Assembly: GCA_018896875.1 (NCBI GenBank)
Contig: JAHILT010000038.1
Span: forward strand, 1 to 52,172
Length of the DNA: 52,172 nt
Direction of reading: 5' to 3'
DNA from: Patescibacteria group bacterium
Lineage (GTDB): Bacteria > Patescibacteriota > Minisyncoccia > UBA6257 > 02-FULL-45-10c
In this document: positions 1 to 52,172 of the stretch, in pieces
Numbering within the stretch: the first letter of the stretch is position 1
How the letters are laid out: each line of letters opens with the position of its first letter
Notes under the pieces: model-generated
Database searches by the model: none
What the model saw: the letters and a program-made list of their open reading frames with translations, nothing else
Told to the model about the DNA's origin: nothing
Translations under genes and position numbers: made by a program

Positions 1-90
1 AAGGAGGGAATAAGAAAAATTTGCTAAAATGGATTTTTTATAGTAATATAATCACCAGTTATTTTAAAAATTCAATACAGGAGGTAATGA

Positions 91-603
91 ATGAAAAAAA
101 CAAAAAGGAAAATAGTAGTAGATGGTAATGAGATGTATGTTGATTTCTCAGACGTAGAACAAGTCATCAAACAACTTGAAAAAGAATACAATCCAAATTA
201 TCGGAGGACAAAAAAAGAAATCAGTATTTTTATTCAACGATTAAAAAATGTTTGGATTGGCAAATCTCATTTGTCATTTGCACAATTAATTGGCTTCGCT
301 ATAATCGGATATGGATTCCATTCTTTCAAAAAAGACTTTGAAACAATTGCAGAGATAGAACGTCTTTACAGCAAAAATTACGCTTCTAGACTTTTGGAAA
401 TCCAAAAAATGTTCGGCTATAATAATCCAAATACCAAGAGAAGACGCTGTCAAATAGATCTTTTTCTTGGACGCCTTAAAAAAAATTGGAAAAACAATCC
501 TCATACATCTTTTGCGGAATTAATCGGACAAATAACCACAGGAAGAACCTTTTATCGTTTTAAAAAAGACGAAGATATGATAAAAAGCATTGAGAGTATA
601 TAA
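91..603 (+). CDS. Hypothetical protein with two tandem copies of a ~55-aa basic motif
   Basis: ORF track; internal repeat (RRTKKEISIFIQRLKNVW..SHLSFAQLIG..F..FKKD / KRRRCQIDLFLGRLKKNW..PHTSFAELIG..FYRFKKD); GGAGG upstream of the ATG; hairpin terminator after the stop. Confidence 0.75.
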   Translation: MKKTKRKIVVDGNEMYVDFSDVEQVIKQLEKEYNPNYRRTKKEISIFIQRLKNVWIGKSHLSFAQLIGFAIIGYGFHSFKKDFETIAEIERLYSKNYASRLLEIQKMFGYNNPNTKRRRCQIDLFLGRLKKNWKNNPHTSFAELIGQITTGRTFYRFKKDEDMIKSIESI

Positions 604-612
604 AATCTTTTA

Positions 613-640
613 CCCCCACACCTATGCATAGGTGTGGGGG
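613..640 (+). terminator. Hairpin terminator CCCCCACACCTATGCATAGGTGTGGGGG + TTTATTTT
   Basis: Perfect palindrome followed by T-rich tract just after the 91..603 stop. Confidence 0.8.
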
Positions 641-734
641 TTTATTTTAGGGCTCGTAATGATTAGTAGACAGTATTCCACCAAAACCTTCGAGGATTTT
701 GTTGAATATAAAGTAATGATTGAAAAACAAAATT

Positions 735-771
735 AATCCACCCTAACCCTCCTTTAAAAGGAGGGAATAAG
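735..771 (+). repeat. Dispersed palindromic repeat AATCCACCCTAACCCTCCTTTAAAAGGAGGGAATAAG
   Basis: Near-identical copy at 26794..26830; partial copy at 1..14; related copies at 7665..7701 and 26749..26784. Confidence 0.8.
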
Positions 772-776
772 ACTAG

Positions 777-825
777 TGCCTAATGCCTAGTGCCTAATGC
801 CTAGTGCCTAGTGCCTAGTGCTTAT
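777..825 (+). repeat. 7-bp tandem repeat TGCCTA(A/G), six units plus a degenerate seventh
   Basis: Direct reading: TGCCTAA TGCCTAG TGCCTAA TGCCTAG TGCCTAG TGCCTAG TGCTTAT. Confidence 0.9.
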
Positions 826-844
826 TCATTGTATAATAGAACCA

Positions 845-3034
845 ATGGCAAAAAGAAAAAATAAAAATCAAAATCACGGCGAAGGCGGAGGGCTAGGAAT
901 ATTCAAAAAAATAAGTTCTCTAAGATCGCAAATAAATCCAGAAACAGAAAAAAGTATAATCGCAATATTTTTTATTTGTTTCGCTGTAATTTTAATTTTA
1001 GCTAGCGTTCAAAAAGCTGGACCAGCGGGAGAATTTATATTCTTACAACTCACCTTGCTATTTGGCTTAGGATATTATTTATTCCCTTTTATTATGTTAA
1101 TAATGGCTGGCGATTTCCTTGTCGGCGAAGATGAAAAATACAGAGATTTACCTATCAGACTTTTCGGAGCATTGTTTTTTATAATGAGCGGACTTGGATT
1201 AATTGATGTAATTTGTGACGAAAAAGGAGGACTGGTGGGACAATGGATGGGAGCCATTCAAGTACCCTTCGGATATATTGCTTCAATAATTATAATTTGC
1301 ACCGCAATTCTCGCCTCGCTCCTTTTGGCTTTAAATATTCCGCTAAAAATAAAGCTTAAAAATGAAGATAAAGGGGAAGAGGAAGGGATAAAAAATAAGC
1401 CTATTGAAGATTTTAAAATCACAGGATTAGAAAATTCTGAAGAAACGCTAATTAAGGAAAAGCTTATCGAGAAAAATGAAAAAGACAAAAATAGCGAAAA
1501 GGAAACAAAGGACAAAGACGAAAAATATAAAAACACCGAGACAAAAACTAGAAAACCTTTTTTTATGCCAAAAAAAGGATCTCCCGAAGAAGATTTTTTG
1601 AAACCACAAATCAACACGGAATCAAGCGGAATGAATTATACGCCTCCACCTCTAAATCTTCTTAAATCTCAAGTAGAAAAACCTACCCCTGGAGATTTGC
1701 GCGCGAACGCTAATATAATAAAAAGGACTTTGGATAGTTTCGGCATTCCTATAGAAATGGGAGAAATCAGTATCGGCCCTAAAGTTACCAGATATTCATT
1801 AAAACCAGCTGAAGGTATTAAATTAAGCAGAATAACGGCATTAAACCAAGACCTTGCTTTAGCATTAGCGGCCCATCCTATAAGAATGGAAGCTCCTATT
1901 CCTGGAAAATCATTAGTTGGTATTGAAGTACCAAATAAATCGGCGGCTATAGTACGTTTAGGAAGCCTAATAACTTCTCCAGAATTTATAAACTCTGAAT
2001 CGCTAGGTTTTATTTTAGGACGAGATGTCACTGGAAAATTAATAACTGGAAACTTAGCAAAAATGCCTCATCTTCTTATTGCCGGAAGTACTGGATCGGG
2101 AAAATCTGTAGCTATTCATGCATTATTAGTATCCTTATTGTATAAAAATTCTCCAGAAACCTTAAAACTTATTTTAATTGACCCCAAGAGAGTTGAGCTT
2201 ACTATTTATGACGATATTCCCCACTTAATATCTCCTGTTATAACAGAAGGCAAAAAAGCGTTAGGTGTATTTCGTTGGGCTATTTCTGAAATGGAAAGAA
2301 GATATGAACAATTGCAAGACGCTGGAGTTCGAGATATGGAAAGCTATAATAAAAAACATAATGAAGAAAAACTTCCTTATATAGTAATAGTTGTTGATGA
2401 ATTAGCAGACCTTATGACCGCTTACGGAAGAGATATTGAAAGTTCCGTTGTAAGATTAGCCCAAATGGCTCGTGCTACAGGAATTCATTTAGTGCTTTCT
2501 ACCCAAAGACCATCGGTTGAAGTTATTACTGGACTTATTAAGGCCAACATTTCAGCGCGTATTGCCCTAAAAGTAGCAAGCCAAGTAGATTCCCGAACAA
2601 TTTTAGATATAGCTGGCGCAGAAAAATTACTTGGTGGAGGAGATATGCTCTTTACTACTTCTGAATTAAGCAAGCCGAAAAGAATTCAAGGTGCTTTTAT
2701 AAGCGAGGAAGAACTGCATGCTATAACAAGTTTTATAAAAGAACGAAACGAAGGAGATGAAGATTCAGAAACATCACTTAGTTTTAATCCAGAAAATATA
2801 AGGAAAGATATAAACGATATAAATTTTGATGAATTTGAGAAAGAAGATGACGATGAACTTTTTGATGAAGCTGTTAAAATCGTACGCGAAGCAAAAAAAG
2901 CCTCAACATCATTTCTTCAACGTAAACTAGCCATCGGCTACGCTCGCGCAGCGCGATTAATAGATATGATGGAAGAAAGAGGAATCGTAGGCCCAGGAGA
3001 AGGAGCAAAAGCGAGAATAGTAATTAGCGACTAG
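845..3034 (+). CDS. ftsK: DNA translocase FtsK/SpoIIIE
   Basis: N-terminal TM helices, Walker A AGSTGSGKS, VVDELADLM, LSTQRPS, C-terminal gamma winged helix (SFLQRKLAIGYARAARLIDMMEERGIVGP). ATG at 845 (MAKRKN) preferred over track GTG at 818, which lies in the tandem repeat. Confidence 0.95.
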   Translation: MAKRKNKNQNHGEGGGLGIFKKISSLRSQINPETEKSIIAIFFICFAVILILASVQKAGPAGEFIFLQLTLLFGLGYYLFPFIMLIMAGDFLVGEDEKYRDLPIRLFGALFFIMSGLGLIDVICDEKGGLVGQWMGAIQVPFGYIASIIIICTAILASLLLALNIPLKIKLKNEDKGEEEGIKNKPIEDFKITGLENSEETLIKEKLIEKNEKDKNSEKETKDKDEKYKNTETKTRKPFFMPKKGSPEEDFLKPQINTESSGMNYTPPPLNLLKSQVEKPTPGDLRANANIIKRTLDSFGIPIEMGEISIGPKVTRYSLKPAEGIKLSRITALNQDLALALAAHPIRMEAPIPGKSLVGIEVPNKSAAIVRLGSLITSPEFINSESLGFILGRDVTGKLITGNLAKMPHLLIAGSTGSGKSVAIHALLVSLLYKNSPETLKLILIDPKRVELTIYDDIPHLISPVITEGKKALGVFRWAISEMERRYEQLQDAGVRDMESYNKKHNEEKLPYIVIVVDELADLMTAYGRDIESSVVRLAQMARATGIHLVLSTQRPSVEVITGLIKANISARIALKVASQVDSRTILDIAGAEKLLGGGDMLFTTSELSKPKRIQGAFISEEELHAITSFIKERNEGDEDSETSLSFNPENIRKDINDINFDEFEKEDDDELFDEAVKIVREAKKASTSFLQRKLAIGYARAARLIDMMEERGIVGPGEGAKARIVISD

Positions 3035-3071
3035 GAACTAGGAATTAAAAATTAAGATTAAAGATTACATT

Positions 3072-3731
3072 ATGGATAAAGAAAATCTACAAACAATATT
3101 TGAAGAAGCGCTAAAGGAAAAGGATCTAACTTATAAAAAGCTGTCTATTTTAACGTCTGTTCCTGAAAAATTCATCATAGCGTTAAAAAATATGGAGACC
3201 CATAAACTTCCAGCTACGCCTTATATTCGCGGATATTTAGAAAAAATATGCGAAGTTTTAGATCTTAATCTTCAAGATATATGGACAGTATATAAAGAAG
3301 GAATTGAACATAAAAGCTCTGGATCTTTTGATAAACTTCCAACCAATCGTTTTGTCATACAAAAATTAAATAAAAAAACAGTTATTTCTTTTCTTACCGC
3401 AATTATTATTATAATATTCTTTGCTTCAAATTTTAATAATTTTTTCAGCAAACCATATCTGAAAATAACCAATCCAAAAGATTCATTAATGGTAGTTTCA
3501 GAGCCCTTAATTAATCTAACTGGTCAAATAAGATCTGTAGATAAATTAACTATTAATGGCGAAGAGGTAGTTGCTAATCCTGCCGGGGATTTTGAATTAG
3601 CTTATGAATTACAACTAGGATTAAACACTATTGAATTCAAAGTTAAAAAAATACTAGGTAAAGAAAATTCTCAAATAAAACAAATAATTTTTGAAGAACC
3701 AGAAAAACTAATTGACGTGCAAACTTTTTAA
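3072..3731 (+). CDS. RodZ-like protein: N-terminal HTH, one TM helix, extracellular beta domain
   Basis: HTH-like N terminus (LTYKKLSILTSVPEKFIIALKNMETHKLPATPYIRGYLEKICEVL), TM VISFLTAIIIIIFF. Confidence 0.75.
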   Translation: MDKENLQTIFEEALKEKDLTYKKLSILTSVPEKFIIALKNMETHKLPATPYIRGYLEKICEVLDLNLQDIWTVYKEGIEHKSSGSFDKLPTNRFVIQKLNKKTVISFLTAIIIIIFFASNFNNFFSKPYLKITNPKDSLMVVSEPLINLTGQIRSVDKLTINGEEVVANPAGDFELAYELQLGLNTIEFKVKKILGKENSQIKQIIFEEPEKLIDVQTF

Positions 3732-3742
3732 AAAATAGTTAT

Positions 3743-3773
3743 AAACAGCTCTGTGAATATGAGCTGTTTTTTT
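3743..3773 (+). terminator. Rho-independent terminator AAACAGCTC..GAGCTGTTTTTTT
   Basis: Stem-loop followed by T tract. Confidence 0.8.
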
Positions 3774-3859
3774 ATATTCATTTTTAAAGTAAAATAACGT
3801 ATACGAATTATTGACCAACGACCAACAACTAACGACGAAGAAAGAGAGAAAGAGAAATA

Positions 3860-4927
3860 ATGAATATAAAAATAAAATTAAAAATGAACAAGAAAAATAT
3901 TAAAAAACCCTCTGACGCCAAGACTATGACGGGCAAGGAAAATAAACAAAATGACTCCGAAAAAGATATAGAAAATCTATTAAAAACGCTACAAGATAAA
4001 TTTGGAGAAGGATCAGTGATGAAATTGGGAGACGTAAAAAAAATTAATGTTGATGTAATTTCTACTGGGTCTTTTTCTCTTGACTTAGCTCTCGGAGTAG
4101 GCGGACTTCCCAAGGGAAGAATTATAGAAATATTTGGACCAGAAAGCAGCGGAAAAACAACGCTAGCATTAAACATTATTGCTCAAGCTCAGAAAAAAAA
4201 CGGAAGAGCCGCTTTTATAGATGCTGAACACGCAATGGATCCTAGTTATGCATCTAAGCTAGGAGTAAAAGTAAAAGACCTTTTGCTTTCCCAGCCAGAC
4301 AGCGGAGAAGATGCGCTAAATATTTTAGAAAGTCTTGTGCGTTCTAATATTATTGATGTAATTGTAGTAGATTCTGTAGCAGCGTTAACCCCGCAAGCGG
4401 AAATTGACGGGGAAATGGGAAAACAATTTATGGGTCTTCAAGCCAGAATGATGTCTCAAGCATTAAGAAAACTTACGGCTATCGCTGCTAAATCAAAAAC
4501 AATGATAATTTTCATAAATCAACTTCGTGAAAAAATAGGAGTAATGTTTGGCAGTCCAGAAACTACTCCAGGAGGACGTGCTTTAAAATTTTATTCATCG
4601 GTTCGTATAGATATAAGACGAATAGCAAAAGTTAAACAAGGAGAAAAAATAGTAGGAAATCGCGTAAAAGCTAAGGTAGCAAAAAATAAAGTAGCATCGC
4701 CTTTCAAAGAAGCTTTGTTTGATATTATGTTTGGTGAAGGAATTTGCTATGAAGGAGATGTTTTGAATGCTGCTATAGCTCATGGAGTTGTTACGAAATC
4801 TGGAGCTACATACACTATGGAAGGAGAAAAAATAGGCGTAGGATTTAATAAAGTAGTGGAAATATTAAAAGAAGACAAAAAAATATTGGATAGTATAAAG
4901 AAAAAAACCGAAGCTGTTGTTGAGTAA
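3860..4927 (+). CDS. recA: Recombinase RecA
   Basis: [40 protein letters not shown]. Start may be the internal ATG at 3884. Confidence 0.96.
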
Positions 4928-4942
4928 AATATATTATTGAAA

Positions 4943-5056
4943 TACTTCGCCAATTGTTTTTGAGGAACATCTCGGAAGTGCTCTTGCACTGAGAGCGAAG
5001 CAAATTTTTACGTTAGTAAAAATTATGCTGTTTTTGAGAAAATAATTGGCGAAGTA
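4943..5056. repeat. ~115-nt structured repeat, copy 1
   Basis: Shares core GAGGAACATCTCGGA..GAGAGCGAAGCAAATTTT..AAAATTATGCTGTTT with 28604..28741 and 46643..46752; 12-13 bp outer inverted repeat. Confidence 0.85.
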
Positions 5057-5098
5057 ATTAGAAACAAATCACGCCAAATAACATAACAAATCTACGGA

Positions 5099-6070
5099 TT
5101 AAACCAACATTTTAATTAATCTTCCTAGTTTATTAGAATCATGACGAATAAATTTTCCTGGTCTTAAAAGGTCTGTTTTAATAATTGAAATGTCTTTGTT
5201 TATTTTTTCTAAATTAAAATCTGGCTCTACAAAGTCAGAGTTCTTTTTTATATAGACTGCCCTCTTCTTAAACGATGGTTTTTTATTATTTACTATCGCA
5301 TAGTCCAAAACTCCTTTTCCTAAATAAGAAATAATAGTTTTAATAAAATCGGATGCTTGAAAGTTATTTGTTTCACCAAATTTAGTCATAATATTACTAA
5401 AATAAATAATTTTAGCCTTAGTTTTTTTAAGCGCTTGTTTGGTGCCACCAACTAAAATATTTGGAATAATACTAGTATATAAATCTCCTGGTCCTATAAT
5501 AACCACATCGGCTGATAAAATTGCTTTTTTCGCATTAGAATTTATTTTAGCTTTAGGCTCAAGCCAAACTTTTTTTATTTTAATATTCCCTTCGTGTTTA
5601 GGAATATCAATATTGTTTTCTCCTTTTATAATTTGCCCATTTCCTAATTCAGCAATTAACCTAGTATCGCCCAAAGTAATTGGAATAACTTTCCCCTCTA
5701 TAGAAAGAATTTTCCCTGCCTCATTAATAGCCTTTTCAAAATCCTTAGTAATACGCTCTAATGCTGTTATTAATAAATTTCCAAAACTATGCCCAGTTAA
5801 CCCAATCCCTTGTTTAAATCTGTAAGAAAAAAGTTTAGACAACATTTCATTATTTGAACCAGAAAGAGCTATTAAAGCTCTGCGAATATCGCCTGGGGGT
5901 AAAATACCAAAATTCTCACGCAAAATACCCGTAGAACCACCATCGTCAGCCATAGTAACGATAGCTGTTAAATTATTAAAATAAGGTCTAAGACTAGTTA
6001 ATGTAGTAAAAACACCAGTACCTCCACCTATCACAACTATTTTTTTTCTTGATTTTTTTATACTACTCAT
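5099..6070 (-). CDS. yvcK: YvcK-family gluconeogenesis factor-like protein (CofD-like fold)
   Basis: VVIGGGTGVFTTLTSLR, TMADDGGSTGILRENFGILPPGDIRRALIALS. Confidence 0.93.
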   Translation of the reverse strand: MSSIKKSRKKIVVIGGGTGVFTTLTSLRPYFNNLTAIVTMADDGGSTGILRENFGILPPGDIRRALIALSGSNNEMLSKLFSYRFKQGIGLTGHSFGNLLITALERITKDFEKAINEAGKILSIEGKVIPITLGDTRLIAELGNGQIIKGENNIDIPKHEGNIKIKKVWLEPKAKINSNAKKAILSADVVIIGPGDLYTSIIPNILVGGTKQALKKTKAKIIYFSNIMTKFGETNNFQASDFIKTIISYLGKGVLDYAIVNNKKPSFKKRAVYIKKNSDFVEPDFNLEKINKDISIIKTDLLRPGKFIRHDSNKLGRLIKMLV

Positions 6071-6166
6071 AATAAAAACTAAAAGATGTTTATTTAGAAG
6101 CTATTAATATAAAACTAACAAAAAAATAAAAAGTTTTATAATATGATATATAATAAACTTATATGA

Positions 6167-6299
6167 ATCCCACACATAACAAAAATCAATTTTTGATTTT
6201 GTGTAGGAATATCATATAATTTAAGATTATTTATAAATATTAATAAAACAACAAAGCCAAAGAAAACTTTTGCTTTCTAGTTTTTGTTATGTGTGGGAT
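6167..6299 (+). promoter_or_regulatory. Inverted-repeat leader, copy A (start-codon sequestering)
   Basis: 19-bp perfect inverted repeat ATCCCACACATAACAAAAA / TTTTTGTTATGTGTGGGAT; the right arm runs into an ATG (6298). Confidence 0.85.
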
Positions 6300-6717
6300 G
6301 AAAATAAGAATTAAAAAAATAAATCCCACACATAATAATTTATGTGGTGGGATAAATACTTCTTATAAAAATTTTATGCGGATTTGTGGTTATATAGAAA
6401 TATTTAATCCTCATAAAAACAACGACGTAAGTTATGCGCGCTCATTTGATTCTGGACATTTTTATCCTCGCTTTCATATTTATATTCAAGACCTGCCAAC
6501 CCAAGAAACCGAAATAAACTTACACTTAGATATGAAAAAGGCAAGCTATGAAGGGGTATCTGCTCATAGTGGAGAATACGATGGAGAATTAGTTTCACGA
6601 GAAGCCAAAAGAATAAAAAATATCTCTGACAAATTCAGTTTAGAAAAAACTGTCCAACATCAACCTTTAGGATTTAAAAAGAAAACATCTTTTTGGAGAA
6701 AAATATTTGGTTTTTAA
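6298..6717 (+). CDS. Conserved-looking hypothetical protein; start uncertain (6298 or near 6376)
   Basis: ORF track 6289..6717; region 6320..6355 is itself a repeat hairpin, so a downstream start (MRICGYIEIF) is possible. Confidence 0.6.
   Translation: MKIRIKKINPTHNNLCGGINTSYKNFMRICGYIEIFNPHKNNDVSYARSFDSGHFYPRFHIYIQDLPTQETEINLHLDMKKASYEGVSAHSGEYDGELVSREAKRIKNISDKFSLEKTVQHQPLGFKKKTSFWRKIFGF
6323..6353 (+). repeat. Short version of the inverted-repeat leader (ATCCCACACATAA taat TTATGTGgTGGGAT)
   Basis: Same arm sequence as 6167..6299, short loop, followed by AAATA as at 24112. Confidence 0.7.
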
Positions 6718-6744
6718 AATTAGTAAATTCACTATAAAAAAGAA

Positions 6745-6770
6745 GGCCCTTCGATTTAAATCGAAGGGCC
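6745..6770. terminator. Bidirectional terminator GGCCCTTCGATTTAAATCGAAGGGCC
   Basis: Perfect palindrome with flanking A/T tracts between convergent genes. Confidence 0.88.
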
Positions 6771-6789
6771 TTTTAATTAAAAGAGCTTT

Positions 6790-7368
6790 TTAATTAATCC
6801 CTCTCAACACTATTGGCATGCCGAACATTAACATAAAATTCCACAAGCTATGAGTTAAAACTGCAGACCAATACCCACTTTTAATCATAACCCATGCAAA
6901 AAACATTCCGAAGACTCCTTGAATCATAATATTTATTACGCTTCCATGGAGCAGTCCAAAAACTATAGAGCTTCCAATCAGCACTGGAAATAAACATATA
7001 GTTCTTGGAAGATAACCGGATGTTTTTTGCGTGGCCGTAAATTCCAAAGCACGAGCTACCCCAAATGGACCAAACCTAAAAACTGCTTCTTCCCATAATG
7101 GAGCAAATATACAAGTAAAGAAAAAAGCCTTATAGGCGTTCGTCATCATACCCGGTGATATTTTGGCATAGACATCCATCTGGGCCGTAAGTAAAGAACG
7201 CACCCCATTTATGTCCATCTTAGCCACGACATTAAGAAAAACCATCACAACCATCGTCCAAATTAAAGTTATGACAAAAGCTGTAAATACATTTTTCAAA
7301 TTGCCTAATAAGGAATGTTCATGCTTTCCATATTCTAAAAAACTATCTAACCCGATTTTCATATTCAC
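6790..7368 (-). CDS. CPBP-family intramembrane metalloprotease
   Basis: WEEAVFRFGPFG, FGLLHG, HSLWNFMLMFG motifs and TM helices. Confidence 0.88.
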   Translation of the reverse strand: MNMKIGLDSFLEYGKHEHSLLGNLKNVFTAFVITLIWTMVVMVFLNVVAKMDINGVRSLLTAQMDVYAKISPGMMTNAYKAFFFTCIFAPLWEEAVFRFGPFGVARALEFTATQKTSGYLPRTICLFPVLIGSSIVFGLLHGSVINIMIQGVFGMFFAWVMIKSGYWSAVLTHSLWNFMLMFGMPIVLRGIN

Positions 7369-7538
7369 TACCTCCTTTCAACTTTATTTTATCCCGCAAA
7401 ATGCGAAATTTATTATCAATGCTTCTATAATTAATTAAACTCCACTTTAATAATAATTTCAAATGCAATATTTAAAACACAGAATAATAAAAAACTGCCC
7501 AGAAAAAACCATCATGAAATAATAGTTTTTAATATAAT

Positions 7539-7611
7539 GGGTGCCCAACGGGAATCGAACCCGTGCCACTTCTGCCACAGAGAAGAGTTCTACCATTGAA
7601 CTATGGGCACC
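7539..7611 (-). tRNA. tRNA-His(GTG)
   Basis: Cloverleaf on reverse complement; anticodon loop CTGTGGC; extra 5' G opposite C73. Confidence 0.9.
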
Positions 7612-7664
7612 ATGTAAAATAACTAATAACCAACGACGAACAACTAATAACAAAGAAAGAGGAG

Positions 7665-7701
7665 AAAATCTCCCCTAGCCCCTCCTAAAGGAGGGGATAA
7701 G
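7665..7701 (+). repeat. Dispersed palindromic repeat AAAATCTCCCCTAGCCCCTCCTAAAGGAGGGGATAAG
   Basis: Inverted near-copy at 26749..26784. Confidence 0.8.
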
Positions 7702-7784
7702 AAAGACTGATGTCTAATATCTAGTTATTTAATCTTTATAAATAATACCAAAGAAAATAGTTTTTACAAACAAAAATAGAAAAA

Positions 7785-7806
7785 CCCTCCGACTTAAGTC
7801 GGAGGG
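7785..7806. terminator. Terminator CCCTCCGACTTAAGTCGGAGGGTTTT
   Basis: Perfect palindrome with A/T flanks; overlaps the 3' end of the 7794..8288 CDS. Confidence 0.85.
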
Positions 7807-8288
7807 TTTTGAGCTGAAAAAAATTTAAACAACTCATCAGCAGTTAATTTTTTACAGCAAGGCAAAAACATTTCTCTTAAAAATTTAGCTATAAAAAGTC
7901 TTGAGGGATAACTAAATTCTAAAATTGAAGAGAATTTTAACGGACGTGAATTTGCCTTAGCAAGTATTTTGCCTCTGCAAATTACATCCTCACAAGCTGT
8001 AAAATATTTTTTTTCACGATAACTATACGCGAAAAACTCCACTCGTTTAGACAGACAGCAAAAACAGCTTTGAGTAGACACTCTATCTTCTCCGCGAGCC
8101 ATAAGCCAGCGCAGATGAAGATGAAAACTATTAAGTTTCGAAAATTCTTTTAGGTTAGAATTCATATTTTTCAACATATAATCCAACCAACTATAATTTT
8201 CAAACATCAACTCTTCTAATGATTTTCCTTTTCTTTTGCCTGTCTTAAAAATATACGGGCCACTTGGAATATACTTTTCGCTAAGCAT
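7794..8288 (-). CDS. Hypothetical protein; N terminus resembles the short YxFKxGKxKGKSLEE..WLxYML domain found at exonuclease C termini; two Cys pairs
   Basis: ORF track; motif FKTGKRKGKSLEELMFENYSWLDYMLKNM; CFCC. Confidence 0.6.
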   Translation of the reverse strand: MLSEKYIPSGPYIFKTGKRKGKSLEELMFENYSWLDYMLKNMNSNLKEFSKLNSFHLHLRWLMARGEDRVSTQSCFCCLSKRVEFFAYSYREKKYFTACEDVICRGKILAKANSRPLKFSSILEFSYPSRLFIAKFLREMFLPCCKKLTADELFKFFSAQNPPT

Positions 8289-8403
8289 ATTTCCTCCTTA
8301 AATATTTTAGATTTTATTAAATTATCAAACAACAATGTTTAATATAATAACACAAACAAAATAAAAAATCAATCTATGGCTAAAGATTGATTTTTAGATC
8401 TTG

Positions 8404-8690
8404 TGCCGCGGGGGTGAATCGAACACCCAACGCCAGCCTCTTCCGAAGCTATTTGGACTATCTCATCTTCCTTAATTCAGGAAGCCGGGCGCTAATGCAA
8501 GATTATTGTTGGGACTCACCTGCTAGTCTCTACACCTTCTCCGCCACTTAAACCCTGCGGAGCTCGGCTCGGGATTGTCAAATACAAGATATAGTTGATT
8601 TTCCCCGAATTCACCCGGTTATTCAATCTGTATTACTACAGAAGGCCCCAAAGAATTTAGGGCTGCGCTCTACCATTGAGCTACCGCGGC
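8404..8690 (-). tRNA. tRNA-Phe(GAA) interrupted by a group I intron
   Basis: Exons GCCGCGGTAGCTCAATGGTAGAGCGCAGCCCT and GAAGAGGCTGGCGTTGGGTGTTCGATTCACCCCCGCGGCA make a full cloverleaf; anticodon loop CTGAAGA; A73. Confidence 0.85.
8444..8658 (-). mobile_element. Group I intron, ~215 nt, no internal ORF
   Basis: GACAATCCCGAGCC, GGTGTAGAGACTAGCAGG and GATGAGATAGTCC match group I core elements (P3/P7/S region); GCCCU|AAA pairs with GGGGC in a P1-like helix; terminal G. Confidence 0.88.
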
Positions 8691-8773
8691 ATATATTAAA
8701 TTTCTTTTATTGTAGCAAAATACATATTTTTAGCAATAGTGTGCAGTAGAACATTACATGTTATACTAAATTT

Positions 8774-9148
8774 ATGAGAATATGTAGATTGTGCAATAAT
8801 CAATTTAAGGATTATCAAAACAAAAATAGGAATAGATGTGGATCATGTAATACTAAAATTAGAAGATTTAGGGCTAAAGCCGCCGCAATCAAATGTCTTG
8901 GCGGAAAATGTATAGAATGCGGATGGCAAGGCAACCAAGCCGCATTACAATTCCATCATACAGATCCTAGTAAAAAAGATTTTATTATTGGTAATGTAGC
9001 AAATAAAAATTGGGAAAAAATAAAAAAAGAACTCGAAAAATGTATTTTATTATGTGCTAACTGCCATATGATTAAACACAGCACAAAAAATGAAGCTAAC
9101 TTTATTAAAGAAGCTTTAAATTACAAAGGAAGAAAACTTGAATTCTAA
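8774..9148 (+). CDS. HNH endonuclease-like zinc-finger protein
   Basis: CRLC..CGSC, CIECGW...LQFHHTDP...CILLCANCHMIKH. Confidence 0.85.
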   Translation: MRICRLCNNQFKDYQNKNRNRCGSCNTKIRRFRAKAAAIKCLGGKCIECGWQGNQAALQFHHTDPSKKDFIIGNVANKNWEKIKKELEKCILLCANCHMIKHSTKNEANFIKEALNYKGRKLEF

Positions 9149-9152
9149 TTTG

Positions 9153-9224
9153 TCTCTTCACGAGGGATCGAACCTCGATCTACTCCTTAGAAGGGAGTCG
9201 TTCTGTCCATTGAACTATGAAGAG
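9153..9224 (-). tRNA. tRNA-Arg(TCT)
   Basis: Cloverleaf on reverse complement; anticodon loop CTTCTAA. Confidence 0.9.
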
Positions 9225-9394
9225 TTATAAAAAAATAATAGTCTAAAATAGAATTTATTTCAACAATAATTTCTATTTTAGTATTTATTTATCTCTTTCA
9301 AAAAATATACATACATCTTCTTTATCAAATAAATGCACGTACTATTGAAATAGGTTTGAAATTAAACTAAGATAATATCAAGATTTCAAAAATA

Positions 9395-9468
9395 CGGTCT
9401 GTAGTATAGTGGTAGTATACGTGCTTTGGGAGCACGGGGTCTGGGTTCGATTCCCAGCAGACCGACCA
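9395..9468 (+). tRNA. tRNA-Pro(TGG), CCA encoded
   Basis: Cloverleaf; anticodon loop TTTGGGA; CAGACCGACCA end. Confidence 0.93.
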
Positions 9469-9477
9469 AAAAATAAA

Positions 9478-9942
9478 TTATCGTATTAGAAGCTCTATGA
9501 TAATCCCGTTAAACAACATATGTAAAATTATGGCTCCTGCCAGTCCAAAAATTAAAAACCTTTTTCTCGCCAATCCTGCAAATACCATCACTAAAACCGT
9601 TATAATGTGCATTGGCATTGTCCATAAAAATCTTTGCCAGAAAATACTGAAATCGCCAAGCTGAAAAATTTGATTAAGATATAAAAAATTCTCTGATACC
9701 CCGAATAAAAAACCAAAAACTGCCGCACCAGCCAGTTTAAATTTAAATGAAGGTAATTTCAAAATCAAAAAAAACACTATCAACGCTTTCGCTATCTCCT
9801 CAACAATCTCGGAATAATTAGTAATTTTTACAATCGGAATTAAAATTATTGGCAAAACCAAACCGGCAACAATTAAAAAAATACCATAAATAGCTATATT
9901 AAATAGCAAAATATCGTTTTTAATTTTTAATTTCTTGAACAT
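9478..9942 (-). CDS. Polytopic membrane protein, PrsW-family protease-like
   Basis: EIVEEIAKALIVFF, GFLFGVSENFLY, MPMHIITVLVMV; start at MFKKLKIKND preferred over the track start. Confidence 0.65.
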   Translation of the reverse strand: MFKKLKIKNDILLFNIAIYGIFLIVAGLVLPIILIPIVKITNYSEIVEEIAKALIVFFLILKLPSFKFKLAGAAVFGFLFGVSENFLYLNQIFQLGDFSIFWQRFLWTMPMHIITVLVMVFAGLARKRFLIFGLAGAIILHMLFNGIIIELLIR

Positions 9943-12900
9943 AATCTTTAAATACCCAGCCACTTTTACCTTTAGGAATAGTGATGTAATACCAACCTGA
10001 CCCGTCAATATTATCTTTTTCGCTAGTATATTCATACTGTTCATCCGGATAAACTCTAGCTATTATTTCTCCTAACAGTGAAGCCTCATCCCTAACATTA
10101 AGCCAATTGGTCGGAGTATTTAAAATTTTAAGTTTGGGATTTGATTGCTCACTGAAAACCATTTCTACTCTAGTGGCAGTTTCGCTGTTCGGCGAAACGC
10201 TATGAGGCACGACATTTTCCTGATTAACTGGCGCTATGGCTGGCATTTCCCTTTCAAATGTTGTTGTGCGACTACTAAATAAAACTGGCGCAAATTTAAT
10301 TACTAATATTCCTAAAATTATTATTAGTCCAACAATCATAATCCGCGCTAAAATCTTTTTCCACGGCAGACGCCAACCCCCTGACAATCTAGAAGTAGTC
10401 AAAGACATTCCTGCCCCGATTTTATCAGTAATATTAGTTATAGACTTTAGAATATTATTATCTTCATTTTTTTTATTTTTTACTTTCTTGCCCATTCGTT
10501 CAAAAATTTCTTTCCTGTCCATTCCCATTACTGCTGCTGCCATTAAAGTTTGATGACGCCACATAGCGAAAATAATAACTGCCAGCAAGCCAAAGCCAAA
10601 AACAATAGATAAAATAATTCCCCAAGTAGCAAAAGTCTGAATACCACCTACCTTGCCAATCATACCCTGTGAAGCCCCTGATTGAACTACTAAATCCTTC
10701 ATTTTTTCCAAATTTCTTTTTACTCCCGCCATTTTCTCTTCATTGGTTCGATGAGCCACAATATGGTCTTGAGGCGTTCTATAACCTTCTTTCTGATTCA
10801 ATAAAATAATATTTAAAATAACTTCGTTTTCATTTTTCAAAAGCGTTCCTTGGGCTTCATATTGAGTTTTTTTCAATGACTCAAATAAAGTTTCCGCTTG
10901 TTTTTTCAAAGACTCAATTTCGGCTTCATCAAAAATCCAGATGTCTTTAATTTCCACTTTCTTGGTTATTGATTGTCCCGCATCTAAAGCAACATTGCCC
11001 CAAACATAATAAGTAGCCGCTGAAGAATCATAATCAATAGATAATCCATTCAAATCCATAATATGTTCAGGCTTAACTTCAATCGGCAGATATGATTTAA
11101 ACTTTAAAGTCTTGATTTCCGCCAGAGGATTAGTGATTAGAAAATTGAACACAACAGAATCAAAAGTCATCCAAGTTTCCACAATCGGCTCGGTAATGGT
11201 CTGCTCCACTATCTTCCGAGTAACGGACGAAATCGCGCGTAAATCAGTTAATTTATTTTTCATTTCCTGTAAGTCAGCGCTATTAACTTTGGAAATATCC
11301 AAAAGCGATCGAAAAGCCGGAGATGAAGGATCTATTGTCTCTCCTAAAAGAGAAATTACATTATTTAATAAGGCCGAGGTATTAGCAACTTCTTTGTAAA
11401 GAGGTTGACTTAACTGACCAGGCAAAACACCAATCCAATTTTTTATCAACTGCATATCCTCGTAAGCGGTTTTGGTCTTACCATAAGCGTTCAAATCATT
11501 TTGAACTTCTGAAAGTTTGTTATAAACCGAATTCAAACTCACTTCCGCTACACCACCGCCTCCGCCACTAGAAATTACTTCTTCATCTTCTTCAACCGCA
11601 GTAAATGTCTGAGATGCACCTGATGCTTCAGTACCGAAATAAACCACTAATTTAAACCAATAATCGCCTGTGTCTGGAACAGTGGCATTCAAAGTTGTAT
11701 CCCAATCCTCGCCAGTTAAAATATATTTTGCAGCAGAAGAATAAAATACATCATTACCCCCACCACAAGCATTGTCTTCTGCGGAAACCACACACCATTC
11801 ATATTGATATTCATAGCTAGCCGCGCCCTCATTAGAAATAGTTACATTTGCCGCAATACTAGGCACACTCAAATCACTCATTGAATTGATAAGCACTTGA
11901 GCTGGCGAACCCTCCACTTCCCAATAATCCTGGCGAGTTATCGCCAAAGCCCCTCCTAAGTCAACCGAAACCACAGTTTCCCATGAACCACTGGTAGAAT
12001 CTGAAGGCACGCTGTAAGTATATTCATAAATACCAGTAGAAAGTTTAGTCATTATACTGGTAGTAGCTGTAGCTCGCACTGAGTCATATAAAATAATGCT
12101 CGGACTACTAACTGCGTCAGCTGACTGGCTTTCATGATTCAAAATCGTTAATTTCGCCCTATAAGTATTGCCTGTTAAAACTTCGCCCATATCAGATAAC
12201 TCAACTGTATAATTTAATTGCTGGGATGAACGGATGTTGTCAATTACTGTTTTAGCCCCGCTAATATCGCTAACAATATCAGCCGCTGAAGATGCACCCC
12301 ATTTTGCCACAATTGCATCCACATTATCATCAACTGTCTGTAAGTTAGTCAGTAAAGTGTCAGTATTAGTATCAATAATATCAATTTTACCATCCACTGT
12401 TTGAAGTAAAGAATATGTGGTATTCACAGTTGATTGAATATCCGTCACTTTGGTCTGAATATCTGTCGTTTTGGTCTGAATATCTTCAACTCGTGTTCTT
12501 GAAGTTGCCTGCGCCGTTTCATGTTCTGCTAATTGCTCCTCAACATAAACATTTTGTTTAACAATAGTAAAAGCGTCACTATTTGCTGGCGCCGAAGTCA
12601 AAGCAGGAGAAAGAGTAATGGTTTTACTTGTCCCATCATAATTAGAAATCCGTCTTGTCTGCCCATCTAAATTGCCCGAGGTAAAAGTCAAAACCGCATT
12701 ATTATAAAAATTATCAGTAGCGTTAATTAAAGCTGTAATAAAAGAAGTGGTAGTAGGCGAAACATCGTCAACCGTTGATTGAGTAACAACCATTGCCCCG
12801 ATTAAAATATCTAAATTAGAACTTACTGTGTTGAGCTTATTCATAACAGTGGAAGATGCGTTTTCCACTTGGACGCCTACAGTAGTAATTTTTCCGGATA

Positions 12901-15562
12901 AAGTAGATGAAGCGCTCTCAACTTGAGTGCCAACCGTAGTTAAGCTTGATTGCGAACCGCGAGAAGACACGGTCGTATCAAGATTGGTGGTTATGGTTGA
13001 TTGAGTGGAACTCACATCGGCCGCAATCGTTCGTACTTCAAAATTTGAAGCTCCATATCCTAATTTACCAGAATATGTTGCTGTAACTTCATACAAATAA
13101 CTTCCACTTGTTGATGGTATATTATAAGAGTAGCGATAAATACCATTAGAGTCGGCTATATAATTCATTGCCCCGCCATCCACTAACTTCGCGCCTGCCG
13201 GATCATAAATATTAATGATAGCAGTGGCATCGTTAAGAGGAGCTCCACTAGCAAAGTTAATCACCTGAACGTCAATTTTTACGACATCCCCTTGATCAAC
13301 AGTAGTATTGCCGAATACTGGCCGAACCTCAACCGAAGCAGAAGAAATATTAACATCAAAATAAGTCGCTGTTGAAGACGCAGACCACTGACCTACGGAA
13401 TCTTTATATTTTACTATCCAATAATAAGTATTGAGATTACTTAGACTTCCTGCTTGCACGGCACGAGAAGTTTCTGCCGAAGGTGTCTCACCCGAATCAT
13501 AAGTCGGACTAGAAAAATCGGCGTTATCGTCAACCACCCATCTGCTAGCTGTGTGTGTATGCCCAGTTTGCTCATCTGAAAATGCAGAAGCTGAAAGAAG
13601 CGGCGTTAAAGTTACGACAGTTGCGGCATTTATCGGCTCAGAATTAACCGGTGTGGCAATTATATTAGTGGTAAAACTTGTTGCCGTTGAAGACGCTGAC
13701 CACAATTCAGCATCTTTATAAGCCACCCGCCAATAATAAGTTGTATTGTGAGCTAATTCAGTTTTGCCGGACAAATTATTGGCAAAAGTACCATTAGTAG
13801 AATTCACAACCGTGCTAGTTTCAACAGCGCCGGCAGTCCGTGTCCATTCAGGTAAAGAAAAATCAGCATTATCATCTAATTCCCACCGGGCGTTGGACTG
13901 CAAATCGCTATTGGAATCAAAAAAAGCCGAGCCGGTTAAAGTCGGCAATAAAGACACTGTGGTTGAAGCATTAGCGGGTTGAGAATTGATCGGGGTGTTG
14001 GGCGGATAATTTGCCGTATAATTAATTGTTACACTGCTCGTATCTGCCGACAATGTGCTTGAAGCAGTATCAAAAAAAGCTTTGTATTGAAAATAGCGAT
14101 TATTGCCAAGACCCGACAAAGAAAGAGATGGGGTCGCGCTGGTGGAAGTATTATAAAGTTCTGAATAATAATCAGTGGTAGAAGCCGCCGGACCAACCCA
14201 ACTTTCCCCTGAACAAGCCACGTCATCGCAATCACGAACTTGGAATTTAAGCTTCAAAGCGCCTCGTTTGTAATTGTTAAGAATTTCTGTGGCTGATAAA
14301 TCCCGATTATAGATCGCGACTTCATCCATTACGCCATTGAAAAGTTCCGCTCCAGTTTCTCCGTCTTTACCAATAATAAGTTTAAAATCATTAGGTGTTG
14401 GGTTTGTTGAAGTAACCGCACTAAACTCTTCAACCCCATCAATATAAAATTTAAAAGTTGCGCCATTATAAACAGCTACTGTATGATACCAAGTGTTTAT
14501 ATTTAATAGTTTGTCGTCGCTATAGACGGTCCCAGCATGAACCGCGTTGAGAATCATATTAGCGCCACTCAGTGAAAGATGAGTTTGATAATTAATTGTT
14601 CCTCCGCTTCTTTTTGCAAAAATACCAAAATAATCACTTGTCGAATTGAATTTAAACCAAACTTCTAAGCTATAGTTTCCCGAAATATCCAAGCTCGCTG
14701 AATCAAGCACTCCCACATAATCATTCACCCCATCAAAACTCAAAGCGGTATTAAATTTTCCTGTCGTAGATTTATTTAATCCATCACTGCCGGTATAAAG
14801 AATTCCGTTGTTTGCACTGCCAGAATTATCGGTAATTGTCCCTCCTTCCTGCGCATTAGCGCCGGCTTCATTCAAGTGCCACAAACCCACATTACCGGTC
14901 ATATCAGCGTTACCAGTTGAATAGCCGGATTCTATTACGGCATTATTCGGAAGCTCTTTATAAAATGGCTGGCTTGGCGTCCAGCTTAATGTATTCCAAG
15001 TTGTGCTGGCTGTGGTATCTTTAACGCTTGAAATATAATTTCCTGTAAGAGCGATTTTGCCGGCGGCGTTTAAATCCAGCCAACTGCTTGCGCCATTCCA
15101 CTGGGTATCGGAATATGTTCCGGCATCAAACGTAGCTTGTGAATTATCAACAAAAGTTGAAGATGCGGCTAAAATTTTAACCGCTTGATTCAAAGAATAA
15201 ATTCCAGCCGAACCCAAAGTTAAAGTAAAAACCATCCAAGCCGCAATTGCCATCCGAAGCGGCTTAAATTGCGGGTGCTTACGCAAAGTTTTAAAATTAT
15301 CCCATAAATTAGGATGTCCGATCAAAAAATCCGGCACTATAAGCTTTATTGCCCATTTCAAAAAGTGTTTTGATTTATAATATTTTTTTACTATATGATG
15401 CCGATTACTAGTATGTATAGCAAAATATTCCTCTGTTTCTTTTTTTAACAAAAATTGCTTCTCCCACCGAGGAGTACGCGGTTTGATAATTATATCCCTT
15501 ATCAAATTATTAAATTTCATTTGACGCAAGGGTTTATTGTTAGGTTTTTGTCTTTCCATCAT
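9920..15562 (-). CDS. Giant cell-surface protein (1880 aa): LamG/ConA-like domain, Ig/Fn3-like repeats, coiled coil, TM helices, C-terminal SH3-like domain
   Basis: LamG-like VGLWHLNE...FDGVNDYVGV...YSLEVWFKF...YNRDLSATEI; two repeats ending YYWxVxYKDxxxxWSASSTAT; C-terminal LNVRDEASLLGEIIARV...GWVFKDYV. Confidence 0.85.
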   Translation of the reverse strand: MMERQKPNNKPLRQMKFNNLIRDIIIKPRTPRWEKQFLLKKETEEYFAIHTSNRHHIVKKYYKSKHFLKWAIKLIVPDFLIGHPNLWDNFKTLRKHPQFKPLRMAIAAWMVFTLTLGSAGIYSLNQAVKILAASSTFVDNSQATFDAGTYSDTQWNGASSWLDLNAAGKIALTGNYISSVKDTTASTTWNTLSWTPSQPFYKELPNNAVIESGYSTGNADMTGNVGLWHLNEAGANAQEGGTITDNSGSANNGILYTGSDGLNKSTTGKFNTALSFDGVNDYVGVLDSASLDISGNYSLEVWFKFNSTSDYFGIFAKRSGGTINYQTHLSLSGANMILNAVHAGTVYSDDKLLNINTWYHTVAVYNGATFKFYIDGVEEFSAVTSTNPTPNDFKLIIGKDGETGAELFNGVMDEVAIYNRDLSATEILNNYKRGALKLKFQVRDCDDVACSGESWVGPAASTTDYYSELYNTSTSATPSLSLSGLGNNRYFQYKAFFDTASSTLSADTSSVTINYTANYPPNTPINSQPANASTTVSLLPTLTGSAFFDSNSDLQSNARWELDDNADFSLPEWTRTAGAVETSTVVNSTNGTFANNLSGKTELAHNTTYYWRVAYKDAELWSASSTATSFTTNIIATPVNSEPINAATVVTLTPLLSASAFSDEQTGHTHTASRWVVDDNADFSSPTYDSGETPSAETSRAVQAGSLSNLNTYYWIVKYKDSVGQWSASSTATYFDVNISSASVEVRPVFGNTTVDQGDVVKIDVQVINFASGAPLNDATAIINIYDPAGAKLVDGGAMNYIADSNGIYRYSYNIPSTSGSYLYEVTATYSGKLGYGASNFEVRTIAADVSSTQSTITTNLDTTVSSRGSQSSLTTVGTQVESASSTLSGKITTVGVQVENASSTVMNKLNTVSSNLDILIGAMVVTQSTVDDVSPTTTSFITALINATDNFYNNAVLTFTSGNLDGQTRRISNYDGTSKTITLSPALTSAPANSDAFTIVKQNVYVEEQLAEHETAQATSRTRVEDIQTKTTDIQTKVTDIQSTVNTTYSLLQTVDGKIDIIDTNTDTLLTNLQTVDDNVDAIVAKWGASSAADIVSDISGAKTVIDNIRSSQQLNYTVELSDMGEVLTGNTYRAKLTILNHESQSADAVSSPSIILYDSVRATATTSIMTKLSTGIYEYTYSVPSDSTSGSWETVVSVDLGGALAITRQDYWEVEGSPAQVLINSMSDLSVPSIAANVTISNEGAASYEYQYEWCVVSAEDNACGGGNDVFYSSAAKYILTGEDWDTTLNATVPDTGDYWFKLVVYFGTEASGASQTFTAVEEDEEVISSGGGGGVAEVSLNSVYNKLSEVQNDLNAYGKTKTAYEDMQLIKNWIGVLPGQLSQPLYKEVANTSALLNNVISLLGETIDPSSPAFRSLLDISKVNSADLQEMKNKLTDLRAISSVTRKIVEQTITEPIVETWMTFDSVVFNFLITNPLAEIKTLKFKSYLPIEVKPEHIMDLNGLSIDYDSSAATYYVWGNVALDAGQSITKKVEIKDIWIFDEAEIESLKKQAETLFESLKKTQYEAQGTLLKNENEVILNIILLNQKEGYRTPQDHIVAHRTNEEKMAGVKRNLEKMKDLVVQSGASQGMIGKVGGIQTFATWGIILSIVFGFGLLAVIIFAMWRHQTLMAAAVMGMDRKEIFERMGKKVKNKKNEDNNILKSITNITDKIGAGMSLTTSRLSGGWRLPWKKILARIMIVGLIIILGILVIKFAPVLFSSRTTTFEREMPAIAPVNQENVVPHSVSPNSETATRVEMVFSEQSNPKLKILNTPTNWLNVRDEASLLGEIIARVYPDEQYEYTSEKDNIDGSGWYYITIPKGKSGWVFKDYVQEIKN

Positions 15563-15608
15563 AATTATTATAATTATAACCCTTTTCTATTATTTATGTA
15601 ATGCTACA

Positions 15609-16217
15609 TTATAAAGCCTTATCAAACGCTTTAAGCTCCTGATTAAAAGACTCATTAATAGAATTTATCTCTTTAGCCCCTTCGTTCATTTTTTTCATTA
15701 ACGTCTGAATATTATCATCATTATATCTAACATCATCTGTGAATTTTAATCTTAAAGTCTCTAAAAGAGAGCTAAAAAAAGAATTATAATCTCTGACACT
15801 AAATAACAAAGAAGTCTCCTGGGTAATAGCAGTAAACGCCAAATCTCTAGCCTTAAACGGCTTTATTTCTCGTAATGATTCGGCCATTTTAATAAGTTCT
15901 TTAGATAATTCCAACGCCTTGTTATTAGCGCTCTCTATTTTCTCAATTTCTTGATCAACTAATTCCAAAGCTGAAGAAAATTTGCCGTTCTTGTCTTCTT
16001 CTAAAATTTTATCCAAAATTTTTGATGAGTTATCTAAAATAGAAACTAATTCTGAAGCGATAAAAGAGCTAGTGCTTCTAGCTTCAACAAAACTTTCTGG
16101 AACAAAAGAATCATTCTTTAATAAAGAATAACCAATCAACCCAAAAATAAATGCTATAATTAAAACAAGCGTAATATTTACAAAAAAAGATATGCTTTTG
16201 TTTATGCGTCTACTCAT
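15609..16217 (-). CDS. Membrane-anchored coiled-coil hypothetical protein
   Basis: Single N-terminal TM, helical remainder. Confidence 0.6.
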   Translation of the reverse strand: MSRRINKSISFFVNITLVLIIAFIFGLIGYSLLKNDSFVPESFVEARSTSSFIASELVSILDNSSKILDKILEEDKNGKFSSALELVDQEIEKIESANNKALELSKELIKMAESLREIKPFKARDLAFTAITQETSLLFSVRDYNSFFSSLLETLRLKFTDDVRYNDDNIQTLMKKMNEGAKEINSINESFNQELKAFDKAL

Positions 16218-16303
16218 ATGTTTTTATTAGTTTAGACTTGACTATAGGCTATTAGAATCTATTATAATAAAAGAACAGAAATAATCAATTGCTTATAATG
16301 TAA

Positions 16304-16374
16304 GCGGGTATCGTATACCGGTATTACCTCAGCTTTCCAAGCTGATGAAAGGGGTTCGACTCCCCTTACCCGCT
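16304..16374 (+). tRNA. tRNA-Gly(TCC)
   Basis: Cloverleaf; anticodon loop TTTCCAA; TATAAT at 16294..16299. Confidence 0.92.
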
Positions 16375-16434
16375 CAGATCATTACTACAAAACTATTTTA
16401 TTAGAGAAACTAAAACCTCATTTATTCGTTTTAT

Positions 16435-16986
16435 ATGATAGAGAATGAAAATATATATATACGGGAAGCGCAAAAAGGAGACAGCGAGTCTTTTGCTGTG
16501 ATTTATAAACATTACGTTCCTCAAATATATCGATTTATTTTTTTTAGAGTATCGTCTAAAACAATTGCTGAAGACTTGACTCACGAATCATTCTTAAGCG
16601 CTTGGAAAAGCATTGGAAGCTATACTCAAAAAAATCTTTCTATCTCTAGCTGGCTTTATAGAATTGCCAGAAATAAAGTTATTGATCATTACCGAACCAA
16701 TAAAAAAAACACATCAATAGATACTGAAAATTTCAATGAAAACATTATTGGATTTTATGAGCAAGAAGACCCAGATATCAAACTTAATATTAATAAAATA
16801 ACATCCCTTATCAATCTTCTTAAAACCGAATACAAAGAAGTGATAATAATGAAATTTATAGAAGATTTAAGCCATAAAGAAATAGCTGAAGCATTAGATA
16901 AAAGTGAAGGAGCTATCAGATTAATACAACACAGAGCCATAAAATCATTAAAAGAATTATATGCAAGATCTAGAAAAAATAATTAA
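16435..16986 (+). CDS. Sigma-70 family (ECF-type) RNA polymerase sigma factor
   Basis: Region 2 YRFIFFRVSSKTIAEDLTHESFLSAWKSI..SSWLYRIARNKVIDHYR; region 4 HKEIAEALDKSEGAIRLIQHRAIKSLK. Confidence 0.92.
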   Translation: MIENENIYIREAQKGDSESFAVIYKHYVPQIYRFIFFRVSSKTIAEDLTHESFLSAWKSIGSYTQKNLSISSWLYRIARNKVIDHYRTNKKNTSIDTENFNENIIGFYEQEDPDIKLNINKITSLINLLKTEYKEVIIMKFIEDLSHKEIAEALDKSEGAIRLIQHRAIKSLKELYARSRKNN

Positions 16987-17446
16987 ACAATTTAAAAAGG
17001 TAGGTCCATCGGAAGAATACAAAACGCAGTCCTTGCAGTTGATTTTAAATACGCCACAAAATCAAAAAAGTATAATCTCTATTAAAATCAAAGAGGTTTT
17101 GAAGTTTGGTCTTGCCTTAGGATTAACTGGGGCTCTTATCACAATTTCTCTAAGCGATGTTTTTTATACTCTTAACGCTAGATTCTTATCTCCTATATTT
17201 TTATCTAGCTTAAGCGAAGAAAATCTAAAAAAAGAAGCTGGTCAAATTGATATTAAAATCACCATATCAGAAGCTAAATATTATAGTGGGTCTCTTAATA
17301 AGGTAGCCGCTGCCCTAAATGAAGCTACCCAAAATGGTCCTGGGCATTTAAACTCTTCTATCTTAGAAAAAGAAATAAGAGGGTTAAATATTGACGAAGA
17401 AAATAACAATAATATTGACAAGCTTTTGAATAAGTTAATTTTATAA
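16961..17446 (+). CDS. Single-TM protein downstream of the sigma factor; possible anti-sigma
   Basis: Overlaps sigma ORF by 26 nt (translational coupling); one TM. Confidence 0.6.
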   Translation: MQDLEKIIKQFKKVGPSEEYKTQSLQLILNTPQNQKSIISIKIKEVLKFGLALGLTGALITISLSDVFYTLNARFLSPIFLSSLSEENLKKEAGQIDIKITISEAKYYSGSLNKVAAALNEATQNGPGHLNSSILEKEIRGLNIDEENNNNIDKLLNKLIL

Positions 17447-17456
17447 AAGCAAAAGA

Positions 17457-18506
17457 ATGAAATCCAAAAAAATATTTAAACTGATTACAATAGCTATTAT
17501 ATCTTTGGTGGTATTGGGACTAACTTTACCACTATTAAATTTATATGCTCAAGAAAATCTTGAAGCTCCTCTTGGCGAAGTTATGAATAAATTAGATGAA
17601 TTAGTTGAACTTAAAGACGACGATACTCTCCCTGAAAAAGAAAAAGAAAAAAGAGAGATTTTGGTAAGACAAGAAATCCTTAATAAAATTGTAGACTTAT
17701 CTTTATTAGAGTTAGAAAATCTTGAAAATAGAATAAATTCTTTAAATTTAGAATTAGAGAATCAAGCTATCATAGCCGAAAAATTTTTAGAAATTTTAGA
17801 AAATAATAAAAAATACTCTAAAAACCTCAAAGAAGATAACGAGAAAAAAGATATAACATTAGACGAAGTTAAAAATCTCGCTCAAGAATATAAAGACTGG
17901 AGAGAAAATAATTATAGTAAATATGTCAAAAAAATATTTACTTTTATTTTAGTCTTTCAAGAAAAACGAGTTTTGGAAATTGCCAATACTAGACTAGATA
18001 AAATTATGTCTGATTTGGAAAGATTAGAAAAAGCCAATGTTTTAAAAAAAGAAGATACTTGGAAATTTATTAATGCATCCATAGACAACTTAGCTAATGC
18101 TCAGATTTCAAACAGTAAAGCAGAAACTATAATTATTAAACTTATAGAAAAAGAAATTATAAATGTAGCATCTTCTACTTTATTAATAATTAACGCTAAC
18201 ACAACAAAAACATTGGAGAAGCCCCTTGTGTCAGCCACTACCACAACAATGGCTACGACTACCGTAATCGCTGATATCCCAGAAGTTAGCACTAGTACCG
18301 TAGAAATAATTAACACAATAGGAGTAGCTAGTAGTACCGTAGAGACAATTAATATAACGGAAACTACTAGTAGTATCGAAGAAATCATTAACGAAGAAGA
18401 TGATGCTCGATCATTAATAGAGGTATCATTACAAGAGATTAAAAATGCCTATAATAATTTTATAAGTATTAGTAATAAAGTAAAACTTAAGTTAAAAATA
18501 AAATAA
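17457..18506 (+). CDS. Secreted helical protein with Thr/Ser/Val-rich segment (DUF5667-like by context)
   Basis: Signal-like N terminus, coiled-coil regions, STVEIINTIGVASSTVETINITETTSS repeats. Confidence 0.55.
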   Translation: MKSKKIFKLITIAIISLVVLGLTLPLLNLYAQENLEAPLGEVMNKLDELVELKDDDTLPEKEKEKREILVRQEILNKIVDLSLLELENLENRINSLNLELENQAIIAEKFLEILENNKKYSKNLKEDNEKKDITLDEVKNLAQEYKDWRENNYSKYVKKIFTFILVFQEKRVLEIANTRLDKIMSDLERLEKANVLKKEDTWKFINASIDNLANAQISNSKAETIIIKLIEKEIINVASSTLLIINANTTKTLEKPLVSATTTTMATTTVIADIPEVSTSTVEIINTIGVASSTVETINITETTSSIEEIINEEDDARSLIEVSLQEIKNAYNNFISISNKVKLKLKIK

Positions 18507-18530
18507 TTCAAAAACTCATTCTAATCAAAA

Positions 18531-18556
18531 AACCCCTTTTATAAAAGGGGTTTTTT
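18531..18556. terminator. Bidirectional terminator AACCCCTTTTATAAAAGGGGTTTTTT
   Basis: Palindrome between convergent genes. Confidence 0.9.
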
Positions 18557-18572
18557 GATATTTTGAATTAAT

Positions 18573-18848
18573 TTAGTTTACAGCTTCTTTTAATGCTTTC
18601 GCTGCCTTAAATTTAGGTCTGATAGAAGCTTTAATTTGAATTTTTTCTCCTGTCTTAGGATTAATTCCTGCTCTTGCCGCACTTTTAGCAGTTCTAAAAA
18701 CACCGAAACCAGCAACCGCAACTTCTTCTCCTCTGCTAAGAGCTTTGATAATAGCGTCAAAAATTGCTTCTACTGCAATTTGCGCTTGTTTTTTTGTAGA
18801 TGTTTCAGCGGCCTTCATTACAACTTCAATTAAATTATCTTTTTTCAT
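18573..18848 (-). CDS. hup: HU-family DNA-binding protein
   Basis: GEEVAVAGFGVFRTAKSAARAGINPKTGEKIQIKASIRPKFKAAKALKEAV. Confidence 0.95.
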   Translation of the reverse strand: MKKDNLIEVVMKAAETSTKKQAQIAVEAIFDAIIKALSRGEEVAVAGFGVFRTAKSAARAGINPKTGEKIQIKASIRPKFKAAKALKEAVN

Positions 18849-19096
18849 ACGCTTACGCTAATAATGCAAATATACAAATTATACTAATATTACGAATGAA
18901 TGCGAATTTTCGTTTTTATTATTCGTAGTCATTTGTTGATTGGTATCTATTCGTATATTGGTATATTTATTATTTTATACGACCTTTATCTAAGCCTATT
19001 CATGATAACAAATTTATTCGCTTTTGTTTACCCCCACACCTATACATAAGTGTGAAAGCTTACCATCTTCATTGCGTTATAAATAGGTGTGGAGGT

Positions 19097-20614
19097 TTAT
19101 CTAGCAACCTCTGTGGCTCTCAATTCTCTTATAACATTTACCTTAATTTCTCCGGGGTAATTCAAGTCAGCTTCTATTTTAGATGCTATGTTTTTAGCTA
19201 ATTGAATTGCTCCGAAATCATCTATTTTTTCTGGAACAACAAAAACTCTGACTTCTCGTCCTGCCGAAACAGCATAAGCATTTTTAACGCCATTAAAAGT
19301 CATTGCTATTTTCTCTAAATCTTGCAATCTCTTAATATAATTTTCCATCGTTCCTCTTCTAGCCCCCGGTCTAGCGGCAGAAATAATATCAGCAGCAGCT
19401 ATTATATATGACTCTGGAGAAGAAAAAGGATGTTCTTCGTGGTGAGAACTCATAGCATTAATAATTCTTTCATCAATATTATATTTCTTTAATAACTTCA
19501 TGCCTATTTCCACATGACTACCCTCAACTTCATGGTCAATAACTTTGCCTATATCGTGCAAAAGAGCCGCTTTTTTAGCAACATCTACATTTACGCCCAG
19601 CTCACTCGCAATCATAGCTGAGATATGAGCCATTTCTATAGAATGAATTAATACATTTTGCCCAAAGCTAGTTCTGAAATAAAGGCGACCTAAAAGTGTA
19701 ATAATCTCCTTAGGTAGCCCAACAACTCCGACTTCTAATACAGCATTATCTCCAATTTCATCAATTCTTTTATTAATCTCTTGCTTGGCCTCTTCAACTT
19801 TTTCTTCTATTTTCGCTGGCTGAATACGTCCATCTTTAACTAATTTTTCTAAAGATAATCTTGCTATCTCTCTTCTTATAGGATCAAAAGAGGATATAAT
19901 CACTCCGTCAGGTGTTTCATCAACAATAAATTCTACGCCAGTAAATCTTTCTAGGGCTCTGATATTTCTTCCTTCGCGACCAATAATTTTGCCCTTAAAT
20001 TCTTCGTCAGGCAATTGAAAAACGCTAGTAGTAATATCAGCTATATGAGAACGAGAATATCGTTGTATAGCGGTTGTAATAATATCTAGACTCTTTTTTT
20101 CTATTTCTTCTCGTTTGTCTTTTTCTAATTTCTGTAATATCTTAGAAAGTTCTATGTTGTGATCTTTTTTAATTTTTTCAAGAATTTGTTTTTTAGCATC
20201 ATCCACAGAAAGCCTAGCTACATTTTCTAGTTCGACCAATATTTGTTTACGCAATTCCTCAATTTTACTTTTCTCATCCTTAAACTCCGAAACATTTTTA
20301 TCTAAAGAATCTTTTTGATGAGCTATTTCTGAAAATTGCTTTTCTAAAGATTCTTCTTTTTTAAAAAGCCTTTCTTCAAGTTTTGTTAGCTGAGATTTTT
20401 TTTCCTTTTCTTCTTTTTTTACTTCCTCAAGCAAAAGAGAGGCCTTATCTTTGGCTTCCAAAATAATCTCCTTGGACTGATTTTGGCTTTGATCTAATTT
20501 TAATTTTATTTTTTCTTCTACTGACCCCGCCTGTTTAGATACTATAAGTTGACGAATAAAATAACCTAAAATAACAGCCAATACCAATGCAGGCCAAAAA
20601 ATTGCTGAATTCAT
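19097..20614 (-). CDS. rny: Ribonuclease Y
   Basis: N-terminal TM, coiled coil, KH IIGREGRNIRALE, HD domain ALLHDIGKVIDHEVEGSH. Confidence 0.96.
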   Translation of the reverse strand: MNSAIFWPALVLAVILGYFIRQLIVSKQAGSVEEKIKLKLDQSQNQSKEIILEAKDKASLLLEEVKKEEKEKKSQLTKLEERLFKKEESLEKQFSEIAHQKDSLDKNVSEFKDEKSKIEELRKQILVELENVARLSVDDAKKQILEKIKKDHNIELSKILQKLEKDKREEIEKKSLDIITTAIQRYSRSHIADITTSVFQLPDEEFKGKIIGREGRNIRALERFTGVEFIVDETPDGVIISSFDPIRREIARLSLEKLVKDGRIQPAKIEEKVEEAKQEINKRIDEIGDNAVLEVGVVGLPKEIITLLGRLYFRTSFGQNVLIHSIEMAHISAMIASELGVNVDVAKKAALLHDIGKVIDHEVEGSHVEIGMKLLKKYNIDERIINAMSSHHEEHPFSSPESYIIAAADIISAARPGARRGTMENYIKRLQDLEKIAMTFNGVKNAYAVSAGREVRVFVVPEKIDDFGAIQLAKNIASKIEADLNYPGEIKVNVIRELRATEVAR

Positions 20615-20666
20615 AGTTTTTATAGTCCTCTAAATATTTCATTATTGATGAATTTCTTAGGAACCT

Positions 20667-20940
20667 GGATTCTATTTTAACAATAATTCCTAACGCGATA
20701 CTTGTAAATTTTATTCAAAACAAGAAGCAAGGAGGAAATTTATAACTTTAGTTATATTTCCGACGAGCGACGATGTTTGTGGATATAAATTTACAGTATC
20801 CCTTCGGGTTGCGGACTAAGATTGAAAATTTCTGTGTTATGCTTCCTCGCTGTAGTATAAACTACTAGCTCGTCAGCAAGCCTTGGAATTTTCAACTTAT
20901 TCTAGCAACGCGTTTGAGGATTATTATTAAAATAGAATCC
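20667..20940 (+). ncRNA. Large structured RNA candidate, copy 1 (~274 nt)
   Basis: ~31-nt outer pairing GGATTCTATTTTAA..CGCG / CGCG..TTAAAATAGAATCC; internal helices; ~97% identical copy at 51967..52172. Confidence 0.8.
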
Positions 20941-20979
20941 TTATTAATTATTTATCTATTTTGTATTATAATTAGTAAA

Positions 20980-21230
20980 ATGCAAAATGTAAATATCAAA
21001 AATCAAAATGACAAATAAAAAATGATAAATTAAAAAGAAAGATTTCATCATCTCGTCTTGCTTTATTTATTTATAATTTTAATATAAGAGAAATACAAAA
21101 TCTAGAAACCTAAATCTCCGTTGCAATTTATTCCCAAACTACCTATATTGGAAAAACGGAGATGACAGAAAAAATTTTTAATTTTTACATTGTCATTTTT
21201 CATTTTGATTTTTCAATTTTCAATTACTAT
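20980..21230. repeat. Imperfect AT-rich inverted repeat (CAAAATGTAAA..CAAAATGACA / TGTCATTTTTCATTTTG..)
   Basis: Related inverted repeat at 51636..51867. Confidence 0.55.
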
Positions 21231-21301
21231 TTAAAAATTCCAAGATTAATACAATTAAATAGACAACCTAATTAATAATAAGTAATCTAAATACCAATAC
21301 T

Positions 21302-22849
21302 ATGAAAAGACAATTAGTTTTAGCAATATTAGACGGATGGGGTATTGGAAAAAGAGATAATTCTAACCCAATACATATTCAAGGAACCCCAAATATAGAC
21401 TATATAAAAAGCCATTTTCCCGCTGGCTCTCTTCAAGCTTCTAGTATAGGAGTGGGCTTGCCATGGGGAGAAGAAGGAAACAGCGAAGTTGGGCATTTAA
21501 CAATAGGAGCTGGCAAAATTATATTCCAGCATTATCCTAGAATAAGCATGGCTATTCGTGATGAGTCTTTTTTTAAGAACAAGGTTCTTTTGGATACTAT
21601 AGATCATGCTAAAAAAAACAACGGCTCTTTTAATATTGCAGGCCTTTTGACCGATGCTAATATTCACGCCTCGTTAGAACATCTCTTGGCCCTTATTAAA
21701 CTTGCTAAAAAAACAGAAGTGAAATTAAAAATACATTTGTATACAGATGGGAAAGACAGTCCTTTAAAATCAGCTGGAGGATTACTCTTTAAGATAGAAT
21801 CTGAATTAAATTCTGATGTTAAGATAGCTAGTCTTGCTGGTCGTTATTATTCTTTAGACAGAGATAATCATTGGGATAGAACTCAAAAAGCTTATGATAC
21901 CTTGGTTGGTGATGGTCCTGTCACTAACGACTACAAGGAATCAATAGAAAAAAATTACCAAAGAAATTCAAGCGACGAATTTCTTACCCCTTGCGTTATT
22001 GGGCCAGAAGCTGACGGCGTCAAAGATGGAGACAGTTTATTCTTTTTTGATTTCCGAGAAGACAGCATTAGACAATTAGTTGAGCCATTCATTAATCCTA
22101 GTTTCGAAAAATTTCCTGTTAAAAAATTTACAAATCTTTACATTTCTACGATGACAGAGTATTCGCCTATGTTTAATCTTCCCGTTGCCTTTCCTCAGGA
22201 AAAAGTAGAAAATTCTTTAGGCAAAATAATTTCTGAAAATAATAAATCTCAATTACGCATTGCCGAATCTGATAAATATGCTCATGTCACCAAATTTTTT
22301 AATGGATTACAAGATAAACCCTTTCTCAATGAATTTAGAATCTTAGTTCCTTCTAAAAATGTTGCTCGTCATGACAGTGCCCCAGAAATGAGAGCCAATG
22401 AAATCACTAATCGTATTATTCAAGCCATAGAAGAAAATTCATTTGATTTTATTCTCGTAAATTACGCCAATACCGATATTATGGGACATACGGGAAACTT
22501 TGACGCAGGAATGATTGCTGTAAAAACAATAGACGAAGAAATAGGTAGATTATATAAAAAAACATTAGAAAATAATGACATTCTAGTAATTACTGCTGAT
22601 CACGGCAATATAGAAAAAATGAGAGATCCATTAACCGGCAAAGCAACCACTGGACACGATTGCTCTCCTGTTCCTATTTATATAATAGCCAAAGAATTTT
22701 TGAGAAATAAAACAGAAAGGGAGACTTTTGAGTCTGAAAAAACAACAGTAGGCATACTTTCGGACGTAGCCCCCACGGTTTTGAAATTAATGAATATTCC
22801 CAAACCAAAAGAAATGACAGGACAGGACCTTTTGCCGTTTTTAAAATAA
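21302..22849 (+). CDS. gpmI: 2,3-bisphosphoglycerate-independent phosphoglycerate mutase
   Basis: LDGWGIG, GNSEVGH, HIHLYTDGKDSP-type region, ITADHGN. Confidence 0.96.
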   Translation: MKRQLVLAILDGWGIGKRDNSNPIHIQGTPNIDYIKSHFPAGSLQASSIGVGLPWGEEGNSEVGHLTIGAGKIIFQHYPRISMAIRDESFFKNKVLLDTIDHAKKNNGSFNIAGLLTDANIHASLEHLLALIKLAKKTEVKLKIHLYTDGKDSPLKSAGGLLFKIESELNSDVKIASLAGRYYSLDRDNHWDRTQKAYDTLVGDGPVTNDYKESIEKNYQRNSSDEFLTPCVIGPEADGVKDGDSLFFFDFREDSIRQLVEPFINPSFEKFPVKKFTNLYISTMTEYSPMFNLPVAFPQEKVENSLGKIISENNKSQLRIAESDKYAHVTKFFNGLQDKPFLNEFRILVPSKNVARHDSAPEMRANEITNRIIQAIEENSFDFILVNYANTDIMGHTGNFDAGMIAVKTIDEEIGRLYKKTLENNDILVITADHGNIEKMRDPLTGKATTGHDCSPVPIYIIAKEFLRNKTERETFESEKTTVGILSDVAPTVLKLMNIPKPKEMTGQDLLPFLK

Positions 22850-22900
22850 TTCCTCACTAAAACCGCTCCTTCGGCGGGCTCAGGACAAGTATTTCAAGCC

Positions 22901-22935
22901 ATTTCCAACGGCTCAATATATGAGCCGTTGGAAAT
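22901..22935 (+). terminator. Perfect 15-bp stem ATTTCCAACGGCTCA..TGAGCCGTTGGAAAT
   Basis: Downstream of gpmI; T-tract weak. Confidence 0.65.
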
Positions 22936-22997
22936 TTTAAATCTTAATCTTAAAATCACGCTTGCATATTTAAATAAAAATAGCGTAGAATAAAAAT

Positions 22998-23321
22998 ATG
23001 AATATAGATAAACTAATAAAAGAGGTTAATAACCAAAATAAAAATGTTGAAAATGGAGATAATAAAAAAGAAATTCCTCCTGTCTTAAGAATGGATCAAT
23101 TAATTGACGAATCTTCTGAAAAAAATATAGAAGAAACAATAAATGAATTAAAGGATCTTCTTAATAAACACGAAGAGTTAAAAAAAGAACTTAACGACAA
23201 AATAGAATGGGACAACAAAATGGCTAAAACTAAACAAGAAAACGGCAATGTAGAAGAACGACATAAGGCCATAGAAAAACTTAGATTACTAGCAAAAATA
23301 GGAAGATCTATAAATTTGTAA
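22998..23321 (+). CDS. Hypothetical coiled-coil protein
   Basis: ORF track; promoter-like TTGCAT-N18-TAGAAT directly upstream. Confidence 0.65.
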   Translation: MNIDKLIKEVNNQNKNVENGDNKKEIPPVLRMDQLIDESSEKNIEETINELKDLLNKHEELKKELNDKIEWDNKMAKTKQENGNVEERHKAIEKLRLLAKIGRSINL

Positions 23322-23334
23322 TATATATACGAAT

Positions 23335-23480
23335 AAATTTCATCCCCCACATAACAAAGACTGATAAAATATAAATTTAGATATTGCAAAAAACAATGAA
23401 TAAGTCGCAAAAAAATAATTTAACAATATTGATCACGAAAGCTTAGCTTTTGGGTCTTTGTTATGTGGGGGATGAAATTT
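23335..23480 (+). promoter_or_regulatory. Inverted-repeat leader, copy B (27-bp perfect inverted repeat covering the start codon)
   Basis: AAATTTCATCCCCCACATAACAAAGAC / GTCTTTGTTATGTGGGGGATGAAATTT. Confidence 0.9.
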
Positions 23481-23834
23481 TTATCTAGAATAATATTCTT
23501 TTTTTTGGTTAATTTAATTGGATTAATAGTGGCTTCGTATTTTATAGAAGGATTTTCTGTAGTTCCAAATTTTGAGAACTTATTAATTCTTACCTGTATT
23601 TTTACAGTAATTAATATCTTGATTAAACCTATATTAAAGTTTGTTTTCTCTCCTTTTATCATTTTGACGATGGGCTTGTTTAGCTTAGTAATCAATGCTA
23701 CAATGTTAAAACTTCTTGATATTTGGTCTATAAGTATTACTATTTCTGGAATTCAAGCTTTAATTTACGCAACCTTAATTATCACAATAATAAACTTATC
23801 ATTAACTTTTGTAGCTAAATCTTCATTTAAATAA
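23472..23834 (+). CDS. Phage holin family 4 superfamily IV-type membrane protein
   Basis: Four hydrophobic segments, NILIKPILKFVFSPFIILTMGLFSLVINA. Confidence 0.85.
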   Translation: MKFLSRIIFFFLVNLIGLIVASYFIEGFSVVPNFENLLILTCIFTVINILIKPILKFVFSPFIILTMGLFSLVINATMLKLLDIWSISITISGIQALIYATLIITIINLSLTFVAKSSFK

Positions 23835-24047
23835 ATGTCTGCTATATCTATCGCGCAAATAATAGTCTCTATTCTCCTTATCATCACCATTCTTTTACAA
23901 GAAAGATCATCGGGATTGTCTGGTGTTTTTGGTGGAGATAGCGAATTTTATCATACTAGACGAGGATTAGAAAAAATTATTTTTTGGAGCACTATTGTAT
24001 TTGCTATTACTTTTGGAGTGCTTTCTCTTATTTCAGGATTGTCATAA
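23835..24047 (+). CDS. secG: Preprotein translocase subunit SecG
   Basis: LLQERSSGLSGVFGGDSEFYHTRRGLEKIIFWSTIVFA. Confidence 0.9.
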   Translation: MSAISIAQIIVSILLIITILLQERSSGLSGVFGGDSEFYHTRRGLEKIIFWSTIVFAITFGVLSLISGLS

Positions 24048-24055
24048 AAAAATAA

Positions 24056-24111
24056 ATCCCACGCTTAAGCAATATTGTCATTACGTCAATTCGTACTAAA
24101 AAGTGCGGGAT
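24056..24111 (+). repeat. Divergent short inverted-repeat leader (ATCCCACGCTT..AAGTGCGGGAT)
   Basis: Same outer arm as the ATCCCACAC family, upstream of the ATG at 24122. Confidence 0.5.
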
Positions 24112-24121
24112 AAATAATAGG

Positions 24122-25771
24122 ATGGTTTTTTATCAAATTTTTAAAAGTTTAAACAAAAAAGAAAAGGCTGTTTTATATATAGCTGGTACGGTATTTTTAG
24201 TCTCTAGTATCTTATGGTTAAGTTATTTTATAAACCACAACACTATCCAAGTTCCTGTTGAAAGCGATAAATATAGCGAAGGAACAATCGGCCAACCTAA
24301 ATTTATAAATCCAATTATAAGTAATAATGATATTGACAGGGATCTTTCTCAGATTTTATATAGCGATATGACAACGCTAATGGACGATTATACCGTAAGC
24401 GATGATGGTAAAACGTGGAATGTTTTTTTAAAAAACGACTTGCTTTGGAGCGACAATAAACGTTTAACTAGCGATGATGTTATTTTTACTATTGAAACAA
24501 TACAAAACCCAGAAGCCAATTCTCCTATGTTTGGAACGTGGCAAGGTATTATTGTTGATAGAATAAGTGAATTAGAAATAGAATTTAATCTTAGAAATCC
24601 ATACGCCTTCTTCTTGGATAATTTAGAGGATCTTAAAATAATTCCAAATCATATATTCAGTATTATTCCATCATCAAACCTTAAACTTTCCAGTTACAAT
24701 TTAGAACCAATTGGAAGCGGTCCTTATCAATATGTTGATTATGATATACGAAAAGACGGATTTATAACTGAATATAATTTCAAAATTAATCCTAATTATA
24801 TAGGCGAAAAACCTTTTATTAAAAATTTAACTATTAAATTTTTCCAAGGGTCAGAAGAATTAATCGATGCTTTCAATTCCAGAAAAATAGATGGTTTTGG
24901 AAATTTGAATCCTAAAAATATAGATAAAATAAAACTTAGTCATAAACTCACAAGCCTTGAAATGCCAAGATATTATGCTATATTTTTCAATCAAAATATA
25001 CACGAAGCATTAAAACAAGAATCCGTGAGAGAGGCACTAAATATCGCCACTGACAAAAAAACAATTATAAAAAATGTTCTTGACGAAAAAGGAAGCATGA
25101 CTAGCGGACCCATCCTCTCAATAATTGACGGATATGATAAAGAGATTAAAATAGAAGAATTTTCTATTGAAAATAGTATAGAAATATTAGAAAAAGCAAA
25201 ATGGAAAATTAACGAAGAAACAGGCATTAGAGAAAAGAAGATAGGGAAAGATATAGTCAAGTTAGAATTCCAAATAATTGTTCCGCAAATACAATTTCTT
25301 ATTGATACAGCAAACTTAATCAAAAATAACTGGAGAGAAATAGGTGTGGAATTAACACTTATAAAATTAAATCCAAACGATATTAATGAAGTAATAATAA
25401 AATCTCGCGACTATCAAATGTTGATTTTTGGAAACATTTTAAAAAACAATCCTGATATTTTTTCTTTTTGGCATTCTTCGGAAAGATTTTATCCTGGATT
25501 AAATCTATCTTTGTTCCAAAATGAAAAAGCAGATACGTTAATGGAAACAATAAGGAAAGAGATGGACTCTGAAAAAAGAATTGAAGAAATAAAAAATCTC
25601 CAAACACTTATAAATACAGAAAATCCTGCTATATTCTTATTTTCTCCTTATTATTTATATGTATCTATAAAAAATCTTGATGGGCTAGAAGGAAATACCT
25701 TGATCACATCTTCGGACAGATTCAAAAATATTAATGAGTGGTATGTTGCAACCAGCAGAGCGTTTAAATAA
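24122..25771 (+). CDS. ABC transporter substrate-binding protein, family 5 (peptide-binding type)
   Basis: N-terminal TM; WSDNKRLTSDDVIFTIETI; PIGSGPYQ. Confidence 0.9.
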   Translation: MVFYQIFKSLNKKEKAVLYIAGTVFLVSSILWLSYFINHNTIQVPVESDKYSEGTIGQPKFINPIISNNDIDRDLSQILYSDMTTLMDDYTVSDDGKTWNVFLKNDLLWSDNKRLTSDDVIFTIETIQNPEANSPMFGTWQGIIVDRISELEIEFNLRNPYAFFLDNLEDLKIIPNHIFSIIPSSNLKLSSYNLEPIGSGPYQYVDYDIRKDGFITEYNFKINPNYIGEKPFIKNLTIKFFQGSEELIDAFNSRKIDGFGNLNPKNIDKIKLSHKLTSLEMPRYYAIFFNQNIHEALKQESVREALNIATDKKTIIKNVLDEKGSMTSGPILSIIDGYDKEIKIEEFSIENSIEILEKAKWKINEETGIREKKIGKDIVKLEFQIIVPQIQFLIDTANLIKNNWREIGVELTLIKLNPNDINEVIIKSRDYQMLIFGNILKNNPDIFSFWHSSERFYPGLNLSLFQNEKADTLMETIRKEMDSEKRIEEIKNLQTLINTENPAIFLFSPYYLYVSIKNLDGLEGNTLITSSDRFKNINEWYVATSRAFK

Positions 25772-25775
25772 AATC

Positions 25776-26729
25776 ATGGACAACTTTAAAAAGGCTATAT
25801 TAGAATTCAATAAACAATTGTCTTTTAAATCATTAACTGTAAATAATTTAAACAAGCTTAAAAACATAAACCCTGACGCTGTTATTATTATTGGAATGGG
25901 AGGGTCTGGTTTTGTAGGCGATATGGTTTCTGCCTTTCAAAAAGAATTAAATATTCCTGCGCCTATTATAGTTTGGAAAAACTTCGGATTGCCAAGAACC
26001 CAATACAAAAATCCTCTTTTTATTTTTATTTCTTTTTCTGGAAACACAGAAGAAACAATTAGCGAATTTAATGGAGTTAAAAACAAGGCTGTAATTTGTT
26101 CTGGAGGATTACTATTTAAAATGGCAAAAACGCAAAAAGTACCTACAATCATTTTTAAAAACCCAGGAATAAAACCACGACAAGGAAGCGGAATAATGTT
26201 TTGTGGAATAATGGCTATCCTTAAAGCAACTTTTCCAAAAATAAAAATAAACAGAAAAGGACCAAGCGAGCTAGAATCAGAAAAAACAGGCAAAGAAATA
26301 GCTAAAAAAATTAAAAATAAAATAATACTTTTATATAGTTCTCAAAAAAATAGTTTTCTTGCTTATATTTGGAAAACTAAATTAAACGAAACTTCTAAAA
26401 TTCCCGCATTCTGCGGGGTAATTCCAGAAATTTGCCATAATGAAATTGAACTTTTCGAAAACAAAATTTTATCTCAAAAAATATTAATTATTTTTATAAA
26501 AGATGATTCGGATGTCATCTCTATTAAGAAAAAAATGAATAAGTTAGAAAAGATTTTTAAGAAAAATAATAATTATTTTATGTCTATAAAAATCAAAGGA
26601 AAAAGCTATATAGAAAGAGCGTGGAATAATATTATTTTGGCAGATTGGGCAACTTATTATTTAGCCAAATTAAACAAAGTTGATCCTTCTGTAACAAAAC
26701 TAATCGATTTACTAAAGTCTACAAAATAA
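25776..26729 (+). CDS. SIS-domain bifunctional phosphoglucose/phosphomannose isomerase-like
   Basis: IIGMGGSGFVGD, ISFSGNTEETI, PEICHNEIELF; start MDNFKKAI preferred. Confidence 0.87.
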   Translation: MDNFKKAILEFNKQLSFKSLTVNNLNKLKNINPDAVIIIGMGGSGFVGDMVSAFQKELNIPAPIIVWKNFGLPRTQYKNPLFIFISFSGNTEETISEFNGVKNKAVICSGGLLFKMAKTQKVPTIIFKNPGIKPRQGSGIMFCGIMAILKATFPKIKINRKGPSELESEKTGKEIAKKIKNKIILLYSSQKNSFLAYIWKTKLNETSKIPAFCGVIPEICHNEIELFENKILSQKILIIFIKDDSDVISIKKKMNKLEKIFKKNNNYFMSIKIKGKSYIERAWNNIILADWATYYLAKLNKVDPSVTKLIDLLKSTK

Positions 26730-26748
26730 AGCATGCGAATATATAAAT

Positions 26749-26784
26749 TATCCCCCTCCTTTAGGAGGGGTTAGGGGAGATTTG
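26749..26784 (-). repeat. Dispersed palindromic repeat, inverted copy of 7665..7701
   Basis: TATCCCCCTCCTTTAGGAGGGGTTAGGGGAGATTTG. Confidence 0.8.
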
Positions 26785-26793
26785 AAATAATTA

Positions 26794-26830
26794 AATCCAC
26801 CCCAACCCTCCTTTAAAAGGAGGGAATAAG
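26794..26830 (+). repeat. Dispersed palindromic repeat, copy of 735..771
   Basis: AATCCACCCCAACCCTCCTTTAAAAGGAGGGAATAAG. Confidence 0.8.
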
Positions 26831-26864
26831 AAAAAACTAACAACTAATAAATAAAATAAATTTT

Positions 26865-28592
26865 ATGATAAAAAAAATAAATAATAATTACAAAAGAAGA
26901 AAAAAGGTTTCTGATAAAATCGTAAAATCAGAACCTCATTTAAGATTCTGTCCTCTTGGAGGTTTTGAAGAAATAGGTCGCAACTGCGTTTTCTTTGAAT
27001 ATGAAAACGAAATCGTTGTTGTAGATATAGGGATTCAATTTCCAGAAGAAGAAACGCCAGGAATAGATTATATTATTCCTAATGTAGCTTATTTAGAGCC
27101 AAAAAAGAAAAATATAAAAGGGCTAATATTAACTCATGGACACTATGATCATATTCATGCCATACCGTATTTAATAGAAAAACTTGGTAATCCAATTATT
27201 TACACTGCTTTACTTACTAAAGCTTTAGTTGAAAAAAGATTAGAAGAATTTCCTAATTTACCTAAACCAAAATTTCACATAGTAAAACAAGGAGACAATG
27301 TTACTATCTCTGAATATTTTAAGGCTAAATTTTTTGATATTGGGCATACTATTCCCGACGGAGTCGGTTTCATAATGGATACTCCTGTTGGTAATATGGT
27401 GCATTTTGGAGACTTTAGGGTTGAAAGAAAATCTGATGGAGAAGCTTATAATTTAGAAAACTTTAAAAAACTTGGTGAAATGAATGTCCATACCGCTTTT
27501 TTAGACAGTACTAACGCTGATATTAAAGGAAAATCAATATCAGAAGATATAGTAGAAAAGAATCTTGAAGATTTAATTAAACGAGCGGAAGGGAGAATAA
27601 TCATTGCTACATTTTCTTCATTATTAACTAGGCTGGCTATTATTTTTAAAATTGCCGCTAAACTCAATAAAAAAGTTGCTGTTAACGGAAGGTCTATGAA
27701 GGATAACGTGCAAATAGCCAAAAACTTAGGATATATCAAAGCTCCAAAAAACCTCTTAATAAACACAGAAGATATAAAAAAATATGAAGATAATAAAATA
27801 ATTATTCTTACAACAGGAGGGCAAGGAGAACCTAATGCTGGGCTAATGAAAATTGCCACGGGGCAACACAAATATATAAGATTTAAAGTTAATGATACGG
27901 TTGTGTTTTCTTCTTCGGTCGTTCCAGGGAACGAAAGAAGTGTTCAAATGCTTCAAGATAATATTGCTCGTCAAGTTGACGAAGTCTATAATTCTAAATT
28001 ATTAGATATTCATGCTAGCGGACATTCACCAGAAGAAGATTTAGCATTAGTAATGGACTTAGTAAAACCTAAATTTGTTGTTCCTGCTAATGCTTATTAT
28101 TTCAAAAGAAAGGCATGTGCTAAAATCGCCAATAACTCCAAAGCAGTTAAAAATGGAGCTGTATTGGTAGACAATGGACAAGTATGTGAAATAACTAAAG
28201 ATAATTTTAAGGTTAGTTCAGAGACCGTTCCTGCTGGCTACGTCATGGTAGATGGTCTTGGTGTAGGAGATGTAGAAGAAGTTGTTTTAAGAGACCGCTT
28301 AATGCTTTCTGCTGAAGGTATGGTGGTAGTCATTGCAACTATTAGTAAACAAACCGGAAAATTGTTAAAAAATCCCGATATTATTTCTAGAGGATTTATA
28401 TTCCTAAAAGAAAATGGAGATCTTCTAGATGAAGTTAGAGCTAAATTAAGAAGTGTCTTAAACAGAATTCCTTTTGGGCAAAGACCTGATCCTGATTATA
28501 TTAAAGGATTAATAAGAGATCAGATTGGACAATTGCTCTATAAAAAAACAAAGCGTAGACCAATGGTTCTTCCTGTAATAATTAGAATATAG
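26865..28592 (+). CDS. rnj: Ribonuclease J
   Basis: LTHGHYDHIHAIPYL, GNERSVQMLQDNI, HASGHSPEEDL, C-terminal domain. Confidence 0.95.
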   Translation: MIKKINNNYKRRKKVSDKIVKSEPHLRFCPLGGFEEIGRNCVFFEYENEIVVVDIGIQFPEEETPGIDYIIPNVAYLEPKKKNIKGLILTHGHYDHIHAIPYLIEKLGNPIIYTALLTKALVEKRLEEFPNLPKPKFHIVKQGDNVTISEYFKAKFFDIGHTIPDGVGFIMDTPVGNMVHFGDFRVERKSDGEAYNLENFKKLGEMNVHTAFLDSTNADIKGKSISEDIVEKNLEDLIKRAEGRIIIATFSSLLTRLAIIFKIAAKLNKKVAVNGRSMKDNVQIAKNLGYIKAPKNLLINTEDIKKYEDNKIIILTTGGQGEPNAGLMKIATGQHKYIRFKVNDTVVFSSSVVPGNERSVQMLQDNIARQVDEVYNSKLLDIHASGHSPEEDLALVMDLVKPKFVVPANAYYFKRKACAKIANNSKAVKNGAVLVDNGQVCEITKDNFKVSSETVPAGYVMVDGLGVGDVEEVVLRDRLMLSAEGMVVVIATISKQTGKLLKNPDIISRGFIFLKENGDLLDEVRAKLRSVLNRIPFGQRPDPDYIKGLIRDQIGQLLYKKTKRRPMVLPVIIRI

Positions 28593-28603
28593 TTTTTTAT
28601 TCG

Positions 28604-28741
28604 CAAACAAAAACAAGCCACTTTTGAGGAACATCTCGGAAGCCCTGCCTGCCGGCAGGCAGGGCTCTTGCACTGAGAGCGAAGCAAATTTTTCTCTTAG
28701 AAAAATTATACTGTTTCCGAGAAGTGGCTTATTTTTGTTTG
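28604..28741. repeat. ~115-nt structured repeat, copy 2 (with inserted GC palindrome)
   Basis: Core shared with copies 1 and 3; ~20-bp outer inverted repeat CAAACAAAAACAAGCCACTT / AAGTGGCTTATTTTTGTTTG. Confidence 0.88.
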
Positions 28742-28743
28742 AT

Positions 28744-30093
28744 TTATTTTAGTAATTTTTTTAATTCTTCAATATCATTTTCAATAAGAATAGACTTCTT
28801 TTCTTTTGCGATCGTTTCTTTAAGTTTCTCTGGTATTTCTATTTCTTTGCCAATTATCGGCTCTATGCTGTCTTTAAATTTAACTGGATGCGCAGTGCTC
28901 AATACGATAATCGGATTTTTTATTCCAGATTTTTCCGCCCCCCTCATTGCCACTGCCGTATGCGTATCAATCAAATATCCAGTTTTTTCGAATATAGACT
29001 TAATGGTCTCCGCAGTTTCAGCTTCATCCACTGTTTCTCCAATAATATCCAATCTCATCGCCTCAACGCTATTTTTATACATATCTAGCATCCTAGCAAA
29101 GTTAGATGGGTTTCCTACGTTCATAGAATTAGATATTGCTGGTGCTACTTTTTCTGAAGAACGAGGAGTATAAATTCCCGTGGCAAGATACTCTGGTACA
29201 ACATCATTAATATTACACGATGCCACAAATTTTTTCACTGGTAAACCAATTCTTTTAGCCATAAGCCCAGCAGTAAGATTCCCAAAATTTCCACTAGGCA
29301 CGGAGAGCGCTATTTCTTTTTCTTTCTCTGTTTTTCTAAGCAAATTATAGCCGTGAAAATAATAAAACATTTGCGGTAAAAGTCTGCCGAAATTAATAGA
29401 ATTTGCCGAAGAAAACTCACCCTTTCCATTAATCTCTTTGTCTCTTAATATCTGTTTCGCCAACTTTTGACAATCGTCAAATACGCCCTTAACTTCTATT
29501 GCCGTAATATTTCCGCCAAAAGTCGTAAGTTGTTTTTCCTGAAGATTACTCACTTTTCCAGATGGATAAAGAATATACACCTTCAAATTAGGAACACCAT
29601 AAAAACCTGCTGCCACAGCACTACCTGTATCCCCAGAAGTAGCAACAATAATTTTTAATTCTTGTTTGTTTTCTTTAAGAAAATACTCCATAGCACGAGA
29701 CATAAAACGAGCGCCAAAATCCTTAAAAGCCATCGTTGGTCCATGAAACAGCTCTTGTATATAAAGATTATCGCTAATTTTAACTAATGGAGTTGGAGAT
29801 CCTTCGACAAGCTCAGGACAAGACCCTTTATTTTCTATAAGGAAGGCTTCTTTACTAAACGCATCGGCAATAATCTCTTTTAATGCTAATTCTGGAATAT
29901 CATCAATAAATAATTTGCTGATTTCCAAAGCAATATCCGAAAAAGTTTTTTCTGGCAATTCTTCTAAGAATTTATCGCTTAAAATAGGAAAAGACTCTGG
30001 TATATATAGCCCGCCATCAGGCGCCAGTCCGTCAAGAAGAACGTCTTTGAAAGATTTTCCGATAACCCCCTTATTGGTACTGTAGTATTTCAT
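28744..30093 (-). CDS. thrC: Threonine synthase
   Basis: KYYSTN, ELFHGPTMAFKDFGARF, SGDTGSAVAAGF, VPSGNFGN. Confidence 0.95.
   Translation of the reverse strand: MKYYSTNKGVIGKSFKDVLLDGLAPDGGLYIPESFPILSDKFLEELPEKTFSDIALEISKLFIDDIPELALKEIIADAFSKEAFLIENKGSCPELVEGSPTPLVKISDNLYIQELFHGPTMAFKDFGARFMSRAMEYFLKENKQELKIIVATSGDTGSAVAAGFYGVPNLKVYILYPSGKVSNLQEKQLTTFGGNITAIEVKGVFDDCQKLAKQILRDKEINGKGEFSSANSINFGRLLPQMFYYFHGYNLLRKTEKEKEIALSVPSGNFGNLTAGLMAKRIGLPVKKFVASCNINDVVPEYLATGIYTPRSSEKVAPAISNSMNVGNPSNFARMLDMYKNSVEAMRLDIIGETVDEAETAETIKSIFEKTGYLIDTHTAVAMRGAEKSGIKNPIIVLSTAHPVKFKDSIEPIIGKEIEIPEKLKETIAKEKKSILIENDIEELKKLLK
29799..29823. repeat. Palindromic repeat inserted in the thrC reading frame (encodes SCPELVEGS)
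   Basis: TCCTTCGACAAGCTCAGGACAAG; variant CTCCTTCGGCGGGCTCAGGACAAG at 22866..22889. Confidence 0.7.
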
Positions 30094-30139
30094 AAATAAT
30101 TTTTTAATTTATTTATATTAATAATGCTATAAATAAAAA

Positions 30140-30649
30140 TTATGCTAACTCTAAAATTTTCTCAACCAAATCAATTTCGGTTAAATTCTCAATATTAATT
30201 GTATGGTTGGCAATTTTTTTATAAACTAAACTTCTTTCTTTAAAAAGTTTTTTAAGACCCTTCTCTCTTAAACCAATTATTCCACCCTTAATAACTCTTT
30301 GCTTTAATCTTTTTTGTATCTCCCTTAGGGTTGTTTCTATGTAAACAACCTTGGTTTCTTTTTTGATTTTTCCCATAGCCTCTGGAGAATACATAATGCT
30401 TCCTCCTGGAGAGAAAACGGTATTTTTTTTAAAAGCTAACTCTAGGGTATATTTATTTTCTAAATCTAATAATTTCCGTTCTCCATCTTGCTCTAAAATT
30501 TCATCATAACTTCTACCCGTTTTTTCTTTAATTAAGTCGTCTAAATCAATAAAATCCCAACCTAATTTATTGGCTAGTATTTTCCCAATCGTGGACTTCC
30601 CCGAGGTAGGCATTCCAACTAAAGTTATAACTTGTTTATTTTTTTTCAT
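30140..30649 (-). CDS. Shikimate-kinase-family P-loop kinase; candidate homoserine kinase by context
   Basis: GMPTSGKSTIGKILANKLGWDFIDLDDLIKEKTGRS; sits between asd and thrC. Confidence 0.85.
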   Translation of the reverse strand: MKKNKQVITLVGMPTSGKSTIGKILANKLGWDFIDLDDLIKEKTGRSYDEILEQDGERKLLDLENKYTLELAFKKNTVFSPGGSIMYSPEAMGKIKKETKVVYIETTLREIQKRLKQRVIKGGIIGLREKGLKKLFKERSLVYKKIANHTINIENLTEIDLVEKILELA

Positions 30650-30682
30650 TTGTTTGTCTGTATTCTTTTTAGAAATTAGAAA

Positions 30683-31789
30683 TTAGAAATTTCTTGATAG
30701 GTATCCTTTTTTATACAATAACTCAGCCACTAAAATAGCACCACCAGCTGCTCCTCTAATAGTATTATGAGAAAGGGCAATAAATTTCCATCCCGAATCT
30801 TTGTCTTCGCGAAATCTACCACAAGTAATACCCATGCCATTTTCGTAATCACGGTCTAGCTTAGTTTGTGGCCTATTGTTTTCAGAAAAATATTTAATAA
30901 ATTTCTTAGGGGCAGAAGGTAAATTTAATTTAGCCAACGAATTTTTGAAATTAATAATCGCTTTCTTTATCTGTAAAAAAGTTGGTTTCTTTTTAAATTT
31001 AACTGACACACTAGCCATATGACCATCAGAAACCGAAACGCGAATACAAGTAGCTGAAATATTTATATTTTTAGCCAACTCTATTTTTTTATTCTTTATA
31101 ATCCCCAAAATTTTCAACGGTTCTTTTTCAGTTTTTTCTTCTTCTCCTCCTATAAATGGAATACAATTATCCACCATCTCCGGCCACGATTCAAAAGTTT
31201 TTCCAGCACCAGAAATTGCTTGCAATGTAGTCACAGAAACAATCTGAGGATTAAATTGCTTAAGGGCGTAAATAACTGGAAGATAAGACTGCAAAGAGCA
31301 ATTTGGCTTAACGACTAATAATCCTTTTTTCCAACCACGTTTTTTTCGTTGAATACTAACAAGAGATAAATGATTTTCGTTTATTTCCGGCATAATCATC
31401 GGAACATCCTCTGTCCATCTATGAGCAGAGTTATTAGAAACTACAGCTATGCCTGCTGAAGCATAATGTTCTTCTACTTCTTTTATTTTTTTCTTACTCA
31501 TATCAATAGCAGAAAAAACTAAATCTACATTTTTTACAATTTCATTAAAATCTCCTTCTACTGCTTTAACTGTTATTTTTTTTATTTTTTTGGGAATAGA
31601 ATTTTTCATGCACCATCTTCCCCTTACCGCTTCCTCATATTTTTTTCCGGCCGATTGTGAAGAGGCAGCTAAAACAACCACGTCAAACCATGGGTGTTTT
31701 TCTAAAAGAGAAATAAATCTCTGTCCCACCATTCCGGTCGCACCTAAAATACCAACTCTTAATTTCTTTTTTAATTTTTTATTTTTCAT
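30683..31789 (-). CDS. asd: Aspartate-semialdehyde dehydrogenase
   Basis: GILGATGMVGQRFISLLEKHPWF, VKPNCSLQSYLPVI, SGAGKTFESW. Confidence 0.94.
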   Translation of the reverse strand: MKNKKLKKKLRVGILGATGMVGQRFISLLEKHPWFDVVVLAASSQSAGKKYEEAVRGRWCMKNSIPKKIKKITVKAVEGDFNEIVKNVDLVFSAIDMSKKKIKEVEEHYASAGIAVVSNNSAHRWTEDVPMIMPEINENHLSLVSIQRKKRGWKKGLLVVKPNCSLQSYLPVIYALKQFNPQIVSVTTLQAISGAGKTFESWPEMVDNCIPFIGGEEEKTEKEPLKILGIIKNKKIELAKNINISATCIRVSVSDGHMASVSVKFKKKPTFLQIKKAIINFKNSLAKLNLPSAPKKFIKYFSENNRPQTKLDRDYENGMGITCGRFREDKDSGWKFIALSHNTIRGAAGGAILVAELLYKKGYLSRNF

Positions 31790-31818
31790 TTTTTTGTTAG
31801 TTATTAATCTTTTTTTCT

Positions 31819-31884
31819 GTCATTCCCGCGTAGGCGGGAATCTAGTCTTTTATTTTTCTGGATTCCCGTTTTCACGGGAATGAC
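31819..31884. repeat. Dispersed palindromic repeat GTCATTCCCGCG..GGAATC..GATTCCCG..CGGGAATGAC
   Basis: Two nested hairpins with mutually complementary ends, inside the thr operon. Confidence 0.8.
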
Positions 31885-31919
31885 AAATCTATGGAAATTA
31901 GTAATTGGTAATTGGAAAT

Positions 31920-34343
31920 TTATATTTTTAATATATCTGAAAGAACTCCACTGGCTGTAACTTCTGCGCCTGCCCCAGGCCCTTGTATAATTAAAGGACA
32001 ATTTGGATATCGTTTTGTATAAAAAACAAAAATATTATCGGCTCCTCTTACAAATGCTAGTGGATTATCTTTAGATATTGATTCTAAGCAAGCCGAGGCT
32101 TTTCCATTCTCAAGTTTAGCTACGTAACGTAAAACTTTTTTGTCTTTCTGCACTTCTTCCAAAAGATTTTTAAAATGAAAATCATATTCTTTTAATTTTT
32201 CCATAAAACTACCTAGCTCTTTTATCTTTCTAAGTTTTTTTATTACCAAATTTTCTATTTTTACATCTGAAATATTCATATCCAGCCCTATCTCTCTAGC
32301 TAGTATCAAAAGTTTTCGTCCAACATCTAATCCATTTAAATCTTCTCTAGGATCTGGCTCTGTATATCCTAATGTTTTAGCCTTAATCACAATATCGCTG
32401 AAATTATCATTTTCCCCAAAACTATTTAATATATAACTTAAGGTTCCAGAAAAAATACCTTCAATCTTTACAATCTTATCTCCACTAGAAACTAAATCTT
32501 TTAAGGTAGATAATAATGGAAGTCCAGCGCCGACATTAGTTTCATATCCGAATTTTTTGTTATTTTTCGCTAAAATATCACGAAGTTCTTTGTATTTTTT
32601 AATCGGCAAAACATTAAATTTTTTATTAGGAGACACTATATTAAATCCAGCGTGCGCCATTTCAATATATTTGTTTGTAACAAAATCACTAGCCGTACAA
32701 TCAACGAATATTTTATTAGAAATATCCATATTTTTAATTTTTCTCATCCATTCTTTAAAATCAGCTAGGCTTCCTTTCTCTAGCGCTTTTTTCCAGTCAT
32801 TTAATTTAATTCCGCTTTCATCTAACAACATTTTTTTACTATTTATAATTCCGCACACCTTTAATAAATTATTATCCAATTCACAAATTTGTCTCAATAA
32901 CATTCCTCCGATATTACCAACTCCAACCAAAAAAATATTTTTAATGCCATTAAACACGAATCGATCATGTATTAAATTTAACGCTCTAATTTTGTCTTTG
33001 GTATTAACGGTCAAAGAGATACTTCTTTCTGACCCTCCTTGTGCAATAGCTGTAACGCTAATTTTATTGTCGCCTAAAATTCCAAATAAATTTCCAGAGA
33101 TACCGGGTGTTCCTCGCATTCCATCTCCCACAATAGAAATAACAACTTGATTAGGAATAAACTCTACGCTTACTGATTCATCTTTAGTTTCTTTTTTAAA
33201 CTCTACTCTTAAACTACGCAATGTTCTTTTTAGTTCTATCGTCTTTATGGCCAAACAAATTGTGTGTTCAGAAGATGCCTGAGAAATTAAAATAACATTT
33301 GATTTAGCTTTTTTAGTTGCTTCAAAAACTCTCGCCGCGCTACCAGGTATGCCCGCAAGACTTACTCCTTTAACAATAATCAAAGAAATATCTTCCATTA
33401 AAATCACCCCCTTAACCAATGGGTTTTGCGTAGCTGTTTTTTTTACTATCAAAGAACCATTCCCTAACGAGTTGAATGTGTTTTTTATTAAAATAGGTAT
33501 GCCTTTTTTAATCGCTGGCAACATAGTGGCTGGATGTATTACTTTGGCTCCAAAATAAGCCATCTCTACGGCTTCTTCATAGCTTATTTCGTTCAAAACA
33601 ACGGCGTTTTTAACTAATCTAGGGTCAGCACTCATAATCCCATCCACATCAGTCCAAATTTCTATAATTTTTACACCAAGAGCGACCCCCAAAATAGCTG
33701 CTGAGTAATCCGACCCTCCTCTACCTAAAGTAGTTGTTTCTCCTTTTTGAGTAGAACTTAGAAACCCTGTAATAATAGGAATTCCGACTTTATTTTTTGA
33801 TTTGCTAAAAAATTTTTTAATTAATTTATTTGTAGAATTAAAATTAACAGAAGCATTTATAAAAATATCATCTGTTTTAATAATTTCCCGGGCATCAACA
33901 AAATAACTTTTTTCTAAAAACTCGCTTTTTATATAATTAGCAATTATAAAAGCCGAAAATCTTTCACCAAAACTAGCTATAATATCCATTTCTTTGGGCA
34001 ACGCTTCTTTTCTTTTGGATATATTTTCTAAGATAATTGATAATTCATTTATCAAAGTTTCTACATATTTCAAAATTATTTTTTGATTAGCTTTTTTCTT
34101 GATTAATTTTTTTATAAATTTTATATGATGATTTTTTATTATTTCAACTTCTTTTTTACTATCTTTTCCCGCCACAGCTAATGAGGCACATTTTAAAAGA
34201 TGATCTGTAATTCCTTGAAAAGCCGAAACAACCACGGCTATATCATTTTTTTTAGACGCGTCTAAAATTATTTCGCTAGCCATTTTGACTCTTTCAGGAG
34301 TTCCTAGTGATGATCCGCCAAATTTTAATATTTTTGTAATCAT
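31920..34343 (-). CDS. thrA: Bifunctional aspartokinase/homoserine dehydrogenase
   Basis: KFGGSSLGTPERVKMA, GRGGSDYSAAILG, ACT region, VGVGNIGGMLLRQI, ETNVGAGLPLL. Confidence 0.95.
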   Translation of the reverse strand: MITKILKFGGSSLGTPERVKMASEIILDASKKNDIAVVVSAFQGITDHLLKCASLAVAGKDSKKEVEIIKNHHIKFIKKLIKKKANQKIILKYVETLINELSIILENISKRKEALPKEMDIIASFGERFSAFIIANYIKSEFLEKSYFVDAREIIKTDDIFINASVNFNSTNKLIKKFFSKSKNKVGIPIITGFLSSTQKGETTTLGRGGSDYSAAILGVALGVKIIEIWTDVDGIMSADPRLVKNAVVLNEISYEEAVEMAYFGAKVIHPATMLPAIKKGIPILIKNTFNSLGNGSLIVKKTATQNPLVKGVILMEDISLIIVKGVSLAGIPGSAARVFEATKKAKSNVILISQASSEHTICLAIKTIELKRTLRSLRVEFKKETKDESVSVEFIPNQVVISIVGDGMRGTPGISGNLFGILGDNKISVTAIAQGGSERSISLTVNTKDKIRALNLIHDRFVFNGIKNIFLVGVGNIGGMLLRQICELDNNLLKVCGIINSKKMLLDESGIKLNDWKKALEKGSLADFKEWMRKIKNMDISNKIFVDCTASDFVTNKYIEMAHAGFNIVSPNKKFNVLPIKKYKELRDILAKNNKKFGYETNVGAGLPLLSTLKDLVSSGDKIVKIEGIFSGTLSYILNSFGENDNFSDIVIKAKTLGYTEPDPREDLNGLDVGRKLLILAREIGLDMNISDVKIENLVIKKLRKIKELGSFMEKLKEYDFHFKNLLEEVQKDKKVLRYVAKLENGKASACLESISKDNPLAFVRGADNIFVFYTKRYPNCPLIIQGPGAGAEVTASGVLSDILKI

Positions 34344-34352
34344 ATAAACAAA

Positions 34353-34371
34353 AACCTCGATTTTTCGAGGT
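34353..34371 (-). terminator. Attenuator terminator ACCTCGAAAAATCGAGGT + TTTTGTTT
   Basis: Stem plus U tract on the minus strand between leader peptide and thrA. Confidence 0.88.
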
Positions 34372-34400
34372 CGTAATTAATTAATATTTTAAATTTATAA

Positions 34401-34460
34401 CTACGACCTCAATAATGGGCTTAATGTTGTTGTAGTAGTTGTAGAAATAATTCTAAACAT
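34401..34460 (-). CDS. thrL: Threonine operon leader peptide MFRIISTTTTTTLSPLLRS
   Basis: 19 codons with Ile-Ile and six consecutive Thr codons, before an attenuator and thrA; TTGACG/TATTAT promoter upstream. Confidence 0.9.
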   Translation of the reverse strand: MFRIISTTTTTTLSPLLRS

Positions 34461-34528
34461 TATCTTTATAATACCAAACGATTTTTTATCGTCAACCCCA
34501 TTTAAAATTATATTTATAAAAAGAAAAA

Positions 34529-34560
34529 GCGCCCCGAATATTAGTCTTAATCGGGGCGCT
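34529..34560 (-). terminator. Terminator of clpP: AGCGCCCCGA..TCGGGGCGCTTTTTC
   Basis: Strong stem with T tract. Confidence 0.9.
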
Positions 34561-34590
34561 GGTTGCGAAATGGAAACTAGTCCATGTTTA

Positions 34591-35229
34591 CTATCTCTTA
34601 ACAACTTTAGACACTATATCAACGAGCCCATATTCCTTGGCCTCTTCAGCAGACATATAATAATTACGTTCCATGTCTTTGTGTACCTCATCAAATGTCT
34701 TTCCTGTATGATCAGCTATAATTTGCGTTAAGATTCTCTTACTTATCTGCATCTCCTTAGCTTCAATTTCTATATCAGTCGCCTGACCAGAAATACCTCC
34801 ACCCATAATTAAAGGCTGGTGAATCATAATACGAGAGTTAGGTAAAGCAATACGCCTTCCTTTTGTCCCAGCCGCAAGTATTACGGCACCAAAAGACATC
34901 GCCATACCCATACAAATAGTAGAGATAGGGCTTTTTATATACTGCATAGTATCATAGACAGCCAGCCCCGCAGTTACCAAGCCACCAGGAGAATTAATAT
35001 GAAGACTAATGTCTTTTTCTTCGTCCTGCTGATCTAGAAAGAGAAGCTGGGCAATTAACAAGTCGGCAGAACTCGTAGTAAATACCCCATCTGGGTCACC
35101 TACAAAAATAATACGCTGACTCAAAAAATAAGAATAAATATCACGAGTCATTACAGCACCTAGATCTTTTGTAGTGACCATAGGAATTACACCCGTATCC
35201 AAGATTTTTCCATTTTTCTCGTTTTTCAT
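34591..35229 (-). CDS. clpP: ATP-dependent Clp protease proteolytic subunit (paralog 1)
   Basis: HINSPGGLVTAGLAVYDTMQYI, GMAMSFGAVILAAG, RIMIHQP. Confidence 0.94.
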   Translation of the reverse strand: MKNEKNGKILDTGVIPMVTTKDLGAVMTRDIYSYFLSQRIIFVGDPDGVFTTSSADLLIAQLLFLDQQDEEKDISLHINSPGGLVTAGLAVYDTMQYIKSPISTICMGMAMSFGAVILAAGTKGRRIALPNSRIMIHQPLIMGGGISGQATDIEIEAKEMQISKRILTQIIADHTGKTFDEVHKDMERNYYMSAEEAKEYGLVDIVSKVVKR

Positions 35230-35431
35230 AAAGCCTCCCTTTTTCAGTTAGAATAATAAGTTTCAATTTCATATAAGGCAATTTCAAGCTTCTGATTTGA
35301 GAGTAAAATAAAAAACAAGACTCGTCAACAGGAGAAATCATTAATAAAGAAATTGTTTTTTAAAAAATAATTTTCTTGATATTATTTGATTTATAAGTAT
35401 TATTAAAGAATAAATAACTAATTAATAATTT

Positions 35432-36568
35432 ATGAAATATACACATAAAAATTTGCCTGGATCAGTTAAGCATCTTGAAATTAATTTCGGCGGAGACGAG
35501 TTCGCTAAATATTGGCAAACTGTTTACGATAAAGCCGTCAAAGAAGTAGATATAAAAGGATTTCGTAAGGGGTCTGCGCCTAAAGAAGTAGCTGACAAAG
35601 CAGTTAATAAAGACGAAGTATTTAGTAATGCTTCTGTTAATGCTGTCCGTGAAATTTTAAAACAAATAACAGAAGAAAATGGATGGGAAATTGTAGATCA
35701 GCCCAAGATCGACGTAGAAGAAAAAGGCAAGGATTTTATTTTTAAAATTGATTTAACCATTTTTCCCGAAGTATTTTTAAAGGATTACAAAAAGATTGCC
35801 AAAAATATTTTTTCTGAAAAAAAAGAATCTTCCGTTTCTGAAAAAGAAGTTCAAGAAGCCATTGATTGGATTCTAAATTCTAGAGCTAAGATTGTGCGAT
35901 CTTTTAAGCCAGCCGAGATTGGCAATGTAGTAAATATTGATTATAAAGGAAAAAATGACCAGTTTATTTTAGGTCAATCTAGAATAGAAAAAAACTTTGA
36001 TAAAAAAATTGTTGGACATAAAGATGGAGAAGAATTTGATGGCATTAAGTTAAATTCTGTTTTTGAACGCCAACTTCCAGAATTAAACGACGAGCTTGTT
36101 AAAACACTGGGACATTTTAAAACTGTTGATGATTTAAAAAAGAGTATAAACGAAGGGATTTCAAAAGAGAAAGCACTTAAAGAGGTAGAAAAACTAAGAA
36201 TTAAGATTCTAGAAGAAATAATAAAAAATTCTAAAATTGATATTCCTCAAATAATGATTGATAGAACATTAGCAGGAATGCTAGAAGAATATAAAATGTA
36301 TGTTAAGCAAGACTTTAAAGAAGACGATGCTAAGAAAAAACTAGAGCCAGAAGCTAAGAAAAAAGTGGCTTCCAATTTAATACTTTACAAAATAGCTAAG
36401 ATCGAAAAACTAGAGCCGGAACCAGAAGAAGTTGAAATTGAATCTAGCAAGATATTAAGTTCTTTGCGCCCAGAAGAAGCTGTTAGGATAGACAAAGAAA
36501 GAATTCATAATTATAGTTATGACATACTTAAAAATAAAAAGGTTTTTGAATTTTTAGAATCATGTTAA
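35432..36568 (+). CDS. tig: Trigger factor
   Basis: VDIKGFRKGSAPKEV, FPEV, C-terminal chaperone domain; next to clpP. Confidence 0.85.
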   Translation: MKYTHKNLPGSVKHLEINFGGDEFAKYWQTVYDKAVKEVDIKGFRKGSAPKEVADKAVNKDEVFSNASVNAVREILKQITEENGWEIVDQPKIDVEEKGKDFIFKIDLTIFPEVFLKDYKKIAKNIFSEKKESSVSEKEVQEAIDWILNSRAKIVRSFKPAEIGNVVNIDYKGKNDQFILGQSRIEKNFDKKIVGHKDGEEFDGIKLNSVFERQLPELNDELVKTLGHFKTVDDLKKSINEGISKEKALKEVEKLRIKILEEIIKNSKIDIPQIMIDRTLAGMLEEYKMYVKQDFKEDDAKKKLEPEAKKKVASNLILYKIAKIEKLEPEPEEVEIESSKILSSLRPEEAVRIDKERIHNYSYDILKNKKVFEFLESC

Positions 36569-36584
36569 AATAATAAAATTATGA

Positions 36585-36711
36585 ATCCCGCACATAACGA
36601 AGACTATTCTTAGTGGGATAATAGCTTAGAAAAAATAATAAGTCGTATAAATTAACATAAAATAACAAAGTCAGAGAAAATCTTATTTCCAGTCTTTGTT
36701 ATGTGTGGGAT
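36585..36711 (+). promoter_or_regulatory. Inverted-repeat leader, copy C (21-bp stem with two G-U pairs, ends in clpP start codon)
   Basis: ATCCCGCACATAACGAAGACT / AGTCTTTGTTATGTGTGGGAT. Confidence 0.88.
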
Positions 36712-37312
36712 GAACGAAAAAAACGAATATTTAATTCCAACAGTTATAGAAAAAAGTTCTGCAGGAGAACGAGCTTATGATATTTATTCTCGTCTTTTAA
36801 AAGAAAGGATAATATTTTTAGCTGGACCAATAAATGACGCTATTGCTAATACGGTTGTGGCTCAATTACTTTTTTTAGAACATGAAAATCCTAAAAAAGA
36901 TATTAAGCTTTACATTAATTCTCCTGGTGGATCTATCACTGCAGGACTAGCTATTTACGATACAATGCAATATGTTAAATGTGATGTTTCTACTATTTGT
37001 ATCGGCATAGCAGCTTCTATGGGAGCAGTTCTTTTAGCTGCTGGATCTAAGGGGAAAAGATTTGCGCTCCCTAATTCTGAAGTATTGATTCACCAAGTAA
37101 TGGTAGAAGGGATTGGAGGACAGGCCACGGAAATTGAAATAAGCGCCAAACATATTTTAAAAATGAGAGAAAGACTTAATCAATTATTAGTCAAACATAC
37201 AAACCGTCCTTTATTAAAGATACAAAGAGACACAGAAAGAGATTACTGGCTTACTGCTCAAGAAGCTAAAGAATATAATTTAGTAGATAAGATAATTAAA
37301 ACAAAAAATTAG
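36710..37312 (+). CDS. clpP: ATP-dependent Clp protease proteolytic subunit (paralog 2)
   Basis: [41 protein letters not shown]. Confidence 0.94.
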
Positions 37313-37330
37313 TTTAAGTATTATATAATA

Positions 37331-38503
37331 CTACAATCCTAATTTAGTATAAATAGACTTTATTCCATTATAAGAAGTAGATATTATAAGTAAATTGTCT
37401 TCTGTCCATCCATAATTCAAAGCGGCTCCTGTCTCGCCAAAAGCGATATATCGTGTTGATTGTTCGTTAGCACTACCATCTTTAAATCCAGCAACAGATT
37501 GAGAGCCTGGATTAGATATATATAAATTGGATAAATTATCAGAACTTTCTATTTTATCGGTTATTAAAGTCTGGATTGATGCAACATCAGCCCCTTCTTT
37601 AATTTTAGCAATTATTCCTAACCAAATCCCATTCTCATCATAAAAAAGAACACTAGTAAAATCTTCTTCAAATAATAGTTCTAATTCCTCGCTAGAAAAT
37701 TCTGATAAAAACATTGGAAAAATGCTAGAAAACACTAACTGCCCACCTTCATCAGAAAGAATTACTTCTTTTAACGAAACTTCTGTTTCTGGTTTATTTT
37801 CAGCTTCACTTATCAATAAATCTCTTATTGAACTTAAGCTAGTAGAAGCAACTAACGTAAGACGAGCTGTTAAATCTGGATCGATGATCAAATAAGATAT
37901 GTGTGTTTTTTTGACTATAGGTGGAATAATTATTTCTGGAATTGCTGGAGCTATTTCTTCTGATGAAGTAGCAAAAATATCTTCGTCTAAATCATCACCT
38001 ATAATTCCTGGAATAGGAATTATCTCATTTACGGGCACTTCTGGTACTATTGGCACTACAATTGGTTCTGTTTGTGCTACTTCAGAGTTAATTGGAGTAG
38101 TATTAGAAATTACCGGTTGAGCAAATATTGGATAAATATAAACATAACCAACATAAGCAACAGTGGCCACTAATAATGTTAAAATGGTAAGTAAAACTAT
38201 AAGTTTAGTTTTGCTTTTAGGTTGCTCATTAATAATAGGAGGAGATGTCGTCTCGACATTATTTTCAGCGCTTATCATATTATCTTCATTTGAAGAAGTA
38301 TTAAAATCTACAGAAGATTCGCTCTTAATTTCAGGAGGAGTAAAAGCCTGTGGAACCACTTGTTCTCCGCCAGCTTCTTTTACTGATTCAATATCAGACT
38401 CCATTGTTCTTAAGGTTATTTCTGGAGGTGGCGAAGAAGGAGGTATAGGAGCACCATTATTATTAACCTCGCCATTGTTTTGCTGATTTAAATTTTCGTC
38501 CAT
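37331..38503 (-). CDS. Membrane-anchored hypothetical protein with Pro-rich N terminus
   Basis: Single TM LIVLLTILTLLVATVAYVGYVYIYP; extracellular domain. Confidence 0.65.
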   Translation of the reverse strand: MDENLNQQNNGEVNNNGAPIPPSSPPPEITLRTMESDIESVKEAGGEQVVPQAFTPPEIKSESSVDFNTSSNEDNMISAENNVETTSPPIINEQPKSKTKLIVLLTILTLLVATVAYVGYVYIYPIFAQPVISNTTPINSEVAQTEPIVVPIVPEVPVNEIIPIPGIIGDDLDEDIFATSSEEIAPAIPEIIIPPIVKKTHISYLIIDPDLTARLTLVASTSLSSIRDLLISEAENKPETEVSLKEVILSDEGGQLVFSSIFPMFLSEFSSEELELLFEEDFTSVLFYDENGIWLGIIAKIKEGADVASIQTLITDKIESSDNLSNLYISNPGSQSVAGFKDGSANEQSTRYIAFGETGAALNYGWTEDNLLIISTSYNGIKSIYTKLGL

Positions 38504-38575
38504 ATTAAAATATATTTTTATTAATTAACGACTTGTAAATTTATTATACTATCTTAGTATACCACTCCAAAAATA

Positions 38576-38607
38576 AAAAACACTATCAATATGTGGATAG
38601 TGTTTTT
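38576..38607 (-). terminator. Terminator AAAACACTATC..GATAGTGTTTTTT downstream of pnp
   Basis: Stem-loop plus T tract. Confidence 0.85.
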
Positions 38608-38623
38608 TATTTAAAAAATTATT

Positions 38624-40747
38624 TTAATCAGAAGCCTTAATGGCTTTTAACGATAAACTTACTTTGCCATTTTCTGAACGGATAACTTTGGCTCTTACAA
38701 AATCGCCAAGCTTAACCACGTCTTCAACTTTCTTAACAAAGCCATCTTTCAGTTCCGAGACATGAATCATCCCGTCTTTTCCTGGACCAATTTCAAGAAT
38801 TGCGCCAAAATCTAATATTTTTATAATATTCCCTTCTACTATTTGACCAACCTCTAAGTCGTTAACTATAAGCTCAACTTGTTTTAATGCAGCCTCAGCT
38901 ATCTCCTTACTAGAACCAGACACATAAACCTTGCCACTTTGGTCAATATCTATAGAAGTAGCTCCCGTAGAAGCGATTATTCCATTAATAACTTTTCCTC
39001 CAGGGCCAATAACTTCTCCGATTTTTTCAGGATTAATATCAATAACAAAAACAACTGGGGCAAATTTAGAGACTTCTTTACGAGGTTCCGCAAGAGCTCC
39101 TTGTATAGTTTTTAGAATATGCAATCTAGCTTCTTTACCCTTGATTAAAACTTTTTCTATTATTTCTAAATCTACACCTTGTATTTTTACATCCATTTGA
39201 ATAGCTGTGATACCTTCTTCCGTCCCAGCTACCTTAAAATCCATATCGCCATAATGATCCTCTGGTCCTTGAATATCAGTTAAAATCTTATAATCATTAC
39301 TTTTATCATCTGCAATAAGCCCCATAGCTATTCCTGCTGGCGTCCTTTTTATAGGAACACCTGCATCCATTAAAGATAAACCACCAGCACAAACCGTGGC
39401 CATTGAAGACGATCCATTTGAAGATAAAATTTCAGAAACAACTCTGATAGTATAAGGAAAATTTTCTTTTGAAGGGATAAGCGGTTTTAAAGCTTTTTCC
39501 GCCAAAGAACCATGTCCTATATCTCTTCTCCCTGGTCCTCTAAATGGACCAATTTCTCCAACAGAATAAGGAGGAAAATTATAATGAAGTATAAATCTTT
39601 TCTTCCCTGAAAAATCAACTGTATCTAAAAGTTGCTCAGCGCCCGGAGGAGCTATAGTAGTAAGAGCTAAAGATTGAGTCCCACCTCTTACAAATAAAGC
39701 TGATCCATGAACACGACTTAAAATTCCAGCTTCTGCATAAAGATCACGTACTTCATCAAGCTTTCTATTGTCAGGTCTTTTTTCTTCTTGAAGTATTTTG
39801 CTATGTAAAATTCCATCTAATTTTAATTCAAGAAAAACATCAGCTGCAATCATATCTTTTTCTTCCGCTCCACCTTCAATTAACATTTTTTTCATTCCGT
39901 CTTTAATTTCACTCAACATCTCACTGCTTTTTTCTTTATCTGGATTATAAAATGCTGTTTCTAATTTATCTCCCAAAAAATTATTAATTTTTTCTTCAAT
40001 ATCTTTTTCAGGAATAGCTAAATAAACTTCTTCTTTAGGAATAGATAATTCTTTTATAATTTCTTCTTCAAATTTTATTAATTCAATAATCTGTTTTTGG
40101 GCTAAATCAAATCCACCAAGAATATCCTTCTCTCCAGCTTCGTCTCCTCCTAACTCAACCATATTAATTTTATCCTTTGTCCCAGCGATAAAAGCATCAA
40201 AATCCAAATTATTTTCTTCATTATTTAATTCAGAAATAGTTGGATTAATTATAATATCATTACTTCCTTTTATTTTAGCTATTTTTACTCCAGCCACAGG
40301 ACCATTCCAAGGAATTCTAGAAACAGCTAATGCCACCGAAGCTGTCATTAGACTTATAAATTCTGGGTCATTAGATCCATCTATTTGAAGCGTAGTAATA
40401 ACCACTTGTACTTGACGACGCATTGCGGAATTAAAAAGAGGTCTAATAGTTCTGTCTACTATACGCCCAGATAAGACAGCTTTATCAGAAGACTTTCCTT
40501 CTCTACGCATAAATCTACTTCCTAAAATTTTTCCTATAGCATAAAACTTTTCCTCATAGTTAACCATTAATGGAAAATAATCCATGCCTTTTTTGTCTTC
40601 TTTCCCCATGACTACCGTGGCTAAAACTATCGTCTCTCCATATTTACCAATAATAGCTGCGTCTGCTTGTTCTCCTATTTTAGAAGTTTCAAAAGATAAC
40701 GGTCTGCCAGCAAACTCTGTGCTAAATACTTTTTTATTTATTTCCAT
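38624..40747 (-). CDS. pnp: Polyribonucleotide nucleotidyltransferase
   Basis: Two RNase PH domains, KH IGPGGKVINGI, S1 domain. Confidence 0.97.
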   Translation of the reverse strand: MEINKKVFSTEFAGRPLSFETSKIGEQADAAIIGKYGETIVLATVVMGKEDKKGMDYFPLMVNYEEKFYAIGKILGSRFMRREGKSSDKAVLSGRIVDRTIRPLFNSAMRRQVQVVITTLQIDGSNDPEFISLMTASVALAVSRIPWNGPVAGVKIAKIKGSNDIIINPTISELNNEENNLDFDAFIAGTKDKINMVELGGDEAGEKDILGGFDLAQKQIIELIKFEEEIIKELSIPKEEVYLAIPEKDIEEKINNFLGDKLETAFYNPDKEKSSEMLSEIKDGMKKMLIEGGAEEKDMIAADVFLELKLDGILHSKILQEEKRPDNRKLDEVRDLYAEAGILSRVHGSALFVRGGTQSLALTTIAPPGAEQLLDTVDFSGKKRFILHYNFPPYSVGEIGPFRGPGRRDIGHGSLAEKALKPLIPSKENFPYTIRVVSEILSSNGSSSMATVCAGGLSLMDAGVPIKRTPAGIAMGLIADDKSNDYKILTDIQGPEDHYGDMDFKVAGTEEGITAIQMDVKIQGVDLEIIEKVLIKGKEARLHILKTIQGALAEPRKEVSKFAPVVFVIDINPEKIGEVIGPGGKVINGIIASTGATSIDIDQSGKVYVSGSSKEIAEAALKQVELIVNDLEVGQIVEGNIIKILDFGAILEIGPGKDGMIHVSELKDGFVKKVEDVVKLGDFVRAKVIRSENGKVSLSLKAIKASD

Positions 40748-40873
40748 AATATTTTTTTATGAAAGCACGAAACTATATAAAAATATAAAATTTAATATTT
40801 TATATTTTTATATAACCTCGTAATTTCATACATTAATTATATTTTTGTTTTTACGACTTTGTTGATTTCTTTT

Positions 40874-41383
40874 TTACGACATTTTTAATTTTAATAATGC
40901 TTTTGGAATTTTTTCTATATTTGTAAAATCATCAGCTATTTCTTGAATTCGCGAAGATGCTGTCTTGCTAAACGCTGCTACCTCCACACTTCTTCCTTTG
41001 CCATATTGTAGGTATTCTATGAGAGGAATAAAGTCTCCGTCACCTGTAACTAAAATAATTACGTCTAAAAATTCACTCATTCTAAGAGCATCAACTGCCA
41101 TTCCTATGTCCCAATCAGCCTTTTTTGATCCATCAGCATAAATTTGTAAATCCTTTACTCGTAATTCTAGTCCACAACGTGTCAAAGCATCAAAAAAAGG
41201 CGCTTCTCCTAATGTTTTATCGCTTTTAACTACATACGCAATAGAACGTATTAATTTTCTATTACCTACTAACTCTTTAATTAGTTCTTTGTAATTAACT
41301 CTAGCTTTGTAAAGATTTTTAGCCGAATGGTATAAATTTTGAATATCAATAAAAACACCAACTCTCTGCTCTTTATGTTTCAT
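40874..41383 (-). CDS. NYN-domain (LabA/DUF88-type) putative ribonuclease
   Basis: VGVFIDIQNLYHSAK, KADWDIGMAVDAL, VTGDGDFIPLIEYL. Confidence 0.88.
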   Translation of the reverse strand: MKHKEQRVGVFIDIQNLYHSAKNLYKARVNYKELIKELVGNRKLIRSIAYVVKSDKTLGEAPFFDALTRCGLELRVKDLQIYADGSKKADWDIGMAVDALRMSEFLDVIILVTGDGDFIPLIEYLQYGKGRSVEVAAFSKTASSRIQEIADDFTNIEKIPKALLKLKMS

Positions 41384-41398
41384 GTATTTGTTTCGTTT

Positions 41399-41665
41399 TT
41401 AGCCCTTCAACCCTAATTTCTTAATCAATGCTTTATATTTTTTGGGCTTATCTTCTGCTAAAAAACTTAAAAGTTTTTTTCTTTTACTAACCATCTTCAA
41501 AAGCCCTCTGCGTGAGTGATTGTCTTTACGATGTTTTTTAAGATGATCTGTAAGCTCTAATATCTGTTTGGTTAAAATAGCAACTTGAACCTCAGAGGAT
41601 CCTGTGTCAACGTTATGTCTTTTAAATTCTTTGATAATGCTCGTTTTTTTACGCGTTGTAAGCAT
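41399..41665 (-). CDS. rpsO: 30S ribosomal protein S15
   Basis: DTGSSEVQVAILTKQILELTDHLKKHRKDNHSRRGLLKMVSKRKKLLSFL. Confidence 0.97.
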   Translation of the reverse strand: MLTTRKKTSIIKEFKRHNVDTGSSEVQVAILTKQILELTDHLKKHRKDNHSRRGLLKMVSKRKKLLSFLAEDKPKKYKALIKKLGLKG

Positions 41666-41762
41666 AATAAGTAATATTTTTTAATTCCTACAAATTATAA
41701 ACGAAATTACATTAAAACGCAAGGGCTATTCTGTCGCACAATATTTTGTTAATATATAAAAT

Positions 41763-42692
41763 ATGAATGATATTAATAATTTATTAAAACAATACTTGGA
41801 TTATTTAGAATTAGAAAAAAACCGATCTATTAAAACAAGGGAGAATTATGAACGCTATCTTAAGTCTTTTATTAAATTTGGAGATATTAAAAAAGTAGAA
41901 GATATAGACATAAATAAAGTAATGCAATTTAGATTATGGTTGGCTAGAAAAGATAATAATGGTAAAAAATTAAAAAGAATAACTCAGTCTTATTATGTGA
42001 TAGCTATAAGAACTTTCCTAAAGTTTTTAGCAAAAAAAGATTACAAGGTTTTATCTCCTGATAAAATAGAACTTCCTAAAATAACTCGCAGACAAATAGA
42101 AATAATTGAATATCAAGAATTAGAAAGACTTTTAAATGCGCCTGATACAACCACAATGAGGGGACTTAGAGATAAAGCTATTTTAGAGACACTTTTTTCA
42201 ACGGGACTTCGTGTTTCTGAACTTTGTAATTTAGGGCGGTATTTTAATTTAGAAAGAGGAGAAATAGCTGTACGTGGAAAGGGCGAAAAAATAAGAGTTG
42301 TTTTTTTATCAGACACAGCTAAAAATTCTATCAAGAAATATTTAGATAAAAGAAGCGATGTTTTAGACTGTTTATTTATAAGTTTATCTAAAGAGATTAA
42401 GAAAAAAGAAAATAAAAATCCTAAAGTGATTGGCAAAATAACTCCAAGAGCGACACAAAGACTTATTGATTTTTACAAAAGAAAAGCTGGAATTACTAAA
42501 AATATAACTCCTCATCAAATTCGCCATCAATTTGCAACTGATTTATTAATGAATGGTGCTGATATCCGATCAGTACAAGAACTTCTAGGACATAGCAATA
42601 TTTCTACGACTCAAATATATACACATATAACCAATAAACAATTAAAAGAAATACACGGAGCCTTTCATAGTAAGAGAAGAAAGGGTGGCTAA
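41763..42692 (+). CDS. xerD: Tyrosine recombinase XerC/XerD family
   Basis: TGLRVSELCNL, HQIRHQFATDLLMNGADIRSVQELLGHSNISTTQIYTH. Confidence 0.92.
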   Translation: MNDINNLLKQYLDYLELEKNRSIKTRENYERYLKSFIKFGDIKKVEDIDINKVMQFRLWLARKDNNGKKLKRITQSYYVIAIRTFLKFLAKKDYKVLSPDKIELPKITRRQIEIIEYQELERLLNAPDTTTMRGLRDKAILETLFSTGLRVSELCNLGRYFNLERGEIAVRGKGEKIRVVFLSDTAKNSIKKYLDKRSDVLDCLFISLSKEIKKKENKNPKVIGKITPRATQRLIDFYKRKAGITKNITPHQIRHQFATDLLMNGADIRSVQELLGHSNISTTQIYTHITNKQLKEIHGAFHSKRRKGG

Positions 42693-42724
42693 ATTTTGTT
42701 ATTTATATTAGAATTTTTAAAGAT

Positions 42725-42806
42725 GCTCCCGTGGCGGAACTGGCATACGCGCATGGCTTAGGACCATGTCCTGCAAAGGGTAGAGGTTCAAATCCTCTCG
42801 GGAGCA
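42725..42806 (+). tRNA. tRNA-Leu(TAG)
   Basis: Long variable arm; anticodon loop CTTAGGA; acceptor GCTCCCG/CGGGAGC. Confidence 0.93.
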
Positions 42807-42808
42807 CT

Positions 42809-43090
42809 ATGTATACAATTTATATTCTACAAAGTCTAAAAAACCTAAGAACATACGCTGGATACACAGAAAATTTAAAATTAAGATTACAACAGCATAA
42901 TTTAGGAAAAGTTAATACCACAAAAAATAGAAGACCTTTGATAATTATCTTTACGGAAAACACATAGTCATTAGCAAAAGCAAAGAAACGCGAACTTTAT
43001 TGGAAATCGGGCAGTGGCAGAAGAAAACTAAAATCTTATTTTGAATTCGGGTTCCCGCCCAGTGCAACTGGGCGAGGCTCGCCCAAATAA
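42809..43090 (+). pseudogene. GIY-YIG endonuclease family, interrupted by in-frame TAG (42965..42967)
   Basis: MYTIYILQSLKNLRTYAGYTENLKLRLQQHNLGKVNTTKNRRPL..FTENT*SLAKAKKRELYWKSGSGRRKLKSYF; domain continues in frame past the stop. Confidence 0.82.
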
Positions 43091-43113
43091 AATTTGGGCG
43101 GCAAATCCCGCCC
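43053..43113. repeat. GC-rich palindromic cluster (GCCCAGTGCAACTGGGC, CGCCCAAATAAAATTTGGGCG)
   Basis: Nested inverted repeats at the 3' end of the GIY-YIG pseudogene. Confidence 0.75.
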
Positions 43114-43131
43114 TCGGCACATTTAAACACA

Positions 43132-43158
43132 AAAATCCCCGCATATCGCGGGGATTTT
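43132..43158. terminator. Terminator AAAATCCCCGCATATCGCGGGGATTTT
   Basis: Perfect stem with A/T flanks. Confidence 0.88.
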
Positions 43159-43168
43159 TAAAAAATTC

Positions 43169-43504
43169 TTAACTTAATATATTCTGAACAATATATTTCA
43201 TTGTTCCAGCAAGCAAAGCAACAGCAATAGCTAAGATAGAATACATCAATTGGGTTTTAGCTTTTTTAATTTGTTCAGCATCACCAGCAGCAGTCAAATA
43301 TAGAAACGCCGAATAAAAGATGGCCAACATCGCAGCGACAAAAAATAACCCTGTAACCCAGTTTACAATTTTGGTTATAACTCCTTCTATACCAGCCAAA
43401 CTTGTAATATTTGTTCTTGGCTCATTTGTCGCAATTGCTCCAAAGGCAAAAAACGGAGAAACAAGTAAAATTCCTGTTAAAACTTTTTTAGCTAAATTTT
43501 TCAT
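43169..43504 (-). CDS. Two-TM secreted small protein, TrbC/VirB2 pilin-like
   Basis: Signal peptide; VNWVTGLFFVAAMLAIFYSAFLYLTAAGDAEQIKKAKTQLMYSILAIAVALLA. Confidence 0.7.
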   Translation of the reverse strand: MKNLAKKVLTGILLVSPFFAFGAIATNEPRTNITSLAGIEGVITKIVNWVTGLFFVAAMLAIFYSAFLYLTAAGDAEQIKKAKTQLMYSILAIAVALLAGTMKYIVQNILS

Positions 43505-43607
43505 TTTTTTAAATTTATGAACGAGTTTGTACTATACACGTTCGACCTTTCATTTAAGAATATATCTTAATAACTTTAAATTATCATAAAAAACAAATTA
43601 CGTCCAT

Positions 43608-43997
43608 TTAACCTCCCATAATATCCGCTACAATCATAGCAATTCCCTTGGAAATTAAAATAAGTGCAAAACCTATAATAGCATAAGTTATAGTTTTCCT
43701 CCCTAAAATAACTTTTTCTATATTCCCTCCGCTAAATATCATTTGATAAGCTCCAAAAATTATAACTAAAGGTAAAATTATTGAAGCTATCCCAATAACA
43801 TAATCAACAATTCTATCTATTAGCGCAGAAATACTTGTTACTTTTAAGGGGTTAGGAATATTAATACTGCTTACTTTCTCGGCCGCCTGAGTAATATTTA
43901 TTCCGTTTGTATTCACGATTGATCCTCCATTATTAACAAAAAACAATGTAGTGCAACAAACAAGTGTAAAAGTGATTATTAATAGTTTTGTTTTCAT
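43608..43997 (-). CDS. Two-TM secreted small protein, TrbC/VirB2 pilin-like
   Basis: Signal peptide; VIGIASIILPLVIIFGAYQMIFSGGNIEKVILGRKTITYAIIGFALILISKGI. Confidence 0.7.
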   Translation of the reverse strand: MKTKLLIITFTLVCCTTLFFVNNGGSIVNTNGINITQAAEKVSSINIPNPLKVTSISALIDRIVDYVIGIASIILPLVIIFGAYQMIFSGGNIEKVILGRKTITYAIIGFALILISKGIAMIVADIMGG

Positions 43998-44045
43998 GCC
44001 TTAATATTATAACTTAATATAACCTAAATTTAAAATTTATTTAAT

Positions 44046-45236
44046 CTATTCTTTTGCAACGTTACAACATACGCCGACTGAACATACTTCTTTGTTTGTA
44101 CTTAAAATAACAGACGGAAAATCACAATCTGATTTACATTCTCCGCCTAAATTTTTGCAAGAAGACGGATCATGAGAAAATTTTGAATCTTCCTTGTTAG
44201 AATCTTTTTTGAGTGGTATGCAACACTTTATATTAAAATCTTTTTTATACTCAGAAGACAAACACAAATTAGGCTTCCAATTATCACCCTCACAAGTAGT
44301 CGTTTTTATATTTTGACATGTTCCTCCTTGGCTTATACAGGCAAAATTGTTTCCTTCTTCGGACTTTGGAAGAGCTCTTGCCCCTATCGGCTCCGAAGAA
44401 CACTCAATTTCATTCCACGGAAGCTTGGAAGACGAACCTGTCAAAACCTGAAGAATAGTTCCAATAAGCAACCAAGCTCCTAGGGTAATAACAATGCCAA
44501 AAATCGCAGTTGTTATTCGTCCTCTTCCGCTAGTTATTCTAGTTTCTGATCCTCCAGCAATCATTATTTCAATCGCTCCCCAAACAATAAAAGCAGTTGC
44601 TAAAGCAAAAACTACTTTTGTTAAAAAATTAATTATGTTTTTAATAAGTTGAAAAAGATCACATAAAGAACAATTAACACCTTCACAGTCAGGCACTAAT
44701 CCCTTCCCTTCTGTTTCGTCTGAATATTCACCTAGGACATCTTTCTCTCCTGTAAAAATATTCTCTTCGTCGTTAGGAAAAATACTATCATTCCAGCTGG
44801 GTGTTTCACTGGCTCTTGAATATGCGCAACAAACCTTAGGAGGAGCGCAATCACTGGTATTTATTGAAACAGAACCACTTCCACAAGAACCTGAAGATTT
44901 ACATACTCCTCCTCCGACATAATTAGATCCACATTTTGTGGGAATACAGCATGTTTCGTACCGATGAGATATTGTTCCTGATCCACGAGATACTTGTCCT
45001 AATTCATTGCTCGGACAATTAGTATCATTATAATCAACATCATCATAAGAAGCACAAGATATCCTACATATTCCTTCTCCTGATACCCCACAAACATCTC
45101 CTTCCGCAAAAACAACTTGAGCAGAACTAAAAATAAATCCTGCCAACAAAACGGTCATCATTAAAATTAAATATTTCCCCCCAGTAGTAGAGCGAAGCTC
45201 ACTACGGGACTTTGTATTTTTTAATGCATTGCTCAT
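44046..45236 (-). CDS. Secreted Cys-rich protein with an embedded VirB2/TrbC-like two-TM segment
   Basis: Cys-rich blocks flank NFLTKVVFALATAFIVWGAIEIMIAGGSETRITSGRGRITTAIFGIVITLGAWLLIGTI. Confidence 0.7.
   Translation of the reverse strand: MSNALKNTKSRSELRSTTGGKYLILMMTVLLAGFIFSSAQVVFAEGDVCGVSGEGICRISCASYDDVDYNDTNCPSNELGQVSRGSGTISHRYETCCIPTKCGSNYVGGGVCKSSGSCGSGSVSINTSDCAPPKVCCAYSRASETPSWNDSIFPNDEENIFTGEKDVLGEYSDETEGKGLVPDCEGVNCSLCDLFQLIKNIINFLTKVVFALATAFIVWGAIEIMIAGGSETRITSGRGRITTAIFGIVITLGAWLLIGTILQVLTGSSSKLPWNEIECSSEPIGARALPKSEEGNNFACISQGGTCQNIKTTTCEGDNWKPNLCLSSEYKKDFNIKCCIPLKKDSNKEDSKFSHDPSSCKNLGGECKSDCDFPSVILSTNKEVCSVGVCCNVAKE
45177..45210. repeat. UUCG-capped hairpin repeat inside CDS 5' end (encodes SRSELRSTTGG)
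   Basis: CCCCAGTAGTAGAGCGAAGCTCACTACGGG; near-copy at 51672..51701. Confidence 0.75.
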
Positions 45237-45237
45237 T

Positions 45238-46578
45238 TTAAAACTGTTCTTCTCTTACTTGTTTTATTAAATCAGACACTGCTCTCTCTGCTTGGCTAAG
45301 CGCATCATAATTCTCTAATTGCTTAGAAACAACAGCCTCAATCATTTGTGAGAAAATAAGTCTTGTTTTGTCTTCGTCTGGCTTTAGCCAAGATTTGGCT
45401 GTTAAAGCTTGTTTAGCAAAAACACCCATCTCTGGATCATCAGAATACTTTTGTATTAAAGTCCTAAGCGCTGGCGGATGATTAGTGTTTTTTAAATAAT
45501 TTTCCGCAACTTCCTTATCGGTAGTTAAATAAATCACTAAATCCCAAATCCATTCTGGATACACCGCATATTTAGAAACAGCTAGTCCTTGATATTTAGC
45601 ATAATTAATAGCTGTTTGCTCATTAGTCTTTGGTTGAGGCATAGGTGAGATTTTTATTTTCAAAAAAGGATTTTTGGTTTTTAAAATTTCTTTTTGAGAA
45701 GCATATTCAAAAATCATAGCAGTTTTCCCTTGAGCAAAAGAATCTAAAGAGTATGGCATACTTTCATTCCACGTATAATACAAATCATTTGGGTCGGCAA
45801 ATTTTGTATAAAAATCCAAAGATTGTAAACCAGGTTCTCCACCTTTTATTGAAGAAATAAAACTAGCACTAGTAAAATTCTCTGTTGTCATTTCTGCACC
45901 AGCTTGAAGCATTAAAAGACTTAAAATATCAGCAGCATTATGTATGGTTTTTTCAGACCCGCCTATCGCTGCAGCAGCTCTTGTAATATTACCATTAGTA
46001 TCAATTTTTCTGAGTTTAGGAATTAAATTTTTAAATTCTAACCAATCAGAGGGAGGAACAGCAATAGCATAATTATCAAAAATATCTTGATTATAAAAAA
46101 GCGCTAAGCTATCTATATATAAAGGAAGGGCAAAAATAGAATCCTTCCAAACGAAATCTTTTTCTACTGTTTCTGGAAATAAAGATCTTAGTTGAGTAAA
46201 GCTTAATTTTTCCGCAGACATAGGCGCCATTTTATCGGAATGTTTTGGCAACCAAGAATTATCAACCATAAAAATATCAGGTCCTTTACCAGCAGCTAAT
46301 GCATTGATTAATTCATGTTCATAACTAGCTTCTTCTATTTTTTTATACGTTACTCTTATATTAGGTTGAAGCTTACTATAAGCTATCAAGCTAGCGTTAA
46401 AAGCACTTGCTTCATCAACAACTCCCCATATTACTAAATCCATTTGAGGTGGAGCAACTTTTTTTTCTCTCCCTCCAGGCAAAACACCCGTAAAAATTCC
46501 AATAAAAATAAACGCTATTAAACTTATAATGCTAATAACTATGATTTGGGGTTTAGAAAAATTAAATTTCTGCTCCAT
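45238..46578 (-). CDS. Extracellular solute-binding protein family 1, membrane-anchored
   Basis: N-terminal TM; DLVIWGVVDEASAFNASLIAYSKLQPNIRVTYKKI, LAAGKGPDIFMVDNSWL. Confidence 0.85.
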   Translation of the reverse strand: MEQKFNFSKPQIIVISIISLIAFIFIGIFTGVLPGGREKKVAPPQMDLVIWGVVDEASAFNASLIAYSKLQPNIRVTYKKIEEASYEHELINALAAGKGPDIFMVDNSWLPKHSDKMAPMSAEKLSFTQLRSLFPETVEKDFVWKDSIFALPLYIDSLALFYNQDIFDNYAIAVPPSDWLEFKNLIPKLRKIDTNGNITRAAAAIGGSEKTIHNAADILSLLMLQAGAEMTTENFTSASFISSIKGGEPGLQSLDFYTKFADPNDLYYTWNESMPYSLDSFAQGKTAMIFEYASQKEILKTKNPFLKIKISPMPQPKTNEQTAINYAKYQGLAVSKYAVYPEWIWDLVIYLTTDKEVAENYLKNTNHPPALRTLIQKYSDDPEMGVFAKQALTAKSWLKPDEDKTRLIFSQMIEAVVSKQLENYDALSQAERAVSDLIKQVREEQF

Positions 46579-46642
46579 TAAACTAAATTATACCGTAAAC
46601 AAAAAACTATTACAAAACAGACATTTTACAAAATAAACATTT

Positions 46643-46752
46643 GCTTTGCCAATTGTCTTTGAGGAACATCTCGGAGGCGCTTTCGCGCCGAGAGCGAAGC
46701 AAATTTTATAGCAATAAAATTATGCTGTTTCCGAAAAGATAATTAGTAAAGC
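46643..46752. repeat. ~115-nt structured repeat, copy 3
   Basis: Core shared with copies 1 and 2; hairpin GGCGCTTTCGCGCC replaces AGTGCTCTTGCACT. Confidence 0.85.
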
Positions 46753-46754
46753 AA

Positions 46755-49700
46755 TTAAAAACAAATCGCTCCAGCGATATTATCGCCAGAATTTAAATTC
46801 ATAATTCTTACGCCTTGTGTTGCCCTACCAGCCAATCGCACACTAGAAAGTTGTATTCTAATTATTTGACCCTTGATAGATAATACTAGAAGTTCCCGTT
46901 CTTCATTCACTAATATTGAAGCAACAATATTTCCAGTTTTTGAATTAATTTTAGCTGTTTTAATACCAGAGCCACCACGAGCCTGCACTTTATATTGTGA
47001 AATTTTAGTTCTCTTGCCAAAACCACTAGTTGTAACAGTTAAAATGCTAGTGTCTGGGCTAAATTTTTCTTCAATAATAGCCAAAGAAATAAGATTGTCT
47101 CCTTTTTTCAAACGAATCCCCTTCACGCCAGAGGCTGTTCTCCCCATAGGTCTAATTTGAGACTCTTTAAATCTAATTGCTTGCCCTAAAGCTGTAGCTA
47201 AAATAATTTGATCATTACCAGAAGAAAGTTTAACCCATTGTAATGCATCTCCTTTTTTAAGATTAATAGCCCTAATCCCTGTTTTTCTTACATTAATAAA
47301 ATCAGACAAAGCTGTTTTTTTAATAATTCCATTTTGAGTTGCCATCACTAAAAATTTTGATGCTTCCTTCTTATCATCAGAATAGCAAACAACTGATGCT
47401 ATTTTTTCTTCTACGGGAATTTCTAAAAAATTATGAAGAGATCTTCCTTTGGCTATTCGGCTAGCTTCTGGAATTTCATACACCTTAGTTTGAAATACTC
47501 TGCCTTCTTCTGTAAAAAATAAAATATTATCGTGAGTGTTAGTAAATATAAACCTATTTAAGAAATCTTCTTCGGCAACCTGAGATCCAATTAATCCCTT
47601 ACCTCCACGCTTCTGAGAGCGAAAACTTGATGGCGCCACACGCTTAATATAGCCATTATCAGACATAGAAATTATTGTTTCTTCTTTAGGAACAAGATCT
47701 TCTTCGCTAAAATCTTCTAGTCCAGAAGATATAACTTTTGTTTTTCTTTCATCGCCATACTTTTCTTTCATCTCTAAAAGCTCTTTTTTAATAAGAGATA
47801 AAATCTTTTTAGGACTACTTAATAAGGATTTTAAACTTTCAATTATTTTCTTTTTTTCTTCCAATTCATCTTTAATTTTTTTATGTTCTAAGGAAGCCAA
47901 CGCCTGAAGTTTCATTTCTAAAATAGCGCTAGCTTGAATAGCAGAAAATTTAAACTTAATAACTAAGTTTTTATGAGCTGCTTCTTTGTCAGCTGATTTT
48001 TTAATAAGAGCAATAATCTTGTCTATACTTCCTAATGCTTTGTTTAGTCCCATTAAAATATGGGCTCTCTCTTCTGCTTTTTTTAAATCAAATTCTGCTC
48101 TTCTTTTTGTTACTTCTTTTCTATGATTAATATAAGCAACTAAAATTTCTTTAATAGAAAGAACTTGTGGTTGAATGCCGTCAATCAATGCCACCATATT
48201 AAAATTAAAATTCTTTTGAAGGTCGGTAAATTTATAAAGTTGATTTAAAATTTTCTGCGGATTAGCATCGTTTTTAAGATCAATTACTACAGAGATACCA
48301 TCCTTGTCAGATTCATCGCGTACATCCTTTATCCCCTGAATTTTTTTACTAGTTACAAGCTCAGCTATTTTTATTATAAATTCAGACTTATTAACCTGGT
48401 AAGGAATTTCTGTGATTTCAATATAATGTCTTTTAGCAGATTCTTTTACTTCCGCTCTTCCACGCATAGTAACACCTCCTCGTCCAGTCGTATAAGCTTG
48501 TTTGATGGCATTTTTATCATATATGATTCCACCAGTAGGAAAATCTGGACCTTTTATAAACTCCATTAATTCCTCAGAACTGGTTTTGGGATTATCTATA
48601 ATTTCCCCTATAGCATCAATAATTTCTCCTAAATTATGAGGAGGAATATTAGTAGCCATTCCTACAGCAATGCCTACTGCTCCATTAAGTAAAAGATTAG
48701 GAATCTTGGCTGGCAAAACCTTTGGCTCTGTTCTAGTCTCGTCATAATTAGGCGCCCAATTTACCGTTTCTCTTTCAATATCAAGCAAAAGATTCTCAGA
48801 GATACTAGATAGTTTAGCTTCGGTATAACGCATAGCTGCCGCAGAATCTCCATCTACTGAATTATGAACAAAAATCCCCGCAGCCAAAGCAAAATTATGA
48901 CTTTTTTCTATTGTTAAATCATAAACATCCTCTCTCTGATTTAAAAACTCCACTTTTATAACTTTGTGATTTTTATTTAAGGCATTAAGTAAAATCTTTT
49001 TATCATTATTATAATATTTTTGTATACCGGTTTGCCAAGAAGTGGCGCGTCCATAATTATAAATTATGCATCTTTTCTGCTCATATAAATCTTGATTTAA
49101 AATTTTATATTCTTTTAAAACTTCTCTACAAATCTTGAGAAACTTAACCTTGCCAGTATTATTAGAAATTCTTTTTTTATTCGCACTAACGATTTTTTCA
49201 TGAAATAGCTTTCTGTAAACTGGATCTTGCCATAGTCTTTTAAATGTTTGTGTCGCTTGTTTAGAAATTTCAATTCTTCTTTCTGGATGATTTTGAATAT
49301 ATTTTTTATTAACCACACTTAAAAATTTGCTCATTTTTATTCTGTATTCAGAATTTTGCCAATTTTTCAAATTTCGTTCAGACATTCTTTTGGCATATTC
49401 GGCCCTATTAACGGAATTAGACCAAAACTTTCTCCTTCCTTCGGCAATCTTTTCTCTATATTCTTTATTTTTATGCAAATTAGCAGCCTGCTCATAATGA
49501 ACATGCCAGTGTTCTCCCCAGTCTATTCTTTGTATATTATCAGGACTATTATTAAGTTTATTAAAATCTAGATGATGCCTTACTCTCCCTTCTTTTTTTG
49601 AATATTTTTTGATGGTCAAATTATAATTATCAGCTAAATGATGCGACGGAACCCATTCGTCAATTTTGTTTTGATATATTAAATTATAACCCTCGCGATT

Positions 49701-50399
49701 CAGACGATCAGTCTTTTCCGACAATTTCTCATATAAGGGCATTAATGATTCGCCTGGATTTAAATCTTTCGCCTCCTTATAGACACCACTCTTTGTCATA
49801 AATAAATGATTAAGGGTACACTTAATTTCTTCTTTGTTGTCCAGAATAACTTTCATGATTTCAGCATCTTTTCTAGTCAGTCTTGGATTTTTAATTTCAG
49901 CAACCGAAATTAATCCCACCGAATTAACCGTGTATGTATAATTCTTTTTCCCCTCTTTGTATTCTTTGATTAAATCTTCAAAGCTTAAATCGCGGCCGTC
50001 AACCAGTTTAACTTTTGTGTCCTTCGTAAAACAGCCAAAATTTCCTTGGCCTCGTACTAATGGATAACGTAAAGAAAAATCCTGGGCCATACGAACCATA
50101 GCCTCATAAACAGAACTATCGCCATGAGGATGATATTTACCAAGAACTTCTCCAACTACGCGCGCTGATTTCATAAACTTGGCAGAAGAAGATATACCCA
50201 TATTCCACATTGCCCACAATATTCTTCTCTGCACAGGCTTAAGCCCATCTCTCACATCCGGAAGAGCTCTTGAGACTATAACCGACATTGCATAATCTAA
50301 ATAACACTCTTTTAATTCAGCTATAATTTCTTGATTTTGTATCTTGGAATCAAAACCTCCAGATTTATTTATTTTTTTAGGATCTTTTTCTTTTTTCAT
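46755..50399 (-). CDS. gyrA: DNA gyrase subunit A precursor containing an intein
   Basis: [69 protein letters not shown]-terminal beta-pinwheel. Confidence 0.96.
48861..50033 (-). mobile_element. GyrA intein, 391 aa, with HNH-type homing endonuclease-like region
   Basis: Starts [13 protein letters not shown], ends [12 protein letters not shown], +1 Ser; [29 protein letters not shown]; splits GQGNFG^SVDGDS. Confidence 0.95.
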
Positions 50400-50490
50400 A
50401 TATATAATACAAATCTACAAATAATATTCGAATGCTACAAATTTGAGATTAAAAGATTGATTAATTAGAAACTCATTGTAAATTATAAAT

Positions 50491-50793
50491 TTATTTTATG
50501 TTTTCTTGTACTTCTATATCAAAAGAATTGCTTTGCTTTATTTTTTCTCTTAAATCTCCAAAAAGAGACCGAAGCTCTACAAGAGTAATATTTAAACCTT
50601 TTTTAAAAACTTCAAAATCGGATATTTTTTCTTCTTTAACGTTTTCTTTAACTTCTTCTTTCTGTCCAAAATCAGCATACGCTAACCAGACAAAAACTAC
50701 AATTATCATTACTATGGGAACCCCAATTATCATTATTATTTTTTTTCTGTCCTCGTCAAAACTTTGAATTTTTTTTAAATACTTTTTTAACAT
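50491..50793 (-). CDS. Small membrane-anchored hypothetical protein
   Basis: TM IIMIIGVPIVMIIVVFVWLAYA. Confidence 0.6.
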   Translation of the reverse strand: MLKKYLKKIQSFDEDRKKIIMIIGVPIVMIIVVFVWLAYADFGQKEEVKENVKEEKISDFEVFKKGLNITLVELRSLFGDLREKIKQSNSFDIEVQENIK

Positions 50794-51413
50794 TATACTT
50801 TTAATTGAACAAGCTTAGTTGATTTTAAGACAATTAAATCTTTTTTCTTGATAGTTAGCTTGTCTTCTTGTTCTGGTTTTATGCCTAAATCATCTGCAAA
50901 ATCTTTTATGCTTGCTGTTTGTCTTTTTAATCCAGGAACCTTAAAAAATGTTGGGATTATAATTTTAGGATTTATTTGTTTAACTAATTTGGCAGCTAAT
51001 TCTTGCTTTATAAAAGGTGTGCCTCCTGCTGGTATGAAAAGAATATCAATAGATTCAAGTTCTTCTAAAACATTTTCATCAGGGTAATCTGAAATATGTC
51101 CCAAAAAACACAAAGTAGTATCTTCAATTTTAACCAAATAAATAGTTTTAAAAAAACTGTCAGAAGATTGCTTTTTTAAAGATATTCCTTTTATTTCAAA
51201 ACCTTTAATTTCATATTCCCCTGGACCAATTAAAACCGCGCTATCTTCTTCCTTCTCTTCTTTTATCGGCCAAGCTGAAATTGTTTTTAAAGACACGTCA
51301 AATTTTCCCCTAGCAGGATTTAAGCCAAGCTTGCTATCAAAAGAATCCGTCACCAAAGTGAAGTCTCCCATTTGAATTTTAAAGCAACCTTCTCCGTACC
51401 AATTTATGATCAT
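50793..51413 (-). CDS. MBL-fold hydrolase-like protein (degenerate metal site)
   Basis: INWYGEGCFKI, GEYEIKGFEI, LGHISDYPDENVLEEL, DILFIPAGGTPFI; HxHxDH not seen. Confidence 0.75.
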   Translation of the reverse strand: MIINWYGEGCFKIQMGDFTLVTDSFDSKLGLNPARGKFDVSLKTISAWPIKEEKEEDSAVLIGPGEYEIKGFEIKGISLKKQSSDSFFKTIYLVKIEDTTLCFLGHISDYPDENVLEELESIDILFIPAGGTPFIKQELAAKLVKQINPKIIIPTFFKVPGLKRQTASIKDFADDLGIKPEQEDKLTIKKKDLIVLKSTKLVQLKV

Positions 51414-51635
51414 AAAAAATAGTAATTAGTTATTAGCCACTAGCGACTAGTAAAAACAACCACTAGCGACTAGTAGTTAGAGATTAGTAAAATCACAATT
51501 CTAATAACTAGTCGTTAATTTCTATTCTTCGGTAGTTAGTCCTCTATTAACTCCTTTGAATTAACTAATGGCTAACTTTCTAGTGGCTAATTTACTATTC
51601 TAGTATAGTCTTTTTAAAGCTAAAAAACAACATAT

Positions 51636-51867
51636 TAAAATTAAAAATTGAAAGATCAAAATGGAAAATGACCCCAGTAGTAGAGCGAAGCTCACTGCGA
51701 GGCAGGCAATACAAAATTTAAAATTTAGAATAAGAAAAAATCTTGATTTCTAGAAAAAAATAAATAATTTCATTTGTCTTTTTTGTTTTTTAAGTCTTAA
51801 TTTCTTTGTTATTTTAGATTTTAAATTGTCATTTTGATTTTTGAGATTTACATTTTACATTTACTAT
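51636..51867. repeat. Imperfect AT-rich inverted repeat related to 20980..21230
   Basis: TTGAAAGATCAAAATGGAAAATGAC / TTGTCATTTTGATTTTTGAGATTTACATTTTACATTT. Confidence 0.55.
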
Positions 51868-51966
51868 GGTTTGCTTTTTAATCCTTAATTATATATATTA
51901 ATCAATAATGTAGATTTATTTAATAGAGTTTATAAATCTACAGAATCTATATTTGTGATAATTTCC

Positions 51967-52172
51967 AACGCGATACTTGTAAATTTTATTCAGAACAAGA
52001 AGCAAGGAGGAAATTCATAGCTTTAGCTATATTTCCGACGAGCGACGATGTTATGGATATAAATTTACAGTATCCCTTCGGGTTGCGGACTAAGATTGAA
52101 AATTTCTGTGTTATGCTTCCTCGCTGTAGTATAAACTACTAGCTCGTCAGCAAGCCTTGGAATTTTCAACTT
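51967..52172 (+). ncRNA. Large structured RNA candidate, copy 2 (truncated by window end)
   Basis: ~97% identity to 20693..20898, same helices, compensatory A-T to G-C change. Confidence 0.8.

Follow-up and report, generated by a model that had tools for sequence, protein, structure and literature searches.

The three inverted-repeat elements that precede genes in the window (the whole 52,172-nucleotide stretch analysed here) are members of a dispersed, order-wide family. We consider it probable that these are small mobile elements of Patescibacteria that insert at the sequence ATGRR (R = A or G), occur both as full versions with a GIY-YIG nuclease gene and as non-coding copies, and are tolerated by folding out of the message. 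A more specific reading is a transposase-free, start-codon-targeted transposon that uses a single GIY-YIG nuclease together with the element's own hairpins, duplicates the start codon and leaves the host gene intact; taken jointly with its extension to related elements at tRNA 5' ends, we propose it tentatively and lean slightly against it. In line with the earlier note, which did not recognise a described family, neither Rfam nor the literature searched (preprints and most subscription journals lying outside it) returned a match or any description of elements that duplicate start codons.

Elements A, B and C adjoin start codons

The source assembly is a 790-kb genome in 89 contigs with an estimated contamination of 5%. 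The three elements, designated A, B and C, and two short relatives were found where the earlier note had placed them:

6163..6167, + strand: ATGAA, left target copy of element A (from sequence)
6168..6297, + strand: element A (TCCC...GGG), 130 nt (from arms and fold)
6298..6717, + strand: ORF of unknown function, 139 aa; its ATGAA is the right target copy of A
6319..6356, + strand: short hairpin relative, 28 nt (6324-6351), with ATAAA on both sides (from sequence)
23335..23342, + strand: left flank of B, an inverted copy (AAATTTCA) of the post-start bases, replacing ATGAA
23343..23471, + strand: element B (TCCC...GGG), 129 nt (from arms and fold)
23472..23834, + strand: Phage_holin_4_2-type membrane protein gene, whose ATGAA adjoins B (PF04020, 1.7e-18)
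24052..24114, + strand: short relative (24057-24109) with ATAAA on both sides, between two genes (from sequence)
35432..36568, + strand: tig without an element; empty site matching the copies in genomes G002 and G013
36581..36585, + strand: ATGAA, left target copy of element C (from sequence)
36586..36709, + strand: element C (TCCC...GGG), 124 nt (from arms and fold)
36710..37312, + strand: clpP; its ATGAA is the right target copy of C (PF00574, 4e-82; NF001368)

The arms of the three elements have the form TCCC(A/C/G)CACATAAC..GTTATGTG(T/G)GGG and pair over 19-20 bp. As previously claimed, the right arms run directly into the ATG, at 6298, 23472 and 36710, and the gene identities given for the 139-aa ORF, the holin-like gene and ClpP proved correct. 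Pairing ends on the A of the ATG, zero bases separate stem and ATG, and a Shine-Dalgarno sequence thus has no space between them, in agreement with the claim that no good one is present. The 139-aa ORF has a second in-frame ATG at 6289, within the right arm of A. In B, the arms form a perfect 27-bp inverted repeat, its palindrome being lengthened by the inverted left flank; this repeat does cover the start codon as stated, but it extends six nucleotides beyond it and not two. RNA folding z-scores were -5.6 for A, -9.7 for B and -5.5 for C.

An order-wide family located at gene starts

Allowing up to two mismatches, the right arm gave 57 matches in the 790-kb genome, compared with 2 for the reversed control. 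Across the order, we count 56 non-redundant copies that lie in sense orientation and stop precisely at an ORF's ATG. Some of this set were found by a pattern that itself contains ATG; a pattern scan lacking the ATG gave the same start-codon result for copies from about 90 nt upward, both in 246 genomes of the order and, among the matches listed, on genome contigs. By our own tally, 57 of about 60 long copies occupy a start codon. The earlier note had held that copies scattered without relation to start codons would refute its reading; among those of about 90 nt or more, only three are of this kind, all in genome G006 (L212, L239, L240), with ATCAA-like flanks and none at a start, and these count against our preferred explanation. 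At the sites read in the source genome, full-length copies all lie at an ORF start with two exceptions: C74b, where one extra G shifts the end and the copy is still at a gene start, and C61 (L021), where the ATG of the duplication is now ACA and an in-frame ATG within the right arm is a possible gene start.

Host genes identified by Pfam in the source genome encode RpoC, SSB, GatB, MreB, YchF, a class I tRNA synthetase (W/Y type), L25, a Mur ligase, a MOFRL-family protein, a methylpurine glycosylase, a glycosyltransferase and ClpP; tig and lepB are also among the hosts of start-codon copies. In three genomes of another family (L253, L255, L256), an element occupies the start of a clpP-like gene, immediately preceded by a GIY-YIG ORF, and, set beside C, the clpP start codon is occupied in distant lineages.

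Copies of the source genome are mostly closest to one another (0.79-0.90 for the main types) and not to those of other species, and the element types at ychF and lepB differ between species, which together fits amplification within lineages. One orthologous pair (L003/L053) has elements 92% identical beside flanks of 61-62% identity. Gene conversion or parallel insertion may account for this, as may functional retention, and to that extent the pair counts against our preferred explanation.

Target duplication, empty sites and target choice

The 5-mers to the left and right of the element are identical in 43 of the 56 non-redundant copies (ATGAA, ATGGA or ATGAG), and the left one tracks the gene start, ATGGA genes usually having ATGGA on the left and ATGAG genes likewise. 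Positions 4-5 agree in 49/56 (shuffle mean 40.6, p = 5e-5), the ATG is gone from the left copy in 11/56, and one base outside the 5-mer the sequence information is at background level. Empty sites were found in sister species: tig lacks an insertion in G000, G001 and G003 and carries one in G002; for ychF, G003 and G004 have the empty site, G000 and G002 the filled one. With the element and one ATGAA removed in silico, the closest filled and empty pairs share 74/90 and 77/90 identical bases. The matching 5-mers and the empty sites show that the copies are insertions that duplicated a 5-bp target including the start codon.

ATGRR occurs in the window at 28 gene starts, 34 intergenic sites and 320 coding or other sites, the gene starts being roughly assigned. 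ATGRR alone is therefore insufficient to explain the exclusive use of start codons, implying either further targeting or quick loss of copies elsewhere. Neutral survival at ATGRR was rejected, as it predicts that about half of the copies are intergenic, and 57 of 60 at starts departs from this with p ~1e-16 (rough gene starts, own tally). In the upstream contexts of the 56 copies, which are mixed, we found no DNA target signal beyond the 5-mer, and -10-like boxes are somewhat enriched (32/56, with 20 expected). Targeting of leaderless promoters as the sole rule was also discarded, since some hosts look operon-internal (L043, and ssb right after an upstream stop codon), others have a Shine-Dalgarno-like motif, and no upstream context is common to all. 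CATAA/TTATG bears a resemblance, and only that, to dif sites.

Versions with a GIY-YIG nuclease gene

In the source genome, the 295-nt copies L002 and L006, L014 at a lepB-like gene and the altered C61 all contain an ORF of 85 aa with a match to the GIY-YIG domain (PF01541, 6.6e-16). The Y, R, H and E positions of the domain are conserved, and, by sequence, the nearest solved structures belong to the structure-specific nuclease SLX1 (7e-5) and to a UPF0213 protein (1e-4). Nuclease-bearing versions with the same arms lie at starts in G000, G002, G015, G219 and G228. Related nucleases between other inverted repeats occur at the start codons of smpB-like (G108) and rbfA-like (G095) genes, both named by eye, at gene starts in G142, G171 and G222, at apparent 5' ends of tRNA-Ser (G223) and tRNA-Glu (G094) genes, identified by eye, and at a stop codon in G210. 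At 42725-43036 of the window, a TAG-interrupted GIY-YIG ORF starts two bases past the 3' end of a tRNA gene, and sequence like this tRNA 3' end reappears further downstream.

The close GIY-YIG homologues of the source genome are all located between family arms. A profile search in which the positive controls were detected found no Y1 transposase (PF01797), the mark of IS200/IS605-type REP or RAYT elements, in this genome. Matches to rve and DDE_Tnp_1 do exist, and the contigs that carry them hold no paired arms; between the arms of all copies read we found GIY-YIG ORFs only and no transposase. We take the GIY-YIG protein to be the putative mobility enzyme, which may act by cutting the hairpin or cruciform.

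Fold and arm pairing

Copies of 120-150 nt have a 19-20-bp stem and a further hairpin beside the right arm. The outer bases of the arms are near-invariant, the inner ones vary by lineage and are mostly still complementary, and in a 29-sequence alignment two-sided changes occur at three pairs. Immediately 5' of the right arm, the hairpin persists despite its changed sequence (mean z -1.56, compared with +0.18 for the matching 5' stretch). A GTCG-like box recurs among copies (by eye), and B contains a terminator-like hairpin. Selection on RNA, selection on single-stranded DNA and template switching are all possible reasons for the retained pairing; that the paired arm changes could stem from template switching instead of selection counts against our preferred explanation. 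No promoter was found within B, and in C promoter counts were near the shuffle level. No curated Rfam model matched the elements at its gathering score, relaxed thresholds returning only long-hairpin miRNA models far below cut-off. An RNase III gene is present in the genome.

Short and atypical copies

The short relatives are real hairpins as the earlier note had it, but with ATAAA on both sides and away from start codons. The one at 6324-6351 makes, with its duplication, a 33-nt insertion in frame within the 139-aa ORF. More generally, hairpins only 28-64 nt long (those at 6324 and 24057 of the window, L208, L247 and others) are mostly at non-start sites and mostly flanked by ATAAA; the 42-nt copy L032 is located at a start. 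The left flank is inverted instead of direct in B and in G228 (L259), presumably through later perfection of the palindrome by template switching.

L005 and L009 (5520-5725) are composite copies made of head-to-tail units with a 5-nt spacer (GGG-ACTTG-TCCC type), the length of the target duplication, and L010 has a similar joint; such joints might reflect a circular intermediate. L014 carries at 293-365 a 30-bp tandem repeat whose TCCC/GGGGGACTTG palindrome is akin to the element ends.

Proposed mechanism and alternative explanations

The model we favor runs as follows. The full version would be a unit of about 295 bp in which inverted repeats flank the GIY-YIG gene, and the 90-150-bp versions, A, B and C among them, would be non-coding copies with the same ends. 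Insertion at ATGRR would duplicate these five bases, giving upstream-ATGRR, element, ATGRR-gene. The copies seen sit at start codons, and with ATGRR duplicated the host gene retains a start codon of its own. Within the mRNA, the element would fold on itself over 19-20 bp and more, placing the restored AUG at the foot of a stem that could be looped out or trimmed by RNase III, so that insertion would cost little; such folding or processing is what would make the insertion tolerable. The earlier suggestion of a mobile palindromic element is thus strongly supported by the 5-bp duplication, empty sites, within-genome similarity and nuclease-bearing versions. Of the companion suggestion of a leader RNA, the sense orientation directly before genes, the stable fold and the pairing kept by paired changes in several lineages hold good; a translational gate is less likely than near-neutral tolerance, in which the stem next to the restored AUG would be either looped out or cleaved by RNase III.

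A regulatory leader spread over genes (translational gate, attenuator or switch), in which a signal-responsive stem hides or frees the start codon, would accommodate the sense orientation, the stem abutting the AUG, the conserved hairpin by the right arm, the GTCG-like box, the terminator-like hairpin in B and the conserved L003/L053 pair. Nevertheless, the hosts have no common function and differ by species, orthologues of several of them lack a copy in close relatives, different element types precede one gene in different species, and nuclease-bearing versions occupy the same kind of site, making this reading quite unlikely. Excision from RNA in the manner of an intron or intervening sequence, restoring a single ATGRR, is less probable still. 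It recalls the CPR rRNA genes with GIY-YIG insertions outside groups I and II and many short ORF-less ones (PMC11270868), and the direct repeats at the ends would allow seamless removal; yet an intact ATG after the element makes removal unneeded, the left ATG is lost in 11 of 56 copies, and the elements show no group I or II intron match.

The remaining alternatives concern how copies move and persist. An ordinary MITE, mobilised in trans by a transposase of DDE or another type, with GIY-YIG as cargo or a separate passenger, would explain the 5-bp duplication and terminal inverted repeats typical of DDE elements in a genome with rve and DDE_Tnp_1 matches, and a full element could be missing because the assembly is split over 89 contigs. 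We regard it as unlikely, given that the contigs with these matches lack paired arms, no copy read encloses a transposase, the close GIY-YIG homologues all lie between these arms, and the inner arm sequence is free to vary, which is unusual for a transposase site. Survivorship alone, that is, insertion at any ATGRR followed by selective removal of other copies, is a real possibility that falls somewhat short of persuading us: the lack of signal outside the 5-mer, the mixed upstream contexts, the expected lethality of coding insertions in a reduced genome and the occurrence of related short hairpins elsewhere are all in its favor, but intergenic ATGRR sites are as numerous as starts in the window and insertions there should be tolerated, which is hard to square with the concentration of long copies at starts.

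Comparison with known systems

The elements resemble Rickettsia palindromic elements (RPEs) and MITEs in part, missing one tested defining feature of each. We know of no transposase for RPEs. Like the present family, RPEs are dispersed palindromes of about 100-150 bp inside genes of reduced genomes that do not destroy these genes (PMC10969869). RPEs lie in frame in coding sequence and add a peptide, whereas the long copies here occupy and duplicate the start codon and also come in nuclease-bearing versions; only the short relative at 6324-6351 was seen as an in-frame coding insertion. The target duplicated by Correia elements is TA, and they are not known to be tied to start codons. MITEs such as Correia/NEMIS and ERIC are similarly non-coding, with long terminal inverted repeats and target duplication, and are transcribed with genes, RNase III cutting Correia stems (PMC10969869). 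The MITE features found here are terminal inverted repeats, a length below about 600 bp, the lack of coding capacity, duplication of the target site and empty sites; ends common to a transposase-encoding element were not found in this incomplete assembly, and the candidate mobility gene encodes a GIY-YIG nuclease instead of a transposase.

Free-standing GIY-YIG homing endonucleases, the seg genes of phage T4, are likewise small genes between conserved genes, some neighbouring tRNA genes and associated with RNA hairpins (PMC2988022). They home into cognate genes by recombination. The present family has terminal inverted repeats, and its many unrelated targets, with their 5-bp duplication, do not resemble homing. 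By description, the most interesting possible relatives are insertions in CPR rRNA genes, from the same bacterial radiation and likewise either GIY-YIG-bearing or ORF-less, mostly at the tops or bases of rRNA stems (PMC11270868). These differ in residing in rRNA genes, and the main text of PMC11270868 mentions no start codons, inverted repeats or tRNA genes.

Other repeats in the window

A second inverted-repeat family lies just downstream of the stop codons of recA, an RNase J-like gene and gyrA (4945-5060, 28610-28740 and 46644-46773), with the common core TTTGAGGAACATCTCGGA...GAGAGCGAAGCAAATTTT...ATTATRCTGTTT and outer arms that differ in sequence yet pair; it is possibly a 3'-end counterpart of the start-codon elements. 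The GyrA ORF (46755-50399, 1214 aa) carries an intein-like insertion (...VHN-SVDGD), recognised by eye. A group I intron (RF00028, 69.6 bits) lies on the minus strand at 8434-8668, near a small HNH-like ORF (by eye) at 8774-9148. A near-identical direct repeat of about 230 bp occurs at 20668-20898 and 51943-52172, the latter at the contig's very end, and dispersed repeats may break the assembly.

Significance

Gene-dense genomes offer almost no safe sites for mobile DNA. By duplicating the start codon and folding away within the mRNA, an element could invade genes such as rpoC, ssb and gatB and leave them unbroken, an unusual lifestyle for mobile DNA in a gene-packed genome. The annotation of Patescibacteria would be affected through false upstream starts reading MCGM or MWGM, and the finding may be relevant to CPR rRNA genes, whose GIY-YIG and ORF-less insertions are unexplained.

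Follow-up and report, generated by a model that had tools for sequence, protein, structure and literature searches.

Gene order and conservation of the threonine operon

Which enzyme phosphorylates homoserine in a Patescibacteria genome whose threonine operon carries, at the place of the homoserine kinase, a gene of the shikimate kinase (SK) family? We addressed this question using the whole 52,172-nt stretch of contig JAHILT010000038.1 (assembly GCA_018896875.1), called here the window. The initial annotation had read the order thrA(AK-HSD)-asd-kinase-thrC on the minus strand, and this order was confirmed by the ORF coordinates together with curated family matches (Table 1). The kinase ORF is intact, begins with ATG and encodes 169 aa. 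The intergenic gaps, taken in the order of transcription from thrA to thrC, measure 130, 33 and 46 nt.

The same thrA-asd-kinase-thrC order is present in a congener (genome G228, locus L061), which also shares the flanking genes with the window. The identity between the two operons is 65 % for the kinase, 70 % for thrC, 79 % for asd and 67 % for thrA, and the common neighbours encode a solute-binding protein, a SIS protein, RNase J and ClpP. A third Patescibacteria genome (L081) has a kinase-thrC pair with the same neighbours. As the arrangement is conserved in the congener and, for the kinase-thrC part, in L081, it represents neither chance nor a binning artefact. Two ClpP paralogues in the window (34591-35229, minus strand, and 36701-37312, plus strand) flank a trigger-factor gene beside the thr operon, and the congener also has two ClpP-like genes beside its operon.

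Table 1. Positions of the operon genes and of the predicted leader elements in the window
Feature	Position	Strand	Evidence
Promoter-like TTGACG-16-TATTAT close upstream of the leader, with TG preceding the second hexamer	34468..34495	-	consensus match only, 10/12
thrL-like leader peptide MFRIISTTTTTTLSPLLRS, 19 residues, 2 Ile and 6 consecutive Thr codons	34401..34460	-	sequence
Putative attenuator segment 2, antiterminator 5′ arm, overlaps leader stop codon	34398..34412	-	15-bp pairing with segment 3
Putative attenuator segment 3, antiterminator 3′ arm, overlaps terminator 5′ arm	34365..34379	-	pairing/folding
Predicted intrinsic terminator hairpin GACCTCGAAAAATCGAGGTT with T tail	34353..34372	-	-10.9 kcal/mol; ends 9 nt before thrA start
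thrA, bifunctional aspartate kinase/homoserine dehydrogenase (homoserine-producing)	31920..34343	-	NF006959 893 bits, above cut-off
asd, aspartate-semialdehyde dehydrogenase	30683..31789	-	TIGR00978 357 bits, above cut-off
Proposed SK-fold homoserine kinase	30140..30649	-	Pfam SKI 111 bits; NF040667 123 bits (below cut-off); AlphaFold model; residues
thrC, threonine synthase (substrate O-phosphohomoserine)	28744..30093	-	TIGR00260 292 bits, above cut-off

Elsewhere in the window, a Group I intron (RF00028, 8434-8668, 69.6 bits) lies inside an apparent tRNA gene left uncalled by ARAGORN (8404-8690, minus strand). GyrA (46755-50399, minus strand, 1214 aa) contains an intein (Pfam Intein_splicing, residues 137-513) with an apparent HNH-type insert seen by eye, and the minus-strand ORF at 9920-15562 encodes a surface-type protein of 1880 aa with laminin-G-like, Ig-like and SH3 domains.

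Fold and residues of the kinase

The AlphaFold model of the kinase, based on an alignment of 39 sequences, reached a mean pLDDT of 94, and its best fold matches were the structures of M. tuberculosis shikimate kinase with TM up to 0.85. Assignment to Pfam SKI agrees with the fold. The initial annotation had noted an SK-type Walker A and DLD region. Walker A (GMPTSGKST, G12-T20, with K18) is intact, and so is D37, the counterpart of M. tuberculosis D34. The counterpart of R136, R139, is also kept. The alignment to M. tuberculosis AroK proposed earlier pairs exactly as given (DGEQEFRRIEE with DGERKLLDLEN and LSLGGGAV with FSPGGSIM), and the residue table shows the changes deduced from it, i.e. 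Phe57-Arg58 to Leu60-Leu61 and the third Gly of GGG to Ser84. Other residues that we marked are Y87 and the lid K121-G122-G123, next to L61 at the SK Arg58 position and the triplet G82-G83-S84.

In the M. tuberculosis enzyme, shikimate binding has been linked to two arginines, Arg58 and Arg136 (PMC3646032). Both Arg58 and GGG are present in 23/23 reference SKs, whereas the window kinase has L61 and GGS. In summary of the comparison with AroK/AroL of M. tuberculosis and E. coli, the proteins are alike in fold (TM about 0.85), Walker A and the equivalents of D34 and R136, but differ in R58 (L61), GGG (GGS) and the lid (GG instead of RP), and the window genome differs in that the aromatic pathway was not seen.

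Missing steps in the genome

The assembly of the window genome (G000) has 0.79 Mb in 89 contigs and is estimated to be 97 % complete with 5 % contamination. Its closest relatives with a name belong to Patescibacteria / Ca. Paceibacterota. The genome-wide family search recovered a single SKI-family gene. Neither a GHMP kinase (PF00288) nor chorismate synthase was found in the window genome, and each of them was found in 14/14 control genomes. In this genome the homoserine kinase search covered the GHMP type, and the shikimate-pathway search covered chorismate synthase (aroC) besides the SKI family. The lack of a GHMP homoserine kinase, originally noticed in the operon, therefore extends to the whole 97 %-complete genome, and the proposed search for thrB elsewhere returned no gene of the GHMP type. 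From the accompanying proposal to look for aroA, aroB, aroC and aroE, the aroC part was carried out; as chorismate synthase was not found, a complete pathway to chorismate can be excluded within the limits of the assembly. The combination of a thrB elsewhere with a full shikimate pathway, named at the outset as evidence against the assignment, was not encountered in the families searched. Among the ORFs of the window itself we saw no aromatic-pathway gene, in line with the earlier observation; this inspection was mostly by eye, except for the families scanned. In comparison with GHMP ThrB (TIGR00191), which is absent from this genome, the kinase is expected to catalyse the same reaction (ATP and homoserine) using an unrelated fold.

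A characterised relative in Desulfovibrio

The top NCBIfam model for the window kinase is the homoserine kinase model NF040667, with 123.4 bits against a curated cut-off of 197; the best SK model scores 85. An SK-like homoserine kinase has been described in Desulfovibrio, where the gene DvMF_0971 was shown to complement a thrB deletion of E. coli (Price 2018, PMC5764234). The mutants in DvMF_0971 are rescued by threonine, and a separate SK gene of Desulfovibrio is essential (PMC5764234). Judging from its name (hom_kin_desulfo) and scope, NF040667 was probably built on this protein. Homoserine kinases with an SK fold have thus been known since DvMF_0971 was published in 2018, and the window kinase is a distant member of the same kind. 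The two share the SK fold, the role at the ThrB step, which is predicted for the window kinase, and the best family match, and GGSxxY with the RG lid is present in four proteins above the NF040667 cut-off. They differ in context: the window kinase lies inside a thr operon and its genome has no second SK, whereas the threonine genes of Desulfovibrio have scattered locus numbers and an SK is present in addition. In the open-access literature we found no further papers on the SK-like homoserine kinase family beyond Price 2018 and GapMind.

The GGSxxY clade and shikimate kinases

Our survey of SKI proteins covered 241 genomes from the class to which the window genome belongs. GGG kinases are confined to the three genomes that have chorismate synthase (G057, G120 and G193), where they adjoin aroC; the true SKs of the class adjoin aroC, aroA or aroE and keep both GGG and RP. 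Kinases with GGSxxY were found only in genomes without chorismate synthase (the window genome, G228, G141, G047, G195, G023 and G202), and NF040667 beats every SK model for them. The kinase of G141 is directly 3′ of thrC and in G047 thrC is some 4 kb away. In G195, G023 and G202 (L064, L065 and L066) the GGS kinase is present, and thrC and aroC were not detected; L064 is located near a contig end and L066 forms a very long branch.

The genome scan yielded 80 further loci, gathered by the pattern L[IV]GM[PA]xxGK and retained on similarity to the query, and GGS is present in all of them. The conservation of M13 and P14 is partly circular, as the loci were chosen by this pattern, but S84, Y87 and G123 lie outside it. 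Ser84 was found in 115/115 clade members and 0/23 SKs. Gly123 occurs in 114/115 members, with Pro in 23/23 SKs, and Tyr87 in about 95 % of the members (n = 115). The change from GGG to GGS is consequently the mark of a large clade and not a local oddity. The situation is different for Arg58, the loss of which had been emphasised in the initial annotation: it is real in the window kinase but less diagnostic than thought, as Arg at position 61 is kept in 26/115 clade members, compared with 23/23 SKs. The signature of the clade is GGSxxY with an RG[VI] lid, which reads KGG in the genus of the window. The clade spans Patescibacteria, Lachnospiraceae, Desulfobacterota, Marinobacter and methanogens, and its members are at present mostly named shikimate kinase. 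In Desulfobacterota, all four proteins above the NF040667 cut-off are of the GGSxxY type and all co-resident SKs have GGG.

The split between the clade and SKs received support of 100/100 in the tree and 98 after removal of the diagnostic columns. The window kinase, with its GGSxxY and lid G, is on the same side of this split as the Desulfovibrio enzymes, and they are not its nearest neighbours in the tree. The window subclade possibly branches off first on the side of the SKs; such trees were not rejected (AU p 0.53 and 0.63). A sister relationship of the window clade to the Desulfovibrio enzymes was not found in the tree, though it was not rejected by the test either.

Longer P-loop kinases of 223 and 206 aa were noticed at L074 (4014-4685, minus strand, G114) and L076 (6887-7507, plus strand, G073). 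They overlap thrC or sit 10 nt away from it, and TTGS[IV]V[YH] replaces GGSxxY. At the threshold applied, NF040667 (39-45 bits) is their sole NCBIfam match, and Pfam SKI is borderline. They are possibly a second, more diverged type of homoserine kinase in Patescibacteria. P-loop proteins of G183 and G229 (L067 and L068) gave weak SKI matches and lack the motif.

A predicted threonine attenuator upstream of thrA

The region between clpP and thrA contains, on the minus strand, a leader peptide ORF whose run of at least six Thr codons is the only one in the window, with 0.0 expected in shuffles. Segments 2 and 3 (Table 1) pair with an energy of -20.3 kcal/mol as a duplex and -18.8 as a hairpin, and the antiterminator and terminator hairpins are mutually exclusive, which is the classical 2:3 / 3:4 design. 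Sites like the promoter-like element occur 29 times in the scanned region versus 25.8 expected. The congener has an analogous leader (L061, 11163-11275), MNKVVFTTTTTTTSP, with seven Thr codons, an imperfect antiterminator (-15.6) and a terminator (-11.7) that differ from those of the window in nucleotide sequence; the design has therefore been kept though the letters changed. The fold z-score is -4.8 for the window leader and -1.7 for the whole congener leader, i.e. the latter is not unusually stable.

The Rfam Thr_leader model (RF00506) gave sub-threshold matches in the window (13.3 bits versus the gathering threshold of 55, E 5.7) and at the corresponding position of the congener (13.2 bits). 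The leader resembles E. coli thrL in a peptide with a Thr run and Ile codons, a segment 2 that overlaps its stop codon, competing 2:3 and 3:4 hairpins and a terminator before thrA. It differs from thrL and RF00506 in sequence and phylum, and in the sub-threshold Rfam match. No reports of such an attenuator in this radiation were found in the open-access literature. The anatomy predicted for a thrL-type leader is present, and attenuation would be expected in vivo. As a thrL-type attenuator precedes thrA, the operon is tied to threonine synthesis by independent evidence.

GGS kinases outside Patescibacteria

The 30 genomes with the kinase that we searched for GHMP thrB span Patescibacteria, methanogens, Clostridia, Marinobacter, Desulfobacterota, Planctomycetota and others. 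None of the 30 had a GHMP thrB above the cut-off, versus 11/14 controls, and the function of the kinase outside Patescibacteria and Desulfovibrio is a reading that rests on these absences. Outside Patescibacteria, thr genes lie beside the kinase in 1/77 scanned loci (L095) and no recurrent thr neighbours were seen.

In Lachnospiraceae (n = 120 genomes), the scores of the clade profile are bimodal, with 88 genomes at 190-234 bits and SKs at 129 or lower. thrC is above the cut-off in 117/120 genomes and thrB in 1/120, the latter being a genome without a GGS kinase. TIGR02535, another proposed homoserine kinase, was found in 47/88 genomes with the GGS kinase and 9/32 without; we rejected it as a complementary partner, as the two co-occur. 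A further 22 genomes have neither the kinase nor thrB nor TIGR02535, and thrC is present in 20 of them. Given the overlap with TIGR02535 and these 22 genomes, the GGS family does not explain every case. The association of the kinase with thrC (Fisher p 0.17) is uninformative in this family, because thrC is nearly universal. In some Lachnospiraceae (L128, L138, L140, L150 and L151) a RidA-like gene, recognised by eye, is directly 5′ of the GGS kinase, which hints at amino-acid metabolism.

Methanosarcina (G244, G245) and Methanolobus (G247) have a GHMP-type archaeal shikimate kinase above the cut-off (TIGR01920) together with an SK-fold GGS kinase, and GHMP thrB above the cut-off was not found in these three genomes. 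If the assignment of the kinase is right, the shikimate and threonine pathways appear to have swapped kinase folds in Methanosarcinales. At L084, L085 and L088, belonging to Methanosarcina and Methanolobus, the GGS kinase adjoins a DUF711-like protein, and at L084 and L088 also an ACT-like protein (both recognised by eye).

Alternative explanations

Could the protein be an ordinary shikimate kinase that happens to sit in the thr operon? Its SK fold, its place in Pfam SKI and the retention of D37 and R139, corresponding to Asp34 and Arg136 of the shikimate pocket, would suit this explanation, but the protein has other residues in place of Arg58, the third Gly and the lid Pro, while true SKs of the same class keep GGG and RP and adjoin aroC, aroA or aroE. 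Moreover, chorismate synthase was not found in the genome and a threonine attenuator lies upstream of the operon, so we consider this explanation extremely improbable. A promiscuous or bifunctional homoserine kinase, which would also use another small hydroxyl acid or amino acid such as serine or scavenged shikimate, is very improbable. The operon context and the attenuator in the window genus speak against it, as does the separate GGG SK in the Desulfobacterota and Lachnospiraceae genomes checked, even if thrC was not detected in three of the Patescibacteria genomes with clade members and the members in Lachnospiraceae adjoin RidA, flavin reductase or DHH phosphatase rather than thr genes.

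A third explanation, in which the kinase is inactive and the operon a relic, either degenerating or acquired horizontally, has a nearly negligible probability. All four ORFs are intact, the catalytic residues are kept at 65 % identity to the congener, and the congener has the same order and chromosomal neighbours, which in the third genome accompany the kinase-thrC pair. The leader peptide and attenuator design were also kept despite the changed nucleotide sequence. These observations outweigh the reduced genome of this episymbiont-like lineage and the 5 % contamination estimate, which would fit a relic.

Proposed function of the kinase

We predict that the window protein is an SK-fold homoserine kinase, with a probability of about 0.9. 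This assessment combines the sequence, the predicted fold, the order of the genes, the gaps in the genome, the phylogeny and the pairing in the leader. The initial suggestion that the kinase fills the missing ThrB step is supported by the best match to NF040667, the genome gaps and the attenuator. In the proposed pathway, ThrA and Asd would provide homoserine, the kinase would transfer the γ-phosphate of ATP to its hydroxyl group, and ThrC would convert the resulting O-phosphohomoserine to threonine. We infer the substrate and the residue roles as follows. Walker A K18/S19 and D37, as the counterpart of M. tuberculosis D34, would serve phosphate transfer, and R139 (R136 in M. tuberculosis) would hold the homoserine carboxylate. 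The acceptor pocket would be remodelled relative to SKs by the loss of Arg58 and the changes of GGG to GGSxxY and of the lid RP to RG (KGG in the genus), with S84, Y87 and the missing Arg58 presumably narrowing it. A ribosome stalled at the leader Thr codons would leave segment 2 free to pair with segment 3, and transcription would enter thrA; without stalling the terminator would form, placing all four genes under the threonine attenuator.

Implications

Homoserine kinase is among the steps most often missing in genome-based predictions of amino-acid biosynthesis, and in GapMind ThrB was of low confidence in 29/148 prototrophs (PMC7311316). On balance, we favour a joint reading with three parts. 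The GGSxxY clade would be a general and widespread SK-fold homoserine kinase, accounting for much of the long-standing lack of ThrB in Lachnospiraceae, Desulfobacterota, Marinobacter, methanogens and Patescibacteria; Methanosarcinales would have exchanged folds (GHMP for shikimate, SK-fold for homoserine); and a thrL-type attenuator would work in Patescibacteria. To the known kind of enzyme our analysis adds the Patescibacteria operon with its attenuator and a residue signature, and it shows how broad the clade is. With a GGS-type motif that tells SK-fold homoserine kinases apart from true SKs, annotations would be corrected in gut Clostridia, sulfate reducers, methanogens and Patescibacteria, false auxotrophy calls would become fewer, and the "shikimate kinases" of genomes that lack the shikimate pathway would be explained. 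For the organism itself, the results suggest that this Patescibacterium makes its own threonine and regulates the synthesis by ribosome-mediated attenuation, which is unexpected for so reduced a genome.
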